Positions 1-64,000 of a DNA stretch of 64,000 bases are shown here, one piece after another. Location: contig NZ_JAAXPO010000006.1 in NCBI RefSeq assembly GCF_012396485.1, forward strand, positions 62,001 through 126,000, written 5' to 3'. The notes beneath the pieces were generated by a model. The model ran no database searches. It saw only the letters and a program-made list of their open reading frames with translations, and was not told the origin of the DNA. This DNA is from Leuconostoc holzapfelii (GTDB lineage: Bacteria > Bacillota > Bacilli > Lactobacillales > Lactobacillaceae). Numbering within the stretch: the first letter of the stretch is position 1; the number at the start of each line of letters is the position of its first letter. The position numbers and the translations under genes were made by a program.

Positions 1-98
1 ATCTCACTGTGTCAACCACCTGCCATAACAAGTGGGTCACGGACTTTGGTCTTTAGACCATCACCGTCGGTCGGGAATTTCACCCTGCCCCGAAGATT
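1..98 (-). ncRNA. FMN riboswitch (RFN element), cut by the left edge
   Basis: On the minus strand the block reads GGGGCAGGGTGAAATTCCC, then GACCGACGGT, and later AGTCCGTGACCC, which are conserved parts of the FMN aptamer. The 3' part of the aptamer and the controlled gene lie beyond position 1. From family knowledge that gene is probably a riboflavin transporter (ribU) or a riboflavin biosynthesis gene, but this cannot be seen here. Confidence 0.92.
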
Positions 99-116
99 AA
101 TTATTTAACACTTATT

Positions 117-145
117 AGATTAGCACCTAAACTATGACATGTCAA
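117..145 (-). promoter_or_regulatory. Promoter of the FMN riboswitch transcript
   Basis: On the minus strand a perfect -35 TTGACA (145-140) is followed by a 17-base spacer and a -10 TAATCT (122-117) preceded by TGC, an extended -10. It lies just before the riboswitch. Its -35 overlaps the T-tract of the terminator of the preceding gene. Confidence 0.8.
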
Positions 146-172
146 ATAAAAAAGCCATCAAAATTGATGGCT
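144..172 (-). terminator. Intrinsic terminator of the AI-2E family gene
   Basis: An 8-bp stem AGCCATCA/TGATGGCT with loop ATTT on the minus strand is followed by a T-rich run. It sits 12 bases after the stop codon of the upstream gene. Confidence 0.85.
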
Positions 173-184
173 GAAAAATTTTAG

Positions 185-1183
185 CTAGGCACCACGAAAT
201 CGCTGGATCTTGAAAAAGTCAAGCATGAAGGTCAAGATGGGCAGTCCGATCACTAAGCCCCATACACCAAAAATCTTTTCCATAATAATCAAATTAAGCA
301 AAATAACCAAGATTGGCATGTGCGTACGATGTGACATAAAATGGGGATGCAAGAAATAGGACTCCAGTGCATGAATGACCGCAACGGCAACCAAAATGGC
401 AAGCACGGTATGCCAATCACCAATAATAAAAGCGGTGATTGTTAAAGGAATAAGCGATAGCAACACGCCAACAACAGGAATCAAGCCCAAAATAAAGATT
501 AAGATGGTAAATCCAAGCAGATACGGAAACTTCAAAAAGGCTAATACGGCAACCATTGCGGCAGTATTAATCACACAAATGAGTAATTGTACTTCAAATA
601 GACGGCCCAAGATAATGATAAAGCGATGAATAATAATATAAAATTCACCAAAAAATTTCTTATATGGGCTATGCAAAAAATGTAGTGACCAATTTCTTAA
701 CTGCGGGTAAGTCATACAAAAAATATAACTAAATAGCAATGCCAAAATAAGTTCATACAGCATATGCCCTAATTGGTTAAGCTGGGCCAAGGCTTTAGTT
801 ACCAGTTGTTCTGTGCTAATTGAATTCGTATATTGATGAATATTTTTGTAGATTTCTTTAAAAATACCATGCGCATGCCAACTAGAATCCGTTGCCATGA
901 CAATCATGCTGCGCATTTGGTGGATTAAGGTATTGGCGCCATGGTCAATAGCCCACACCACAAAACCAACAAAAACAAGATACACTAAACTAATCGAAAT
1001 ACCTCGCGATAATCGCGTCAACCGTTGGACACGTTTTCCGGCATTTAGCGCAAGATAAGCAAAGATAATTGTCAATAAGAGCAATGACATGAACGGTGTC
1101 AATAAGAAAATGGCAATAGCGATTGTAAGTAACACATAAAAACGGTAGAACCGCTGATTATTCAAAGCGGACAAAACGCGCAT
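185..1183 (-). CDS. AI-2E family transporter (UPF0118-type membrane protein)
   Basis: The 332-residue integral membrane protein resembles the AI-2E/PerM/YdiK family. Hydrophobic segments lie near residues 16-46, 61-81, 140-160 and 190-330, with a polar stretch near 85-135, and the length fits the family. Members are proposed to export small molecules, and some are Na+/H+ antiporters, so substrate and direction are unknown here. The ATG follows a GGAGAGA ribosome binding site. The gene is followed by its own terminator and by the promoter of the FMN-riboswitch transcript, so it probably ends the LCP-gene transcript, 31 bases downstream of that gene. Confidence 0.8.
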   Translation of the reverse strand: MRVLSALNNQRFYRFYVLLTIAIAIFLLTPFMSLLLLTIIFAYLALNAGKRVQRLTRLSRGISISLVYLVFVGFVVWAIDHGANTLIHQMRSMIVMATDSSWHAHGIFKEIYKNIHQYTNSISTEQLVTKALAQLNQLGHMLYELILALLFSYIFCMTYPQLRNWSLHFLHSPYKKFFGEFYIIIHRFIIILGRLFEVQLLICVINTAAMVAVLAFLKFPYLLGFTILIFILGLIPVVGVLLSLIPLTITAFIIGDWHTVLAILVAVAVIHALESYFLHPHFMSHRTHMPILVILLNLIIMEKIFGVWGLVIGLPILTFMLDFFKIQRFRGA

Positions 1184-1214
1184 ACGCTCTCTCTCCTCAC
1201 GTATTTAAAAATGG

Positions 1215-2462
1215 TTAGTTGTTGGGTAACTTTTCGTTACTTGTTGTATCAGATGATGGGTAGAGATCATCGGCTGAACCCACCTGTGCCAGTTGGGATG
1301 GCGTAATCTCACTACCAAATTCAGATCCAGTTGTCGCTGCTTTTAGGCCAAGCGCTGCACGCACTGTATCGGTAACCGCCTGACGTTGTGCGGTCGTCAC
1401 ACGTTGATATGAAACCCCTTGATACATTTCACCTTCACCTTGAACAGTATAGGATTCAATGTGCTTGGTGGCGTCAATATAGTTTGAACCGAGCGCTAAC
1501 ATATCAGACATTTGTAAATCTGAGGCGATATTTTTTGTCGTGGCATGAATGAATTTTGTATTTAAAATGGTTGTTGGATTCTGCTTCACTTTGTTCATAA
1601 TCGCTTCCAACAAAATCCGTTGGCGTTGCGTGCGACCATAATCACCTTTTGGATCTTCATAACGCATCCGTGAAAAGGCTAAGGCTGCTTTACCATCCAT
1701 CGTGTCATACGTTTTAAAGTTTACCCCATCGGCTGCATACGAATAAGTACTTTCACCTTCAGTAAACCGATACAAATTCCCCCCTGTTTCATGCGCCGTA
1801 TCTTGGCTGAACCGGAAGGTCAATGGTGACTTCGCTTGGATGCCGCCCAATTGGTCAACAACATCCCCAAGGCCACTCATATTCACCATGGCATAATAAT
1901 TAATCGGCACATTAAACATATCCTGAATCGTGGCGATTGTTGTCCCGACGCCATCACCCAGCGAAGCTTGGTCATCAGATGTTTCTTTGAAAGCATACGC
2001 TGCATTCAGCTTTTGCGGGAAACTCGCTTCAAAACCTGAGATTGAAGTCATAATATCTCTTGGCACTGAAATCATGGTGGTTGTTTCTTTTTGCGGGTTA
2101 ACCGTTACAAGCATCAAAGAATCTGTTAAACCAGACCGGTCACGATCTGCACCAAACCCGCCGGAAGTCCCCGTATCTGTCCCAAGTACAAGAAATGAAA
2201 TCGGCTTTTTATCCTTGATGAGTTGCGACGCCGCCTTTTCGGATTTAAGGCCCGTTGAGGAATAAGAATTTTGAAACGATTGCTTCAATGAACTTGCGTA
2301 GTAGACACCAAGACCGACACCCACTAGTACGAGTGCACTCAAAGTAAATAGTATCACACGCCAAGTCTTTTTTCGTTTGGGACGTTTTCCCTGCGATCTT
2401 CTACGTTCTAGGCGTGTTGTTGCCTCGTCAAGTGGCAATTCTGTCTTGGTGTTATCAGACAT
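1215..2462 (-). CDS. LytR-CpsA-Psr (LCP) family cell wall glycopolymer ligase
   Basis: The 415-residue protein has a basic cytoplasmic tail (residues 1-35), one membrane segment (about 36-56) and an extracellular LCP domain (about 85-250). The family motifs SVPRD and RDRSGLTDSLM carry the arginine and aspartate residues that bind lipid-linked polyprenyl phosphates. LCP enzymes move teichoic acid or polysaccharide chains from the undecaprenyl carrier to peptidoglycan. The Ser/Thr-rich C-terminal tail is probably disordered. The start follows GGGGA with 8-base spacing. Which polymer it attaches cannot be told, because no polysaccharide genes are adjacent. Confidence 0.9.
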   Translation of the reverse strand: MSDNTKTELPLDEATTRLERRRSQGKRPKRKKTWRVILFTLSALVLVGVGLGVYYASSLKQSFQNSYSSTGLKSEKAASQLIKDKKPISFLVLGTDTGTSGGFGADRDRSGLTDSLMLVTVNPQKETTTMISVPRDIMTSISGFEASFPQKLNAAYAFKETSDDQASLGDGVGTTIATIQDMFNVPINYYAMVNMSGLGDVVDQLGGIQAKSPLTFRFSQDTAHETGGNLYRFTEGESTYSYAADGVNFKTYDTMDGKAALAFSRMRYEDPKGDYGRTQRQRILLEAIMNKVKQNPTTILNTKFIHATTKNIASDLQMSDMLALGSNYIDATKHIESYTVQGEGEMYQGVSYQRVTTAQRQAVTDTVRAALGLKAATTGSEFGSEITPSQLAQVGSADDLYPSSDTTSNEKLPNN

Positions 2463-2547
2463 AATGTCATTCCCCTGATATATATTATTTTTTTGCTACA
2501 TTAACTAATTTAACACAAAAGAGATTAAATGAACAATAAACTTCCTT

Positions 2548-2598
2548 AATAAAATTACCGTGAGCGCGTCTTTTTTCCAAAGGCCCACTCACGGTAAT
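2548..2598 (-). terminator. Intrinsic terminator of kup
   Basis: An 11-bp perfect stem ATTACCGTGAG/CTCACGGTAAT with a large loop is followed on the minus strand by TTTATT. It lies directly after the kup stop codon. Confidence 0.75.
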
Positions 2599-2605
2599 CA
2601 TGATA

Positions 2606-4633
2606 CTATTCAGTTTCTTTCAAGACGTTTTTCACTTCAATTTGTGTCAGTTTTTGACGGTTTGTGTTGGCGATGAAGAGTGGCACAATTTCTTCAACGA
2701 CATCACTAAATTCTAGCCCATAAAAGTTACTGGATGATACGGTGTGAGACTGTAACCAGACACGACCGCCAATTAAGAAACGATCCCAGGCATTAATATT
2801 TGGCAAATTTAATAAATCAGCATAGTATTGACTCGCCATAACATACTTAAAATCGCCGACATTGCCATGTTTATTCATCGCATATTTTGGAAATTGGGGT
2901 TTCAAAATATTTTGCTTAATCAGCGCACCCGCGACTTGTTTGAGATAAACATTAATCTGGGGTTCAACTTTAAAACCAAGATTAAAAGTCACATGCACAA
3001 TATTATTCGTCCCCAACATATCAACGGCATAGCTTTTGCTATGGGGATCAGACGATTCTTTGACGGTGACAAACCAATAAATATTAGCGCGTTTTGGGCG
3101 TGATCCAATAATTGAATAGATAATTGATCGCTTTAACATATAATTTTGGTGCATATGGGCGATATAAACCAAATTGGTCGCAAAAATTGGTTCGTCTTCA
3201 TCTTTAGACAAATTCACTAATTGCTTGCGATAATCCTTTAAGGAAAGGTAGTCATCTTCTTTTGAGATGGCTTCTCGGCGTTTATTCCCATAATACCAAA
3301 CGGCCATAACCGAAAGAATGGCCAACATGATAATCAAAGTGGCATAACCACCATGGATAAATTTGCCAAGACTAGCAATCAAAAAGACGATTTCAATAAA
3401 GCCAAACACCAACAAGAAACCAACAGCAATCAGTTTTTGGCCATGCAACTTGATAAACTCAAACAATAGAATGGTCGTCATCAACATTGTAATCGTGATG
3501 GCTAAACCATAGGCTGCTTCCATGTTATGCGATGTTTGGAATGTCCAAACCACAAGCAAACCAATCCCACACAAAATCCAGTTCACCATGCCAATATACA
3601 TTTGGCCGCGAACATTGCTAGGATAAAAAATGCGCAAACGCGGCATGACCTTGAGGTTAATTGCCTCACTCACCAATGTATAGGCGCCTGAAATAAGGGC
3701 TTGTGAAGCAATAATCGCTGCCAAGGTTGCCAAAATAACCCCGACAAAGCGCCATTGGCCCGGTAAAATTTCAAAAAAAGGATTGGATGATTGACTCAAA
3801 ATGTCAGGATTTTGACTGTGGGTCATAATCCAAGCACCCTGCCCCATGTAATTCAAAATTAACATGCTATAGACAAATGGCCAGCTAATGTAGATGTTCT
3901 TTTTACCCACATGGCCCATATCGGAATAAAGCGCTTCGGCACCAGTTGTGGCCAAGAAAACACTCCCTAAAATGAAGATGCCTGTTTTATTTTCCGGATC
4001 AAAGAGAATTTTAATGGCGTAAGTTGGTGATAACGCTTTTAAGATTGAGAGATCTGAAAAAACATTAATTAAACCAAAGATACCGATAAACAAAAACCAC
4101 ATCAACATCAAAGGGCCAAAAACATTACCGATTTTTTTAGTCCCAGCTTTTTGAAAGGTAAAAATAATCAGCAACAAAACGGACACAACAGCAATGACGA
4201 CCGCCTGGTTATCTGGGAATAAAAATGCCCCGATTTGTTGGTTTTTTAACCCTTCAATTGCAGTCGTGACCGTCACAGCTGGTGTCAAAGTGCCATCCGC
4301 CAGCAGGGCTGAGCCACCAATTAAGGCTGGAATCAATAACCACATCTTGTTATTATCTTTCACCCGCGAATACAAGGCAAAAATACCACCTTCACCATGG
4401 TTATCCGCACGCAGTGCGATGATGACATATTTCACAGTCGTAATCAACATCAACGTCCAAAAGACTAATGATACGGAACCCAAAACGAAATTTTGCAATT
4501 GCGAAACGCTACGCGCACTATTGAGAATGGAATTCATCGTATAAAGTGGGGAAGTCCCAATATCCCCATAAACAATTCCAAGTGCGATGAGTGCACCAGC
4601 AGAAGCCCACTTTGGTGCTTTGACAATAGCCAT
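2606..4633 (-). CDS. kup: KUP family potassium uptake transporter
   Basis: The 675-residue protein starts with the family signature ALGIVYGDIGTSPLY, which opens the first of about twelve membrane helices (to about residue 445), followed by a roughly 220-residue cytoplasmic domain. Kup proteins import K+ with protons; lactococcal KupA and KupB are inhibited by c-di-AMP, which is known for the family and not shown here. Length is normal. The ATG follows GAGGTAGAACAAAA. The leader is short and holds no c-di-AMP riboswitch, so any such control would act on the protein. It is a single-gene unit with its own terminator. Confidence 0.95.
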   Translation of the reverse strand: MAIVKAPKWASAGALIALGIVYGDIGTSPLYTMNSILNSARSVSQLQNFVLGSVSLVFWTLMLITTVKYVIIALRADNHGEGGIFALYSRVKDNNKMWLLIPALIGGSALLADGTLTPAVTVTTAIEGLKNQQIGAFLFPDNQAVVIAVVSVLLLIIFTFQKAGTKKIGNVFGPLMLMWFLFIGIFGLINVFSDLSILKALSPTYAIKILFDPENKTGIFILGSVFLATTGAEALYSDMGHVGKKNIYISWPFVYSMLILNYMGQGAWIMTHSQNPDILSQSSNPFFEILPGQWRFVGVILATLAAIIASQALISGAYTLVSEAINLKVMPRLRIFYPSNVRGQMYIGMVNWILCGIGLLVVWTFQTSHNMEAAYGLAITITMLMTTILLFEFIKLHGQKLIAVGFLLVFGFIEIVFLIASLGKFIHGGYATLIIMLAILSVMAVWYYGNKRREAISKEDDYLSLKDYRKQLVNLSKDEDEPIFATNLVYIAHMHQNYMLKRSIIYSIIGSRPKRANIYWFVTVKESSDPHSKSYAVDMLGTNNIVHVTFNLGFKVEPQINVYLKQVAGALIKQNILKPQFPKYAMNKHGNVGDFKYVMASQYYADLLNLPNINAWDRFLIGGRVWLQSHTVSSSNFYGLEFSDVVEEIVPLFIANTNRQKLTQIEVKNVLKETE

Positions 4634-4725
4634 TTTTGTTCTACCTCGACAGTTATATTAAATTCTATACGGCGCTAATTATCTCACATTTTAATATGAA
4701 TTCCCACTTTTAATCTTGATTTAAA

Positions 4726-4750
4726 CAAAAAACAGCCTCAACGGCTGTTT
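4726..4750 (-). terminator. Intrinsic terminator of the lactonase gene
   Basis: The stem AAACAGCC/GGCTGTTT with a 5-base loop is followed by TTTG on the minus strand, 5 bases after the stop codon of the lactonase gene. Confidence 0.8.
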
Positions 4751-4754
4751 TGTA

Positions 4755-5807
4755 TTAATAAAACATCACCCGAACGGCTTCAGGCACTGAAAAGTCTTTT
4801 TGTGTTTCGGTTAGCAGACCCGTTTTTTCGTCTCGCGCAAATACAGTCACATTATCCGTATTTTGGTTAGCGACGACGACATAACGTCCCGATGGCGCAA
4901 TATTAAAGTCACGCGGGAACTCACCTTGCGTTGGCACTGATTGGATTTGTGTCAGACGGCTACCATCATCACTTACCGCAAATACTGCCAGCGAGTTATG
5001 TCCACGATTGGAGACATAAACAAATCGGCCATCGTCAGAGACACGAATGGCAGCCGACCCGTTATGGGCTGTCCACTCATTTGGAATGGTTGGGTAGGTC
5101 TTTTCCAAGACCATCTCCGCGGTCGCTGCGTCATACTTCACAACAGAAATTAAAGAGGACAATTCTCCCAAAACGTAGACATACTCCGGATGCGCTGGGT
5201 TAAAACGTAAATGTCTTGGACCATAGCCGGTGCCAGTCTGATAGGTGCCAGCTAAGGTTAACGCCCCTGCATCTGATAAATCAAAGACTGTAACTAAATC
5301 TGAACCCAAATCCACAATGTCTACACGACCATCTGGGGTCAAATTCGCAAAGTGGACATGGGCTTTATTTTGTTCTGGGCGGGGGCCTTGACCCTGCGCC
5401 AAATACTGATCTGTCTGTGTGACGGTCCCGTCTGCATGGATTTTAAAAACAGTTAATGTTGACAGATGATAATTAGCCGCCAGCAGTAATTGGCGCTTCT
5501 CGTCAATGGCCAAATAGGCCTCTGAGGCATCTGGTGTCAACCAAGTTTGAATCTGCTTTGGTGCATCAGGATGCTTAAAATCATACACCGCAAACCCGCC
5601 TTCACCACCAGTTGGTCCCTGACCATCCTGGCGTGCCACAGCATATAGAAAACCAGCCTGACTTAAGACAGTGTAGGTCGGTGAACCAATTGGAAACAAT
5701 AATTTGGCATCATGTAATTGCCCCTTCTCCAAATCAAGTGAGGCCGTATAGACCCCTTCTGAGCCACGTCGCGTATAGGTGCCAAACATTACCTGTTGCT
5801 CTGCCAT
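4755..5807 (-). CDS. pgl: Lactonase family beta-propeller protein, probable 6-phosphogluconolactonase
   Basis: This 350-residue protein is of the YkgB/Pgl seven-bladed propeller type, with repeated blades such as YVLGELSSLISVVKYD, FVYVSNRGHNSLAVF and YVVVANQNTDNVTVF. It would hydrolyse 6-phosphogluconolactone in the phosphoketolase route of heterofermenters; other lactones are possible. An upstream in-frame ATG (5849) would lie almost at the transcript start given by the promoter at 5859-5887, and it lacks a ribosome binding site. The ATG at 5807 follows GGGGT, so I chose it. The single gene is flanked by its own promoter and terminator, separate from the TPP operon before it. Confidence 0.85.
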   Translation of the reverse strand: MAEQQVMFGTYTRRGSEGVYTASLDLEKGQLHDAKLLFPIGSPTYTVLSQAGFLYAVARQDGQGPTGGEGGFAVYDFKHPDAPKQIQTWLTPDASEAYLAIDEKRQLLLAANYHLSTLTVFKIHADGTVTQTDQYLAQGQGPRPEQNKAHVHFANLTPDGRVDIVDLGSDLVTVFDLSDAGALTLAGTYQTGTGYGPRHLRFNPAHPEYVYVLGELSSLISVVKYDAATAEMVLEKTYPTIPNEWTAHNGSAAIRVSDDGRFVYVSNRGHNSLAVFAVSDDGSRLTQIQSVPTQGEFPRDFNIAPSGRYVVVANQNTDNVTVFARDEKTGLLTETQKDFSVPEAVRVMFY

Positions 5808-5858
5808 TTTAATACCCCATCCATTTTCATTTTCTGTAACCGTTTTCATTACTTGTTT

Positions 5859-5887
5859 ATTATAGATTCAGCTTGGCTATTTGTCAA
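5859..5887 (-). promoter_or_regulatory. Consensus promoter of the lactonase gene
   Basis: On the minus strand TTGACA (5887-5882), a 17-base spacer and TATAAT (5864-5859) form a perfect sigma-A promoter. The expected start site is near 5852, which fixes the lactonase start at the internal ATG 5807. Confidence 0.88.
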
Positions 5888-5899
5888 AATAAATTTGTC

Positions 5900-6667
5900 T
5901 TAATTCATCGTCAAACCACCATCAACAAACAGACATTGCCCAGTAATATTATCCGCTAACGCCGATGCCAAAAACACTGCTGCACCAGCAATATCAGCTG
6001 GTTTCGTCAACCGACCGGTGGGCGTTTGCGCAATAATTGCTTCGCGAACATCTCGATGCGTTGTGCGACTGGCATCTGTCGGGTATGTCAGTCCTGGTGC
6101 AATGGCATTGACTCGAATACCATAAGCCCCCAATTCCACGGCAGCAGAACGCGTCCAGCCCAAAACAGCCGATTTTGCAGCAATATAATCATGGTATGGG
6201 ATCACCGGATTTTGGGTCAAATTAGTCGTAATATTGATCACACGGCCATATTGTTGTCGTTTAAAGGCAGGCAAAAGTGCTTGCGTCAGATAATGACTCG
6301 CTTTCAAACTACCGTCAATTTGCGCTTGAAAATCTGCCCAGGTTGTGTCGCCAAAAAGTCGTCGATGTTTTGGGTCAAATACAAAAGGCGCGAAGGCATT
6401 ATTCACCAAAATATCAATCGCACCAAAATTATTTAGCACCTCAGTTATCATTGCTTGTATGGCAGCGTCACTTCGGACATCACACGGTATTGCCACGGCT
6501 TGCCCACCAGATGCAGTAATGTCAGCCACGATGGCGTTTGCTTTTTCGTGATTTTTTAAGTAATTCACAATGACAATTGCACCTTGCTGCGCCAGACCTT
6601 TTGCAATAGCCGCGCCAATACCACGGCTCGCGCCAGTCACAAGTGCAACTTTATGATCTAATAACAT
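5900..6667 (-). CDS. Short-chain dehydrogenase/reductase, last gene of the TPP-controlled operon
   Basis: This 255-residue classical SDR carries the nucleotide motif TGASRGIGAAIA (about residues 11-22), NNAF in place of NNAG, the active-site DYIAAK (YxxxK) and a C-terminal GQCLFVDGG. The residue where catalytic Ser usually sits, 13 before the Tyr, is Thr. It resembles FabG-type 3-oxoacyl-ACP reductases, but the NNAF and Thr variants and its operon argue against a housekeeping role in fatty acid synthesis. It starts 3 bases after the LuxC-like gene. I infer that it interconverts the aldehyde made by LuxC and the alcohol. Confidence 0.85.
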   Translation of the reverse strand: MLLDHKVALVTGASRGIGAAIAKGLAQQGAIVIVNYLKNHEKANAIVADITASGGQAVAIPCDVRSDAAIQAMITEVLNNFGAIDILVNNAFAPFVFDPKHRRLFGDTTWADFQAQIDGSLKASHYLTQALLPAFKRQQYGRVINITTNLTQNPVIPYHDYIAAKSAVLGWTRSAAVELGAYGIRVNAIAPGLTYPTDASRTTHRDVREAIIAQTPTGRLTKPADIAGAAVFLASALADNITGQCLFVDGGLTMN

Positions 6668-6670
6668 AGC

Positions 6671-8140
6671 TTATTCCACATCCTCATCAAAGCGTTCGAC
6701 ATATTGATCCAAATTAGCTTCAATATCCACGACACGTAATAAATCCAATAAGTTAAAACCGCCATCATGATGCCACGCCGCCGAAACATGATTCATCTCG
6801 CCAAGCGCACATAACCTGGTAATCCCAACTTCGCCTAATTGACGCGCAAGGGTCATTAACGCTTGCGGGGCAACGGCCAGGCCTGCCGTTTGTAGATAAG
6901 GCTTAAATGGTGCAATGTAATTTGGCACATCAGCCAAACGATCAACGGCATAGACGTGCACCGTGCGATTAAGGGGACTTGCTTGAAAGTCTGGCGTGTC
7001 ATGATAGACGACAGTCCAAGTTAAATCCTCACGACTTGAAAACATTTGCGTCGTTTGGTTGTTGATCATTTCAGATAATGCATTTTGGCGTAGTTTATTA
7101 ATTGCTAATTTTTCCGCTGGTTGTAAAGTTGCTTGTCGATATTGATGTTGATAATTATCCAAAGCAGTAGCCATGACACTTGCAAATTCACCTGGTGATA
7201 GCTGACCACCGCGTTCGATATAAACAGATTGTGGTGCTAAACAGGCCTGTTGATCATAAACACCTAAATCGCTCACTAATTTTTCCGCTGTTTGGCGATA
7301 ATAGTCGGCCGTTAAAGCAATGCGACCCACCAATGCCACGCCAATCTTGTACCCATAACGAATCAATTGTTTAGTCGCCGGTACAAAGTCTCTTACTGCC
7401 GTCACGGTTTGCTCACTCCCAGACACAATCACTGTTTCAGCGTGTTGAATGGCTGTTTTCGTTAGCGTGACTTCTTGACTTGACCAGGGCAAGATGGCTA
7501 AAACATCAGCGAGCCTTGGGTCGACATCAGCCAAGGTTTTTACGAACAAAACCGGCATTAATGGTTCTGCAAACGACGTTTTACCAATGATGGCGGATTT
7601 CACCAGCAACCCCATAATCAGCGTCCAAATTTGAACCCCTGGCACATTGCCAGAAAAAATTTGGAAAAGTAAATCTGGCCCATAAAATTTGGAAAATCCT
7701 CCTGATAGGTTTGGTTGAAACTCGTCCATGGCCATGCCAGTATTTGCCAATTCAGAATTCACAAATCGTAAAAGCTCTTTTTCACGAAATAAACGCATGT
7801 ATTGCTTCAATTCGAGTGTCGTTTGCGTGGCGTCGTACCCTGTCATTAATGGCAAATATTTTTCCGCTACCTGTCGATAATGGTAATGTGGATCTGTCCA
7901 TTTCTCGGCAGCTAAACCAATCGTTCTCACAATTTCTCGAACACTCAATTGGTTGAGGTACGTCGCTCGCTTGCTTTTAAGTGCTTCAGCCAATGCCACG
8001 ATTTCTTGCGGTGTGGCATCTGGATAGCGCAATTGAATGGCCCCGTCCGGCGTTTGCAAAACCTTTTCTGTGTATTTTTCAAACGCAAATGTCTTTGGCG
8101 CCACAAAAACATCAATCACGCTACCATTTTTCTGACTCAT
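6671..8140 (-). CDS. LuxC-like acyl-CoA/acyl-protein reductase
   Basis: The 489-residue protein matches the LuxC acyl reductase family in length and layout: an N-terminal part followed by an aldehyde-dehydrogenase-like Rossmann domain. The motif DQQACLAPQ carries the expected catalytic cysteine, which forms an acyl-enzyme reduced by NADPH to the aldehyde. The reading frame is open further upstream, but the ATG at 8140 follows GAGAGGT and begins right after the LuxE stop at 8143, so I chose it. No luxAB luciferase is present, so bioluminescence is excluded. The acyl substrate is unknown; TPP control suggests a thiamine-related acid. Confidence 0.88.
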   Translation of the reverse strand: MSQKNGSVIDVFVAPKTFAFEKYTEKVLQTPDGAIQLRYPDATPQEIVALAEALKSKRATYLNQLSVREIVRTIGLAAEKWTDPHYHYRQVAEKYLPLMTGYDATQTTLELKQYMRLFREKELLRFVNSELANTGMAMDEFQPNLSGGFSKFYGPDLLFQIFSGNVPGVQIWTLIMGLLVKSAIIGKTSFAEPLMPVLFVKTLADVDPRLADVLAILPWSSQEVTLTKTAIQHAETVIVSGSEQTVTAVRDFVPATKQLIRYGYKIGVALVGRIALTADYYRQTAEKLVSDLGVYDQQACLAPQSVYIERGGQLSPGEFASVMATALDNYQHQYRQATLQPAEKLAINKLRQNALSEMINNQTTQMFSSREDLTWTVVYHDTPDFQASPLNRTVHVYAVDRLADVPNYIAPFKPYLQTAGLAVAPQALMTLARQLGEVGITRLCALGEMNHVSAAWHHDGGFNLLDLLRVVDIEANLDQYVERFDEDVE

Positions 8141-8142
8141 GC

Positions 8143-9268
8143 TCACGACCTCTCGCCCAATGCTTGACTCTTCATTAGTTCGTCTACCGCAATCGAACAG
8201 CCGCGTGCCGCCGTGCCGCTCACACGACCAATCAATTGAAAGCCAACGTCGGTTTCTACGGCAAGATCCTCGGTTAAAATAGCCAAACACGTATCCCAGT
8301 TAGCTAAATCATAGTAAGCCAAGATTCCTGGCTCCCCTTTTGTCACCGGCTTCAAATCGGTGGCATCAAGAATCTGAATTCGGACCCATGCCGGCACAAC
8401 TTTATCAAAGGTGAACGGTTGCTCGTCATTGTCAAGCAGCAAATTGCCGTCATAACATTGCGAACTAATTTCTGTCATCCCAAACATGTTGATAATATGC
8501 GCGCGGGACGTTAAAAAATTCAGAAAGTTGCGTATACAATGTTGTCATACTGATTGTTCTGGCCTGACCTTTGAAACCACCGGTATCAAACACAATACTC
8601 CCCTCAGGCAAAGGGTAACGCTGATCTGAAGTGGCCAGTGCATCTAGCAAATGAACATACGAAAATGAAGCGCCAATAAGCAGAACTGGCTGATTCATCG
8701 TGCGCGCGTGATCTAGTGCACCTTTTAGCGCTGCCATCGCAATTGCGCCGTCTCTAAATAACACCTGGCTGTCTGGCGTGCCAAATGTAGCAATCGCTGT
8801 ATTGATATAACGAGACAAAGAAGAATGTGGATTCGCCACTTGATCTGGAAAAAGTGATAAAATCGTGATTTTTTGCCGCTTTCCCATGACATATTGCTTA
8901 AAACCTTGTTTCATAGCCGTTTCCCATACATCTAACCGGCTTAAATAATGTTGACTTTTGTGCACAGGGTCGGTCGTCCCACTCGAATAAAAAATATCAG
9001 CAGACTGTGAAATATCCTCAGTTGATAGTGTCATCTGCTTAAATGCTTGAATTGGCATACGCGGCACGTCTTGCCAGTGCTTTGTTGTCATTGGCGTTCG
9101 TCGTTGTTGTTGAGCTAACAGCCGATAGGGCTGATTTTTAGCAAATTGATAGGCAAAAATATCACAGGCAAGTTGATTAAATGCCACTTCCAATTCCTCT
9201 TGTGAAGATTGATCCGATTTGATAAATGAGATAATCCGGTCGGGTAAGCTATTTTTTGGCTGGGTCAT
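8143..9268 (-). pseudogene. LuxE-like acyl-protein synthetase, frameshifted
   Basis: The N-terminal frame (9268 to about 8510) holds the LuxE/acyl-protein synthetase body, including SSGTTDP and DTGGFKGQ. The family motif FGMTEISSQ and the C-terminal part continue in the +1 frame to 8143. Removing one base from the A6 run 8513-8518, or adding one CG to the CG repeat near 8499-8505, restores about 375 residues, the usual length. The second repair gives a better motif spacing (NVPRAHIINMFGMTE). LuxE enzymes activate a carboxylic acid with ATP and pass it to LuxC. The start overlaps the permease gene by 20 bases, so translation is coupled. The cause could be mutation, phase variation or a sequencing error. 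Confidence 0.85.
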
Positions 9269-10544
9269 TTGTTTGTTGCACCTTCCGAAGATATTTTGGG
9301 ATGAGATTTAATCCAATATGCAAACTGATTGCGGCAATAGCCCCAATTAAAATGGTATTTGAGAGCAATTGGCCTAACACACCGTGCCACCCTGAGGCGT
9401 ATGCTGGTAATGCAATGGCCAGGACAATTGATAGACCACTGATGATTTGATTCGCCTGAGTATTATCCGCCTGGTTTAACATTTTTAACCCTGTCATGAG
9501 TAATGTTGTCGCCGCTGGTAAGAATATCCCACCGATAACCGGACTAGGTGTCAATGCTAATAATGCGCCAATCTTTGGTACAAATCCAAAAATGATAAAC
9601 GCGGTGCCGGCAAACAACACCGGCATACGTGACGTGTTTTGCGACAAATTCAAAACCCCTACATTTTGCGCATAAGCAGTTGTTGGAAAACCACCAAACA
9701 AACTTGAAAACATTGACCCAACAGCTTCCCCTAATAAGCCATTTTGAACGCGCTTAGGAGCAATCGTTTCGCCCATGGCATCACCCGCCGCTTCATACAC
9801 ACCAACCGCTTCCACCACCGCAACCAAATAGGCAACAAAAAAAGCACTGAAGACTACCCAATTAAAGCGCAACTGGCCATAAGGGAGTAGATGTGGCAAA
9901 CCAAACCATGGCTTGGTGGCAAGAAGTGAAAAATTCACCTGACCCAAAAAAATCGCCAAGCCGTCACCAATGACCAACGCAATTAAGAACGCAAAACGCT
10001 TCAAATGGCCACGAGCAAATAATGATAAACCAAGCACAATGCCCGTTGTGACAATGGCCAACAGCAAGGTCTGTGGCGCAGCAAAACCTTTATCCCCTGG
10101 ATAACCACCCAAAAATTCCGATAATGTGAAGCTTGATAGTGACACGCCGACCAAAAATATCAGGGTACCGATAATCGTTGGGGTCAAAAATTTGAGAATT
10201 TTAGACATCAGACCTGTAATCGACAATAGAAATACAAGCAGCGCACTGATTAAAATCGAGCCGCTCGCAGCTGCCAGTTGGCCACTTTTCCCCGCGCCAA
10301 TCATTAAGGCATCAAAGGCCGCTGAAGGCCCTTGAATAATCGGTAATCGCACAAGCTTTGTGACTTGTGTTAACGTCACAATGCCAGAGACGATAAAAAT
10401 CGTATTCACTAAGTTAACAGACATATTCAAAGATAAGCCGGCCGCCGCGGCAACATAGATTGGATCTAACCAAACATTAGAGACGAAAACGTGTTGCAAC
10501 CCTGCTATGCCGTGCGATAGCAAGCGTTGTTTTTTTGAAAACAT
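9249..10544 (-). CDS. NCS2 (xanthine/uracil) family permease under tandem TPP riboswitches
   Basis: The 431-residue protein has the NCS2 layout of about 14 helices: the QH motif in helix 1 (QHVFVSN), the helix-8 motif EAVGVYEAAGDA and the signature GGFPTTAYAQNVG. NCS2 proteins import nucleobases by proton symport. The ATG follows AAGGAAAG directly behind the second TPP riboswitch and its terminator, so expression should fall when thiamine diphosphate is plentiful. I infer a thiamine-precursor substrate such as a hydroxymethylpyrimidine or related pyrimidine, rather than xanthine or uracil. It is the first gene of the operon with LuxE-, LuxC- and SDR-like proteins. Confidence 0.9.
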   Translation of the reverse strand: MFSKKQRLLSHGIAGLQHVFVSNVWLDPIYVAAAAGLSLNMSVNLVNTIFIVSGIVTLTQVTKLVRLPIIQGPSAAFDALMIGAGKSGQLAAASGSILISALLVFLLSITGLMSKILKFLTPTIIGTLIFLVGVSLSSFTLSEFLGGYPGDKGFAAPQTLLLAIVTTGIVLGLSLFARGHLKRFAFLIALVIGDGLAIFLGQVNFSLLATKPWFGLPHLLPYGQLRFNWVVFSAFFVAYLVAVVEAVGVYEAAGDAMGETIAPKRVQNGLLGEAVGSMFSSLFGGFPTTAYAQNVGVLNLSQNTSRMPVLFAGTAFIIFGFVPKIGALLALTPSPVIGGIFLPAATTLLMTGLKMLNQADNTQANQIISGLSIVLAIALPAYASGWHGVLGQLLSNTILIGAIAAISLHIGLNLIPKYLRKVQQTNDPAKK

Positions 10545-10561
10545 ATAACTTTCCTTCCATT

Positions 10562-10595
10562 AAAAAAAGTCCTTTTGCGCGCAAAAGGACTTTTT
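10562..10595 (-). terminator. Terminator of the second (gene-proximal) TPP riboswitch
   Basis: AAGTCCTTTTGC and GCAAAAGGACTT form a long perfect hairpin followed on the minus strand by seven Ts. It sits between aptamer 2 and the permease ribosome binding site and is the likely expression platform. Confidence 0.88.
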
Positions 10596-10616
10596 TGGTA
10601 TCACTACCAAAATAAC

Positions 10617-10690
10617 TCACTTTCCTACGCTAGTGTTAACTAGTTCAGGTTCAGAGGGTGCTTCTCAGCCATACTTGGCGCCCCTAGCGA
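10617..10690 (-). ncRNA. TPP riboswitch, second of a tandem pair
   Basis: On the minus strand the conserved THI-box parts appear in order: GGGGCGCC, GGCTGAGA, CCCTCTGAACCTGA, TAGTTAACACTAGCGTAGGAA. The aptamer is complete and is followed by a terminator before the NCS2 permease gene, so TPP binding should cause premature termination. Confidence 0.95.
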
Positions 10691-10756
10691 AACAACAATT
10701 TAAACGACTTCCCCGTTACATCATCTAACCCCCCTAATTTTGCACCAAAACAACCA

Positions 10757-10792
10757 AATAAAAAGGTGCCTTTTCCGATGGAAAAAGCACCT
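10757..10792 (-). terminator. Terminator of the first (promoter-proximal) TPP riboswitch
   Basis: On the minus strand AGGTGC plus a T-rich arm pairs with GGAAAAG plus GCACCT (13 pairs, one G-U), followed by TTTTTATTT. It lies between the two aptamers, so each TPP sensor has its own expression platform. Confidence 0.85.
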
Positions 10793-10815
10793 AAAATCAG
10801 CATGATTTGTTTTAG

Positions 10816-10892
10816 CACCGCTTTCCTACGCTAGTATTAACTAGTTCAGGTTCAAAGGGTTCATCTCAGCCATTTTGGCGCCCCTAGCATGC
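10816..10892 (-). ncRNA. TPP riboswitch, first of a tandem pair
   Basis: On the minus strand: CTAGGGGCGCC, GGCTGAGA, CCCTTTGAACCTGA, TAGTTAATACTAGCGTAGGAA. It closely resembles the second copy at 10617-10690, suggesting duplication. Stretch 10545-10917 holds no gene, only the two aptamers, their terminators and the promoter. Confidence 0.95.
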
Positions 10893-10896
10893 TTAT

Positions 10897-10905
10897 AGTA
10901 TATCA
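10897..10905 (-). promoter_or_regulatory. Extended -10 promoter of the TPP-controlled operon
   Basis: On the minus strand TGATATACT forms an extended -10 element just upstream of the first TPP aptamer. The -35 position (10925-10920) reads TCGTTT, which is weak and overlaps the end of the glutathione peroxidase gene. Confidence 0.65.
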
Positions 10906-10917
10906 CAATTGTATTTT

Positions 10918-11397
10918 TTAAACGAGCATTTTTTCAATGTCAGGTATCATCGCTTCCGGTTTTGTGGCGGGCGAAAAACGTTTCACGACTTCTCCCTCGC
11001 GATTAACCAAAAACTTAGTAAAATTCCACTTGATACGTGTACCTAAGGCATTTTTTGCATGATCTTTAAGATAAATAAACAATGGGTCAGTTTGTTTACC
11101 GTTGACTGCAATTAATTGGTGCATTGGAAAGGTTACCCCGTACGTTAAGCGACACGCTGCTGCGGCGTCTTCTGCCGATGACAACTCCTGCTTAAATTGA
11201 TTCGACGGAAAACCCAGCACAATTAAGCCTTGCGCTTGATACGCCTGATAAATGGCTTCCAAGGCTTCAAATTGTGGTGCAAAGCCACACTTTGTCGCAG
11301 TATTAACAATCACCATCGGCCGCCCAGCATAATCACCCAGTGTATACTGCTGACCGTCTTCAGTCATTGCGTTAAATTGGTATACATTTTCTGCCAT
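10918..11397 (-). CDS. gpx: Glutathione peroxidase family protein (thiol peroxidase)
   Basis: From the chosen start the protein has 159 residues, the usual length for bacterial Gpx. Motifs are NTATKCGFAPQF (peroxidatic Cys), FPSNQF with the catalytic Gln region, and KWNFTKFLV with the Trp-Asn of the active site. It reduces hydrogen peroxide or lipid peroxides; without selenocysteine such enzymes usually take electrons from thioredoxin. The frame opens at 11418, but the GGAGGT ribosome binding site lies inside that extension, just before the ATG at 11397. It follows the dehydrogenase gene by 27 bases and is probably co-transcribed. Confidence 0.92.
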   Translation of the reverse strand: MAENVYQFNAMTEDGQQYTLGDYAGRPMVIVNTATKCGFAPQFEALEAIYQAYQAQGLIVLGFPSNQFKQELSSAEDAAAACRLTYGVTFPMHQLIAVNGKQTDPLFIYLKDHAKNALGTRIKWNFTKFLVNREGEVVKRFSPATKPEAMIPDIEKMLV

Positions 11398-11424
11398 GAG
11401 TACCTCCGCATCGGCCAAAATCGC

Positions 11425-12477
11425 CTAGGCTTCATCCTTTAAGTTCACCAAAATTTTGGCTTGTGATTTGTCCGATGTCAAGGATTCAAAGCCGTCTGTG
11501 ACAATATTATCCAGCGCTATCATATCCGTGATTATTGGCGCAACATCAATTTTACCTTGGCTGACCAAATCAACAGTCTGTTGGAATGTTTCTTTTGAAT
11601 AAGCAATCGTGGTTGTTAATTTAACCCCTGCATTCATTAATTGCATTGGGTCAAAACTAATTGGCTTGGCAAAAATCGACACGATCACCATGGTGCCGCG
11701 AGGGCGTGTAGCATCAATAGCTTGTTCAAAAGTTGGCTGTACGCCGGCAACTTCAAACGACACATCGGCGCCGCCAGGAATAATATCATGGATAGCCGCG
11801 ATCGTGTCGGCGACCTCACCTGAATTCACCACATCGGTTGCACCCATTTCTAACGCCTTCTTCAAGCGGACTTCAGACAGGTCCACGGCAACAATCTTTG
11901 TTGCGCCAGCGGCTTTGGCAGCTGCGGCAACCAACACACCGATTGGGCCGGCACCAAAAATGACAACCTTTTCGCCAAAGCGCAAGCCCCCTTCTTTCAC
12001 CGCCTGAACGGCAACTGCTGTTGGCTCAATGGTAGCCGCTAATTCAAGTGAGAAATCTTCAGGTAAGTGATACAAATTCTCTTCTGGTACATTGACTCGG
12101 GAAGTAAAACCACCATCCGTGCTCAAGCCAATAAAGCTATAACCATCATATACATCGACATCATCAGGTACTTGACCTTTTGTCACTGTGGGGTTCACGG
12201 AAACATGATCACCCACTTTAAAGCGGGTCACATCTGAACCCACGCTTTCAACCACACCGGAAAATTCATGTCCCATGGTTAATGGGGCTTGCCCACCAGT
12301 CAAATCATCCGGCTGCTCGACTGGAATAAATACAGGGCCTTCGAGATATTCATGCAAATCACTCCCACAAATACCTGCATAGGCGACCCGCACCACAACT
12401 TCATCAGACTTTAAAGGCTTCAATTCAACATCTTCAACACGTACATCCTTCACACCATGCCATACTGCTGCTTTCAT
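11425..12477 (-). CDS. Zinc-dependent medium-chain dehydrogenase, probable 2,3-butanediol dehydrogenase
   Basis: This 350-residue MDR-family protein has catalytic zinc ligands in GICGSDLHEY and MGHEFSGVVES, and the NAD-binding motif GAGPIGVLVAAAAKAAG. It most resembles (R,R)-butanediol dehydrogenases, which interconvert acetoin and 2,3-butanediol. The lobe that normally holds four structural-zinc cysteines reads NPTVTKGQVPDDVDVY and lacks them, so the structural zinc is absent. The start follows AAGGAG. Glutathione peroxidase follows after 27 bases. A sorbitol- or threonine-type dehydrogenase is an alternative, because substrate cannot be fixed from motifs alone. Confidence 0.82.
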   Translation of the reverse strand: MKAAVWHGVKDVRVEDVELKPLKSDEVVVRVAYAGICGSDLHEYLEGPVFIPVEQPDDLTGGQAPLTMGHEFSGVVESVGSDVTRFKVGDHVSVNPTVTKGQVPDDVDVYDGYSFIGLSTDGGFTSRVNVPEENLYHLPEDFSLELAATIEPTAVAVQAVKEGGLRFGEKVVIFGAGPIGVLVAAAAKAAGATKIVAVDLSEVRLKKALEMGATDVVNSGEVADTIAAIHDIIPGGADVSFEVAGVQPTFEQAIDATRPRGTMVIVSIFAKPISFDPMQLMNAGVKLTTTIAYSKETFQQTVDLVSQGKIDVAPIITDMIALDNIVTDGFESLTSDKSQAKILVNLKDEA

Positions 12478-12590
12478 TACATTGCTCCTTTTTCCTTGAA
12501 ATTATTTTGTGGATTCAGCATCCTCGGCTTCATTATAGCACTTTTACCAGCCAGCGGCGTTTCATGTGCCGTATTTTTTCACAATCTCGT

Positions 12591-12618
12591 AAAAAAAAAT
12601 CGCCACACAATGGTGGCG
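12591..12618 (-). terminator. Intrinsic terminator of the FMN reductase gene
   Basis: The stem TCGCCACCA/TGTGGCGA (small loop) is followed by a run of Ts on the minus strand, about 20 bases after the stop codon at 12638. Confidence 0.85.
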
Positions 12619-12637
12619 ACTAAGTCAGTAATGAAAA

Positions 12638-13186
12638 TCATGAGACAAACTTATCTGCAAAGGCAACAAACTTTTGTGCGGCATCGGCAAGAAAGGCTTG
12701 TGTATCAACGTTTGTAATTTGACCTGCTTCATCAGCTAATGTGCCAACATTACCAATGTAAAGTTCAGGTTGTTGCATCGTTGGCATGTCTAAAAATACC
12801 AATGTTTGACGCAACACATGGTGTGCTAGGACACCGGCAATGCCAGAAATTGATTGTGAAGCAACCAATGCTGGCTTACCTTGCCAGACGTTTTGACCCC
12901 AAGGACGTGAGGCGACATCCAATGCATTTTTTAGCGCAGCTGGAATACTGCGGTTATGTTCAGGCGTCACGAAAATGAAAGCATCTTGTGCCAATACGTC
13001 GTTACGGAAACGCGTATAAACTTCAGGTGAAGCGGCATCAAAATCTTGGTTATACAATGGCAAGTCCGCAATGTTCAAATAGGTCACTTCTGCATCGGCT
13101 GGTAAACCAGCAACTAACGCATCGGCCACACCTTTAGAATATGAATTTTCACGAATTGAACCAACTACAACACCATATTTTGTCAT
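12638..13186 (-). CDS. NAD(P)H-dependent FMN reductase family protein
   Basis: The 182-residue flavodoxin-like protein has the FMN phosphate-binding loop GSIRENSYSKGVA (about residues 9-21) and the flavin/dimer motif TPEHNRSIPAALKNALD (about 96-112), typical of the ArsH/SsuE/YieF-like reductases. It would reduce FMN, quinones, azo dyes or chromate at the expense of NAD(P)H; the natural substrate is unknown. The ATG follows AGGAG. It is a single-gene unit ended by a strong terminator and lies between the butanediol-type dehydrogenase and the malolactic locus, without a visible link to either. Confidence 0.9.
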   Translation of the reverse strand: MTKYGVVVGSIRENSYSKGVADALVAGLPADAEVTYLNIADLPLYNQDFDAASPEVYTRFRNDVLAQDAFIFVTPEHNRSIPAALKNALDVASRPWGQNVWQGKPALVASQSISGIAGVLAHHVLRQTLVFLDMPTMQQPELYIGNVGTLADEAGQITNVDTQAFLADAAQKFVAFADKFVS

Positions 13187-13251
13187 ATGATTTCTCCTAT
13201 CTTCTTACTATTTATAAGTATAACGAAAAAATTGAGAAATGCAAGCCTTGT

Positions 13252-14526
13252 TTAATGCAAGAAACGAATGAGTATGCCACCCAGAATCAAGACGATTGCA
13301 CCGCCCATCCGATTACCCATCTGTGCAAAAGCAATCATTTCCATCCGATTGGCCGCTGACAAAACTGCCACGTTACCAGTGCCGCCCATGCTATTATCAC
13401 TCATACCCGCGGCAATCGCTGCTTCAACAGGGTACAAACCAAACAATTTACCAATCAAAGCACTGGCAATCCCCATCACCACTACACTCGTTAAGGTCAA
13501 TAAAGCAAATTTCCAAGTTAATGATTGTGCCAAAACATGTAAATCAATTAGCGCCAATCCAATCCCAGCAAGCACGGCATGCGTTAAATTGCCCATCACC
13601 ACTTGATTAAACATCACCACCGAGTCTTCCAGTGATTGTGGCACCCAATTAAAGGCTTTAAAAATAATCACCAAAATAATGATGAATGCATAGGTGTGAA
13701 TTTTTGGCATGAGGTCATTTAAAATCGTGCCCACTAAAAAGAATGAAAAGGCAATCATCATACCAACGCCAATCCGCGTCGCGTCTAGATTCGTGACTGG
13801 CTTGGACTTTTCGTCTGCTGTAATCGGAATGAGTACACCATGGCCATCATATTTCGTATCAGCACCCACCTTGGCAATCAAAGCTGCCCCAATCACAGCC
13901 ATGACATTTCCCAGCGTCACAGCAGGAATGATCTGAGAAAACATCGCACCAGCACTTGTATTTAACCCTTGTGCATAGATATGTGACAACGGCACCGCAC
14001 CGGCGCCAATACCACCAGCCATCATTGGCATGGAGATAAACATAACCGCATGGCCAAAGCCTACGCCTAATACGATCCCCATTAAACCAACTGCGAAAAA
14101 CCCAATCACCATGGCTGCTAATGACACCGGAATAAACCGAACTGCAGCTTTTAACAAGAGGTTGCGGTTCATCCCCAAAATTGAACCGACAATCAAGGCA
14201 GCAATATAGAAGTCTAACAGGCCATTGTCATTTAAAAATGTCTTAGTAGCGACGACCACATGTGCTGGGATGAGGCCGGTTGCAGCTAATGCAGCCGCTG
14301 CAAAAATTGTAAATACCGATCCGCCCCCAAGATATGACTTGAAAATCGGCAAGATGTTACCAATATAGTAAAACAAGTGACCTAGCAAGACCAGCATCAA
14401 AGTCAACCCCAACATATTCAGCGGCAACTTATTGCATGCAATGGTGACTGCTAAAATGCACATCATGACGAGATAGAGTGGCAAACTAACACCACTGATT
14501 TTTGTTGCCCAAAGCTTTTGCGTCAT
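13252..14526 (-). CDS. mleP: 2-hydroxycarboxylate transporter family protein (malate/citrate)
   Basis: The 424-residue membrane protein belongs to the 2HCT family (CitS, CitP, MleP, MaeP). Both halves carry the re-entrant loop motif: MAGGIGAGAVPLSH in the first and SMGGTGNVAVLSAANRM in the second, followed by the substrate-binding arginine region. In malolactic metabolism it would import malate or exchange it with lactate, generating proton motive force. It starts 4 bases after the malolactic enzyme stop, behind AGGA, and is the second gene of that operon. Citrate as substrate is possible, but no citrate lyase is nearby. Confidence 0.9.
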   Translation of the reverse strand: MTQKLWATKISGVSLPLYLVMMCILAVTIACNKLPLNMLGLTLMLVLLGHLFYYIGNILPIFKSYLGGGSVFTIFAAAALAATGLIPAHVVVATKTFLNDNGLLDFYIAALIVGSILGMNRNLLLKAAVRFIPVSLAAMVIGFFAVGLMGIVLGVGFGHAVMFISMPMMAGGIGAGAVPLSHIYAQGLNTSAGAMFSQIIPAVTLGNVMAVIGAALIAKVGADTKYDGHGVLIPITADEKSKPVTNLDATRIGVGMMIAFSFFLVGTILNDLMPKIHTYAFIIILVIIFKAFNWVPQSLEDSVVMFNQVVMGNLTHAVLAGIGLALIDLHVLAQSLTWKFALLTLTSVVVMGIASALIGKLFGLYPVEAAIAAGMSDNSMGGTGNVAVLSAANRMEMIAFAQMGNRMGGAIVLILGGILIRFLH

Positions 14527-14530
14527 TATG

Positions 14531-16171
14531 TCATTTTCCTACTTGATATTCTGCTGACCACTTCGCATCTTTCACCGCTTGTTTGGCATCAACAATTGGT
14601 TCGCGGTTCAAGCCTTGATCTAAGACACTTTGTGCTGTGACTTCAGCAATTTTCTGTGAGAAGGCAGTCAAATTTGAGACAGGTGGCAAGACTGCCGCAC
14701 CTGGTTCATCCGCATCAACCAAGCCACCCAACGCGTGGATCGCCGCTGAAATCGTTTCTTGTGTTAACAACTTCGCCGTTGACGCCACCAAACCAAAACC
14801 AAGGCCAGGATAAATCAACGCGTTGTTCCCTTGCCCAATTTTATACGTGATCCCCTTGTACACCACATCAGCGGCTGGGATACCTGTTGATACCAAGGCT
14901 TTGCCATCTGTCCATTTGATCAAATTTTCAGCAGTTGTTTCAGCTAATTTTGTTGGGTTAGACAGCGGGAAAATAATTGGTCGTGGCGTATGCGCTGCCA
15001 TCTCTTTGACAATTTCTTCTGTGAATGTGCCTGGTTGTGTTGATGTTCCAATCAAGACTGTTGGGTGGATAGTCTTGACCACAGCTGCCAAACTTGTCAA
15101 TGATGCAGCATTGTCAAATTCTGAACGTTGCCGAGTAAATGGCTTTTGTGCTGCCGTCAAATCCGGTGTATCTTCAAACAATAATCCTTGCTTGTCGACC
15201 AAATAGAAATGTTGACGTGCTTCTTCCGCTGACAAACCAGCACGTTGTAATTCGGTAAAGATTTGATTCACAATTCCCATACCGGCAGTACCAGCCCCGA
15301 AAGTCACAAATGTTTGATCAACTAATTTTTCTTTAGAAATATTAAGTGCCCCGAAGACACCGGCCAAAACGATCATGCCTGTCCCTTGAATATCATCATT
15401 AAAAGTCGCAATTTCATCTTTATACTTATCCAAAATGACTTGCGCATTGGCACGACCAAAGTCTTCCCAGTGCAATAATGACTCAGGGAAAAGTGTCTGT
15501 TCGGCTGTCACAAATTGATCAATGAAGGCCAAATAGTCGTCCCCAGCAATCCGCGCATGCTTGTTACCCAAATAACGCGGATTATCAAGCAATGCTTGGT
15601 TGTTGGTACCGGCATCAATGCTAACTGGCAAGACACTGGCTGGATCAATCCCAGCTGCCGCAGTATAGACCATCAACTTACCAACCGCAATATCAACCCC
15701 GTTAACACCCCAGTCACCCATACCAAGAATACCTTCGGCATCCGTCACGACCACGAGCTTAATGTCTCGCCCAGCTGCCGCATTGCGTAATGAAGCTTGG
15801 ATATCTTCTGGGCGGTCAACTGACAAGAAAGCGGCATTTTGTGGGTTCATAAAAATTTCATTATATTGTTCGATTGAATCAGCCACAACGGGATCATAAA
15901 CAATCGGCATAAATTCAGCAACGTGTTCATCCATCAAGTGATAGAACAATGTCACGTTTTCATTGAAAAGATTCATCAGGAAAATGCGCTTTTCGAGTGG
16001 TGCCGTTTTTGACAAAAATTGTTGATAAGCTTGTGCTGCTTGTTCATCAATCGTTTGCACTTGGCTTGGTAAAGCACCAGTGATACCCAGTGCTTGGCGT
16101 TCAGCCAAAGTAAAGCCTGTGCCTTTGTTCAAAAATGGGTCCCGAAGTACCGCATAGCCAGTCGTTGTCAT
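14531..16171 (-). CDS. mleS: Malolactic enzyme (malic enzyme family)
   Basis: The protein has 546 residues from the ATG at 16171, which follows GGAGGA; an ATG 30 bases upstream would have that site inside the gene. Motifs include [35 protein letters not shown] and the NAD-binding [13 protein letters not shown]. The N-terminus and overall length resemble malolactic enzymes, which convert L-malate to L-lactate and CO2 with bound NAD+ and Mn2+. The related NAD malic enzyme, giving pyruvate, cannot be fully excluded. It is coupled to a malate-type transporter and divergent from a LysR regulator, as in known mle loci. Confidence 0.85.
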
Positions 16172-16215
16172 GTTTAAGTCCTCCAAATGTTTGTTTATCA
16201 TATCACAACTACTTG

Positions 16216-16245
16216 ACTATACTGCGCCGTTTAGTTTATAGTCAA
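16216..16245 (-). promoter_or_regulatory. Promoter of the malolactic operon
   Basis: On the minus strand TTGACT (16245-16240), an 18-base spacer and TATAGT (16221-16216) form a good sigma-A promoter in the gap between the malolactic genes and the divergent LysR gene. The partly palindromic ATAGTCAAATGATGACTGT next to the -35 is a candidate LysR-type binding site. Confidence 0.7.
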
Positions 16246-16312
16246 ATGATGACTGTGTCATAAATAAAATTTATAACACACCTTTAGAGCGTTAACATAT
16301 AAGGATTTTTCC

Positions 16313-17203
16313 ATGCAAATTAATGATTTGAAATATTATACGACGTTATATCACGAAAAAAACTTTACCAAAGTAGCCAAAAATTATGGCATCAGCCAGC
16401 CATCCATCAGTAGTGCCATCAAACGGTTAGAAACTTATTTCCAAGCCAAACTCATCATTCGTGGCCACGCTGCATCAGACTTGCACTTCACCCCAGCAGG
16501 CGAACAACTCTATCAACATGCCGCATCCATCTTAAATGAATTAGAAAGCGCCCAACAAGAAATCACCCACTTGCAGTCCCGCACGACAACGATCGGGTTA
16601 CCCCCCATTCTTAAAAATGCTTATTTTGCAAAAATCGTACTTGCAACCAAAGCTTTCGATCGCCAATATGATATTGACCACATGCAAATATATGAAGCTG
16701 GGTCAAATGGGTTAACCCAGTCGTTGATTAACGGTGACATTGATTTAGCCTTATTAGGGTCGCTCGGGCAAAATACCACCGATAAATTACAAGTATTTCC
16801 CTTCGCCACCGCACCTTTTTATGTCTATATGTCTCAGGAAAACCCATTAGCTAAGCATCGGGAAGGCATCTACTTTAAAGATTTAAAAGCCCAACAATTC
16901 ATTTCGTTTGATGCGAGTTTTATTCATGTGCAGGCAACCAAACAATTGGCTAAAAACGCAGGGATTCGACCAAAAACCTTCATGAAAACCAATGATGTCT
17001 ATTTTTTAATGAGCTTAGTCGCTGAAAATCTAGGGGTGGCTATTTTAACCAACATCGTCAGCCCAACACACCCAGATATCGTCACAATTCCGCTATTAGA
17101 TGCCGACCAACCACTTTTTAGCGCCAATGTCGCCTTTCGAAAAAATCATATTTTGACCACAGAAGAAAATTTACTGATCCGTATTTTATCGCAACAAGCC
17201 TAA
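16313..17203 (+). CDS. mleR: LysR-type transcriptional regulator, probable malolactic regulator
   Basis: The 296-residue protein has an N-terminal winged helix-turn-helix (about residues 1-60, with NFTKVAKNYGISQPSISSAIKRLE) and a periplasmic-binding-protein-like effector domain (about 88-290). Its position divergent from the malolactic enzyme and transporter matches MleR, which activates the operon in response to malate in other lactic acid bacteria. The ATG follows AAGGA. The 140-base divergent gap carries the mle promoter and a candidate operator. A separate promoter-like element precedes the next gene, so this gene is probably transcribed alone. Confidence 0.88.
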   Translation: MQINDLKYYTTLYHEKNFTKVAKNYGISQPSISSAIKRLETYFQAKLIIRGHAASDLHFTPAGEQLYQHAASILNELESAQQEITHLQSRTTTIGLPPILKNAYFAKIVLATKAFDRQYDIDHMQIYEAGSNGLTQSLINGDIDLALLGSLGQNTTDKLQVFPFATAPFYVYMSQENPLAKHREGIYFKDLKAQQFISFDASFIHVQATKQLAKNAGIRPKTFMKTNDVYFLMSLVAENLGVAILTNIVSPTHPDIVTIPLLDADQPLFSANVAFRKNHILTTEENLLIRILSQQA

Positions 17204-17210
17204 TGAGGGT

Positions 17211-17249
17211 CGCCGATTCATCCCTTTACGAGGTTGAATCGGGTATAAT
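17211..17249 (+). promoter_or_regulatory. Candidate promoter with inverted repeat before the ArsB/NhaD-type transporter
   Basis: An 8-bp inverted repeat CCGATTCA/TGAATCGG (14-base loop) is followed immediately by TATAAT (17244-17249). No good -35 is seen at normal spacing. The repeat would cover the -35 region and may be an operator, or a weak terminator for the LysR gene. Confidence 0.45.
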
Positions 17250-17305
17250 AGATAAGTACGAATTGAAACCGCACGCCGCCTTGAGCGACGATAGAAAGAA
17301 ACCTG

Positions 17306-18412
17306 ATGATGCAAGTATTGCGTAAAATCTATACGGACAAGACTTTTCTTGTCACCTTGGCGCTGGCACTCATTGCCATACTATTTGGTCATGTCGCACC
17401 AGGAGATATTGATCTCAAAACAATCTTTTCCCTACTGGCATTGATTATCGTTGTGTCTGTTTATGAACAACTACACATTCTGGCCTATATTGCCAACACC
17501 ATTGTGGCCAAATGCCGGTCGACACGTGATATTATTGGTGTGATGCTGCTCTTTTCATTTGTCGGTGCCATGCTTTTCACAAATGATGTCGCCATCTTGA
17601 CGCTTGTTCCGATCTTTTTCAATATCAGTCGGCAAGTTCACATCTCAAAAATCGTCCCAATTAGCTTATTGACCATTTATGCTAATCTTGGCAGCGCCAT
17701 CACACCTTTCGGCAATCCCCAAAACCTTTATTTGGTCTCATATTATCATCTGAGCTTGCCAACTTTTATGGCTTTATCCCTGCCAATGGGTCTCATTGGG
17801 CTAGCAAGTCTGTTTCTAGTGACTTGTTTATTCCCAGCCCGCCCCATCACCAATATGCAGACCACGACTATCCAGATTCATGCCAAAAAAGTACGCTGGT
17901 TGCTCCTCGTAACTGTGATCGTTCTCCTTGGCATTCTGTCTGTTTTGCCAGTTTGGACCGCAGTGGTTGCCAGTTTACTTGCGGCCAGCTTATTGGACAA
18001 GCGGGTATTAGCCCAGGTCGATTACGGGATTATTTTGACTTTTATTAACTTCTTTCTGATTGTTGGTGCCATCAGCCGCGTGCCTGCTGTGCACCACCTC
18101 CTATCTGCGACAACTAGCACAACCTTGAACACGTTCTTCACCAGTGTCTTGAGTAGCCAAGTTATCAGCAATGTCCCAGCCGCCGTGCTACTTTCCAAAT
18201 TTACACACCATGTCGCAGGGTTGTATCTTGGCGTGACTGTTGGCGGATTAGGGACCCTCATTGCCTCGCTTGCCAACTTGCTTGCCTTACGTCAATACCA
18301 TTTGTTCGCACATGATGGCTCAAGCATGCAATTCTTCAAAACTTTTACTTGGCTCAATAGCGTTTATCTTGTCGTTTTCTTGCTCATCGGCAGTCTGCTG
18401 CTCATCTTTTAA
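17306..18412 (+). CDS. ArsB/NhaD (ion transporter) superfamily anion permease
   Basis: This 368-residue protein with about 10-11 hydrophobic segments resembles the ArsB/NhaD/CitMHS/SLC13-like transporters. The stretch LLFSFVGAMLFTNDVAILTLVP matches the conserved helix with the TNDVA-type motif, and SAITPFGNPQNLY matches the second conserved loop (TPFGNPQN). Members move arsenite, Na+ or di- and tricarboxylates. It lies downstream of the malolactic regulator, so an organic acid is plausible, but nothing proves it. Two adjacent ATG codons stand at the start with only a weak AGAAAGAAA site. The gene ends in a terminator shared with convergent pnuC. Confidence 0.75.
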   Translation: MMQVLRKIYTDKTFLVTLALALIAILFGHVAPGDIDLKTIFSLLALIIVVSVYEQLHILAYIANTIVAKCRSTRDIIGVMLLFSFVGAMLFTNDVAILTLVPIFFNISRQVHISKIVPISLLTIYANLGSAITPFGNPQNLYLVSYYHLSLPTFMALSLPMGLIGLASLFLVTCLFPARPITNMQTTTIQIHAKKVRWLLLVTVIVLLGILSVLPVWTAVVASLLAASLLDKRVLAQVDYGIILTFINFFLIVGAISRVPAVHHLLSATTSTTLNTFFTSVLSSQVISNVPAAVLLSKFTHHVAGLYLGVTVGGLGTLIASLANLLALRQYHLFAHDGSSMQFFKTFTWLNSVYLVVFLLIGSLLLIF

Positions 18413-18414
18413 AT

Positions 18415-18446
18415 CAAAAAGCCACCACAATGTGGTGGCTTTTTTA
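18415..18446. terminator. Bidirectional terminator between the ArsB-like gene and pnuC
   Basis: The stem AGCCACCA/TGGTGGCT, flanked by As on one side and Ts on the other, lies between the two convergent stop codons and can serve both strands. Confidence 0.9.
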
Positions 18447-19238
18447 TTCGGCTTTCTGTGATTTTTTCATCCACATGTATTGACCATAAAATGAATTGAT
18501 TAGCATCATGATTTGCAAAGCCAACATTGATGTGGCACCAGCTGAAGGATCAGCTTGCATCGCACGCGTCCAAATAATAACATTAATGATATCTAGCACA
18601 ATCCAAGCTACCCATTGCGAGCGGTAGCCATAAGTCATCAGGACTTGACCAATAATACCCAAAGGCAACAACGTCGCGTCCAGATAAATTTGCGCACCAT
18701 GTAATGAATGACTAACATACAGGACAATTCCATAAATTACAAATGTCATGATGATGTACAACGCAGCATTTTTGGGCGTCAATCGCTTCGATTGAACGGC
18801 ATCATCGGCTCCTTTATTATGATGCCAAACCGAGATTCCCACAAACTGCATCACAAAATAAAATGACTGTGAGGCAATGTCACCAATTAAATGATTGTTT
18901 AAGGCAACGATTAACCAAACAGCACAACCAAGCACACCCCAACTGTAATTCGTTAAGCGCCCTTGGTCGACCAAAATCAGATTAATCACGGTCGCAATGC
19001 CAGTGACTAAACTCACCCAGCCAATAAAAGCAAAATTTTTACCCAAAATAAAGGCAACAACTGTTGCGATGAGCATGAGTACCATGATAATTTGAGAAGT
19101 CCGTGTTAAGGATTTTAAATCGCGGATATTTTCTCTCAAGCTAAACGTGTGTCGCAATTGTCGCGGTAATTCGCGGAGGCCAAATTTAACATTTGACCAG
19201 CGCGTACTAGCGGAAGTGGTGAGTGCATTCATTGACAT
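18444..19238 (-). CDS. pnuC: PnuC nicotinamide riboside transporter
   Basis: The 264-residue membrane protein has about seven helices. The late-helix motif YGYRSQWVAWIVLDIINVIIWT is typical of PnuC facilitators, and SQSFYFVMQFVGISVWHHN matches the substrate-channel helix with conserved aromatic residues. PnuC imports nicotinamide riboside for NAD synthesis by facilitated diffusion. The ATG follows GGAG with 7-base spacing. A leader of about 120 bases with repeated TTATCACA elements precedes it, which suggests control by NAD status. The N-terminal 45-residue polar extension is longer than in many homologues. Confidence 0.93.
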   Translation of the reverse strand: MSMNALTTSASTRWSNVKFGLRELPRQLRHTFSLRENIRDLKSLTRTSQIIMVLMLIATVVAFILGKNFAFIGWVSLVTGIATVINLILVDQGRLTNYSWGVLGCAVWLIVALNNHLIGDIASQSFYFVMQFVGISVWHHNKGADDAVQSKRLTPKNAALYIIMTFVIYGIVLYVSHSLHGAQIYLDATLLPLGIIGQVLMTYGYRSQWVAWIVLDIINVIIWTRAMQADPSAGATSMLALQIMMLINSFYGQYMWMKKSQKAE

Positions 19239-19378
19239 GTTAAGTCTCCTATTGTTTTTGAGTAGCCGTGTCGGGAAGCAACGCTACATACTGTAAATGA
19301 ATTGTGATAACTGCCGCATATCTCCAAAACTGTCATTGCTTTGTGATAAATACCACAGTATCACTGGTGAATATTATA
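19239..19378 (-). promoter_or_regulatory. Promoter and structured leader of pnuC
   Basis: On the minus strand TATAAT (19378-19373) is followed by an inverted repeat GTGATA-N10-TATCAC (19343-19364), a second TTATCACA (19304-19311), and possible pairings: GTAGC/GCTAC (19283-19287 with 19262-19266), ACAGTA/TACTGT (19289-19294 with 19355-19360) and TTGCTT/AAGCAA (19276-19281 with 19336-19341). The last two join hairpin loops to distant partners, so a pseudoknot is possible. It could be a repressor operator plus leader, or an NAD-type riboswitch; I could not match it to a known class. Confidence 0.5.
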
Positions 19379-19431
19379 GCGCAATATTTCTAAAAATAAA
19401 AGTCAAAATGAATTTTATTTATTTTGGCAAT

Positions 19432-19459
19432 CAAAAAGCAATCACACTTGGTGACTGCT
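19432..19459 (-). terminator. Intrinsic terminator of the uracil-DNA glycosylase gene
   Basis: A 9-bp stem (AGCAGTCAC with GTGATTGCT, one G-U pair) is followed by TTTTT on the minus strand at the end of the glycosylase gene. Confidence 0.75.
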
Positions 19460-19460
19460 T

Positions 19461-20036
19461 TTATTTTTCATCTAAAATTTGACGGACATTTTTTTGAAGT
19501 GCTGGTATCACTTCTTGTTCAAACCACGGGTTCTTTTTTAACCAAATATTGTTGCGTGGTGAAGGGTGAACAATTGGAAAATAACGTGGTAAAAATTGTT
19601 GATAGTCACGAATGGTCGCGGTAATGGTCTCACTTGGTTTGAGCTTCAAATAATAGCGTTGCGCGTAGGCGCCAATTAAGATGATTAAGGCAACGTCAGG
19701 CATTTGCGCTAATAAGCGCGCATGCCATTTTTCCGCGATGCCCGGCCGCGGTGGTTTATCGCCTGATGTTGCCTTCCCTGGAAAATAAAAATCCATCGGA
19801 ATCACGCCAATTTTACCTGACTGGTAAAATGTTGCCTCATCGATCCCCAACCAATCACGTAAACGATCACCCGAAGCATCCTGCCACATGATCCCGCTTT
19901 CTTGTACTTTTTGACTCGGCGCCTGACCAATAATTAGAATTTTAGCCGTGGCTGGTGCCGAAAAAACGGGTTGCCAGCCTGCCTCAGTATAGGCAGCATT
20001 TTCTGGATCTGCCATAATTTCTTCAAAAATTGACAT
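19461..20036 (-). CDS. Uracil-DNA glycosylase family protein
   Basis: The 191-residue protein has the UDG fold motifs ILIIGQAPSQKVQESG (motif 1, GQAPS) and PIVHPSPRNN (motif 2, with the HPSPRN loop). It lacks iron-sulfur cysteines and resembles the small single-domain family seen in many Firmicutes rather than classic Ung. It would remove uracil or a related damaged base from DNA. The ATG follows a G-rich site (GGGGGGAAAATAAA). It lies 57 bases downstream of the SDR gene and may be read through from the queT transcript. Its terminator is clear. Confidence 0.85.
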   Translation of the reverse strand: MSIFEEIMADPENAAYTEAGWQPVFSAPATAKILIIGQAPSQKVQESGIMWQDASGDRLRDWLGIDEATFYQSGKIGVIPMDFYFPGKATSGDKPPRPGIAEKWHARLLAQMPDVALIILIGAYAQRYYLKLKPSETITATIRDYQQFLPRYFPIVHPSPRNNIWLKKNPWFEQEVIPALQKNVRQILDEK

Positions 20037-20093
20037 TTTATTTTCCCCCCATGATTAGGTTCAGTATAACACAGCCTAACCGACACGCACGAC

Positions 20094-20831
20094 TTAATGT
20101 CCTAGGGTCCAGCCACCATCAATTGGCAAAACGGCGCCATTAATATAATCGGCTTGTGGGCTGGTCAAATAAAGCGTCAAATCTGCCACCTCTTGGGCTG
20201 TCGCCCAACGCCGTGCGGGCGTTTGGGCCGCAACTTGTTTGGCCATGGCCCCCTCACCAGCAAAATCAGCAGCGTTCATCGGCGTGGCAATCGCACCCGG
20301 TGCAATGGCATTGACATGTAAGCCTTGCGGCGCATAATCGAAAGCTAATTGTTTGGTGTAGCCAATAATGGCGTGCTTACTGGTTGTGTAGGCGGCACCA
20401 CCACCACCAGCTGAGAAGCCCGCAATGGATGCCATATTAATGATGTGCCCATAACCACGGGCCAGCATGGCTGGTAGAACAGCATTACTTAAAATAAACA
20501 TAGGTGTTAAATTCATATCGAGAACCCGCTGCCACTCTGCTAAATCAATGGCTAATGACGGCTGATAGTCATCAAGCACCCCGGCTGTGTTCAGTAAGAT
20601 ATCAAACGCAACTCGGCTGGTAAGTTCGGTGACTAAGTTAGTCAACGCATCATGCGCCTGCAAATCAATTTGATAAGTTTTTAAGCGCGGATGTACTAAG
20701 GGAATGGGTTGAAAGTCTAACGCATAGACTTCAGCACCCGCCGCTAAATATGTTTCCAGTTGCGAAAAACCGATGCCTGAAGCGGCACCGGTCATTAAAA
20801 TATGCTTGTTTTGATAATCTTGGTCAATCAT
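20094..20831 (-). CDS. Short-chain dehydrogenase/reductase coupled to queT
   Basis: The 245-residue SDR has TGAASGIG (about residues 14-21), NTAG, the catalytic Ser in INMASIAGF, AYTTSK (YxxxK) and a C-terminal GGWTLGH. It resembles FabG-type 3-oxoacyl-ACP reductases. Its ATG shares one base with the queT stop codon, so it is translationally coupled and lies under the same preQ1 riboswitch. That suggests a link to queuosine precursor metabolism, though the coupling may be only economical. A second SDR in this window (5900-6667) is also riboswitch-controlled, by TPP. Substrate unknown. Confidence 0.85.
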   Translation of the reverse strand: MIDQDYQNKHILMTGAASGIGFSQLETYLAAGAEVYALDFQPIPLVHPRLKTYQIDLQAHDALTNLVTELTSRVAFDILLNTAGVLDDYQPSLAIDLAEWQRVLDMNLTPMFILSNAVLPAMLARGYGHIINMASIAGFSAGGGGAAYTTSKHAIIGYTKQLAFDYAPQGLHVNAIAPGAIATPMNAADFAGEGAMAKQVAAQTPARRWATAQEVADLTLYLTSPQADYINGAVLPIDGGWTLGH

Positions 20832-21388
20832 TATTTACTCAAATCCACAATCTTACCCAACGCGTAAATCACCACACCACCAATAATCAGTGACGCCAAT
20901 TCACCCGGCACTAAACTGACATAATAAGCCAACCATTGCGCCATTAGGCCACCTTTAGCGCCGGAAGGAAAAGCCCCACTGGCACCAATATTAAAGGCAA
21001 ATGTAAATTCAGCCGCTAATATCGCCATCCCTAGCGTCGAGACAACGACTGTACTGATAATAATTTTAACCAGCGCGTTAGTAACACGACGGGCCAAAAG
21101 ATAAGTCACACTCGTCATAATGACCGTGCCTAATGTGCCAAAGACCCAATCAATCCAGCCAAGTGGTGAGACCAAATTAGCAATAAAAACACCAATGCCT
21201 AAGGCAATCACATAGCGCTTGTTCCAAGCTGCCAAATGATTCAAGCCTTCAGAAGCGCGAAGTTGGACTGGCCCAAAGGCAATGGGTTGAATCACAAACG
21301 TAATGGCTGCATATATCGCAGCCACAACGGCAATTAAGGTGATTTGTTGTGCCGGCCGGCCGGCCGTTGTTGTTAATTTTTTTTGCAT
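20831..21388 (-). CDS. queT: QueT family queuosine precursor ECF transporter S component
   Basis: The 185-residue protein has about six helices. The motif FGPVQLRASEGLNHLA matches the QueT signature (GPIQxRxSEAL), in which a conserved substrate loop follows helix 1. QueT is the substrate-binding component of an energy-coupling-factor transporter for queuosine precursors; the shared EcfAA'T module is encoded elsewhere. A preQ1-I-like riboswitch covers its ribosome binding site, which fits the assignment. The ATG follows AGGAG. It is cotranscribed with the SDR that overlaps its stop codon. Confidence 0.9.
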   Translation of the reverse strand: MQKKLTTTAGRPAQQITLIAVVAAIYAAITFVIQPIAFGPVQLRASEGLNHLAAWNKRYVIALGIGVFIANLVSPLGWIDWVFGTLGTVIMTSVTYLLARRVTNALVKIIISTVVVSTLGMAILAAEFTFAFNIGASGAFPSGAKGGLMAQWLAYYVSLVPGELASLIIGGVVIYALGKIVDLSK

Positions 21389-21397
21389 GGTTGCAAT

Positions 21398-21436
21398 CTC
21401 CTAGTTTTTTTAAGCGGGATGGTTGATGAACCGCTA
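21398..21436 (-). ncRNA. preQ1-I riboswitch upstream of queT
   Basis: On the minus strand AGCGG pairs with CCGCT around the loop TTCATCAACCATC, followed by TAAAAAAACTAGGAG. This matches the preQ1 class I layout (stem P1, a 12-13-base loop, an A-rich tail ending in the ribosome binding site). Binding would hide the AGGAG and reduce translation. I did not verify the P2 pseudoknot pairing base by base. Confidence 0.82.
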
Positions 21437-21462
21437 AATAACAGCATAACACAGCCGCATTG

Positions 21463-21484
21463 AAAAAGCCACGCAACGCGTGGC
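21463..21484 (-). terminator. Intrinsic terminator of rpoD
   Basis: The stem GCCACGC/GCGTGGC with loop GTT is followed by TTTTT on the minus strand, 12 bases after the rpoD stop codon. Confidence 0.9.
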
Positions 21485-21496
21485 CTGACAATTATT

Positions 21497-22795
21497 TTAG
21501 TTATTGCCGTCATCCATAAAGTCTTTCAATTGCTTGGAACGACTTGGGTGGCGCAACTTACGTAACGCCTTCGCCTCGATTTGGCGAATCCGTTCACGGG
21601 TCACCCCAAAGACACGACCCACTTCTTCAAGTGTGCGGGTACGGCCATCTTCCAAACCAAAACGTAAACGCAAGACGTTTTCTTCACGGTCCGTCAACGT
21701 TTCCAAAACAGATTCTAATTGATCGCGCAACATTTCATACGCCGCTGAATCTGCTGGTGAAATGGCTTCGTTATCTTCAATGAAATCACCCAAGTGTGAA
21801 TCATCCTCTTCACCAATTGGTGTTTCCAGTGACACGGGTTCTTGAGCAATCTTCAAGATTTCACGGACCTTATCAGGCGTCAAATCCATTTCGGCACCAA
21901 TTTCTTCAGGCAAAGGTTCACGACCCAAATCTTGCAACAATTGACGTTGGATACGAATCAACTTGTTGATTGTTTCCACCATGTGCACTGGAATACGGAT
22001 TGTACGGGCTTGGTCGGCGATGGCACGTGTAATCGCTTGACGAATCCACCAAGTGGCATACGTTGAGAACTTAAAGCCCTTTGTGTAGTCAAACTTATCA
22101 ACGGCCTTCATCAAGCCCATGTTACCTTCTTGAATCAAATCCAAGAATTGCATCCCACGACCAACGTAACGCTTGGCAATTGAGACCACCAAACGCAAGT
22201 TAGCTTCCGCCAATTCTTGCTTGGCTTCCACGTCACCAGCTTCAATACGCTTGGCAATGTTGATTTCTTCATCACCTTTAAGCAGGTTAACCCGGCCAAT
22301 TTCTTTTAAATACATGCGCACAGGATCATTAATTTTAATCCCAGCTGGTGTATCTTCGGCTTGTTCAAGCTCTTCTTTGGATGGCTTGTTTTGCTTGGCC
22401 TTCAACACTTCTGGGGCAGGTTCGCCCTTCTCATCAACAATCGCCACACCGGCATCTTCGACTTTTTCCATCAAGCGTTCAATATTTTCGCCATCTAAAT
22501 GGAATGGTTCCGCCAATCGTGCAGATAACGTCGCATAAGTGACCTCTTTGGCCGGCTTAAATTCAGCAATCAAGGCCTTAACGGCTTTATCGTATTCTGG
22601 GCTCTTAATAATGCCAGATTTCTTAGCAGCTTTTGGTTTTGATGCGCGACCGGCTGCTGCTGCTTCTTCAGGTGTTTTACCCTGCGCTAAGGCTAATAGT
22701 TCAGCTTTTTTGGCACGGCTGTTATATGAAATATTTTGTGAATCTAGGTAATCTTTGATATCTGAAATCTTACTTGAGGCTAAAATTGTTGCCAT
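21497..22795 (-). CDS. rpoD: RNA polymerase primary sigma factor (sigma A)
   Basis: The 432-residue primary sigma factor has region 1.2 ([11 protein letters not shown]), region 2 (the [24 protein letters not shown] core, with [11 protein letters not shown] for -10 recognition), region 3, and region 4 with [21 protein letters not shown] for -35 recognition. It is about 60 residues longer than Bacillus SigA (371). The extra N-terminus (residues 8-40, [21 protein letters not shown] then ELLALA) resembles a HeH/LEM/SAP-like helix-extended-helix motif, followed by a Lys/Ala-rich linker. The ATG follows AGGAG. It is the last gene of a dnaG-rpoD operon, 45 bases after dnaG. Confidence 0.97.
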
Positions 22796-22840
22796 GTTTT
22801 ATTTCTCCTAAGCGTGGGTGCTTACATCTGGCCAAGCCAG

Positions 22841-24706
22841 TTACCCCGAGTGCTGTTTTTTAATATTAATCAATTCGGTCATTAATTGCAAGAGCTTTGT
22901 ATCATCATGCTGCTGTTTAGCAATGTTAATGCGTTGTTGCAACGTCTGAATACGCGCGGCAACAGGGGCTTCTTTCATGATGATTTGCAAATAATCATGA
23001 ATGGCTTCTTGCTCAATCGTTAAATCACCGTACGCACGATCAACGGCCATAATGATTTGATTGAGTTCAGGTTTTTGGATAAAATCCATAAATTGTGCTA
23101 AATCAAACGGTTCTGGATGTTGGCCTTGATAGATTGCCGCCAACATCATGAGGAGCTGATAATCAGGATGCACAAAGGCAAAACCTGTTGTGGCCTTGAC
23201 TTGCGATAAGACTTGCGGCGATTTAATCATCGCCATAATTAACGCCCGCTCAGCCTGTTCAACTTTGGTCAGTTTTTGGCCAATTGGCTGCTGACTTGGG
23301 GCTTCATATGCCCCAGCCATCATTGGCGGTGGCGCCATATAATCTTCAAACGCGTCTGCTGGCTTGTGTCCTTTGGCTTGTCTGGTCGTTTGCGATGGGG
23401 CTTTGGTTTGTTGCAATTGTGCTTGTAAGGCTTGTTTTGACGTGCCAAACTCATTAGCAATTTTTGTCAGCTGTAAATCTTGTTCCACTGGCGTTGCTTG
23501 TTGTAACGTCTGCATCACCTCTTGCAAAAAGGCCAGATATTGGCCCTGATTGCTAAGATTTTTACCCGTTCGCGCCGCATTGACTAAAAATTCAACCGGT
23601 GTTTGAATATTTTGCGTGAGTGCTTGTTGCAGTGCTGCCGGACCACGCTTGATTCGTACTTCATCTGGATCAAGTTGATCAGGTAAATAGACCACACCAA
23701 TCTCTAGTTGCTGAGCATGGGTTTTGACCAGCGAAATGGCTCGCTTGGCTGCCGTTTGACCAGCGTCATCGCCATCATAAACAAGCAATAGCCGCTGGGC
23801 GACACGCGCCAGTTGTTGCACATGCTCTGGTGTCAATGCCGTGCCCATCGTCGCAACACCAGTGGGCGTCCCTGCCATGTCAGCCGCAATCACATCCATA
23901 AATCCTTCAAATATCAGGGCCGTTCCTGATTGGCGAATTTTGTTTTTAGCCTGATCAAAGTTATAAAGAATTTTCCCTTTTGTGAAAAAAGGACTTTCAG
24001 GACTATTCATATACTTGATCGTATTTTGACGATCTAATGCCCGGCCAGAAAAGCCGACCACTTGCCCGCGTTCTGTTTTAATCGGCCAAACCACACGCCC
24101 GGCGAAGCGATCGCGCATCACCCCATGATCATTGGTAATAAATAACTCGGAAGCTTGCAACACATCTGGCGACAAGTTCTGCTCTTTAGCATACTGCAAC
24201 AGCACGTTGTCATCTGGCACAAATCCAATACCAAACTGCTTAATCACATCATGAGTCAGTTGACGTTGCTCGTGCAAATACGCCAACGCTTTTTCGCCTG
24301 AAGTTGTATTTAACAACACATGTTGATACAAACGTTGGGCCGCGGCGTGCAAATCATAAATTGCTTGCGTCGTTTGATCAATTGGCTGTACGGCATGTGC
24401 TGTGAGCTGGTGGTCAATTGGTATGTCGGCTTTTTCGGCTAATGCCAAGATGGCCTCGGGGTAGCTTAACCCCTCTTTTTCCATCACAAATGAAAAAACT
24501 GAACCCGAACGACCACAAGAGAAACAATTGAAGACCTGTTTATTTTCTTCAACAAAGAGTGAAGGATGGCGATCATCATGGAATGGGCACGAGCCATTCC
24601 ATTGGCGGCCACGCTTAACGAGCTGAGTATACTCGCCGATGACATCAATAATATTCACTTTTTTACGCACTTCATCAATGAAGGCATCTGGAATTCGACC
24701 TGCCAT
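22841..24706 (-). CDS. dnaG: DNA primase
   Basis: The 621-residue DnaG has the N-terminal CHC2 zinc finger (CPFHDDRHPSLF then CFSCGRSG, about residues 40-66), the catalytic core with EGFMDVIAADMAG and the TOPRIM acidic motif VYDGDDAGQ (about 260-315), and a C-terminal helicase-binding region. It makes RNA primers for replication with DnaB/DnaC-type helicase. The order dnaG-rpoD is the conserved macromolecular synthesis arrangement. The start follows GAAAGGCGG. A consensus promoter and a terminator-like hairpin precede it. Confidence 0.97.
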   Translation of the reverse strand: MAGRIPDAFIDEVRKKVNIIDVIGEYTQLVKRGRQWNGSCPFHDDRHPSLFVEENKQVFNCFSCGRSGSVFSFVMEKEGLSYPEAILALAEKADIPIDHQLTAHAVQPIDQTTQAIYDLHAAAQRLYQHVLLNTTSGEKALAYLHEQRQLTHDVIKQFGIGFVPDDNVLLQYAKEQNLSPDVLQASELFITNDHGVMRDRFAGRVVWPIKTERGQVVGFSGRALDRQNTIKYMNSPESPFFTKGKILYNFDQAKNKIRQSGTALIFEGFMDVIAADMAGTPTGVATMGTALTPEHVQQLARVAQRLLLVYDGDDAGQTAAKRAISLVKTHAQQLEIGVVYLPDQLDPDEVRIKRGPAALQQALTQNIQTPVEFLVNAARTGKNLSNQGQYLAFLQEVMQTLQQATPVEQDLQLTKIANEFGTSKQALQAQLQQTKAPSQTTRQAKGHKPADAFEDYMAPPPMMAGAYEAPSQQPIGQKLTKVEQAERALIMAMIKSPQVLSQVKATTGFAFVHPDYQLLMMLAAIYQGQHPEPFDLAQFMDFIQKPELNQIIMAVDRAYGDLTIEQEAIHDYLQIIMKEAPVAARIQTLQQRINIAKQQHDDTKLLQLMTELINIKKQHSG

Positions 24707-24720
24707 AGCCGCCTTTCAAC

Positions 24721-24749
24721 AACAAAAGTCGCAGACAACAGTCTGCGAC
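24721..24749 (-). terminator. Terminator-like hairpin in the dnaG leader
   Basis: On the minus strand GTCGCAGAC-TGTT-GTCTGCGAC, a perfect 9-bp stem, is followed by TTTTGTTG, 15 bases before the dnaG ATG. It lies downstream of the dnaG promoter (24771-24799), so the transcript must pass it to express dnaG and rpoD. It may attenuate the operon. Confidence 0.75.
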
Positions 24750-24770
24750 ATAAATTTGAACTGTATAAAA

Positions 24771-24799
24771 ATTATACGTGCTGAGACGTGATTTGTCAA
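24771..24799 (-). promoter_or_regulatory. Consensus promoter of dnaG-rpoD
   Basis: On the minus strand TTGACA (24799-24794), a 17-base spacer and TATAAT (24776-24771) form a perfect sigma-A promoter. The leader to the dnaG ATG would be about 58 bases. Confidence 0.9.
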
Positions 24800-24878
24800 G
24801 TCAATTGAATTGCCTAAATCATTGATATCAAAGGATTTTACTTTTGCGACGTCTGGATTATGTCAACTAAATCATTTA

Positions 24879-27800
24879 TCACTTGCGCTTGTTAACAACA
24901 CGGCGCTTTTGGCCCAATGTTGATGGTGAAGTGAGTTGAATCACCGCTGGTAACACGAGCGGAATTAGAATGACCAATAAGACTAAACCAACAATGACGA
25001 CTAAAGCGACCTGGATTAACGTTAGGACACCTGACGGAATCAGTGCCGCAAAAGTTCCCGCAAGGATGATTGCCGCAGAGAGTACGACAGTCCCAATCAT
25101 TGCAGTAGCCTTCATGATACTGGTTCTGACATGCCCTTGAATATCCCCTTGTGCTGCCAATTCATCGCGATACTTCAGCATCAAGAAGATGGTGTAATCA
25201 ACGCCAAGTGAAATTAACATAATAAAGGCAAAAAATGGCGTATTCCAAGTTAAATGATGTTGGCCTAAGAAAAGATCTGAAACCCAATAAACGAGATTCA
25301 ACGCTGTATAATAAGATAAGACAAGCGTGGCCTCAATGGCCAATGATTGCCAGATTGACCGTGTCACAAATAATAATGCGAACAAAATCCCACTGAGCAT
25401 TAATATGGCCGTTTTGAAGAAATCCTGCGAGGCTAAATCATTGAGATCCTTTGTCGCAGACGTTTGACCACCAATAGCGACTTGTGCATGAGCTAACTTG
25501 GTCCCAGCAAGACTCGCTAATACGACCGCATGAATATCATCAATCGTTTGCGTTGCCTGCACAGTCGTTGGGTCGCCTTTCAAATTAACCGTCAATAAGG
25601 CGATTTTTCTATTATCTGATAAATAGTTATCTAGTGCGGCTTTGAAATCTGGTCGATGAATACTAGCATTCGGCATATAAAACACCTCAGCTGATTTTGT
25701 CTTTTGTAATGCGGCAACATAACGATTAATCGCTTGTGTGCCGCCGTTCACGTCAGTTAACCCTTGGGTTGCACGTCCAAGACCACCCGACAGCGTTGAC
25801 ATTTGATTCGCTAATCCGCTCATACCATTAGCTAATTGCCCGTTACCATTGGCGACTTGTTGCGCCCCTTGCGTTAATGTGCCGGTATTGTCATTGACAG
25901 TATTCATCGCCGTTGCTAATTGCGTCGTCCCATCGCTAAGGTCACGCATCCCCTGCGATAGTTGTGTGATCGTTGCAGCTGAAGCAGGCAATAACGTATT
26001 GGCCATCCCCGTCAATTGGCCAATAGCTTGTTGTAACTGTGTCGTGGTGGCGTTAAGCCCTTGCATTTGGGTAGCTAACGCAGCATCTGAGTCCCCAATG
26101 GTTTGTGCAGCGGTACCAATTTTTTGTAGTTTATCCGCCACCATTTGTTGGGTTGCCTGTGCGGCTTGCTGTTGTTGGGTCATATTATCTTGAATTATCT
26201 TTTCTTGGGCTGGTGATAAAACAACCCCTGATTGTTTCATCTGCGCAATCAATGCCTGTGAATCAATTCGTGGCGCTGCTTGGTTATCTTGTAAAACAGT
26301 ATTGATAGCCCTGAGTTGTGCGCCAATGTCTGAAGCAGATTGACCAATTTGGGTCAATTGCATGCCCGCACCATTATTTTGTGTATTGCCAACTGTGTGC
26401 ACGCGTGCGTTGAGTTCGGCAATCGCTTGATTCAGCGCTGGCAAGGCCATGACAAGTTGGTTAACGGCGGCAGCTTGATTCGCGCCAGCACCTAATTGTT
26501 GATGCAACTGATTGACATTAGCAGTTATCTGGCTGATACCCTTTTGTAAAGTCGCCGCACCGGCTGCAACCTGTTGTGAACCGGCACCCAAAGCATTAAC
26601 CGATGCCACACTATCCCCCATATTGGCTTGGTCAACTTTTGACTTCGCTGCATTTAGCCCGGATTGGATAGTTGTTAAACCTTGACTAGTGTCACCAAGA
26701 CCGGTCGTCACATCAGCTAATTGATTTTTGACGTACAATGCCTTCAGCGGCGAACCGGTTGGTTGGGTCACTGACATCACCTGATCGACACGAGCTATCG
26801 TTTTTAAATTTTGCGTGACTTGATCAATCACCTGTAGACTATTAGAATTATCCAACGATTGATGCGCTTTGATATAAATCGTCGTGGGAGATGCGATGCC
26901 TTTTGAAAAGTGCTGCTGAATGGTAAGATAGCCCCGCTTTGCTGGAATCTGATCACTCACTTCGACTGCACTATCATAATTCAAGTCACCATGCTGTTGA
27001 ATGGCCACTGGCACGACCAAAAGCAACAACGTGCCGACGGCAATGAGTGGTCTAGCAATCGCCGTTTTGGCAAAAAACTGCCACAGGCGGCTTTCACGCT
27101 CGCCAGAAAACTTTTTCACAGGCCAAAACATAGCATATCCAAACGTTGTCATCAACCACGGATTTAACGTCAATAGCACCAAAAGCAGTACTGCGATACC
27201 AATGGCAATCCCGAAGGCAGATTTATAAAGGTAAAAATCAGCAAAGTAAAGGGTTCCCATACCAATTAGGACAGATACACCAGCAAAAATGATGGTCCGA
27301 CCACCTACTCGAAGTGCCGACCGTGAAGCCTGCCATTTATCAAGTCCTTGTGTTAAGCCTTGTCTGAATTCATTAAATAATAAGATATTATAATCTGTTC
27401 CAATACCAAAAAGCACAATAATGATAAAAGGTTCCGTCAAATCAGAATAAGATAACCCCAAATATTTCACCATATTATAGACCAGGCTAATCCCAATCAC
27501 TGCTGAAATGCCAACGGTCGCAAGCGACAGAATGGGTGTAATTGGTGACTTAAAGACAAAAATTAAGACCACGAAAATGAAAATAACCGCTATCACTTCT
27601 GTTTTTGCCACGCCCGTCGCTGTGGCATCAGTGAAAGCTTGATCCAAAATATCACTCCCTGTCACCGCAGATGACACCCCTTTGGTTTGTGCTAGACGAG
27701 ACAAATCCCGAGTCATTTTTTGAATCTGAGTTGATTTCACCGTTAATTGAACCAGCCGCGTTGTCTGGTCTTTTGACACCAATTGCGCTTTTTCATCCGA

Positions 27801-28124
27801 GCCGTCAGCAGCATCGATCACGCGGACAATGTGGTGTTGACTTGCCTGTTGCTTGATGTGGCGCACTGTCTGATCAATGGCTTGATTTTGCTGTGTTGTC
27901 AAAGGCTTTTTGCCATTGCTATACACAATAACCACTGTTTTAGCCCCTTTTTCATTGGCATGGAATTGACTGGCTATTTGCTTGGCCTGCGCACTTTGGT
28001 AGGTAGCCGGGACTTGATCATTTTGTTTCAGTTGGTCATCACTTGGTATCAAAAAAACAGCAAGTGCTGTAATAACGAACCAAAAAAAGAACCAGAGATG
28101 ATATTTATTTTTTACAAATGACAT
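24879..28124 (-). CDS. MMPL/RND family transporter with large coiled-coil domain
   Basis: The 1081-residue protein has two MMPL membrane modules: one helix at the N-terminus plus five near residues 175-350, and a second set near 890-1065. The repeated motif FGIGTDYNILL and LGVDYTIFLMLKYRDE carries the charged residues of the proton relay. Between them, residues about 470-790 form a long extracellular Gln/Ala-rich coiled-coil region, as in YdgH/YhgE-like Gram-positive members. Such proteins export lipids, peptides or drugs. A divergent TetR regulator with a palindromic operator shares its upstream region, suggesting drug- or lipid-inducible expression. The ATG follows AGGAAG. Confidence 0.88.
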   Translation of the reverse strand: MSFVKNKYHLWFFFWFVITALAVFLIPSDDQLKQNDQVPATYQSAQAKQIASQFHANEKGAKTVVIVYSNGKKPLTTQQNQAIDQTVRHIKQQASQHHIVRVIDAADGSDEKAQLVSKDQTTRLVQLTVKSTQIQKMTRDLSRLAQTKGVSSAVTGSDILDQAFTDATATGVAKTEVIAVIFIFVVLIFVFKSPITPILSLATVGISAVIGISLVYNMVKYLGLSYSDLTEPFIIIVLFGIGTDYNILLFNEFRQGLTQGLDKWQASRSALRVGGRTIIFAGVSVLIGMGTLYFADFYLYKSAFGIAIGIAVLLLVLLTLNPWLMTTFGYAMFWPVKKFSGERESRLWQFFAKTAIARPLIAVGTLLLLVVPVAIQQHGDLNYDSAVEVSDQIPAKRGYLTIQQHFSKGIASPTTIYIKAHQSLDNSNSLQVIDQVTQNLKTIARVDQVMSVTQPTGSPLKALYVKNQLADVTTGLGDTSQGLTTIQSGLNAAKSKVDQANMGDSVASVNALGAGSQQVAAGAATLQKGISQITANVNQLHQQLGAGANQAAAVNQLVMALPALNQAIAELNARVHTVGNTQNNGAGMQLTQIGQSASDIGAQLRAINTVLQDNQAAPRIDSQALIAQMKQSGVVLSPAQEKIIQDNMTQQQQAAQATQQMVADKLQKIGTAAQTIGDSDAALATQMQGLNATTTQLQQAIGQLTGMANTLLPASAATITQLSQGMRDLSDGTTQLATAMNTVNDNTGTLTQGAQQVANGNGQLANGMSGLANQMSTLSGGLGRATQGLTDVNGGTQAINRYVAALQKTKSAEVFYMPNASIHRPDFKAALDNYLSDNRKIALLTVNLKGDPTTVQATQTIDDIHAVVLASLAGTKLAHAQVAIGGQTSATKDLNDLASQDFFKTAILMLSGILFALLFVTRSIWQSLAIEATLVLSYYTALNLVYWVSDLFLGQHHLTWNTPFFAFIMLISLGVDYTIFLMLKYRDELAAQGDIQGHVRTSIMKATAMIGTVVLSAAIILAGTFAALIPSGVLTLIQVALVVIVGLVLLVILIPLVLPAVIQLTSPSTLGQKRRVVNKRK

Positions 28125-28327
28125 TTATTTACTTCCTGTTTTAAACTAATTCATGTGATGACAGTAAATTTTATAACCGGTCGGCCAATCATCTGCTACC
28201 TTAAGCCATCTGTGACGAAGATCTTGAAACCAACATTGCATTATTTTCATGAATACTTGCCCCTTTACATCTTGGTTTTCATGTATTATAAATAATTCAG
28301 CACTTCAAATGAAGTATAAAACCACAG

Positions 28328-28351
28328 AAAGTGTCCATTAATGAACACTTT
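28328..28351. promoter_or_regulatory. Palindromic operator, candidate TetR binding site
   Basis: A 24-base palindrome with outer arms AAAGTGT/ACACTTT and core CATTAATG matches its own complement at 22 of 24 positions. It lies 30 bases before the TetR start, in the region shared with the divergent MMPL gene. A smaller repeat ACTTC-AAAT-GAAGT lies just upstream. Confidence 0.7.
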
Positions 28352-28381
28352 GTTGCAAACTGCCTACTAACGGAGTACCTC

Positions 28382-28921
28382 ATGCCAACTGATCGCCGGA
28401 CCACTCGCACACAAAACACTTTGAAATCTGCCCTTTACCAACTACTCCAGACCCATGATCTTGGCGCAATCACCGTCAAATCCCTCGTCGCGGTGGCGAA
28501 TACCTCGCGAAGTACGTTTTATTTACATTTTGATGATATCCAAGACCTTTATCACCACTGTGTTGCTGATATCGTCGATGGGTTATTTGAACGCTTTGAA
28601 ACCACCTATCCAAACAATGGGAAGGCCTCTTTTACAATCCTCACAACACAACTCACGGATTATATCGACACGCAGCGACATGCAATGAAAACACTGGAAC
28701 ACGTTAATGGCACTAATTTTATCGCGCAAATTAAACCACGATTTATTCAAAAAGTACTCACATTTGAGCAACGTGACGCAGCAAATGTCACAGATTATTA
28801 CACCGTGGTTTTTTCAGTCACCGGTATTATCGGAGTTCTAGTGGATTGGCTAAACGCGCCAGAACCAGCACCAAAAGCAACGATTGCACATCTCTTGATG
28901 ACTTATATTGACGCAATCTAA
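28382..28921 (+). CDS. TetR/AcrR family transcriptional regulator
   Basis: This 179-residue regulator has an N-terminal helix-turn-helix (about residues 10-55): ITVKSLVAVANTSRSTFYLHFDDIQDLY is the recognition helix region with the typical STFYxHF motif. The C-terminal ligand domain ends in a TetR_C-like region (SVTGIIGVLVDWLNAPEP). The frame opens at 28331, but the ATG at 28382 follows GGAG, and the upstream part overlaps the operator palindrome. It probably represses itself and the divergent MMPL exporter. The inducer is unknown. Confidence 0.88.
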   Translation: MPTDRRTTRTQNTLKSALYQLLQTHDLGAITVKSLVAVANTSRSTFYLHFDDIQDLYHHCVADIVDGLFERFETTYPNNGKASFTILTTQLTDYIDTQRHAMKTLEHVNGTNFIAQIKPRFIQKVLTFEQRDAANVTDYYTVVFSVTGIIGVLVDWLNAPEPAPKATIAHLLMTYIDAI

Positions 28922-28937
28922 TGTGATGAGTTCAACA

Positions 28938-28973
28938 CAAAAAGCCGATTCGCTGCTTGCGAATCGGCTTTTT
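28938..28973. terminator. Bidirectional terminator between tetR and the MFS gene
   Basis: The 11-bp stem AGCCGATTCGC/GCGAATCGGCT with a 5-base loop has As on one side and Ts on the other, between two convergent stop codons. Confidence 0.92.
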
Positions 28974-28982
28974 ATCATCAAT

Positions 28983-30212
28983 TTACGACGCATATTTTAT
29001 AAAAATCACACCACCAATAACAAAAAAGATGACCAGTGCGCCAGCGCCGAATTGCACATGCCCAGTTATCGCGGCCACCCCACCGAAAACAATCGGCCCA
29101 AGCACGGCGGAAAAACGGCCAAAAATATTATAGAACCCAAAGAATTCCCCGGCAAATGCCTTTGGAATGATTTGCCCAAAGTAAGCACGGCTAATGGCTT
29201 GAATGCCACCTTGAGCACTACCAATCAACAAAGCCATCAGCCAAAATCCCCATGAGGTCGTAATCAACACGGCCATGATTGAAATGCCACTATAAATTAA
29301 AATACCGACTCGAATCATCTGACTGGCGCCAAACCGGCGCGTTAACCGACCAAAGATAATAGCCGATGGAAAAGCCACCAACTGAACAAAAAGTAAAATC
29401 GTCAGCAATTCAGTCATCTTGATCCCCAAAGCCGTCGCAAACAACGAAGCTTCAGTAATGATGGTGTTGACCCCATCAATATAAAAAAAATACGCCAGTA
29501 AAAAACCAACGACTTTTGGATATTGTTTGATATGACCAAAAGTCGTCTGTAATCTTTTAAAAGCCTGCCGAATGGGATGTTTTGGAATCTGTAAATAGTA
29601 TTTTTGCGCCACGTGACGCCACATTGGTATGGAAAAAATGCCCCACCAAACGGCCGCCAAAATAAAAGCAAATACCACACTTGCTTGGCCAGAAAAAAAT
29701 ACACGGCCGCTATAAAAAAGGATGAACGGGATGACGCCACCGACATACCCTAAGCCAAAGCCCCAACTCGACACGCTAGCCATTCGTTCAGCCGGTGCCA
29801 CATCTGTGAGAAAGGCGTCATAATAAATGTTGGCCACACTGTAATTAATATTAGCCAAAACAAACAAGCCCAGTAATCCCCAAAATGATGTGTTCGGTAC
29901 AGCGGCTAACAACGCTGTGCCCAGCACCCCCAGAGCTGTTGACACCAACCAAGCTCGTTTTTTCCAGCCACGAAAATCAGCTAACGCGCCCAGTAATGGG
30001 GCCAAAAGGGCAACAATCATTGTGGCAAACGCATTCGCATAGGACCAATACGCCGTGGTTTCTGCCGTTGTGATGCCTACCCGCTGTCCCACATTAGCTA
30101 GCCAAAGTGGCAACACAGCAGTAACCACAATCAAGCTAAAACTCGAATTCGCCCAATCATAGCTTATCCACCCCCACTCTGCAGCGGAGAACTGTCTTTT
30201 TAGTTTTAACAT
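28983..30212 (-). CDS. MFS transporter, Atg22-like (UMF) family
   Basis: The 409-residue protein has twelve predicted helices and the Atg22-like start WISYDWANSSFSLIVVTAVLPLW, then LADFRGWKKR in the helix 2-3 loop and NYSVANIYYDAFLTD. In fungi Atg22 releases amino acids from the vacuole; bacterial relatives are annotated as MFS transporters of unknown substrate. The ribosome binding site GAGGTGAGGT is predicted to be hidden in an upstream hairpin (30213-30255), so translation may be controlled by RNA structure. It is a single-gene unit with a shared terminator. Confidence 0.85.
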   Translation of the reverse strand: MLKLKRQFSAAEWGWISYDWANSSFSLIVVTAVLPLWLANVGQRVGITTAETTAYWSYANAFATMIVALLAPLLGALADFRGWKKRAWLVSTALGVLGTALLAAVPNTSFWGLLGLFVLANINYSVANIYYDAFLTDVAPAERMASVSSWGFGLGYVGGVIPFILFYSGRVFFSGQASVVFAFILAAVWWGIFSIPMWRHVAQKYYLQIPKHPIRQAFKRLQTTFGHIKQYPKVVGFLLAYFFYIDGVNTIITEASLFATALGIKMTELLTILLFVQLVAFPSAIIFGRLTRRFGASQMIRVGILIYSGISIMAVLITTSWGFWLMALLIGSAQGGIQAISRAYFGQIIPKAFAGEFFGFYNIFGRFSAVLGPIVFGGVAAITGHVQFGAGALVIFFVIGGVIFIKYAS

Positions 30213-30255
30213 ACCTCACCTCAGTTTCCACCATAACAAAATGATGTGGTGAGGT
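30213..30255 (-). promoter_or_regulatory. Hairpin that sequesters the ribosome binding site of the MFS gene
   Basis: On the minus strand ACCTCACC pairs perfectly with GGTGAGGT (30213-30220), which contains the Shine-Dalgarno of the MFS gene. Inside it CCAC and GTGG extend the stem. The structure ends at the base before the ATG. It could be a translational control element or thermosensor-like switch. Confidence 0.6.
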
Positions 30256-30292
30256 TGTTTAGATTGTGTCAAAATCGCGTAAACAGACATCT

Positions 30293-30328
30293 AAAAACCA
30301 GCAGGCTGCTTCATGCCTGCTGGTTTTT
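30293..30328 (-). terminator. Intrinsic terminator of the PTS operon
   Basis: The 14-bp stem AAAAACCAGCAGGC/GCCTGCTGGTTTTT with an 8-base loop lies directly after the small membrane protein gene that ends the PTS operon. Confidence 0.9.
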
Positions 30329-30333
30329 AATCG

Positions 30334-30630
30334 CTATTTGACACCTGTCGGCTGTGTCTCTCGTTCATAACGTAGCACAACGCGCTGCAAATTCTTTTTA
30401 CCATGGTAAATGCCATAACCAATGACCAAAATCATCAGAACACCTATCATGGTCAATGCAATCCCAGCACCAAATAACCAAATGCTTTGTTGGCGGAAGA
30501 AATACAACATCAGCACACCAATGCCAACTACCATGGAAAACATGGATTGCCAACGTTGCAGATTATACAACATGTGGCGTTGAAAACTGATTTCATTTTG
30601 ATATCCTGCGATCAGCGTTTGTTGTGTCAT
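30334..30630 (-). CDS. Small two-helix membrane protein at the end of the PTS operon
   Basis: The 98-residue protein has a polar N-terminus (about 1-28) and two membrane segments (about 30-47 and 52-77), ending in a basic tail. I do not recognise the family; it has a passing similarity to DUF202-type proteins but lacks their motif. The start at ATG 30630 follows GGAGGG, which lies inside the longer frame. It follows PTS IID after 22 bases and precedes the operon terminator, so it is probably co-transcribed and may help PTS assembly, but this is inference. Confidence 0.7.
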   Translation of the reverse strand: MTQQTLIAGYQNEISFQRHMLYNLQRWQSMFSMVVGIGVLMLYFFRQQSIWLFGAGIALTMIGVLMILVIGYGIYHGKKNLQRVVLRYERETQPTGVK

Positions 30631-30652
30631 ACGTCCCTCCATCTCGCTTCTT

Positions 30653-31495
30653 TTAATAGGTCAAACCTGGGTTAAAGAAGCCAACCAAAACACCAGCTAA
30701 GGCGACAACCACCAAAATCAGCATCACGCGGATTGGTGAAATATTCTTTTTGGCCATCAACGACCAGCATAAGACGATAAATGCCGCCGTCAAAAGCCCA
30801 GGATAAACGGCATCCAGCTTATCTTGCAAGACAAGATAGGCTTTCCCAGATGAGTTCGTCAGCTTAAATGAGGTTTTTACCGTGACCCAAGTCGCCGCCA
30901 CGCCACCAACCACCATGCCACCAACTGTACCGATCGCCTTACGAATGGCTTTACCTTGGGCACCAACGAGAATTCCTACCGCTTTGTCCCCTAGTTCATA
31001 GCCTTTAAAGTAGGCAAAGCGCATCCCGAAGTATCCGAGTAGGTTCCAAACAATGATATAAAAGATTGCCCCTAACGGTGAACCACCATCAGACATCCCC
31101 AGCGCAATACCCAAAATAACAGGGATCAGTGTCCCCACGACTAGGGAATCTCCAATACCAGCGATGGGTCCCATCAATCCTGCACGCAAGCCATTAATTG
31201 TGGAATCATCCACGCCACCATCATTGGCTCGCGCCTCTTCTAAACTCGCCGTAATACCGACAATAATTGAACCGAGTTGTGGTTCAGTATTAAAGAAGGC
31301 GGTATAGGTTTTCATCGCCTTTTCTTGGTCTGCTTTATTATCATAAAGTTCTTCCACAATAGGTAACATGGAGGTCAAGTAACCAAAGGTCTGCATGTGT
31401 TCCTGCGAGAAAGCAGTCAAATGACCATAAAACCAGTGATGGAAGGACTTGTTTAATGTCTTGCGAGAAATGGTCTTCTTTGTTGTATTCTCCAT
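30653..31495 (-). CDS. PTS mannose/fructose/sorbose family IID component
   Basis: The 280-residue IID membrane protein has the family features GLRAGLMGPIAGIGDSL (conserved loop), GVLVGFFNPGLTY at the end, and the N-terminal SFHHWFYGHLTAFSQEHMQ. With IIC it forms the membrane channel that takes up a sugar phosphorylated by IIB. The frame opens at 31522, but the start at 31495 follows GAGG and lies one base after the IIC stop codon, so it is translationally coupled. Sugar specificity cannot be read from sequence. Confidence 0.95.
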   Translation of the reverse strand: MENTTKKTISRKTLNKSFHHWFYGHLTAFSQEHMQTFGYLTSMLPIVEELYDNKADQEKAMKTYTAFFNTEPQLGSIIVGITASLEEARANDGGVDDSTINGLRAGLMGPIAGIGDSLVVGTLIPVILGIALGMSDGGSPLGAIFYIIVWNLLGYFGMRFAYFKGYELGDKAVGILVGAQGKAIRKAIGTVGGMVVGGVAATWVTVKTSFKLTNSSGKAYLVLQDKLDAVYPGLLTAAFIVLCWSLMAKKNISPIRVMLILVVVALAGVLVGFFNPGLTY

Positions 31496-31496
31496 T

Positions 31497-32360
31497 TTAA
31501 ATATCCTCATCTTCCTCATCATCAGTTACGCTGCCACCACCCGAACTCGCCGGTGCTGGTTGGCGATTAGCACTAATGGCCATATCCAACTTGTATGAAA
31601 TCATCGCAAAGATTAGCGAAACAACCGTCACAGAAACAAGGTTCAACTTCAATGATGCCGCGAATGTGAAGCCGACAAAGAACGGAATAAAATCAACGGG
31701 TGAATCAACAATTTGCTTGAGCAAAATCGCAATTCCGACACAGGGTAGCAAAGCACCGACTGTGAACAACGTCTTCATTGGAATGCCATCCATTGGCAAA
31801 GCTGTCTTCAAAGCTTGCACAGCATTCGCCCCAAAATGTGTCATCAAAACCGTTGGCAAAAATGAGAAAATTAAATGTGAAATCCAAGGATAGCCCCAAT
31901 CCACGGCATATAACTTGTGGAAGTCACCCTTTTCAACAGCGCGCCAACCCATGTGCTGCCAGACAAGGTTCATGGTTGCGGTACCGTAGAAGAGCACCGT
32001 GCCCACAGTCCCAACCAAAGTTCCCATTGACTTAGCTAAATCAGCAGCGTTAGCTGATGTGGCTGCCAAGCCTTGTGAATGAATAGCCACCATGGCCAGC
32101 GGAATACCGATATATGATACAGCACGCACGTCCGCGGAAACCGTACCACCCGGTGTGACCAGCGCGATGTAAACCAACTGCATGGCAACACCGGCGGCGA
32201 TACCCATCTTCAAATCACCCAAAACTAAACCACAGACCAAACCACCAACCAGCGGCCGACCCAGTGTGTAATTACCAATTGTTGACCCTGCCATACCTGG
32301 CATCGATGACAAACTGGCAAAAACCCCTAAAATGCATGCTTGTATCCAACTAATTGTCAT
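31497..32360 (-). CDS. PTS mannose/fructose/sorbose family IIC component
   Basis: The 287-residue membrane protein has about seven helices. PGMAGSTIGNYTLGRPLVGGLVCGLVLGDLKMGIAAG is typical of the IIC N-terminal half, which carries the substrate site. It lies 27 bases after the IIB stop codon and is coupled to IID. The last 15 residues are a short acidic tail (DDEEDEDI). Confidence 0.95.
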   Translation of the reverse strand: MTISWIQACILGVFASLSSMPGMAGSTIGNYTLGRPLVGGLVCGLVLGDLKMGIAAGVAMQLVYIALVTPGGTVSADVRAVSYIGIPLAMVAIHSQGLAATSANAADLAKSMGTLVGTVGTVLFYGTATMNLVWQHMGWRAVEKGDFHKLYAVDWGYPWISHLIFSFLPTVLMTHFGANAVQALKTALPMDGIPMKTLFTVGALLPCVGIAILLKQIVDSPVDFIPFFVGFTFAASLKLNLVSVTVVSLIFAMISYKLDMAISANRQPAPASSGGGSVTDDEEDEDI

Positions 32361-32387
32361 ATTCTCAATCCCCTTAAGATAGATGGC

Positions 32388-32882
32388 TTACAGATTAAAC
32401 TTTCCCTTGAAATCATCCCAATAGCCAATTGAAACATCTGGCAACAATTGGAACTTCACGCGATAGCCTTGCTTTTGAATCGCTTCAAAGGCTTGTGCTT
32501 CATCTGGTGTGATTGATTGGTTATTGCCTAATTTCACAGCCTCAGGTCGATCATTGGCGGGGCCAATAATAACTTGCTTAATGTCACTTGGCACAAACCC
32601 GTCATCCACCAGAATCGTTTTCATATCTTGTGGTGTTTTAGTGATAAGAAAGTATTGGCGTTCGGATTCAAGCACCTGTTGCGCCTTTTCCTTGAAGTGT
32701 GCCAATGTCCAGACAAAAGTTTTCTTTTCTGAAGCGCTCTTGAACGCGTCTTTTAGAATTGGGTTGTTCGCCGCAGCATCATTAACTGCAATCAAGCCGT
32801 CACATGGATACTCTTTTGCCCAGCGTGTCACGGTTTGCCCATGAATAATACGATCATCTACACGTACAAATGAAATTGTCAT
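32388..32882 (-). CDS. PTS mannose/fructose/sorbose family IIB component
   Basis: The 164-residue soluble protein starts with SFVRVDDRIIHGQTVTRWA, where the His of DDRIIHGQ is phosphorylated by IIA and passes phosphate to the sugar. The length fits a separate IIB domain. IIA and IIB are separate genes here, not a fused IIAB as in the usual glucose/mannose ManX, so the system is more like the fructose/sorbose or amino sugar type. Sugar unknown. Confidence 0.95.
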   Translation of the reverse strand: MTISFVRVDDRIIHGQTVTRWAKEYPCDGLIAVNDAAANNPILKDAFKSASEKKTFVWTLAHFKEKAQQVLESERQYFLITKTPQDMKTILVDDGFVPSDIKQVIIGPANDRPEAVKLGNNQSITPDEAQAFEAIQKQGYRVKFQLLPDVSIGYWDDFKGKFNL

Positions 32883-32897
32883 AATATCTTGTTCCTT

Positions 32898-33332
32898 TCA
32901 AATTTCGTCATCATCATCGGCCGAATCAACCGTTAATTCAAAGGGTTTAACTGCCGAGGCGGCTTCACTCAACACCGCTGGTACAAACTCATCTGGCGAT
33001 AAACTATCCTTTAGAATTGCCGCGTTGAGTGCCATAGGGAAATTCATCCCACCCAAAACAATTGTTTGTGACAGTCGGCCTTGCGCATGCAAGACATCAA
33101 TGATGGTAGTTAACGGACTGCCGCCGATGATATCACCCAAAACCACCAACTTAGCATCCGGTTCAAGTGAGGCCAAAAGCGTTTCAAAACGTGCGCCGAG
33201 TTGTGCTGTGTCTTCGTCTGCCTGTAACCCAATCGCTCGGACAGTGGTGATGTTGTCCCCAACAAACATGCCTAAAGCATCCTTTAGCCCGTCAGCAAAT
33301 TGGCCGTGGCTTACCAAAATGAGATAGTTCAT
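32898..33332 (-). CDS. PTS mannose/fructose/sorbose family IIA component
   Basis: The 144-residue IIA domain has the active-site histidine in LILVSHGQFADGL (about residue 9). The later loop VLGDIIGGSPLTTI is the second conserved motif. It accepts phosphate from HPr. The frame opens at 33353, but the ATG at 33332 follows AGAGGAGAACAG, so I chose it. It is the first gene of the five-gene operon, preceded by a promoter and a cre site, so CcpA repression by preferred sugars is expected. Confidence 0.95.
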   Translation of the reverse strand: MNYLILVSHGQFADGLKDALGMFVGDNITTVRAIGLQADEDTAQLGARFETLLASLEPDAKLVVLGDIIGGSPLTTIIDVLHAQGRLSQTIVLGGMNFPMALNAAILKDSLSPDEFVPAVLSEAASAVKPFELTVDSADDDDEI

Positions 33333-33383
33333 CTGTTCTCCTCTTACTTTCATACACCAAAATGTAATCTTTCACAGTTTTAA

Positions 33384-33397
33384 TGTAAGCGCTTCCA
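33384..33397. promoter_or_regulatory. cre site (CcpA) of the PTS operon
   Basis: TGTAAGCGCTTCCA matches the catabolite-responsive element consensus TGWNANCGNTNWCA at all but one position. It lies just downstream of the expected transcript start, where bound CcpA would block elongation. Confidence 0.8.
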
Positions 33398-33410
33398 AAA
33401 CCTATCTCAT

Positions 33411-33439
33411 ATTCTACCCCTATGTTTCATAAAATTCAA
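33411..33439 (-). promoter_or_regulatory. Promoter of the PTS operon
   Basis: On the minus strand TTGAAT (33439-33434), 17 bases, TAGAAT (33416-33411). A sigma-A promoter; no sigma-54 -24/-12 element was seen, so this operon is not of the ManR/LevR-controlled type. Confidence 0.72.
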
Positions 33440-33484
33440 CAGTATTATAAAAGAAATTTTATGCGGTGCTCATTTTTTAAAGCA

Positions 33485-33518
33485 TACAAAAACACACCCG
33501 TGAATTCACAGGTGTGTT
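33485..33518 (-). terminator. Intrinsic terminator of topA
   Basis: AACACACC/GGTGTGTT with a self-complementary centre TGTGAATTCACG is followed by TTTTTG on the minus strand, just after the topA stop codon. Confidence 0.78.
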
Positions 33519-33531
33519 GCGCCGTTTTTTA

Positions 33532-35619
33532 TTATTTCTCTGCGGTTTGAACCGTTTCTTTTGGTGTCGTCCCGTCAGGTAATGTTTTTTCTGTTGGCTT
33601 ATCCCAAGTGACGAAATCACAGTCCGGGTAGCGTGAACAACCATAAAACGTCCGTTGCTTTTTTGTTTTGCGCTCGACAACTTGTCCCTTGTGACATTTC
33701 GGACATGGTAAGCCGATTTCTTTAATAATTGTTTGCGTATTGCGGCAATCTGGGAAGCGTGCACAGGCGTAAAATTTCCCATAGCGGCCCATTTTAACAA
33801 TCATCGGTGCACCACACATCTCGCAGTCCATGCCCGCGAGTTCGTCATGCATAATAACCTTTTCAAGCGTTGCTTCCGCATTTTCAACTTCCTTTGAAAA
33901 TGGTTTGAAAAAGGAATCAATCACTGGCACCCAGTTTTTATCCCCCGTTTCGACCTCGTCTAACTCATGCTCAACACGCGCAGTGAATTGGGTATCTGTC
34001 ACATCTGGGAAATTCTCAACGACAATTTTTTGCACGATGTCACCCAGTTCAGTCGGCACAAATTTTCGTGCATCGATCCGAACATAATTCCGGCGTTGAA
34101 TCGTCTCTAATGTGGGCGCATAGGTTGACGGCCGCCCGACACCGTTTTCTTCGAGCGCTTTAATTAACGCAGCTTCCGTGTATCTGGCTGGTGGTAAAGT
34201 AAAATGCTGTTCGGGATTGATATTGGCGAGTTGTACCTGGTCTCCCACCGACAAAGCAGGTAAGGCATTATCTTTCTCTTTCGCCGCAGGATACGCTTTA
34301 GTAAACCCTTGAAATTTTGTTTTTGACCCATTAGCTCTGAAAATCACGCCATTTTGCGTCAATGTCACCGCCATTGTATCCAATACTTCAGGTGTCATCT
34401 GACTTGCCACAAAGCGCGACCAAATTAAACGATATAATTTCAGTTGATCTGGTGAGAGTTTATCCTTAATGCTTTCTGGCGTCCGTAAAACATCGGTTGG
34501 TCGAATGGCCTCATGCGCATCTTGGGCGCCTTCTGGCAGATCGCTTTTTAGTGGCTGATGACGGGAATATTCCGGACCCCAAGTATCTTGAATATATTGT
34601 GCAGTAGCATTTTTGGCCACATTTGAAATTCGCGTGGAATCTGTTCGCATATAGGTGATTAACCCGACTTGCCCAATCCCGCGACCTAAATTAATGCCTT
34701 CATACAACTGCTGCGCCGTCATCATTGTTTTTCGCGTACGAAAGTTCAACTGCGTATTGGCGGTTTGTTGCATGGTTGATGTGGTAAATGGCAGTTGTGG
34801 GTTACGCTTTCGTTCCTTGGCATCTACCGTAACCACTTCGAAGTCTGCGGTGCGATCCAAGCGTTGCATGACAGCTTGAACGCTCGCCTGATCGGGTAAC
34901 TTTTGTTTTTGATCATCAAAGCCGTAGAAATTGGCTTTGAATTTTGACCGAATTTTTTTAAATTCTGAATCGAGTGTCCAGTATTCTTCTGGTTCAAACG
35001 CTTGAATTTCTTGCTCACGGGCAATAATTAAGCCCAACGCCACGGACTGGACTCGCCCAGCTGACAGACCGCGCTTCACCGTTTTCCACAAAATTGGTGA
35101 AATTGAATACCCCACCAAGCGGTCCAAAATACGCCGTGCTTGCTGTGCATCAACCAAATCCTGATTAATTATACGGGGTGTTTTAAACGCATTTTTAATG
35201 GTGTCTTTGGTAATTTCATTAAACACCACGCGGTTTGGTTGTGTGTCATCTAAGTCTAAAATATGTTGCAAATGCCAGGCAATGGCTTCACCTTCGCGAT
35301 CCGGATCGCTTGCCAAATAGACTTTTTTGGCAGCCTTGGCTTCTTTCCGAAGCCCTTTAATGACATCACCCTTACCCCGAATATTAATATATTTTGGTGC
35401 GTAGTCATTTGACACATCGACACCAAGGGTTGACTTTGGTAAGTCTCTGACATGACCAAGGCTGGCAATGACTTTATAGGTACTCCCCAAGTATTTTTCG
35501 ATGGTTTTGGCCTTAGATGGACTTTCAACAATCACCAAGTTTTTCTTCGTCTTGGTCGTCTTGCGCTTTGCTGGCTTTTTTGTTGTTTTTGTTACTGCTT
35601 TTTTTGCTGTTTCTACCAT
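33532..35619 (-). CDS. topA: DNA topoisomerase I
   Basis: The 695-residue type IA topoisomerase has the TOPRIM domain ([19 protein letters not shown], about residue 28, and [13 protein letters not shown]), the catalytic tyrosine in [12 protein letters not shown], and two C-terminal zinc-ribbon domains (CEMCGAPM with [15 protein letters not shown] with CSRYPDC). It relaxes negative supercoils. A Lys/Thr-rich N-terminal stretch of about 25 residues precedes the TOPRIM domain. It follows dprA by 38 bases, the conserved dprA-topA pair of Firmicutes, so both are probably on one transcript. Confidence 0.97.
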
Positions 35620-35657
35620 ATGATATGCCTACCAATCACTTCTTAATATATAGCATA

Positions 35658-36524
35658 TCAGATTGTGTCAAGAATTTGGACACTTTCCAGGATATCGGTA
35701 GGATTCATCACTAATTTTGCCCCAAGTTGCAATAATTCATTCGTTCCTTGCGCAGTCGCGGAAAAAAGATTGCCTGGGATGGCTAAAACTTCGCGATTAT
35801 TTTGTAACGCTAAATTCGCCGTAATTAAACTGCCTGATTGCATCTTCGCTTCAACAACCAAGGTTGCTGAAGACAAACCCGCAATGATTCGGTTCCGTGC
35901 AGGGAAATGAGATTTATGGGGCGTTGTGCCAGCAGGATACTCACTCAACACTAATCCGCGTTGCGCGATTTGTTGTTGCAGTCCGCGGTGTGCACTAGGA
36001 TAAGCCATATCTAGGCCTGTGCCAATCACCGCAATTGGTACGCCAAGATTGGCTAACGTCATTTGATGCGCCATCACATCAATCCCTTTGGCCAGCCCTG
36101 ACACAATCGCAACATCTTGTTGCAAGACTGCGGGTAATAGTGTTCGTAACACGCTGAGACCATATGGCGTTGCCGCACGCGTCCCAACAATCGATAAACT
36201 GGGTAATTTCAAAGCTTCCAGATGACCAGCATAGAATAAAATCAACGGAGGTTCAAAAATTTCACGCAGCCTTAAAGGGTATGCTGAATCAAAGTAAGTG
36301 AGATAACTTTCACGTGTTTGTTGCGCATTTTGCACGGCACTCGTGTATGTTCGTCGTATCAAAGGCGCAAAACGAACATCTGCAAAACCTAAGACAACAT
36401 CTATTGGCCAGGGGTAGCTGGTGGGCACCCGATGATCTTTAACAGCAGCAATAATTGCCGTCTCTGTTTTGATCCCAATACCTCGCGTTAAATGCACTGC
36501 TAAAAGTTGTTGTTTTAAATTCAT
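35658..36524 (-). CDS. dprA: DNA processing protein DprA
   Basis: The 288-residue protein has the extended Rossmann fold motifs SIVGTRAATPYG, VSGLAKGIDVMAH and EYPAGTTPHKSHFPARNRIIAGLS, preceded by a SAM-like N-terminal helix domain. DprA loads RecA on incoming single-stranded DNA in natural transformation. The C-terminal winged-helix domain of longer forms is absent, which is normal for many lactic acid bacteria. The ATG follows AGGATTG. It is followed by topA. Confidence 0.95.
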   Translation of the reverse strand: MNLKQQLLAVHLTRGIGIKTETAIIAAVKDHRVPTSYPWPIDVVLGFADVRFAPLIRRTYTSAVQNAQQTRESYLTYFDSAYPLRLREIFEPPLILFYAGHLEALKLPSLSIVGTRAATPYGLSVLRTLLPAVLQQDVAIVSGLAKGIDVMAHQMTLANLGVPIAVIGTGLDMAYPSAHRGLQQQIAQRGLVLSEYPAGTTPHKSHFPARNRIIAGLSSATLVVEAKMQSGSLITANLALQNNREVLAIPGNLFSATAQGTNELLQLGAKLVMNPTDILESVQILDTI

Positions 36525-36568
36525 CGTTCAATCCTCAGCACATCATACGTCCAAATGACCGATAGCTC

Positions 36569-36596
36569 AAAAAAGACGGCCGTTTCAGACCGTCTT
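36569..36596 (-). terminator. Intrinsic terminator of the ABC-F gene
   Basis: The stem AAGACGG/CCGTCTT with a 10-base loop is followed by TTTT on the minus strand after the ABC-F stop codon. Confidence 0.8.
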
Positions 36597-36605
36597 TCCT
36601 AAATT

Positions 36606-38486
36606 TTAACCCGCAACAATGTCACTCAAATACTCCCAGCGTAACATTTTTTTCTCAAGTGTGGCTTCGAGTTGGTCTTGTTCTTTTTGTAACTCACCTA
36701 ATTTGATATAATCTGTGCCGAATTGAGCCATTTCATCAGGAATGGCTTGTAGGCGCGTCTCTAATACTGTAATCTCGTCTTCAATTGTTTCCCATTCTTT
36801 TTTCTCATGATAGGTCAACTTCTTTTTAACTGGCGCAGCCGGCTTAGGCTTGTCAAGTGCTATTTTAGGGGTTGCGATTGCTTTCTCATCGGCATGTTGG
36901 GCCAAATATTCGCTAAACAACCCATCATAACGTTCAACGACACCGCTACCTTGAAACATATAAAGCTGATTGGCCACTTTATCCAAGAAATAACGATCAT
37001 GAGAAACAGTAATCACTGTGCCAGCAAAACCAGATAAGAAATCTTCCAAGACAGTTAACGTACTGATATCCAAGTCATTGGTTGGCTCATCAAGCAGCAA
37101 CACGTTAGGCTGTTCTAGTAAAAGCTTCAGCAAGTACAAGCGACGCTTTTCACCACCCGACAATTTCCGAATTAATGTGCCGTGCATGAAGGGTGGGAAC
37201 AGGAATTGTTCCAGTAATTCAGAAACACTGACCTGATTGCCATCTTTATCAGTCACTGAACTGGCAACGTCTGACAAATAGGCAATGACACGCTTATCTT
37301 CGGGAATCGGTTCAGTCACTTGCGTATAGTAAGCCATTTTCACGGTCTCGCCCAATTCGATTGCCCCGCTTGTTAGCGGAAGTTGACCAGCAATGGCATT
37401 CAAAAAGGTTGATTTACCCGCACCGTTTTCACCCGTAATGCCAATACGATCCCCCGCAGCAATCCGCAAACTAAAATCATCTAAAATTTTCTGATCAGCA
37501 AATTGAATCGTTGCGTGATCAATAACGATGACTTTTTTCCCCAACCTTTGCTGGCCAAGTGTTACCGCCACGTCTTCGTCTAGTTTCAATGTGCCCATCT
37601 GAGATTCTAGCTCTGCAAAAGCATTTTCGCGTGCCGTTTGTTTGGTCGTCCGTGCACGTGCTGATTTACGCATCCAAGCTAGTTCTTGTTTATAGAGCTG
37701 TTGTTGCTTGTGTTCAGCGACTTTTGATTGGGCAACGCGCTCGGCCTTGCCCGCCATATAATCTTGATAATTCCCCTTATACTCGTACAACTCACCAAAT
37801 GATAACTCGAAAATTCGCGTCGTCACAGCATCTAAGAAATAGCGATCGTGGGTCACGACCAACACGGCGCCTTTATAATTAGACAAGAATTTTTCTAACC
37901 AAGCAATTGAATCAAAATCCAAATGGTTCGTTGGTTCATCTAAAATCAGCAAATCAGGGGCTTCAATGAGGACTTGTGCCAAGCCAACCCGCTTACGCTG
38001 TCCCCCAGACAATTCACTGATTTGACGGTGTAACTCTGGCATATGCAACTGGGTCAAGATGGCTTTAATGTGGGCTTCAGTCGTCCACGCATCGTCGCGA
38101 TCCATCGCGTTTTGGGCCGCTTCAAATTGCTGCGCGGCTTTTTGATCTGTTGGGTTCTCACCAAAAATTTGCAAAGCATGTTCATACTGTCTAATGGTGC
38201 GAAAAATCGGTTGATCGCCCGACAAAATCGCATCCATCACGCGTGCATTATCGTCCAAGGCAGGACTCTGTGTTAAATAGCCAATGGTGTAATCATTTTG
38301 GGTAATGATTTGTCCCGAATCAGCGGGATTAACCCCGGCAATGGCATTTAATAGTGATGTTTTACCCGAGCCGTTCACACCAATTAAGCCAATGCGATCG
38401 CCTGCGGTGATTAAAAAAGAGATATCGTTAAATAACACTTTTTCGCCATAAATACTTTTTAAGTTTTTTACTCTAAATTGTTTCAT
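36606..38486 (-). CDS. ABC-F family ATPase (Uup/YfmR-like ribosome protein)
   Basis: The 626-residue protein has two ABC domains without membrane helices: Walker A GVNGSGKTS and GENGAGKST, signatures LSGGQRKRVGLA and LSGGEKRRLYLL, Walker B LLILDEPTNHLD and VLLLDEPTNDLD. A charged linker and a C-terminal coiled coil (about 565-620, Uup-type) mark it as an ABC-F translation factor rather than an exporter. These help stalled ribosomes. The longer frame opens at 38606 inside the divergent pyrD; the start MKQFRVKNLKSIYG at 38486 fits the family but lacks a clear ribosome binding site and may be leaderless. Confidence 0.93.
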   Translation of the reverse strand: MKQFRVKNLKSIYGEKVLFNDISFLITAGDRIGLIGVNGSGKTSLLNAIAGVNPADSGQIITQNDYTIGYLTQSPALDDNARVMDAILSGDQPIFRTIRQYEHALQIFGENPTDQKAAQQFEAAQNAMDRDDAWTTEAHIKAILTQLHMPELHRQISELSGGQRKRVGLAQVLIEAPDLLILDEPTNHLDFDSIAWLEKFLSNYKGAVLVVTHDRYFLDAVTTRIFELSFGELYEYKGNYQDYMAGKAERVAQSKVAEHKQQQLYKQELAWMRKSARARTTKQTARENAFAELESQMGTLKLDEDVAVTLGQQRLGKKVIVIDHATIQFADQKILDDFSLRIAAGDRIGITGENGAGKSTFLNAIAGQLPLTSGAIELGETVKMAYYTQVTEPIPEDKRVIAYLSDVASSVTDKDGNQVSVSELLEQFLFPPFMHGTLIRKLSGGEKRRLYLLKLLLEQPNVLLLDEPTNDLDISTLTVLEDFLSGFAGTVITVSHDRYFLDKVANQLYMFQGSGVVERYDGLFSEYLAQHADEKAIATPKIALDKPKPAAPVKKKLTYHEKKEWETIEDEITVLETRLQAIPDEMAQFGTDYIKLGELQKEQDQLEATLEKKMLRWEYLSDIVAG

Positions 38487-38492
38487 AATTCC

Positions 38493-38498
38493 ATTATA
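38493..38498 (-). promoter_or_regulatory. -10 element of the ABC-F gene, close to the start codon
   Basis: TATAAT on the minus strand ends 6 bases before the ATG, so the transcript would begin at or next to the A of the start codon. The -35 position is weak (CGAAAA). Confidence 0.5.
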
Positions 38499-38586
38499 CC
38501 CAACCTTTGACCTTTTTTTCGGCTTATTTTTTTGATATACTTGAAATAATATTTTGTGAACTTTCACCAACCTTAGGAGACGAAAC

Positions 38587-39525
38587 ATGGAATTAACTGC
38601 CGCCATTCAAAATTTTAATTTTGATCACATTTTACTCAACGCTGCTGGGGTAATGTGCCAGACAAAAGAAGAACTCGACACAGTTTTAGCTTCAAATTAC
38701 ACTGGTGCTGTTGTCACAAAGTCAGCAACACCAGCTTTGCGTGAAGGTAACCCAACGCCTCGTTATTATGAAATGGCGCAAAACCTGGGCACAATTAATT
38801 CTATGGGTCTCCCCAATGCTGGGTTTGATTATTACATGGACTACGTCTCACAAAAGCAAACCAATAAGCCAATTTTCTTCTCTATTGCTGGTCTCTCAAA
38901 ACAAGACAATCTCGACATGCTTCGTCAATTGGAAGCTTCAGATTTTGAAGGCTTGATTGAATTGAATTTATCATGCCCAAACGTCCCTGGTAAGCCACAA
39001 ACTGCTTACGACTTTGAAGCGACAGAAGCTATTTTAACGGAAGCTTTTGCCTTCTTTACGAAGCCTTTAGGGGTTAAATTACCGCCTTACTTTGATATTG
39101 TGCACTTTGATATGATTGCCGCCGTATTGAACAAGTTCCCGCTCGCATTTGTCAACACGATCAACTCGATTGGTAATGGCTTGGTTGTTGATCCACAAAC
39201 GGATACCGTTGTGATTAAGCCAAAGGCTGGTTTTGGCGGCTTGGGTGGCACAATCGTTAAGGCAACTGCTTTAGCCAATGTACGCGCTTTGCGTGACCGT
39301 TTACGTGACGACATCAAAATTATTGGTACGGGTGGCGTCACAACTGGCCGTGATGTCTATGACCATGTGTTATGTGGTGCTGATCTCGTAGAAGTTGGTT
39401 CACAATTGGCTGTTGAAGGCATCGGCGTTTTTGAACGACTTGAAAATGAATTAGCCGACATTTTGACAGCAAAGGGTTACACGTCACTTGACCAAGTGCG
39501 TGGCCAATTAAAAACAATCGCTTAA
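38587..39525 (+). CDS. pyrDA: Dihydroorotate dehydrogenase, class 1A (fumarate)
   Basis: The 312-residue FMN enzyme has the class 1A active site NLSCPNVPGKPQ with the catalytic Cys, plus KLPPYFD, INSIGNGLVVD and IIGTGGVTTGRD for FMN and phosphate binding. Class 1A is cytosolic, uses fumarate as electron acceptor and oxidises dihydroorotate in pyrimidine synthesis without a respiratory chain, which suits a fermentative coccus. The ATG follows TTAGGAGACGAAAC. An extended -10 TGATATACT precedes it (38533-38541). No other pyrimidine genes are adjacent. A perfect terminator follows. Confidence 0.97.
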   Translation: MELTAAIQNFNFDHILLNAAGVMCQTKEELDTVLASNYTGAVVTKSATPALREGNPTPRYYEMAQNLGTINSMGLPNAGFDYYMDYVSQKQTNKPIFFSIAGLSKQDNLDMLRQLEASDFEGLIELNLSCPNVPGKPQTAYDFEATEAILTEAFAFFTKPLGVKLPPYFDIVHFDMIAAVLNKFPLAFVNTINSIGNGLVVDPQTDTVVIKPKAGFGGLGGTIVKATALANVRALRDRLRDDIKIIGTGGVTTGRDVYDHVLCGADLVEVGSQLAVEGIGVFERLENELADILTAKGYTSLDQVRGQLKTIA

Positions 39526-39526
39526 T

Positions 39527-39556
39527 AAAAAGCAATCCAATTGGATTGCTTTTTTA
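39527..39556. terminator. Bidirectional terminator between pyrD and the haem operon
   Basis: The perfect 20-base palindrome built from AGCAATCCAA and TTGGATTGCT has As and Ts on its two sides and separates convergent genes. Confidence 0.92.
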
Positions 39557-40189
39557 TACGTCAAAATATCGCATTCCTTCTGTCGTGATATGTTGTCTAA
39601 TCGGTGTGTTGAACACTTCAGACAAGAAATTTTCTTGCAACATATCGCCCGGCGTACCTGCCATCAATTGCTGGTCATGGACGACCCAGACCCAATCCGC
39701 TTCGCATTGCGCATAATTCAAATCATGCACCACCATCACAACACTGACATTGAGGCTGCGCAATAACCCAGCCAAGCGGCTTTGATACCGTAAATCCAAC
39801 CCCGTGAGTGGTTCATCTAATAACACCACGGGCGTTTGTTGGCACAACACAAACGCCAGCCACACACGCTGCTGTTGCCCACCAGAAAGGGTTGCCATGC
39901 GTTGAGATAACAATGGTTCAATTGCTAAGGCAGCAAGGATGTCCACCGTTGGGGCATTTTTTGCGCGTTGTTGCCCTAAAGCTAATAATTCCTTCACGCG
40001 CATATCATCATAGATTTGATTTTTTTGAGGCAAGTACGCTGCTTCAGGCAAACGCCTGGCCAACGCGTTTAAAAGCGTTGATTTACCCGCCCCATTTTGA
40101 CCTATCACAACCGTCAGCTTTTTTTCTGGCAGGTTAAATGTGAGTGGCTGATTGAACACGCGTGGCATTGCTAGTGCATTAATCTGCAT
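39554..40189 (-). CDS. ABC transporter ATP-binding protein, probable haem importer
   Basis: The 211-residue ATPase has Walker A GQNGAGKST, signature LSGGQQQRV, Walker B VVLLDEPLTGLD and the H-loop VVMVVHD. Its type (BtuD/FhuC-like) goes with FecCD permeases for haem, siderophores or cobalamin. Its ATG overlaps the end of the permease gene by 11 bases and follows GGGGGTATC. As the last gene of the NEAT-containing operon it most likely powers haem import. Confidence 0.92.
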   Translation of the reverse strand: MQINALAMPRVFNQPLTFNLPEKKLTVVIGQNGAGKSTLLNALARRLPEAAYLPQKNQIYDDMRVKELLALGQQRAKNAPTVDILAALAIEPLLSQRMATLSGGQQQRVWLAFVLCQQTPVVLLDEPLTGLDLRYQSRLAGLLRSLNVSVVMVVHDLNYAQCEADWVWVVHDQQLMAGTPGDMLQENFLSEVFNTPIRQHITTEGMRYFDV

Positions 40190-41084
40190 GATACCCCCAC
40201 AAAATAAACATTAAAAATGGCGCGGTCATTAACATGAGCATGGCACCCGTTGGTAATTCAACAGGATAGCGTAAACTATGCGCGAAGAAATCACTGACAC
40301 TCAGCATCAAAGCACCAATCAGCGCTGTGGGCAACAAACGGGCTTGCGCGTTGCCGCCCCACCAGCGAACAACGACTTGGGCTAGCACCAGCCCAACAAA
40401 AAATATCGTCCCCAATACCGCCGTCACGGCACCAAGATAACCTGCCGCGACAACCTGCCAAAACCAACTCAACCGTTGCTCATTCACACCTAATTGTGCG
40501 ACATGCCATTGTGGTAATGCAAAAAAAGTCAGCTGCGCCTGATCCGTTTGAATCATCAATACACCAATTAAGGCCACAATTCCCAACGACCACGCATCAG
40601 TGATGGTCACATTGGCTAAGGATTGTCCTAACAAGCCCTGCTGATTGGTTAACAAACTCGTCCCAGCATTTAAAAACATGGCCAATCCGAGGCCGGCAAG
40701 TGGTAAAACAGATGACATCGCCATGGTTTTTAAAATACGCTGGCGGAGTAGCCATAACAACAAGATGGCCAATCCAGCCCCTAAAAAGACACGATAAGTG
40801 TGCGCTTTCGGCCAACAAAGTGTCCATAGCGCAATGCCGAGTTCACTCCCACTGGCTAGTCCCAGCATACTACCATCAAGATAGCGTTGCCGTAATGTGG
40901 TTTGAAAAATTACCGCACTCACAGCAATCATGGCGCCGCCAAGTAAGGCAAATAACAAACGCGGCAAACGCAACTGCCAAAAAATCAAACGTGTTGGCCA
41001 TTGGCCACCCAATGGCACGCCCAAAGTCAAAGCTGCCACCACAATCAATCCCAACCAAATCACACCATAGCTTATCTTTCTCAT
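40179..41084 (-). CDS. FecCD-type permease, probable haem importer
   Basis: The 301-residue protein has about nine helices and FecCD/BtuC features: LPRLLFALLGGAMIAVSAVIFQTTLR in the first half and GTIFFVGLVLAQVVVRWWGG, the region that contacts the ATPase. It is the type II importer membrane subunit. The start at 41084 shares ATGA with the stop codon of the binding protein. It is slightly short (family usually about 320-340) but complete in its motifs. Confidence 0.9.
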   Translation of the reverse strand: MRKISYGVIWLGLIVVAALTLGVPLGGQWPTRLIFWQLRLPRLLFALLGGAMIAVSAVIFQTTLRQRYLDGSMLGLASGSELGIALWTLCWPKAHTYRVFLGAGLAILLLWLLRQRILKTMAMSSVLPLAGLGLAMFLNAGTSLLTNQQGLLGQSLANVTITDAWSLGIVALIGVLMIQTDQAQLTFFALPQWHVAQLGVNEQRLSWFWQVVAAGYLGAVTAVLGTIFFVGLVLAQVVVRWWGGNAQARLLPTALIGALMLSVSDFFAHSLRYPVELPTGAMLMLMTAPFLMFILWGYHAD

Positions 41085-41935
41085 TCTGCTGCCTTTAACC
41101 ATGCTTGAATTTGTTCATAAGCACTCACAACTTGTAAGTTAGCCGTCATGGCAAATACTGGTGATGTCACATCATGCACTTGCCCATTTTTCGTGGCTGC
41201 TAACGTTTGATACGGTACTTGTTGGAAAGTTTGGTCAAAACTTTGTTTGACTTGCTGCGGCATGGCATGCGCCAAACGTATGACAACATCTGGATTTTCT
41301 TGCGCAATGGTTTGTGGATTGGGGGTGCTCAACTGACTCGTCGGATCACCACCAACAATTTGACCGCCAGCCCGCTTGACCAAGTCACCAATATAGGTTT
41401 TATCGTTGGCAACCAGAAAACTCCCACCAGGCATCCCCATTAAAAGCAGCACTTTAACCGGCCGCATCGCAACTTTTTCGGGCAATTTCAGCGCTGAAAG
41501 CAGCTCTTGTGCGGCCGCCGTTTTATGATACGTGATGCCTAGTTGCAAAATACTTTTTTGCATGGCTTGGTAAGTCGAAAAATCGAGCGCTTGCATCTTG
41601 ATGTGACTGGTATTTAGTTTAGTGGCGTAATCAGAAGTTAAGGTCTGGTCGACGTAAACAACGCTTGGATTGACGCGCATGATGGCTTCAAAATTAATGC
41701 TGACGTGATTGCCGACTTGCGGTAAACCAGCATAACGTTCTGGTAACGATTCATCACTTGAGGGCACTGCGGCTAAGGGCACCCCTAATCGGTCAAAAAT
41801 ACCCACTTGCGCCATCGTCGTCGCAACAGGTAATTTTTTTTCGGTCAGTTGGGGACGCGTACTAAAATATAACCCGCCACCAATCAACACTAGCAGCAAT
41901 AACCACCAATAGATTCGCCATTTTTTCTGAAACAT
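41081..41935 (-). CDS. Periplasmic-binding-protein fold haem receptor (IsdE/BtuF-like), membrane anchored
   Basis: The 284-residue protein has an N-terminal membrane segment (about 6-24) and a BtuF-like fold: LPVATTMAQVGIFDRLGVPLAAVPSS, the INFEAIMRVNPSVVYVD motif at the first lobe, and VLLLMGMPGGSFLVANDKTYIGDLVKRAGG at the second. It most resembles IsdE-type haem receptors. There is no lipobox cysteine, so it is anchored by a signal-anchor helix instead of a lipid. The ATG follows GGGG and lies one base after the NEAT protein stop. Confidence 0.85.
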   Translation of the reverse strand: MFQKKWRIYWWLLLLVLIGGGLYFSTRPQLTEKKLPVATTMAQVGIFDRLGVPLAAVPSSDESLPERYAGLPQVGNHVSINFEAIMRVNPSVVYVDQTLTSDYATKLNTSHIKMQALDFSTYQAMQKSILQLGITYHKTAAAQELLSALKLPEKVAMRPVKVLLLMGMPGGSFLVANDKTYIGDLVKRAGGQIVGGDPTSQLSTPNPQTIAQENPDVVIRLAHAMPQQVKQSFDQTFQQVPYQTLAATKNGQVHDVTSPVFAMTANLQVVSAYEQIQAWLKAAE

Positions 41936-41936
41936 A

Positions 41937-42716
41937 TTAGGCCCCTTTTCCCCGTTTTTTTGACCAAAGTAAGTGGCACACAATCAACGCACTACCTAGT
42001 AATAGCCCAGCAATGCCATAACGCCAAAGCGACCAGTCTGGCCCGGTGGCGTGTGGTTTGGTTTTGTGAACTTGAGGTGACGTGGTGTGTTGCGATGATG
42101 TTTGCGGTTGGTTTGATTGTTGTTGCGAGTCATCTGGTTTGGGAGAAGTCCCAACTTTGTCCGTGACTACTGATTGTTGTGTCGCTGATTGTGCGCCCGC
42201 CTGCTGTGGTTCACGCATTGTATTGGTTGATGATGTTGCTGCTGTATGTATCGATGCTTGCGCGGTTGATTGCGTAACTGGTGATAATGGCGGCACGTCT
42301 TGTGCTGCTAGCCTGAGATTAAAGTCATAAGTATGATGATAATTTAAACTGGTAACATCGACTTGCATCGTACCAGTCAAGCGTTGCTTTGGGTCTGTGA
42401 CCGCAAAACTTACCGTATCGTAATCTGTGTCACCTTGAGTTGTTTGACTGACGGCCGGTTTTTGATTATTGATAGTAAGAATTGTTACCGGAAATCGGCC
42501 TAAGTCGTGTTGCGTTGCAATCACCAACGTGACTTGATAATGATCCCCAGCTGGGGTGATCTCGCCTGGATTGACAAAATAGGCGCTGGCATAAGACAGG
42601 TCATTCGTCCCGTATTTAAGCACTTGATAAGATATAGCTTGGGCATCAGCAGTTGGCAGCATTACTAGACTCCCCAATAGACCGATCGTCGACCCCAAAA
42701 TTACACGTTTAAACAC
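41937..42716 (-). CDS. NEAT domain haem-binding surface protein
   Basis: The 259-residue protein has a signal peptide, one NEAT domain (about residues 25-135), a Ser/Thr/Gln-rich stalk (about 140-215) and a C-terminal membrane anchor (about 225-250) with a basic tail, but no LPxTG. The haem-binding strand reads YHHTYDF, a YxxxY pair as in haem-binding NEAT domains. The frame opens at a TTG (42728), but the GGAGG site lies across it, so the GTG at 42716 is the probable start. It is the first gene of the haem operon and would pass haem to the binding protein. Confidence 0.87.
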   Translation of the reverse strand: MFKRVILGSTIGLLGSLVMLPTADAQAISYQVLKYGTNDLSYASAYFVNPGEITPAGDHYQVTLVIATQHDLGRFPVTILTINNQKPAVSQTTQGDTDYDTVSFAVTDPKQRLTGTMQVDVTSLNYHHTYDFNLRLAAQDVPPLSPVTQSTAQASIHTAATSSTNTMREPQQAGAQSATQQSVVTDKVGTSPKPDDSQQQSNQPQTSSQHTTSPQVHKTKPHATGPDWSLWRYGIAGLLLGSALIVCHLLWSKKRGKGA

Positions 42717-43107
42717 ACAAACCTCCAAATATTGTATGGCATTACTGGTGATTAGTCACCAAAGACAAAACCTTTAAAAAGGCAATAAAAGTATTATACC
42801 GTGTTGACAAGTCAAAAAGTTTTATAATGTGATAAATTTATCAAACGATAAATCGAATAGAACCTTGACATATCAATACTTTGACCTAATTTCGACACCT
42901 GCTATCATCGCCCTAAGCACAACACTGCGCTAGCGCCTCATGACACGTCACACTGTATAGAAACCTTGATACGACAACCTTGACACGGATTGTGCGTGCT
43001 TGTCATCGCTTGAAACATGCAGCTTGTGAAACTCAAAGCAATGAGATAAAATGTTTTTTATGACTGCATGCCACAAGATGCATGCAAGGGAAAGATAGGA
43101 TAGAGAT
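42717..43107. promoter_or_regulatory. Divergent control region of the haem locus
   Basis: This 391-base gap holds no gene. It contains a -10 TATAAT for the NEAT operon on the minus strand (42798-42793, weak -35), the palindrome TTGACAAGTCAA in that promoter's spacer (42804-42815), a perfect palindrome TGATAAATTTATCA (42830-42843) similar to Fur/DtxR-type boxes, three scattered ACCTTGA copies (42862-42985), and a promoter for the divergent gene (43024-43052). Iron- or haem-dependent control is likely. Confidence 0.6.
43024..43052 (+). promoter_or_regulatory. Promoter of the LRR-NEAT gene
   Basis: TTGTGA (43024-43029), a 17-base spacer and TAAAAT (43047-43052) lie about 56 bases before the start codon. 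Confidence 0.6.
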
Positions 43108-45330
43108 ATGAACCGACCATCTGTGACGGCTTTTTTAGCCACCGCTGTGTTGTCAACAACCATGACCGTAACGCCACTCACCATCGTCCACGCTGATGAT
43201 ACGCCGACAGCTAGCCCCACTGCGCAAACCGAACCATCTGTCGATAGTTGGATGCCCGATAAGAATCTGCAAACCAGTGTACAAACCTTACTTGGGGCTG
43301 ATGTCCCCCTCACACAGGCAAATTTAGCCAAGCTCACCGTTATTGATTTAACTTACAGTGACGTGACGAATTTAAAGGGGTTGGAATTTGCTAAAAATTT
43401 GCAACAATTGGATCTCACCGGCAATGCGATTAGTGATATTTCACCGCTCAGCCAGTTAACCCAACTCACCAACTTAAGCCTTCGTCTCAATAAAGCCACG
43501 CAATTACCTGACTTACAGCAGCTGCAAAACGTCCCCATTCAGCAGCTCAATCTTGTTGGCGATGCCTACGGGAGTGCCCCAGCGCAACTCGCCGGCCTCG
43601 CCAACCTGACGCAATTGCAATCCCTCAAGCTTGTCAATTCAAAGCTCACAACATTCCCCCCCATTGCGCCAACTGCGCCACTCACCGCACTTGACTTATC
43701 AGGCAATAAGTTAACCGACATGACTGGGCTTGCAAATTTCAAAGGGTTGACGACGTTAAGCTTGGGTAGCAACTTGATTGCTGATTGGCGGCCTGTTGCC
43801 GGACTCACCCAACTGACCAACTTGACAGCTGGCAATAACCCCCAAACCAATATAGGTGTCCTCAAAACGCTCACGCAGTTGCAAAAGTTGAACCTCTCAC
43901 AACTGGGGATGACGAATCAAGACTTAAAACTTATCAGTGGGATGGGTCATTTGCAGAATTTAGCCATTGATTTTAATGGGAACATCAGCGATTTAACCCC
44001 AATCTCACAGCTTACCCAATTGACTAATCTGGACTTTAGTAAGGATGCTGTCAGTGACCTCACACCGTTACAACCACTCTCGCAACTCGCCAATCTCACC
44101 CTTTCTAACAATTTAGTGACTGACTTGACACCGTTGCGCCACTTGTCACAACTCGCTAGTTTAACCATTTTGAGAAATCAAGTTCGTGATCTCAGCCCAT
44201 TAAAAGATTTGCGTCAATTGACTGCCTTAAACGCGAAGTACCAGTTTATCACGCTGCCAAGCCTAGCACTGCCTCTTAATCAGCCATATCATGTCGCGCT
44301 AAATGCAACCGACATCGACGGCTCAACGATCCCACTAACCTACCAAAATGGGATCAACGCCACTGTTTCTGGCAATCAAGTGACGTATCCAGGCATTAGT
44401 GCTGCTGGGCAAACCAACTTTGCCTGGGACAATGCAACCAGCACACACAAACTCAGCACCCGATTTAGTGGCTCATTGGTCCAACCGGTAACTGTCATGC
44501 AAAACGTCCCCCAACCAGCACCAACTCAGACAAACACGGCTGATGAAACAGTAAAATTGTCTGTCATGAAGGGCGACAATCCAAATCTCACTTCAGTGGC
44601 CAGTAACTATATTTTGCAAAAGGCCACGCTGACAAAACATGCTGATGATTCTGGCATGTTGACTTTCACAGCAAACGTGCCCAAAGCATACGGTAAAGAT
44701 AGTATTCTGTTTAAAGATGCGACGCGCGTGTCTGCAGATGAAGTCGGTGATGCTGTCATTCTGACCTACCAGTTGCCGCTTTCGGCTACACAGTTAGCAC
44801 AAGATGCGATTTTAGAAGACATGCAAGTCGCGATTAACTTACCTGGCTTTGATTACAATCATGCTTACCAAGTCTATTTCAAGATTACACACACCACTGA
44901 TTTCGTTGCTAATCAGCCGACACCACCCCTGACTATCCCAACGGCACCAACCATCCTCAGCCACACCACAGCCACACCTGCACCGATTGCAGCGGTTGTT
45001 GCATCGACTGGGACACCCTTGGTCACACCTGCTGCATCTACGGCTACCGCATTGTCTACGACTTCTGAATCTGGTCAACAGGCAGCGCCAAATCGACCAA
45101 CTGCCACAACGGTGCCAGCAACACTTGCTCCCCCAGTAAACAATACAAAAATACCTGCCCAGCCTCATCAGGCAGCCTCAAAACCGACACAAGAACCCGC
45201 GTCATCGAAGTCCCAAAAATTACCCAATACGCCACATGCTGCGACACGTCAGACGACAAAAATTGCCGTTTTCGCAACATCATTGCTAGGTATTCTTGGT
45301 CTTTACGCCCTTCGATTCTTAAAAAAATAA
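43108..45330 (+). CDS. Leucine-rich repeat and NEAT domain cell wall protein (IlsA-like)
   Basis: The 740-residue protein has a signal peptide (about 1-30), an internalin-type leucine-rich repeat domain (about 60-390, 20-22-residue repeats such as LTQLTNLDFSKDAVSDLTPL), an Ig-like adjacent domain (about 395-470), one NEAT domain (about 485-600) with YNHAYQVYFKI carrying the YxxxY haem pair, a Pro/Thr/Ala-rich stalk, and a sorting signal KLPNTP followed by a hydrophobic helix and KK. Bacillus cereus IlsA combines NEAT and LRR to take iron from haem proteins and ferritin; here the order is reversed. LPNTP is a variant of LPxTG. Confidence 0.9.
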   Translation: MNRPSVTAFLATAVLSTTMTVTPLTIVHADDTPTASPTAQTEPSVDSWMPDKNLQTSVQTLLGADVPLTQANLAKLTVIDLTYSDVTNLKGLEFAKNLQQLDLTGNAISDISPLSQLTQLTNLSLRLNKATQLPDLQQLQNVPIQQLNLVGDAYGSAPAQLAGLANLTQLQSLKLVNSKLTTFPPIAPTAPLTALDLSGNKLTDMTGLANFKGLTTLSLGSNLIADWRPVAGLTQLTNLTAGNNPQTNIGVLKTLTQLQKLNLSQLGMTNQDLKLISGMGHLQNLAIDFNGNISDLTPISQLTQLTNLDFSKDAVSDLTPLQPLSQLANLTLSNNLVTDLTPLRHLSQLASLTILRNQVRDLSPLKDLRQLTALNAKYQFITLPSLALPLNQPYHVALNATDIDGSTIPLTYQNGINATVSGNQVTYPGISAAGQTNFAWDNATSTHKLSTRFSGSLVQPVTVMQNVPQPAPTQTNTADETVKLSVMKGDNPNLTSVASNYILQKATLTKHADDSGMLTFTANVPKAYGKDSILFKDATRVSADEVGDAVILTYQLPLSATQLAQDAILEDMQVAINLPGFDYNHAYQVYFKITHTTDFVANQPTPPLTIPTAPTILSHTTATPAPIAAVVASTGTPLVTPAASTATALSTTSESGQQAAPNRPTATTVPATLAPPVNNTKIPAQPHQAASKPTQEPASSKSQKLPNTPHAATRQTTKIAVFATSLLGILGLYALRFLKK

Positions 45331-45334
45331 CTCG

Positions 45335-45372
45335 AAAAACCCCAATGTGATTGATTCACATTGGGGTTTTTA
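45335..45372 (+). terminator. Intrinsic terminator of the LRR-NEAT gene
   Basis: A 15-bp stem (AAAACCCCAATGTGA with TCACATTGGGGTTTT) is followed by Ts, directly after the stop codon. Confidence 0.92.
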
Positions 45373-45373
45373 A

Positions 45374-45408
45374 CTAAAAACACGACACTGGATGTCAGTG
45401 TCGTGTTT
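45374..45408 (-). terminator. Intrinsic terminator of ackA
   Basis: The 13-bp stem AAACACGACACTG/CAGTGTCGTGTTT with a 5-base loop is followed by Ts on the minus strand, at the end of ackA. Confidence 0.9.
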
Positions 45409-45416
45409 GAATACAA

Positions 45417-46664
45417 TTAACGGAGTGCTTCGACGTCGCGTGCAATCATCAATTCTTCGTTGGTTGGAATCAACAAACCAGTCACTGATGAATCGGCTGT
45501 TGTCAAAACAGCTTCTTTGCCACGCACGTTATTTGCTTCGGCATCTAATTTGACACCAGCGAATGCCAAAGCCTCTAACACCTTGGCACGCGTTACGGCA
45601 TCGTTTTCACCGATTCCGGCAGTAAAGATCACCGCATCAACACGGCCAAGTTCAGCAAAGTATTGCCCTGCGTAACGAATGACACGATCATAGAACATAT
45701 TAAGCGCCAACTTCGCGTGTGTGTTCGTTTCTTGGACTTCTTCTAAATCACGCATGTCATTTGAAATCGTTGAAATGCCGAGCAAACCAGACTTCTTGTT
45801 CAAGATCTCTAGCATTTCTTCGTTAGACAAGCCTTCGCGTTCTTGGATGTAGTAAATCAATGATGGATCAACATCACCTGAACGTGTGGCCATTGTCAAA
45901 CCAGCCAATGGTGTGAAGCCCATTGATGTATCATATGACTTACCGTTCTTCACCGCAGTGATTGAGGCGCCGGCACCCAAATGGAATGAGATGGCATTGA
46001 ATTGATCCAAAGGAATGCCCATCTTTTCGGCTGCACGCTCTGTTACGTAGCGATGTGATGTCCCGTGGGCACCATACTTACGCGCACCATAGCGGGCATA
46101 ATATTCGTACGGAATGCTGTAAAGATAGTTCTGTTCAGGCATTGTTTGGTGGAATGATGTGTCAAATACGGCAACTGACAAGGCATCAGGCAACAACTTT
46201 TGGAAGGCGCGAATACCCATGGCGTTGGCTGGGTTGTGCAATGGGGCGTAATCAGCCAAACGATCAATCTTAGACAAAACTTCATCGTCAACCACAACTG
46301 AATGGTTAAACCATTCACCACCAGCAACCACACGATGCCCAACACCTGTGATTTCATTAAAGTCTTTCACGATGCCAAGATCAGTCAACTTTTGCAATAG
46401 GACATCGATTGCTTGATCGTGATCCTTAATAGCTAATTCGTGTTCAAACTTCTTGCCGCCATTTTTAGTGAGGGTGATGTGCCCTTCTTCGGCACCAATC
46501 AAACGCTTTGGTTCAATATCTTGACCATATTTGATTGACATTTCAGCATTATCTGAACCAATACGTTCGATAATACCTTGCATCAATACCTTTTCTTCAG
46601 GCATTTCTAACAATTGGAATTTGAGTGATGAGCTACCGGCGTTAACCGCCATTACTTTTGACAT
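45417..46664 (-). CDS. ackA: Acetate kinase
   Basis: The 415-residue protein has the signatures VMAVNAGSSSLKFQ (start), SVAVFDTSFHQTMP (phosphate site), SFHLGAGASITAVKNG and MGFTPLAGLTMATRSGDVDPS. It makes ATP from acetyl phosphate produced by phosphoketolase, the main energy step of heterofermenters. It is slightly longer than the usual 396-400 residues, with no obvious insertion in the motifs. It is a single-gene unit with its own terminator; the 154-base upstream gap is shared with a divergent amidase. Confidence 0.97.
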   Translation of the reverse strand: MSKVMAVNAGSSSLKFQLLEMPEEKVLMQGIIERIGSDNAEMSIKYGQDIEPKRLIGAEEGHITLTKNGGKKFEHELAIKDHDQAIDVLLQKLTDLGIVKDFNEITGVGHRVVAGGEWFNHSVVVDDEVLSKIDRLADYAPLHNPANAMGIRAFQKLLPDALSVAVFDTSFHQTMPEQNYLYSIPYEYYARYGARKYGAHGTSHRYVTERAAEKMGIPLDQFNAISFHLGAGASITAVKNGKSYDTSMGFTPLAGLTMATRSGDVDPSLIYYIQEREGLSNEEMLEILNKKSGLLGISTISNDMRDLEEVQETNTHAKLALNMFYDRVIRYAGQYFAELGRVDAVIFTAGIGENDAVTRAKVLEALAFAGVKLDAEANNVRGKEAVLTTADSSVTGLLIPTNEELMIARDVEALR

Positions 46665-46818
46665 CGTGTCTACCTTTTAACCTTTAAATGTATTCATAAC
46701 AAACGTTGTTATGTCATAATTCAATTGTAACATTTTTTGTAGGTAAAGGGCACGTTGATATGGCGCGAAATATGTTACAATATTTATACATGAGAACAAT
46801 CACTTGAGTAGGTAAATT

Positions 46819-47721
46819 ATGATAAAAAAATGGTTATTAAGCAATCTTATCGGCGTTATTATCACCGTCTTTGTCTTAATCACAACATTTGGCTTAGTTT
46901 ACTCACTTGCTAATAAAAATCAAATCTCAACAGGTCCTGACAATGTTCAATTTCGTTCGGGCCCAGGCCTAGAATATCATTCACTGGCGACCTTGAAGCG
47001 TGGTACGGATTTAATCATTATGAAAGACGATCATGGCTGGTATCAAGTGCGTCGCGGTGATAATGAGAAAGTTGGCTGGGTGGCGAGTTGGGTGGCTGAA
47101 TCACGTACCCTACGCCATGCAACCATCATGAGTGAAGCCACGATTGTCCTAGATCCTGGACATGGTGGTGATCCAGATAAACGCTACAATGGTCTGGCTG
47201 GTGATAATGGCTCATCGTCAGCCGATGGGAAGTATCATGAAAAAACCTACACCTTACGCACCGCGCGCCAAGTGCGTGCCACACTTGCACCAACAGGGGC
47301 ACGCATTCTAATGACTCGTGATGCCGATGTCTTGGTGCCGTTGCTTGATATTCCAAAATTAGCCACCAAGTACCAAGCCCATGCCCAGATTTCATTCCAT
47401 TTTGATCATGATGGCGATTCTGATAGTGCCACATCGGCATCAGGTATCACACAGTATTATTATCACGACAGTGGCCATGGCCTAGCAAGTGCGATGCACA
47501 ATGCCCTGAACAGCTTACCTTTAACTAACCGCGGCATGGATACTGCGCAATATGTCGTGTTAGACCACGCAACGCAACCTGCAACGTTGCTTGAATTGGG
47601 TTACATTAACAACCCATCCGACTTCAAATACATTCGATCCACGCAGTATCAAAAACAAATTGCCACTGCCATTACGAAAGGTCTGACAACCTATTTCACC
47701 GATGAAGCAGGAAAAAAATAA
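46819..47721 (+). CDS. N-acetylmuramoyl-L-alanine amidase with SH3b domain
   Basis: The 300-residue protein has an N-terminal membrane segment (about 8-30), a bacterial SH3-like domain (about 35-95, VQFRSGPGLEYHSLATLKRGT, GWVASWV) and an Amidase_3 catalytic domain (about 105-290). Zinc ligands are in VLDPGHGGDP, YHEKTYT and ISFHFDHD; the catalytic Glu is in LLELGYINN. It cleaves the amide bond between muramic acid and the peptide stem in cell separation. An extended -10 TGTTACAAT precedes it (46773-46781). A terminator follows. Confidence 0.93.
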   Translation: MIKKWLLSNLIGVIITVFVLITTFGLVYSLANKNQISTGPDNVQFRSGPGLEYHSLATLKRGTDLIIMKDDHGWYQVRRGDNEKVGWVASWVAESRTLRHATIMSEATIVLDPGHGGDPDKRYNGLAGDNGSSSADGKYHEKTYTLRTARQVRATLAPTGARILMTRDADVLVPLLDIPKLATKYQAHAQISFHFDHDGDSDSATSASGITQYYYHDSGHGLASAMHNALNSLPLTNRGMDTAQYVVLDHATQPATLLELGYINNPSDFKYIRSTQYQKQIATAITKGLTTYFTDEAGKK

Positions 47722-47765
47722 CAAAAATGCTATTGTCAATATTTTGCGACTTGTCGTTTAAAACA

Positions 47766-47790
47766 GTGCATCGTTAGATGCGCTTTTTTA
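47766..47790 (+). terminator. Intrinsic terminator of the amidase gene
   Basis: GTGCATC/GATGCGC with loop GTTA (one G-U pair) is followed by TTTTTT, 45 bases after the amidase stop codon. Confidence 0.75.
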
Positions 47791-47884
47791 CTACCAAATG
47801 TGCTTTTTTGAACGCTTTTTCGGTTATTTTTTGGTACAATAGCCACTATTGTTTTGACATTTAAAATTGGGAGAAACCGCAATA

Positions 47885-48583
47885 ATGAACAAAATATTCA
47901 CTTACATCAAAGATGTCGGCATTTACTTCATTGGTACTTTGGCCGTCCTTACCCTTGCTCAAGCTGTCGCTCAACAACAGGCTTATATTTATTTTGCCAT
48001 CATGGCCCTTTGGTTTTTTGTACTCCTCTATCTCGGATTACGTCAAAACCGCCTACTTTTACGTCATGACTGGCAAGTCTTGAAACGTAAAAAATTAAAA
48101 AATAGTTTGCTAATCATCGGATTTTTTATATTATTAGAAGTGCTGATTAATCTTTTGAATCCATTTTTTAACCAATTTGTTTCAGCAAAACCGAAATACC
48201 CAACCTACGATTTCCCTATTAATACCTGGCTGGGTATTATCATGTCGTTAGTTACCGGACTCATGAACATTGGCATTGCCGTTTTTGAAGAATTATCTTA
48301 TCGTCACGACTTGTTTTATCGTTACAAGTCAGAACCTCGAATGATTGTCCTGTCACTATTAGTTTTGTCAAGTTTACTCTTTGGTTTCAGCCATTTTTAT
48401 AATTTCAACGGCAGTCTATTAGGCACCTTATTATACGCGGTAGCCGGCCTTTTCTTTGGTTGCATCTATCTTGTCACAGAAAACATTTGGATCCCAATTT
48501 TAGTCCACGTACTCTTCAACAGTGTGTCGTTGATTTCAGCTATTTTTCTCTTATTGTTTAAAATCATTGGTATCGATTCATAA
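47885..48583 (+). CDS. CPBP family intramembrane glutamic protease
   Basis: The 232-residue membrane protein has about six helices and the three CPBP/Abi motifs: EELSYRHDLFYR (EExxxR), FGFSHF (FxxxH) and HVLFNS. These enzymes process membrane proteins; in lactic acid bacteria they include bacteriocin-immunity proteins, but no bacteriocin gene is seen nearby. The frame opens at a TTG (47867), but the ATG at 47885 follows GGGAGA. An extended -10 TGGTACAAT lies upstream (47832-47840). It is a single-gene unit with a shared terminator. Confidence 0.9.
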   Translation: MNKIFTYIKDVGIYFIGTLAVLTLAQAVAQQQAYIYFAIMALWFFVLLYLGLRQNRLLLRHDWQVLKRKKLKNSLLIIGFFILLEVLINLLNPFFNQFVSAKPKYPTYDFPINTWLGIIMSLVTGLMNIGIAVFEELSYRHDLFYRYKSEPRMIVLSLLVLSSLLFGFSHFYNFNGSLLGTLLYAVAGLFFGCIYLVTENIWIPILVHVLFNSVSLISAIFLLLFKIIGIDS

Positions 48584-48617
48584 AAAAGCCTTGCTTGGAT
48601 CCAAGCAAGGCTTTTTA
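48582..48617. terminator. Bidirectional terminator between the CPBP and cyclo-ligase genes
   Basis: A perfect palindrome of AAAAAGCCTTGCTTGG and its complement around GGATCC, between convergent stop codons. Confidence 0.92.
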
Positions 48618-49148
48618 AAAACCAGTCAATACTTGTTCGACCAATTGATCATGGGGTTCAATCGGCAATGTTGCCAACAGCTGCGGCTGCAATGCTAACG
48701 CCACAGTGTGTCCTTGATAATTTGACAAGAAGCGGTCATAATAACCAGCGCCAAAGCCCAGTCGCCGCCCTGACAGCGTATAGGCTAACCCCGGTACGAT
48801 CACTAAATCAATCTGTTTGGGTGGAAATGCCTCATCATGCAGCGGCTCTTGAATATTTAACGCACCCGTAGCAAATTCCGTCTGCGGCGAAATAGCAACA
48901 AAACGCATTTGTTTCGCCACAATTTTGGGCACCACAACTTGCTTCCCGCTCGCCCAAGCAGCTGCAATGATTGGTGTCGTGTTCAGTTCCATCGGCGTAC
49001 TGAGAACGACGGCAACCACCTCAGCATCAGCCCATTGCGTCGTCGCAAATAAATGCTGTCTTAGTGCTAACTCGTCCGCTTCTCGATCTGGACCAACATA
49101 AGCTTGCAATCGCTGTTTTTGTATTTGTCTTAATTCCGTTTTTTTCAT
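48615..49148 (-). CDS. 5-formyltetrahydrofolate cyclo-ligase
   Basis: The 177-residue protein has the family motifs ELNTTPII, VVPGLAYTLSGRRLGFGAGYYDRFL (substrate and ATP site) and a C-terminal EPHDQLVEQ. It returns 5-formyl-THF, formed as a side product by GlyA, to 5,10-methenyl-THF with ATP. The frame opens with a TTG at 49160, but GGGGA lies across it and the ATG at 49148 follows with suitable spacing. It lies 43 bases downstream of glyA, a fitting partner in folate metabolism; a terminator hairpin stands between, so read-through may be partial. Confidence 0.92.
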   Translation of the reverse strand: MKKTELRQIQKQRLQAYVGPDREADELALRQHLFATTQWADAEVVAVVLSTPMELNTTPIIAAAWASGKQVVVPKIVAKQMRFVAISPQTEFATGALNIQEPLHDEAFPPKQIDLVIVPGLAYTLSGRRLGFGAGYYDRFLSNYQGHTVALALQPQLLATLPIEPHDQLVEQVLTGF

Positions 49149-49162
49149 GCGTTTCCCCAAAT

Positions 49163-49187
49163 AAAAAAGCCGGCCGTAGCCGACTTG
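49163..49187 (-). terminator. Intrinsic terminator after glyA
   Basis: AAGTCGGC/GCCGGCTT with loop TACG (one G-U pair) is followed by TTTT on the minus strand, 3 bases after the glyA stop. Confidence 0.8.
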
Positions 49188-49190
49188 CCA

Positions 49191-50423
49191 TTATTCAAAT
49201 AAGTGTGTCATGGCCAATATTTCGGCTTCTTTTTTCACTTCTTTTAGGACCTTTGGATCGTCAAAATTGTGAATTGCTGTCACAATTAATTCAGCAACAC
49301 GACGGGCGTCATCTTCCTTGAAGCCGCGAGTTGTCATCGCTGGTGTCCCGATACGAATACCAGATGTAATGAATGGGCTCAGCGTTTCGTTAGGCAAAGC
49401 TTCCTTGTTCGTTGTGATTGACACAGTATCCAACAATTCTTGAGTTTGCTTACCGTTCAACCCAGTCTTTGTCAAATCAAGGTTGAACAAGTGGTTATCT
49501 GTCCCACCGGCAACCACGCGGATGTCTTCTGTATTTGAGAACACTTCAGCCATCGCTTGGGCATTTTTAATAATTTGGGCAGCATATGTCTTAAATTCAG
49601 GTTGCAATGCTTCACCAAATGCAATCGCCTTACCCGCAATCACGTGTTCCAATGGGCCACCTTGTGAGCCAGGGAAAATCGCAGAATTCAATTGCTTGGC
49701 ATACTTTTCTTGTGACAAGATCACCCCACCACGTGGGCCACGCAAAGTCTTGTGCGTTGTTGATGTGACCACATCTGCAATGCCAACTGGGTTTGGATGT
49801 AAGCCAGCAGCGACAAGACCTGCGATGTGCGCCATGTCAACCATCAAGTAGGCACCAACTTCATCCGCAATGGCACGGAACTTGTCAAAATCAATCGTGC
49901 GTGAATAAGCTGAGGCACCGGCAACAATTAATTGTGGTTGCACTTCACGTGCTTGTTGCGCAATGGCTTCATAATCTAATTGTTCTGTCTCAGGATTCAA
50001 ACCATAAGTAAATGATTCATACATCTTACCTGAAAATGACACTTTGGCACCGTGTGTCAAATGACCACCAGCATCTAAGTCCATCCCAAGAATCTTGTCC
50101 CCTGGCTTCAAGAAAGCCATGTATGCGGCAGCATTGGCTTGTGAACCAGAGTGTGGTTGGACGTTTGCATATTCGGCACCAAAGAGCGCCTTCAAGCGAT
50201 CAATCGCGAGTTGTTCAACAACATCGACATATTCTGTACCACCGTAATAACGCTTGTAGGGATAACCCTCAGCATACTTGTTGGTTAACACAGAACCTTG
50301 AGCTGCTCGGACACCTTTTGAGGCAAAGTTTTCCGAAGCAATCAATTCGATCGTACGATTTTGGCGGGCACCTTCTTGTTGAATAGCACTCCACACTTCA
50401 GGGTCGCGTTCTTTAAATGACAT
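49191..50423 (-). CDS. glyA: Serine hydroxymethyltransferase
   Basis: The 410-residue PLP enzyme has the lysine signature [17 protein letters not shown], the GSQANAAAY cofactor loop and the start [17 protein letters not shown]. It converts serine and THF to glycine and methylene-THF, supplying one-carbon units. Length is typical. The ATG follows AGGAG. It is followed by 5-formyl-THF cyclo-ligase. The 113-base gap upstream, after thrC, has a TATAAT (minus strand, near 50456-50461) and no riboswitch. Confidence 0.97.
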
Positions 50424-50536
50424 GATGTTCTCCTAATACGTTGATGACTTAATTATACCGTATTTAAACATTTTTTTCTTTCTAATTATCCGTATAGTAA
50501 CGAATTATTTTTACATTTATATCAAATTGTTCGGTT

Positions 50537-52000
50537 TTATAATATTTCCTGACGGAAAGTTTGGGCCATCATTTGTGGCGCAATCACTTGTTTATGCCGC
50601 AAGGGTTGTTCAAATAATGTTGCTACGGACTTTGGAATGGCTGTCCCACTATACTGGGACAATGCTGCCAGACCCACTTGTCCAGCCAGTGCTTCCCCTT
50701 GCAAAGCCGCCAGAACAGTTTCCGTAAATTTATATGGACTCGCCGTGGCTGCAATCAGTGTTGGCCCCGTCGGCGCCTGTTGCGTTAACACAGCGCGTCC
50801 AACAGCTGTGTGTGGATCAATCAAATACTGCGTCTCAGCAAAAACGGCTCGAATCGTTTGGGTCACCTGCGCTTGTGTCGCAAACCCCGATACAAATTGC
50901 TGCAATGCTTGTCGCGTTTGTGCGGTCAGGTCATAATACCCGCGTTCGGCCAATGCTTGCATATAACCTTTCACTTCCGTTGTGTTCCGGCCACTGGCAA
51001 AATATAACAGACGTTCAAGATTGCTGGAAACTAAAATATCCATGGCTGGTGCATTTGTCACTTTAAAGTCACGCCGGCGATCGTAGCGGCCGTTATTAAA
51101 AAAGTCACAGAGCACATTATTTTCGTTGGCTGCTACAATAAATTGCCGAACCGGTAAGCCAATTTGGCTCGCGTAAAAAGCGGCCAGCACATTCCCAAAA
51201 TTACCAGTTGGTACCGCGATGTTAACCGGCTCACCAGCTGCAATGCGGCCTTGTTGAACCAACTTTGCATAGGCATGGATGTAGTAAACAATCTGTGGCA
51301 CAAGACGGCCGATGTTAATTGAATTTGCCGAAGAAAAGCGCTTATTTTTTTCATGTAACTCAGCAACTAGGTTTCTTTGCGCCAACAGTGATTTGACTGC
51401 TTGTTGGGCATCATCAAAATTGCCTGTAATCGCAATCACATGCGCATTACTCGCAGGTTCTGATTGCATTTGTTGGCGTTGCAGCGCACTGACCCCGACT
51501 TCGGGATAGAAAACAACGATTTCTGTTTGTGGGACATCCCCAAATCCCCGCATCGCAGCGGTCCCAGTATCTCCCGATGTTGCGGTTAAAATCACCATCG
51601 TATCGGTCATCGCTTGAATTTTTGCAGCTGTGGTCATCAAATGCGGCAATGCTTGTAACGCGACATCTTTAAATGCCAAGGTTGGCCCATGAAATAATTC
51701 CATATAAGTAAGATTGGCTTCTTGATGATACGTCACAATTGACGTATCATCCCATTGCTGACCGTAGGCCTTGGTCACAATATGATCAATTTCAGACACG
51801 CTAAAATCATCAAAAAAGCCATCAAAAATTTGCGTCGCAATTTCTTGATAAGTTTGATTTTTTAATTTTTCCCAATCCAACGCCAAATTGGGCCATTCCG
51901 CTGGGACATAAAGACCACCATCTGGCGCAATACCATTTAAAATTGCCTCACTGGCCGTCACTGCGGGTGCTTCACCACGCGTTGAAACATATTTTAGCAT
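50537..52000 (-). CDS. thrC: Threonine synthase
   Basis: The 487-residue PLP enzyme has the lysine motif HGPTLAFKDVALQ and TATSGDTGTAAMRGF for the cofactor phosphate. The long form with an N-terminal domain (KYVSTRGEAPAVTASEAI) matches the type found in yeast and many bacteria. It turns phosphohomoserine into threonine. It is transcribed divergently from hom-thrB-aspartate kinase across a 107-base gap, so the whole pathway sits together. The ATG follows AAAGGAAAG. Confidence 0.96.
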   Translation of the reverse strand: MLKYVSTRGEAPAVTASEAILNGIAPDGGLYVPAEWPNLALDWEKLKNQTYQEIATQIFDGFFDDFSVSEIDHIVTKAYGQQWDDTSIVTYHQEANLTYMELFHGPTLAFKDVALQALPHLMTTAAKIQAMTDTMVILTATSGDTGTAAMRGFGDVPQTEIVVFYPEVGVSALQRQQMQSEPASNAHVIAITGNFDDAQQAVKSLLAQRNLVAELHEKNKRFSSANSINIGRLVPQIVYYIHAYAKLVQQGRIAAGEPVNIAVPTGNFGNVLAAFYASQIGLPVRQFIVAANENNVLCDFFNNGRYDRRRDFKVTNAPAMDILVSSNLERLLYFASGRNTTEVKGYMQALAERGYYDLTAQTRQALQQFVSGFATQAQVTQTIRAVFAETQYLIDPHTAVGRAVLTQQAPTGPTLIAATASPYKFTETVLAALQGEALAGQVGLAALSQYSGTAIPKSVATLFEQPLRHKQVIAPQMMAQTFRQEIL

Positions 52001-52034
52001 GCAATCTTTCCTTTAATTTGAATAATTTAGTTTG

Positions 52035-52062
52035 ATTATAACAAAAAACTACTAATTTCCAA
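52035..52062 (-). promoter_or_regulatory. Promoter of thrC
   Basis: On the minus strand TTGGAA (52062-52057), 16 bases, TATAAT (52040-52035). The divergent hom promoter is not obvious. The gap is too short for a T-box. Confidence 0.65.
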
Positions 52063-52107
52063 ATAAAAATGATAAACTTGTCATAATAATGAACAAAGGA
52101 TGACTTT

Positions 52108-53394
52108 ATGGAAATTGGAATTGGCCTTTTTGGTCTTGGTACCGTCGGCAGCGGTGTTGTCAAAATATTGCAAGAAAACGCGACGCAAATCACAAAACGA
52201 ACTGGCGCCCATCTCGTTGTCAAACAAGCTGTCGTTCATGATCTCACTAAACCACGCAGTGGCTTTGTCAATGATTTTCCAATCACAGATGATCCGCAAG
52301 CCATTCTTGCAAATCCAGCGATTCAAATTGTTGTCGAGGTCATGGGTTCCATTGATCAAGCTTACAATATCATTAAACAAGCATTGAATGCCAAAAAACA
52401 TGTCGTGACGGCAAATAAGGATCTCATTGCCAGTCGCGGTCAAGAACTCGTCGCCATTGCCGAAGAAAATGGCGTGGACTTATTCTTTGAAGCGGCCGTT
52501 GCGGGCGGCATACCAATCTTGCGCACGCTATCAACCAGCTTTACGGCTGATGAAATTTCTCGTGTCGCCGGTATTATTAATGGGACAAGTAACTTCATTT
52601 TAACGCAGATGGCCACCAACCACTTATCTTACAATCAAGCCTTATCACTCGCACAAGATAAGGGGTTTGCTGAAGCTGACCCAACAAACGATGTTGAAGG
52701 TTTCGACGCGGCCTATAAACTCATTATCTTAGCGAACTTTGCTTTTGGTGTCCAACCCGTCATGTCTGATTTGACGATCAATGGGATAACCACGCTAACC
52801 GATGCAGATATTGCCGACGCCAATAGTTTTGGCTATGCCGTCAAATTACTTGGTGTTGCGCAGCGGGTCGGTGAAACGAAGTCCGCCATTAGTATCGAAG
52901 TTGCCCCTCAACTCGTTCCCTTTGCGCATCCCTTAGCGACTGTTCACAATGAAAATAATGCCGTGTTAGTTAACGGCGAGTCCGTTGGTGAAGTGATGCT
53001 CTATGGTCCCGGTGCTGGCGAGATGCCAACCGCGAATTCGGTGTTGAGTGATTTAACCAATGTCGCAACTGATTTAGCTTTAAATACGCCTGGTCGTCCG
53101 TTCAATTCCTTTAATCAAGCCATTGACTTGGCTAAACCATCACAGCGGATTGCCCGACGCTTCATTGTTGTTGAAGTCGATGATACCCCTGGTGCCATGT
53201 ATTCAGTGACTGGTATGTTTGCAGCGGCAAAAATTAGTTTCACAGATTTGAAGCAGACCCCAGCGGCTAACGGTACGGCTCGTCTGGTTGCTTTAACCCA
53301 TCCAGCCAGTGATGCACAAATTAATCTTATTCGCACTACCATTCGCAATGCCGATGGGATCAATCTTGCTGCGGAGTATAAAATTTTCTCATGA
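52108..53394 (+). CDS. hom: Homoserine dehydrogenase
   Basis: The 428-residue protein has the NAD(P) motif GLFGLGTVGSGVV, the VTANKDLIA lysine region, the substrate motif FEAAVAGGIPILR with GIINGTSNFIL, and a C-terminal ACT domain (about 345-425) for threonine feedback. It reduces aspartate semialdehyde to homoserine. The ATG follows AAAGGATG. The stop codon overlaps the thrB start, so the genes are coupled. Confidence 0.97.
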   Translation: MEIGIGLFGLGTVGSGVVKILQENATQITKRTGAHLVVKQAVVHDLTKPRSGFVNDFPITDDPQAILANPAIQIVVEVMGSIDQAYNIIKQALNAKKHVVTANKDLIASRGQELVAIAEENGVDLFFEAAVAGGIPILRTLSTSFTADEISRVAGIINGTSNFILTQMATNHLSYNQALSLAQDKGFAEADPTNDVEGFDAAYKLIILANFAFGVQPVMSDLTINGITTLTDADIADANSFGYAVKLLGVAQRVGETKSAISIEVAPQLVPFAHPLATVHNENNAVLVNGESVGEVMLYGPGAGEMPTANSVLSDLTNVATDLALNTPGRPFNSFNQAIDLAKPSQRIARRFIVVEVDDTPGAMYSVTGMFAAAKISFTDLKQTPAANGTARLVALTHPASDAQINLIRTTIRNADGINLAAEYKIFS

Positions 53395-54287
53395 TTACGA
53401 TTAAAGTACCAGCCACAAGTGCCAATTTAGGCCCAGGCTTTGATTCAATGGGGGTCGCACTCCAATTATATCTCACCCTTGAAATCCACGAAAAAACTGC
53501 CACTTGGGTTGTTGACCATGATTCAGGCGCGGCCATTCCTCATGATGACACCCATTTTATTGTACAGGCAGCCTTACAACTCGCACCCGATCTGTCGCCC
53601 CATCGCCTGGTTGTGCGTTCGGATATTCCGTTAGCACGCGGCTTAGGATCATCCTCATCAGCACTACTTGCTGGCTATGCAATGGCCAACGAATTGGCCA
53701 ATTTGGCCCTGTCACGCGATGAACTGCTGGCATTGGCAACGCGTATTGAAGGTCATCCAGATAATGTCGCACCCGCACTATTTGGTGGGGCTGTCGTGGC
53801 ATATTACGATGGCAAGCACGTCTTTCATGCGCCACTGCGCTTACCGAAAACCCATCATTTTATCACCTATATACCAAATACCCAACTCCTCACAGCAGCA
53901 GCACGCGCCGCTTTACCAGAGCAGCTCCCTTTTAAAACAAGCGTTGCCGCCAGTGCAATCAGCAATACACTGATTGCCGCACTTCAAGCAGATGATTTTG
54001 AGACGGCTAAATATTTAATTGAGGCTGATCAATTCCATGAAACAGCTCGGCAACACTTAGTGCCTCACCTCAAACAAGTGCGCACCATTGCCCATGAACT
54101 TGGGCTTATTGGTACTTATTTGTCTGGCGCTGGTCCAACCATTATCTCCGTGGTGCCAAAACAAGCTGCACATCACTTACAACAAGCACTTGCCACGGCA
54201 AAACTCCCCGGAAAAATACTAGACCTTGTGCCAGACAACACTGGCTTAATGATAGAGAAGGAAGATCGCATTTATGAAAGTTTCTAA
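53391..54287 (+). CDS. thrB: Homoserine kinase
   Basis: The 298-residue GHMP kinase has PATSANLGPGFDSMG (start), the ATP loop PLARGLGSSSSALLAG (about 81-96) and the C-terminal LSGAGPTIIS. It makes phosphohomoserine for threonine synthase. The ATG lies in the 4-base overlap ATGA with hom. It overlaps the aspartate kinase gene by 14 bases. Confidence 0.97.
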   Translation: MITIKVPATSANLGPGFDSMGVALQLYLTLEIHEKTATWVVDHDSGAAIPHDDTHFIVQAALQLAPDLSPHRLVVRSDIPLARGLGSSSSALLAGYAMANELANLALSRDELLALATRIEGHPDNVAPALFGGAVVAYYDGKHVFHAPLRLPKTHHFITYIPNTQLLTAAARAALPEQLPFKTSVAASAISNTLIAALQADDFETAKYLIEADQFHETARQHLVPHLKQVRTIAHELGLIGTYLSGAGPTIISVVPKQAAHHLQQALATAKLPGKILDLVPDNTGLMIEKEDRIYESF

Positions 54288-55632
54288 GTTTGGTGGGTCA
54301 TCACTGGCTGATGGTCGCCAATTGCAACGTGTTTTTGAGATTATTCAATCAGACCCACAACGTAAAGTTGTCGTGGTTTCTGCTCCAGGTAAACGTTTCA
54401 AAGACGATACGAAAGTCACGGATTTACTCTTAGCATATGCTAAAGGTACGGTTGAAGATACCGATACACTAGCCATCGTACACACGATAAAAGCCCGATA
54501 TCATGCTATCGGTGAGCATTTTGATCTGCCGGCTTATGAACTAGATGACATCGATGAACAAATCGATCATCTGGCACAAAAACACTACCGGTCTTTTGAT
54601 TATTTATATGCCGCATTTGCCGCACATGGTGAGTTCTTAAATGCCCAACTCGTTGCGAAAGTCTTTACACATCTCGGACTCCCTGCACGTTTTGTTGACC
54701 CACAAGAGATTGGGCTGCTAGTTGATGATCAAGCACGCGCGGCAACTTTCAATCCAAAGTCATACGATACGATTGCCCAACTTGATTTGACCACCAGTGA
54801 ACGTCTCATTATCCCAGGATTTTTTGGCTACACACAACGTGGGGATATGGCCACTTTTTCTCGTGGTGGGTCAGACATTACTGGGGCAATCATGGCACGC
54901 GCTTTACGCGCCGATTTGTATGAGAATTTTACTGACGTCAGCGCCATTTATGCAGTGAACCCAAACATTATCGACCACCCCGCAGCAATTAAGCAAATGA
55001 CCTATGATGAAATGCGTGAACTCTCGTATGCGGGTTTTGCCGTTTTTCACGATGAAGCCATTATTCCGGCCATCCAAGGTGGCATTCGTATCAATATTAA
55101 AAACACCAATGATCCCGATGCACCAGGGACATTTATTGTCCCACCAACTGAAGTGCAACAAACAACACCAGTAACCGGCATTGCGAATTCTAACCGATTT
55201 GCGGCCCTTTATTTGCACCGTTACTTGCTGAACAAGGAAGTCGGCTTTACTTTACGCATCTTAGAGATTCTCAAGCGACACAACATTTCCTATGAGCATA
55301 TGCCGTCAGGAATTGATGACTTAACGATTATTTTTGACAAGACACAACTGTCGCAAGATCAGATCGACAATATGTTGGCTGATATTGCTGCTGATATCAA
55401 ACCAGATACACTTAAGTGGTTGCCCAGCTATGGCATCATCATGATTGTCGGCGAAGGCATGCGGAACCGCATCGGCGCATTAACCGAAATCGTTTCACCA
55501 CTCAAAGACCATGGTATTAGCCTGCAAATGGTCAACCAGGGTGCTAGTGAAATATCAATTATGTTAGGTATTCAACCTGATCTCGCTGACCAAGCCGTCA
55601 AAGCCATTTACGACAACATTTTTAAAGCATAA
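54274..55632 (+). CDS. Aspartate kinase
   Basis: The 452-residue monofunctional kinase has KFGGSSLADG (start), FSRGGSDITGAIMARAL and two C-terminal ACT domains (about 310-450). It phosphorylates aspartate, the first step to threonine, methionine and lysine. The ATG follows AAGGAAG inside the thrB end, so it is the third gene of hom-thrB-ask. The ACT domains make feedback by threonine or lysine likely. No aspartate semialdehyde dehydrogenase is in the window. Confidence 0.95.
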   Translation: MKVSKFGGSSLADGRQLQRVFEIIQSDPQRKVVVVSAPGKRFKDDTKVTDLLLAYAKGTVEDTDTLAIVHTIKARYHAIGEHFDLPAYELDDIDEQIDHLAQKHYRSFDYLYAAFAAHGEFLNAQLVAKVFTHLGLPARFVDPQEIGLLVDDQARAATFNPKSYDTIAQLDLTTSERLIIPGFFGYTQRGDMATFSRGGSDITGAIMARALRADLYENFTDVSAIYAVNPNIIDHPAAIKQMTYDEMRELSYAGFAVFHDEAIIPAIQGGIRINIKNTNDPDAPGTFIVPPTEVQQTTPVTGIANSNRFAALYLHRYLLNKEVGFTLRILEILKRHNISYEHMPSGIDDLTIIFDKTQLSQDQIDNMLADIAADIKPDTLKWLPSYGIIMIVGEGMRNRIGALTEIVSPLKDHGISLQMVNQGASEISIMLGIQPDLADQAVKAIYDNIFKA

Positions 55633-55661
55633 AAGACCGATAGCTGAGCGATCGGTCTTTT
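55631..55661. terminator. Bidirectional terminator after aspartate kinase
   Basis: AAAAGACCGAT/ATCGGTCTTTT with a 9-base loop separates convergent aspartate kinase and M20 peptidase genes. Confidence 0.9.
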
Positions 55662-55675
55662 ATTATTTGTCGTTG

Positions 55676-56854
55676 TTAATTTTCAGTTGGGTTAAAGTAA
55701 TCCAGAATTAACTTTTTGATGAAATTAATGTAGTTCAAAAAGGCTTCTTCCATCACATATTCATTTGCCATATGACTGGTATCATTACCTGGTCCAATCA
55801 TCACAATGCTCATATCAGAATTTTCTTTGACAAAGGTTGCCGCATCGCTCGTGCCGGCAACACTACGTAATGTCACCGGTTGGTTGAAGTAGAACCGACC
55901 GTTCTTTTTAACCAAGTTAACAATTTTTGACCGATTATCAGTGACAACTGGTGCGAGCTTACGGATTAAATGAAACTCTAAGTCCATATTTTCCTCGGCA
56001 TTTAAACGGGTAATAATGTGTTGCAGTTCTTTGATAATCTGCTCGGCAGGATATGCCGTGGTTGTGCGAATTTTAGTGGTGAGTTTGGCAAATGCAGGCA
56101 CTGAATTAATCTGTTCACCACCGGTAATTAGCGTATCCACCGGAATAATCTTCCCCAGCACATCATCTTCTACTTGCGTGGCTTTGGCAAAATATTTCTT
56201 TTGCTCACTGAGATAGACATCCAAATTATCAATCGCATTAACCCCCATCTCAGGCATTGAACTATGTGCGGACTTCCCGTGCGAAATGACTTCATAATCT
56301 AAAGTGCCGTTTTGTGCCGTGATGGCAAATTGCTGTTCCGGCCGACCGTCTTTATTGGATAAACGGGCTGGCTCACCGACAATTAAGGCTTCGATGTCGC
56401 TAATCACGCCCTTCCCCAATAATGCCGCTGAGCCAAGTTGGCCTTTTTCTTCCCCACCGGTCACAATCAGCCGCACTTCACCCGGAATCGCGACTTTTTC
56501 TTGTGCCAATTCAATTAAGGCAATCACAAAAGCAATTAGCCCGCCTTTCATATCCGACGTGCCTCGGCCATACAATTTGCCATCAATCGCTGTCAGTTGC
56601 AATGGGTCAGTATCCCATAAATCACGTGGGCCAACACTCACCGTATCCATGTGCCCCGTCAAAGCCAAGACCTTGTTCCCCGACCCAAGCGAAGCAATTA
56701 AGTTCGTTCGATTTTCGCCGAATGGTAAAGTTCTCACAGCAATTTGATGACTTTTGAACAGCTCAAATAAATAATTGGCTAATACTGCTTCATTACCGTT
56801 TTGCGTATCAAAATTGATCGCCTTTTTTAATATTGCTAATCGTTGTTGCGTATC
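55676..56854 (-). CDS. M20 family metallopeptidase (ArgE/DapE type)
   Basis: The 392-residue protein has the zinc motifs LALTGHMDTVSVGP and GRGTSDMKGGLIA, the catalytic base in VTGGEEKGQLGS, a dimerisation lid, and a late His ligand in GPGNDTSHMANEY. It resembles the ArgE/DapE deacylases; its place next to the aspartate pathway makes N-succinyl/acetyl-diaminopimelate deacylase plausible, but a di- or carboxypeptidase cannot be excluded. The frame opens far upstream (56977); the ATG at 56854 follows AGGAAAGGATGA and fits the family start. Confidence 0.88.
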   Translation of the reverse strand, partial: DTQQRLAILKKAINFDTQNGNEAVLANYLFELFKSHQIAVRTLPFGENRTNLIASLGSGNKVLALTGHMDTVSVGPRDLWDTDPLQLTAIDGKLYGRGTSDMKGGLIAFVIALIELAQEKVAIPGEVRLIVTGGEEKGQLGSAALLGKGVISDIEALIVGEPARLSNKDGRPEQQFAITAQNGTLDYEVISHGKSAHSSMPEMGVNAIDNLDVYLSEQKKYFAKATQVEDDVLGKIIPVDTLITGGEQINSVPAFAKLTTKIRTTTAYPAEQIIKELQHIITRLNAEENMDLEFHLIRKLAPVVTDNRSKIVNLVKKNGRFYFNQPVTLRSVAGTSDAATFVKENSDMSIVMIGPGNDTSHMANEYVMEEAFLNYINFIKKLILDYFNPTEN

Positions 56855-56902
56855 CATGCCCGATGTCATCCTTTCCTGCGCCACATGTTGAACGGATACA
56901 AA

Positions 56903-56939
56903 AATAACCGCTATCCTCTTGAGTATAGAGAATAGCGGT
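56903..56939 (-). terminator. Intrinsic terminator of pepN
   Basis: ACCGCTAT/ATAGCGGT with a 17-base loop is followed by TATTTTTG on the minus strand, between pepN and the M20 gene. Confidence 0.8.
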
Positions 56940-56994
56940 ATATCAGACAATGGCCATTCACGCCATTTATAACACATTCGGGTCCAAATCGGCC

Positions 56995-59535
56995 CTAATA
57001 CAAGGCCGCTTCAAGTGCCTGACCTAGCAGATTGTGTTGTGCTTTGATCAGTGCGATTTGATTTTCAATGACCACCTGACCCATAATAATTTCACGGGTG
57101 AGGTTGGCCTGGTTTAATTTTGGTCCAAAGAACGCCTTAAACTCAGCTAAGCGCTGCGGTGTTTGGAAGTAATTGGCTGGTATTTTCGCCAAATTAGTAT
57201 AATTCATGCTACCATTCAACTTATCATCTAGCCAATCCCAATGCGCTCGTGCCCAATCCCATGCCGCCTGCTGGGCTGCTGGGTTGTGCAACAAGCCGCC
57301 ATACCAGATCCCAAAATCTTGTGGTTTCACAACGTCTATATTGTTTAGATGAGCCACTATGAGCTGAAGTGCTGCTTGATTGGTTGTCCCAGGTAATGTA
57401 GCCATTAAATCTTGTCGCAAACCAGTGTCGCTAGTCTGTTGATAGCGTATAAAAAGCTGCTTAAACCAAGCAATATTTGACGTGCGAGCGATTTGATCTC
57501 GTAAGACAGCTCGGCGCAAATAGGCTGGCATTTGGGTCAAATCTGCCTGATATTGGCCATATAGGGCATCTGATTTCGCACAGGCTTCAGGCAGTTGGAC
57601 CGTCAATGCAGCGCCGATAATTAAAGGTCTAACACGTGTATCATCATTGGCCTCATTCGGACGTGCTTCCCAACCTAATCGTTGCAACTGTGGCTGGACC
57701 AACTGCCTTACAAAGAGTTGTAATGTTGCCGTACCCGTTGCATCGTCTTGCATGACACGTTGCATATCATTAAGCAATTCATGACTAGCTTGTTGTACCA
57801 AAATCGTCGGATTGGCGGCCACTTTATGTAACACTGGCAAAATTTGGGCATAACTGACGATTTGGGCTTGCACTAATAACCGGAGATCGTGTAGAATTTG
57901 GAGCTGACTCACTGCATTGAACTGATCAAGATGTACCAAAATGTCCGCTAACAATGCGTCATCATAGTGAATAATCGCATGTGTTTGTTGCCCAATATTC
58001 AATAGAATTGGCCCACCAACTTGCTTTCGTAAGCTGGCATAGTCCCCGATGATCTCTGCCTTTGTTTTAAGGAGCAATGTTTGATCAGAAAAATTACTCG
58101 TCAATGGCACTTGCCAGAGGCGCTCTTGGTCATCGTGTGGGCCGATGAAAAACTGTTGCTGACTGATTATCAGTTGCCCTTCAGGATTCACAGTCACACT
58201 AATCACCGGGTAGCCAGGCTGCGTCAAATACGTTGCCATTACCCCCGTGACGTCTTGTCCCGATGCGTTTGACAAGGCGCGCCATAAATCAGCACCTGTC
58301 GCATTGCCGTATTGATGTGCATCAAAATAGTGTTTCAAGCCTTTCTGAAACGCAGCATCACCAATCATTGCGCGGGTCATTACCAGCATGCGGGCCCCTT
58401 TGGCATAAACAATCGCGCTATCAAAAAAAGTATTCACTTCATCTGGATGATTAATCGCGACATGGACCGGTTGGACGCCATCAATCGCATCACGCTGAAG
58501 CGCTAATGGGACGTCGTTCATTTGAAAAGACTCCCAAATGTGCCATTCTGGCATTAGCGCATCAATCGCGACATATTCCATCATATTGGCAAAACTTTCA
58601 TTTAACCACAAATCATCCCACCAGGCCATTGTAACTAAATCGCCAAACCATTGGTGGGCTAGTTCATGCGCAATGATTGTTGCAACACGATGCTTTTGCG
58701 TCAATGCCGCATTTTCAGGGTCAATCAATAAGGCTGATTCACGATAGGTAACCAACCCCCAGTTTTCCATCGCCCCAAAGGATAAATCCGGGACAGCAAG
58801 TTGTTTTGATTCTGGTAACGGATATGGCGTTTGAAAGTAGGCTTCATAAAACGCAATACTGCGCTTGGCCATATCCAAGGCAAACCGCAAGGTAGGCTTT
58901 GTATGAGCATCTGTTGCGAAAACTTGAATTTTAACGCCAGATGACGTCGTCGTTTCTTCACTAATCAATGATCCAAAAGCAAAGGCCACTAAATAAGTTG
59001 ACATCCGCAGTGTCGTGGCAAAATAATGCACTTGGTCAACAACTTGAGTTTCCGGCATGTTGGCTAAAATGGTTTCGTTAGGCTGTTCATCATACTTAAT
59101 GGCCAGATCAAAAGTGGCTTTGGCAGCTGGCTCATCGATGCTAGGGAAAGCTTCTCGGGCACCACTAGATTCAAATTGCGTCAATACCAGTTGCTTTTTA
59201 ACACCATTCACTTCGTAATCCGAGGGATAAATGCCCATCAAAGTGGCTGTTAACACAGTTTCATAACAGATCACGATTTCAACCTGTCCCAATGGGACGT
59301 TGGCTAAACCTAAGGCCTCATGTGTATTTTGAGTGGTGAAGGCCACCTCGTTCTGATTAACCGTTACCGATTTAATTTTCAAACCACGTTGATGCAAAAA
59401 AATGTGATCGGACAGCGCCTCCCCAAAAATCGTCACCTCTCCGACGATTGTTTGGGCTTGACGATTAATGTCTAAATACACATCATAGTGTTTTGGAACA
59501 AAAGTTGTTAAAAAATGTTGTAGGGGTTCTGTCAT
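56995..59535 (-). CDS. pepN: Aminopeptidase N (lysyl/alanyl aminopeptidase)
   Basis: The 846-residue M1 metallopeptidase has the substrate motif GAMENWGLV, the zinc site HELAHQWFGDL with the third ligand in NESFAN, and a C-terminal ERAP1-like helical domain (about 530-840). It removes N-terminal residues from peptides during growth on protein. There is no signal peptide, so it is cytoplasmic. Length matches lactococcal PepN (846). It is a single-gene unit with its own terminator. Confidence 0.97.
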   Translation of the reverse strand: MTEPLQHFLTTFVPKHYDVYLDINRQAQTIVGEVTIFGEALSDHIFLHQRGLKIKSVTVNQNEVAFTTQNTHEALGLANVPLGQVEIVICYETVLTATLMGIYPSDYEVNGVKKQLVLTQFESSGAREAFPSIDEPAAKATFDLAIKYDEQPNETILANMPETQVVDQVHYFATTLRMSTYLVAFAFGSLISEETTTSSGVKIQVFATDAHTKPTLRFALDMAKRSIAFYEAYFQTPYPLPESKQLAVPDLSFGAMENWGLVTYRESALLIDPENAALTQKHRVATIIAHELAHQWFGDLVTMAWWDDLWLNESFANMMEYVAIDALMPEWHIWESFQMNDVPLALQRDAIDGVQPVHVAINHPDEVNTFFDSAIVYAKGARMLVMTRAMIGDAAFQKGLKHYFDAHQYGNATGADLWRALSNASGQDVTGVMATYLTQPGYPVISVTVNPEGQLIISQQQFFIGPHDDQERLWQVPLTSNFSDQTLLLKTKAEIIGDYASLRKQVGGPILLNIGQQTHAIIHYDDALLADILVHLDQFNAVSQLQILHDLRLLVQAQIVSYAQILPVLHKVAANPTILVQQASHELLNDMQRVMQDDATGTATLQLFVRQLVQPQLQRLGWEARPNEANDDTRVRPLIIGAALTVQLPEACAKSDALYGQYQADLTQMPAYLRRAVLRDQIARTSNIAWFKQLFIRYQQTSDTGLRQDLMATLPGTTNQAALQLIVAHLNNIDVVKPQDFGIWYGGLLHNPAAQQAAWDWARAHWDWLDDKLNGSMNYTNLAKIPANYFQTPQRLAEFKAFFGPKLNQANLTREIIMGQVVIENQIALIKAQHNLLGQALEAALY

Positions 59536-59594
59536 GGGGTCTCCTTCACCACCAAATGGGTGTCCAATTAAAGTAGGACCAAGCCACGCCCGTC

Positions 59595-60146
59595 TTACTT
59601 TGTACCAATGTGTTCAAAACTGGTCAGGACCTGATGATCATATGTCGCTAAATAACAATCTGGCATGACCATCTTTTGCCAGTCTTCAAAGGTAAACTGG
59701 CCATCGGTGATCGCATGAAATAAAACCGCCAACGCCGTACCATGCCCGGCAATAATCAGATTGTCAGGGATATCACGTAAAATCTTTTCATAAGCAGGCA
59801 CGACACGCGCCTGAACTTCAGCCAGGGATTCTTCGCCTTGCGCCTGTAAAGAAAAGTCTAACCATAAATTTTCGAGATGAGCGATCCAATCAGGCCGTGC
59901 AATAGTTTGCCGTTCACGAAATGCTGGCACCGGAAATATCGGTAGCGCCAAACTTGCCGCTAATGGCGCAACGGTTTGCATGGCCCGCAAATACGGCGAC
60001 GAATAAATGGCAGTTACTGGGCAGTCCGCGAATTGGTCAACCAGCCCTTGTTCGAGCAGCTGGCCTTGCTTTGTCAGTGGTGCAGATTGGTCATCTGTCA
60101 CCGTTTGATCACGAATACTATGACGAATAAAATAAATTTTGCGCAT
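59595..60146 (-). CDS. Histidine phosphatase family protein
   Basis: The 183-residue protein has the phosphatase motif at the start (KIYFIRHSIRDQ, with RHS in place of RHG), the second arginine region YSSPYLRAMQTVAPLA, and the second catalytic His in IIAGHGTALAVLFH. Substrate is unknown; phosphoglycerate mutase-type and phosphosugar phosphatases share this fold. The frame opens at 60224 inside the ansA gene; I chose the ATG at 60146 (MRKIYFIRH), though its GGGCGA site is weak and ATG 60158 is an alternative. It follows ansA by 19 bases. Confidence 0.85.
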   Translation of the reverse strand: MRKIYFIRHSIRDQTVTDDQSAPLTKQGQLLEQGLVDQFADCPVTAIYSSPYLRAMQTVAPLAASLALPIFPVPAFRERQTIARPDWIAHLENLWLDFSLQAQGEESLAEVQARVVPAYEKILRDIPDNLIIAGHGTALAVLFHAITDGQFTFEDWQKMVMPDCYLATYDHQVLTSFEHIGTK

Positions 60147-60165
60147 CAGATCGCCCATTCGTTCA

Positions 60166-61134
60166 TTAGAATTGATGTAAATACGTTTTAAGCGTTGCTT
60201 CATCCAGTTGATTATCCAACCCAATGAGCAACTTCAATCGGGCTTTTTGGCCATTAATGCTCGTTGCAAAAATTGCCCCCGCTTTTTCCAGTTGAACACC
60301 ACCGCCCAAATAATCATAGACTGGTTCGGCGACACCATTGAAGCTCCGTGACACAATGACGACCGGAATGTCACGCGATAAGAGGTAAAGCACACCGTTA
60401 GCGGCTTCTTTAGACAAATTTCCAGCGCCCAAGGCTTCAATAATGATGCCATCAATATTGGCAGCTGCCAATAATTCTAATAATTGGCCGTCCATACCAG
60501 CATATGCCTTCAGAACTGGAATATTTTGTTTCACATTGGCGATTGGCAAGGCATGCCGTTTTGGCAAGGCATAGAAAAAGATGATTTGCCGTTTGGTTAA
60601 CAAGCCCATCGTGCCACTGATTGGTGAACCAAACGTGGCCACGTTGGTCGTGTGTGTTTTGGTCACAAAGCGGGCGGCATGAATCTCATCATTCATCACG
60701 ACTAACACACCACGATTGCGTGATGCCTCGTCTGCGGCAACGCGCAAAGCGGAGTGATAATTATACAAGCCGTCTGATCCGAGTTCATTAGAAGAACGCA
60801 TCGCACCAGTCATCACGATTGGAAAATCAACAGCTAATGTGCTGTCTAAAAAGAATGACGTTTCTTCAAGCGTGTCTGTCCCATGCGTAATCACCACACC
60901 GTCAAAATCAGTGCCTGCTGCCAAAATGCGTTGTTGCAAGGCTAACATGTGCGCTGGCCCAATGTGCTCACTGGGTAAATTAAAGATATTTTCAACCGTC
61001 AAATCAACATCGGGCAGCGTCAATTTAGCACCAGTCAATGGGTTTTCAACGCCTGTTTCAACCCCACCATTCTCACTTTCATGCATTGAAATCGTGCCAC
61101 CAGTATGTAAAACTAAAATTTTTTTTGCTGTCAT
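60166..61134 (-). CDS. ansA: L-asparaginase, type I (cytoplasmic)
   Basis: The 322-residue protein has both threonine motifs: VLHTGGTISM (nucleophile) and VITHGTDTLEETSFFLD, plus TGAMRSSNELGSDGLYN. There is no signal peptide. It releases ammonia and aspartate from asparagine. Its ATG overlaps the recO stop codon by 4 bases, so it is coupled to recO, an unusual neighbour. Confidence 0.95.
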   Translation of the reverse strand: MTAKKILVLHTGGTISMHESENGGVETGVENPLTGAKLTLPDVDLTVENIFNLPSEHIGPAHMLALQQRILAAGTDFDGVVITHGTDTLEETSFFLDSTLAVDFPIVMTGAMRSSNELGSDGLYNYHSALRVAADEASRNRGVLVVMNDEIHAARFVTKTHTTNVATFGSPISGTMGLLTKRQIIFFYALPKRHALPIANVKQNIPVLKAYAGMDGQLLELLAAANIDGIIIEALGAGNLSKEAANGVLYLLSRDIPVVIVSRSFNGVAEPVYDYLGGGVQLEKAGAIFATSINGQKARLKLLIGLDNQLDEATLKTYLHQF

Positions 61135-61922
61135 GATGTGCTTTCCTTATTCTTCCTGAAATTAACTAGGGTATTTTGCCAAGCATGCATTTGCTCGATA
61201 AACGTTTTGGCGCGCGGCTTTAAGCCGACTTGTTTTTCATAAATATGATCAATTACGAGTTGTAACCCGCGTTTTGTCGCTGGTGACAGATTAATCCGAT
61301 TGATTTGCCTTAAATCAATCACGCTAAATTGCCGCAAATAAAAAATGGTTTTTTGATCCAACATTAACCGATGATCATCCAAATCATAATGTGCTTCTGA
61401 AATAATTCCATTATATTTCTCTGAATAATCAAAGCGGCCGGCCGTTTGACCACTAATCGGATCAGCACGCCAATTCGGTGCGACGCCCAACGGCACCAAA
61501 AGTTGTATTTCAAAAATATTCGCAATAATTTGCGGCTCCAAGCCCGACTCCAACTTTTCCAAGGCCAATAAAAATTGGTTATACCAACGGGTAAGGGGTT
61601 CGCCCTCTTCAAATGTTTGATCAATCAAACTGGCAATCAACGCAGCATACGCATTCGCCTCAATATCTTCGACCAGTCTGGGATATAAAACGACACGCTG
61701 CGCGTCATTAATATAACCTAATCCAGTGTCACGTTTAGGTAAAGCGCCTTCAAAAGACAAAATGGTAAATGGCTGGACGGCTGCACTTAACGACGATTTT
61801 GGCTTTTTAGCACCACGTGCCAAAAAAGTTCGCAACCCATCGCTTTCGGTGAGCATACGAACTAATAAATCATGATCTTTGTATTGTCTTGTATATAGCA
61901 CAATGCCGTTAATGACTGCCAT
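61131..61922 (-). CDS. recO: DNA repair protein RecO
   Basis: The 263-residue protein has the N-terminal OB-fold (GIVLYTRQYKDHDLLVRMLTESDGL) and a helical domain; the zinc-finger cysteines of RecO are absent, as in many lactic acid bacteria. RecO with RecR loads RecA on gapped DNA. It follows era by 41 bases, the conserved era-recO order. Confidence 0.93.
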   Translation of the reverse strand: MAVINGIVLYTRQYKDHDLLVRMLTESDGLRTFLARGAKKPKSSLSAAVQPFTILSFEGALPKRDTGLGYINDAQRVVLYPRLVEDIEANAYAALIASLIDQTFEEGEPLTRWYNQFLLALEKLESGLEPQIIANIFEIQLLVPLGVAPNWRADPISGQTAGRFDYSEKYNGIISEAHYDLDDHRLMLDQKTIFYLRQFSVIDLRQINRINLSPATKRGLQLVIDHIYEKQVGLKPRAKTFIEQMHAWQNTLVNFRKNKESTS

Positions 61923-61963
61923 TTATCACTCTACTAAATTACATTGACCAACGGCCAGATGAC

Positions 61964-62875
61964 TTAATAATCTTCTTGACGATAACCTAACGTTTGTAAA
62001 GCTTGTGGTCGATCACGCCAGCGTGGTTCCACCTTCACCCAGGTTTCCAAGAAGACCTTGTCGCCCATTAACCGTTCAATATCTTTACGTGCGCGTGTGC
62101 CGATGTTTTTGATCATCGTCCCCTGCTTACCAATAATGATATTTTTTTGCGTTGGTCGTTCCACAATAATTGATGCTTGGATATGAATCTTATCTTCACT
62201 TTCACGTGCGATTTTATCAATCACAACTGCAACAGAGTGAGGAACTTCTTGTCGCGTCAATTGTAAGACTTTTTCACGAATTAACTCTCCGATGACAAAA
62301 CGTTCTGGGTGATCTGTGAGTTGATCAGCATCAAAATACTGCGGGCCTTCATCAAGATTTGCCACGATATTATCGAGCAATTCTGGCACGTTATCCCCTT
62401 CACGCGCAGAAATTGGGAAAACTTCAGTCCAAGCGGGGGCGTCTTCTTGATAACTCGCAATCACTTGCAGTAATTCCGGTGGCGCAATCAAGTCGACCTT
62501 GTTAATCAACAAATAGATTGGCGTCTCCTTCACTTCTTTCAAACGATTAATAATAAAGTCATCACCTCGGCCACGCGGCATCGATGCATCTACCACGAAC
62601 CAGATCGCGTCGGCCTCATGTAGCGCTGAAAAAGCAGATTTTACCATGAAGTCGCCAAGCGAGTTTTGCGGCTTATGCACACCAGGTGTGTCGATAAAAA
62701 CGACTTGCGCCGCATCTGTTGTGTAAATGCCTTGAATCTTATTTCTCGTCGTTTGTGCCTTGTCTGACATGATGGCAATTTTTTCACCAACAATACGATT
62801 GAGCAAGGTTGATTTTCCCACATTTGGGCGGCCAATAATGGCTACAAAACCAGATTTGAAAGGTGTTTCTGTCAT
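61964..62875 (-). CDS. era: GTPase Era
   Basis: The 303-residue protein has G1 [10 protein letters not shown]2 [10 protein letters not shown]3 [10 protein letters not shown]4 NKVD and G5 SAREGDN, and a C-terminal KH domain ([19 protein letters not shown]) that binds the 3' end of 16S rRNA. It matures the small ribosomal subunit. Length is typical. The upstream ribosome binding site is weak. Confidence 0.97.
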
Positions 62876-62967
62876 TTTTTTTGCGACGCCTAGGTCGACT
62901 TTCTCCTATTTACAGCCTACTGGCAAGATGCCAATAGACAACTATTTTGCCCTAAATCGAGCCAACG

Positions 62968-63444
62968 TTATTTTTGAAAATGGTGCAACAAATCAGAAAA
63001 ATTGGTGACAATTCCAAATTGGCGCCAAACATACGGCTGAAAAATCAATAACAAAATGATGATTTCAACGCCGACCGCTACCAATACCGCACCGGCAGCC
63101 ACATCTTTGGCCAGTTTTGCCAAAGGATGATATTTTTTCTCCACAACCAAATCAACCACGGCTTCAATAATCGTATTCAAGAATTCACTGAAGATCACGA
63201 TAAAGACTGCCATCGTCACCCAAAGCCAATCTGAACGATACAATCCATAATGCAAACCCGCCACTAAAATGAGAAACGCCAACAAAATGTGGATGCGCAT
63301 GTTACGCTCGCGCACTAAAATCAGCCATATCCCGTTTAATGAGTTACGCATCGCTCGAAAAAAATTCCGATTTCGCGTTGTTTGCTGCTTGATTGCTTCC
63401 GGTTCACCGACTAATTTTGTCTGTTCGTTATCTCTTGAGGCCAT
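62968..63444 (-). CDS. dgkA: Diacylglycerol/undecaprenol kinase family protein
   Basis: The 158-residue protein has a polar N-terminus (about 1-45) and three membrane helices. The motif EFLNTIIEAVVDLV followed by HPLAKLAKDVAAGAVLV is the catalytic signature of prokaryotic DgkA. In Gram-positive bacteria it phosphorylates undecaprenol for wall synthesis. The start overlaps the ybeY end by 17 bases and lies inside the conserved ybeY-dgkA-era order. Confidence 0.92.
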   Translation of the reverse strand: MASRDNEQTKLVGEPEAIKQQTTRNRNFFRAMRNSLNGIWLILVRERNMRIHILLAFLILVAGLHYGLYRSDWLWVTMAVFIVIFSEFLNTIIEAVVDLVVEKKYHPLAKLAKDVAAGAVLVAVGVEIIILLLIFQPYVWRQFGIVTNFSDLLHHFQK

Positions 63445-63901
63445 AATCATCCAAAATCTTTCGCTGCAAATCAAACATTTCCTTCTCTTCAGCATCACCT
63501 AACATGTGATCATACCCGTTGAGATGAAGAAAGCCATGGACCACCAAGAAGCCAAGTTCTCGTTCGTAACTATGACCCAGATATGCTGCTTGCGACGCAA
63601 TCACGTCAACTGAGACAATAATATCACCAATATTTTTGGCGAGCCCTTCAACCGCTTCCAATTGGTCAAAAACATCATCGCCTTCCTCAATAGCAAAGCT
63701 AATCACATCTGTGGGCTTGTCCACGCCACGATATTCACGATTATAGCGTTGAATTTCATCATTATTGACAAAAGTAATCGACATTTCAGTGTCATCAGGC
63801 AAATCTAATGCTTGGCCGGCAAAATCAATGACGGCAGTCACGAGATCACGATGGTACTGACTCACGCCAGCTTGCGCTTGGTCAATTATGGCTAAATCCA
63901 T
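63428..63901 (-). CDS. ybeY: Endoribonuclease YbeY (rRNA maturation)
   Basis: The 157-residue protein has the zinc site HGFLHLNGYDH. It is an endoribonuclease in 16S rRNA 3'-end maturation and ribosome quality control. The frame opens at 63964, but the ATG at 63901 follows AAAGGAG. It overlaps the phoH end by 20 bases and the dgkA start by 17 bases. Confidence 0.95.
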   Translation of the reverse strand: MDLAIIDQAQAGVSQYHRDLVTAVIDFAGQALDLPDDTEMSITFVNNDEIQRYNREYRGVDKPTDVISFAIEEGDDVFDQLEAVEGLAKNIGDIIVSVDVIASQAAYLGHSYERELGFLVVHGFLHLNGYDHMLGDAEEKEMFDLQRKILDDYGLKR

Positions 63902-64000
63902 GGGCTGTCTGCTCCTTTTTATTGGCAAGTTGTGCTGTTTCAGCGGCATCATAAGCATTAACAATCAATCCAACCACCGGATGGCGAACCACGTCGGCAC
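63882..64000 (-). CDS. phoH: PhoH-like protein, C-terminal end only
   Basis: Read on the minus strand, the last 39 codons spell ADVVRHPVVGLIVNAYDAAE and a polar tail, ending in TGA at 63884-63882. DVVRHPVV-IV-AY is the typical PhoH C-terminal motif (PhoH family ATPase, with ybeY downstream as in other Firmicutes). The rest of the gene lies beyond the right edge. Confidence 0.88.
   Translation of the reverse strand, partial: ADVVRHPVVGLIVNAYDAAETAQLANKKEQTAHGFSHN

Follow-up and report, generated by a model that had tools for sequence, protein, structure and literature searches.

A TPP riboswitch lies upstream of 56 of the 57 loci that were gathered through LuxC similarity and have upstream DNA, as compared with none of the four distant-LuxC controls, and the LuxE/LuxC module in these loci occurs in bacteria of several phyla. 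The link of the module to thiamine, as read from its sequence context, is strong, and its substrate would very probably be some thiamine-precursor acid. The original prediction, made for a single operon in Leuconostoc holzapfelii, had proposed that an acid derived from thiamine is taken up under TPP control and reduced to a precursor alcohol, and had staked this idea on homologous operons lying near TPP riboswitches or thiamine genes. They do lie there, some of them directly beside thi genes, and the core of the proposal stands as a candidate function. The operon that prompted it, on the other hand, is probably non-functional as assembled.

The operon in Leuconostoc holzapfelii

The window analysed here is a 64,000-nucleotide stretch of L. 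holzapfelii DNA (GCF_012396485.1, NZ_JAAXPO010000006.1, positions 62,001-126,000 of the forward strand). All features of the operon are on the minus strand, where two tandem TPP riboswitches are followed by NCS2, luxE (split), luxC and SDR genes. The upstream aptamer (10806-10895; 73.9 bits) and the downstream aptamer (10605-10695; 72.4 bits) are both full-length matches to RF00059 and score above its gathering score of 54.3 bits. An intrinsic-terminator-like hairpin (10764-10792) lies 3' of the first aptamer; a second terminator-like hairpin (about 10562-10596), identified from fold and sequence and absent from the consensus scan, lies 3' of the second aptamer, just before the NCS2 start.

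The proposed importer is a 431-residue NCS2-family permease (9249-10544; PF00860, 4.3e-74, 250 bits against a cut-off of 27). The LuxC-like acyl reductase (489 residues; 6671-8140) matches PF05893 (5.4e-99, 332.2 bits against a cut-off of 21) and keeps its catalytic cysteine in the motif YDQQAC, which aligns with the cysteine region of the solved LuxC in 7xc6. The last gene encodes a 255-residue SDR-family dehydrogenase (5900-6667; PF13561, 1.1e-59), the candidate for the aldehyde-to-alcohol step, whose nearest NCBIfam model is PRK08642 (282.3 bits, under the cut-off of 292). The NCS2 and luxE genes overlap by 20 bases, and gaps of 2 and 3 bases separate luxE from luxC and luxC from the SDR gene. 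Thus the aptamers, gene order, families, intact LuxC cysteine motif and tight packing (overlaps, or gaps of 3 bases or less) are all as first described; luxE, which had been taken as one gene, is frameshifted into two frames.

The N-terminal piece of luxE (267 residues; 8465-9268) carries the SSGTT motif, aligns to positions 29-264 of PF04443 and ends early, while the C-terminal piece (114 residues; 8143-8487), in another frame that overlaps the first, aligns to positions 304-388 and carries MFGMTE and GCS. Both pieces score over the PF04443 cut-off, but they do not form one continuous protein with a C-terminal cysteine. In the alignment, the break falls immediately 5' of the conserved M(Y/F)GMTE, so that this motif and the terminal GCS cysteine are cut off from the N-terminal part. 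Relatives that hold luxE have it as a single frame of 355-471 residues when the first start codon is taken (370 residues in three genomes of the same genus), and their intact proteins are continuous, with GCS.

Since luxE is split, the pathway is probably off in L. holzapfelii, barring an assembly error. We consider it rather probable that this operon is in decay and has lost its function, a reading that is compatible with any substrate in the intact relatives. Besides the frameshift, the L. holzapfelii proteins show the most changes among 24 aligned rows at otherwise invariant columns of LuxE (6 of 72) and LuxC (7 of 87). Speaking against decay, the NCS2, LuxC and SDR frames are open and conserved, with few or no such changes in NCS2 (4 of 129) and SDR (0 of 56), both riboswitches are full-length, and the lone frameshift may be a sequencing error in a draft assembly.

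Thiamine linkage of the module in other bacteria

The four controls were taken from 13 plasmid records with distant LuxC (H48-H60), and one locus (L025), whose contig begins within luxC, was excluded from the 57. The single miss, L086, has no riboswitch in 812 bases and no luxE seen, and was retained in the count. The 57 loci are not all independent, since L087 and L088 share protein accessions and L019 and L091 come from one species. In two lactobacilli the module is plasmid-borne; no blastn match to the Pantoea operon was found in E. coli genomes.

The enzymes remain linked while the transporter varies among NCS2, ABC, ThiW or no linked transporter. The dehydrogenase can also differ: in NC10 one operon encodes a zinc alcohol dehydrogenase, and no SDR was found there. 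Some loci adjoin thiM, thiD, thiE, thiW, thiG or thiO, and thi neighbours recur in several clades, so that TPP control and conserved thi-gene linkage, the marks of a thiamine precursor salvage operon, occur together. In five loci (L028-L031 and L076) thiD stands immediately before luxE. ThiW is encoded within the module or next to it in Niallia (L011, L012, L019, L091), in N. niacini (L027) and in three genomes of the genus of the window (L042-L044), two of which (L042 and L043) also have a second ThiM-like kinase; in L012 ThiW is present and NCS2 absent.

Long-chain acids are the best-known substrates of the LuxC and LuxE families, and the sole PDB sequence match is the LuxC-LuxE entry 7xc6. 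Both points could be taken to mean that the module is a reductase of fatty or other acids that belongs to the thiamine regulon yet contributes nothing to making the vitamin. However, TPP control is nearly invariant, thi genes are neighbours and the transporters are of varying small-molecule types. In addition, the enzymes score far below the NCBIfam bioluminescence equivalogs NF052251 and NF052244: LuxC reaches 102.5 against a cut-off of 750, and the two LuxE pieces 29.7 and 30.7 against a cut-off of 550, to which an intact relative comes no closer than 84.2. Judged by context a fatty-acid role is unlikely, and we hold the reading as a whole to be quite improbable.

Candidate pathway and substrate

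The sequences themselves show the riboswitches, the protein families, the catalytic residues and gene linkage kept across loci, and the thi genes of the hosts; each reaction of the module is proposed here from the families, and the substrate from the genomic context. At low TPP, the tandem riboswitches would permit transcription of a TPP-repressed salvage module, whose permease would import a carboxylic acid formed by oxidation of thiamine. LuxE would adenylate this acid with ATP and move the acyl group onto its own cysteine; LuxC would accept the acyl group and, using NAD(P)H, reduce it to an aldehyde, from which the SDR would make the alcohol. Of the candidate acids 4-amino-2-methylpyrimidine-5-carboxylate is the likeliest, and it would yield HMP for phosphorylation by ThiD and coupling to the thiazole by ThiE; we see about an even chance that this is indeed the substrate and HMP the product. 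Pyrimidine carboxylate is cited as a thiamine metabolite of rat urine (Neal and Pearson 1964, via PMC7780320).

The hosts have the genes to use such a product, as thiD and thiE are over cut-off in all 34 hosts, and L. holzapfelii itself has thiG, thiD, thiE and thiM, with no thiC found in its genome. Strong thiG is present in 31 of the 34 and thiC in 17, and these 17 would need HMP salvage less because they have thiC. Among the 17 hosts without thiC, 14 have thiG; counting hosts that lack exactly one of the two genes, 14 are without thiC and none is without thiG. Loss of thiC was also considered as the driver of carriage and rejected: in the family of genome G036, thiC is present in 11 of 16 LuxC carriers as compared with 89 of 150 genomes overall (86 of the 89 over cut-off; a weak partial LuxC match, G153, was removed before the count), which is no enrichment. 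In six of the 16 carriers the ThiM model is matched weakly and in part, at no more than 28 bits; these matches were not counted as thiM.

The thiazole half of the vitamin could be the target instead, with 4-methylthiazole-5-acetate imported, reduced to hydroxyethylthiazole and phosphorylated by ThiM. The ThiW genes in or adjoining the operon point this way, as do the second ThiM-like kinases and a thiM match in each NCS2-type host searched; ThiW is described as thiazole-specific (PMC5627462). However, most hosts need no thiazole, since they have strong thiG, and of the 20 ABC-type hosts from outside Bacillota only one has strong thiM, so that the known route could make no use of a thiazole product there. 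We regard the thiazole acid as a rather improbable substrate; the clades could differ in what they use. Pyrimidine and thiazole acids had originally been put forward as equals; host genes favour the pyrimidine, although for some members of the NCS2 clade the ThiW and ThiM neighbours favour the thiazole.

The intact vitamin might also be repaired, by reduction of thiamine acetic acid to thiamine; acids of this type are known to arise when thiamine is oxidised. Thiamine pyrophosphokinase (TPK), whose presence favours repair, is found in 29 of the 34 hosts examined first, but in none of the 20 ABC-type hosts outside Bacillota, where free thiamine could not become TPP via TPK, and the thiD, thiE and thiM neighbours indicate precursors. 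We find this very improbable. Taken together, the thiM and TPK counts disfavour both the thiazole alcohol and free thiamine as products in these ABC-type hosts; N. niacini is ABC-type, yet has thiM and TPK.

ABC-type relatives have an NMT1/THI5-like binding protein, a family that also includes sulfonate and taurine binders. Its profile matches THI5 (1.7e-12) and the formylaminopyrimidine-binding protein 3ix1 (1.3e-7) in the PDB, and matches 3qsl (1.9e-20) and 4nmy (1.6e-16), chains for which no ligand is stated, better than THI5. For the pyrimidine acid we counted TPP control, enzymes shared across transporters, the zinc alcohol dehydrogenase of the NC10 operon, thiD before luxE, host thi genes, the thiM and TPK counts in ABC-type hosts, the THI5-like binding protein and the urinary metabolite; against it, the ThiW neighbours, thiC in half of the 34 hosts, no thiC-loss enrichment, the better 3qsl and 4nmy matches, and thiM plus TPK in N. 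niacini.

Relation to known systems

Among the titles and abstracts listed from the open-licence PMC literature, which for one set were 15 of 376 papers, none concerns LuxE or LuxC in thiamine salvage. A widespread, partly plasmid-borne pathway in which LuxE-LuxC and a dehydrogenase restore HMP from pyrimidine carboxylate, with such acids as hidden B1 vitamers and a sister clade that may use the thiazole acid, has in our judgement slightly less than an even chance of being correct. If so, thiamine breakdown acids would be recyclable vitamers, a source of HMP may have been missed in bacteria classed as auxotrophic for it, LuxE/LuxC enzymes would have a vitamin role beyond light production, and ATP-dependent reductases for heteroaromatic acids would be on offer. 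The coastal B1 vitamers named in the available portion of PMC10881298 are HMP, AmMP, FAMP, HET and cHET, with pyrimidine carboxylate not among them.

The module shares its enzyme families with the LuxC-LuxE reductase of luminous bacteria, and by family the ATP activation and acyl reduction, and its catalytic cysteine regions align with those of the solved 7xc6; unlike that system, the operon here is TPP-controlled, includes an importer and an SDR, and has no luciferase or luxD among its genes. A second comparable system is ThiXYZ-YlmB-TenA, in which TPP-controlled import of formylaminopyrimidine, from base-degraded thiamine, leads to HMP (PMC5627462). Both would be TPP-controlled salvage of thiamine fragments, and the binding protein of the ABC-type relatives is a further likeness; that system deformylates and hydrolyses, whereas acid reduction is proposed here. 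Neither TenA nor YlmB was among the eight frames searched with Pfam at 4758-12477 of the window, around the L. holzapfelii operon. ThiW-ThiM thiazole salvage uses the same riboswitch class and neighbours the module in some relatives, but takes up the alcohol directly, without reductases. The permease belongs by sequence to the family of the NCS2 nucleobase transporters (PbuX, UraA, SLC23); it differs from them in being TPP-regulated and in scoring under the NCBIfam pbuX and ncs2 cut-offs, and its homologs in operons elsewhere are 52-67% identical.

Architecture and riboswitch linkage of the operon

The operon at 5900-10905, on the minus strand of the window, consists of two TPP riboswitches (73.9 and 72.4 bits), each followed by a terminator-like hairpin, and then five open frames: the NCS2 permease gene, the two pieces of luxE, luxC and the SDR gene. 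Six TPP riboswitches are present in the genome as a whole (1.76 Mb, 18 contigs). The operons of Weissella hellenica, Fructobacillus, Niallia and three further members of the window's genus likewise have tandem riboswitches in front; in the LuxC tree the window, the three same-genus genomes, W. hellenica and Fructobacillus form one group (6 rows, 100/100), which points to a host among the lactic acid bacteria of this lineage. A PreQ1 riboswitch (41.3 bits) lies elsewhere in the window, at 21395-21440 on the minus strand.

Sequence 5' of the operon is available for 57 loci (the window, L011-L024, L026-L041, L042-L044, L072-L086, L087-L093 and L097), and 56 of them have a TPP riboswitch there; the exception, L086, has none within its 812 upstream bases. 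Because LuxC was the criterion by which loci were collected, their choice does not account for this linkage, but the set includes near relatives. The Rfam gathering score is exceeded in 45 of the 56; eight others lie at 50.3-54.2 bits (E <= 5.6e-7). A custom model, constructed from 28 other riboswitches, detected those of L092, L093 and L097 at 42.8-54.5 bits. Thirteen of the 45 were placed by mapping genome coordinates into the loci by hand, and the custom model recovered all 13. In four loci whose LuxC is only distantly related (22-28% identical), the model gave no match at E 0.01.

Operon types and mobility

LuxC occurs in 4 of 19 genomes of the genus, the window's own counted. Scanning a single genome for each species yielded 31 loci, the family of a Ramlibacter-like genome (G036) contributed 16 good LuxC carriers and one weak match among 150 genomes, and two queries returned 30 and 40 plasmid records, of which 12 were examined. 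The relatives can be classified into several types: NCS2-luxE-luxC-SDR in Bacillaceae, Bifidobacterium and lactic acid bacteria; ThiW-NCS2-luxE-luxC-SDR in Niallia (one Niallia without NCS2); ThiW-luxE-luxC-ABC-SDR, 3' of thiM-thiD-thiE, in Neobacillus niacini; (thiD)-luxE-luxC-ABC-SDR-(thiE) in Comamonadaceae and G036's family, Azospirillum and a Priestia plasmid; luxE-luxC-SDR in Staphylococcus, where an ECF-like component is encoded divergently, and in Pantoea, where no transporter is linked; and Zn-ADH-luxE-luxC-ABC in NC10. In two Bacillus genomes (L017 and L018), thiM-thiD-thiE directly follows the operon. A search of open-licence papers turned up no account of a system with such a layout, so its novelty is provisional.

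Plasmids of L. plantarum (10,287 bases) and L. brevis (21,191 bases) carry TPP-NCS2-luxE-luxC-SDR with identical protein accessions; these four genes may therefore suffice in a host having thiM, thiD and thiE, as both hosts presumably do. A Priestia megaterium plasmid carries an ABC-type operon (L092:5922-11758) with a LuxC 57% identical to that of a G036-family genome, which suggests transfer of the operon between phyla.

Reaction and candidate substrate

Retention of the SGTT, YGMTE and terminal Cys motifs in LuxE, and of QQxC in LuxC, makes activation with ATP and reduction of the acyl group plausible on family grounds. The proposed third step draws on the SDR and on the zinc alcohol dehydrogenase of the NC10 operon, in which no SDR was found. 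We infer both reaction direction and substrate.

Among 34 hosts, thiD is above cut-off in all, thiE is present in all (E <= 5e-31; above cut-off in 24), strong thiG (E < 1e-90) in 31, thiM in 29 (E <= 1.5e-43; just 15 above the curated cut-off) and thiC in 17. Strong thiG is present in 14 of the 17 hosts that lack thiC, including the window's genome, and no host of the 34 has thiC without thiG. Of the 20 ABC-type hosts outside Bacillota (16 G036-family carriers, G037-G039 and the NC10 genome G043), one has strong thiM and none has a detected TPK, which is found in all 29 remaining hosts; several ABC-type hosts are MAGs by title, which weakens single absences but less so the overall pattern. 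N. niacini, ABC-type and in Bacillota, has both thiM and TPK. The ABC binding protein is NMT1/THI5-like, its top PDB matches carrying no stated ligand. Against a pyrimidine acid count ThiW and ThiM, which adjoin the operon in parts of the NCS2 clade, and the finding that thiC loss is not enriched in the LuxC carriers of G036's family. Weighing host gene sets and binding protein against these two points, we consider the case for 4-amino-2-methylpyrimidine-5-carboxylate evenly balanced, and 4-methylthiazole-5-acetate rather improbable.

In same-genus genomes a second ThiW-family gene lies 3' of the SDR (L042:8993-10332, L043:6749-8087 and L044:6714-7241), followed in L042 and L043 by a ThiM-like kinase and having its own TPP riboswitch in L042; this may mean that the operon acts on a thiazole, or that the added gene belongs to a thiazole unit of its own.

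Beyond the window, its genome has a three-gene cluster (L099:1851-4079, on contig C12) downstream of a TPP riboswitch (C12:175150-175256), comprising a nucleoside deoxyribosyltransferase-like gene, a CMP 5-hydroxymethylase-like gene (2.9e-108 to 5jnh) and a methyltransferase. For bacimethrin, a thiamine antimetabolite, PMC5627462 describes five gene types. The cluster has three of these, in a genome without thiC; neither thiaminase I nor a kinase was seen among the next frames listed after it.

Integrity of luxE

The two luxE frames match separate parts of the LuxE profile. Alignment with 47 relatives places the break directly before the M(Y/F)GMTE motif, which the C-terminal piece retains together with the terminal GCS; three genomes of the genus have an unbroken luxE of 370 aa. 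Counted over 24 NCS2-type rows, departures at otherwise invariant columns are most numerous in the window for LuxE (6/72) and LuxC (7/87), but its SDR has 0/56 and its NCS2 4/129. The window operon is thus in early decay at most, or combines a sequencing error with a divergent lineage.

A Pseudomonas silvicola plasmid copy (L093:5991-8269), with luxE and luxC each in two separate open pieces, looks decayed too; a TPP riboswitch is still present upstream of it.
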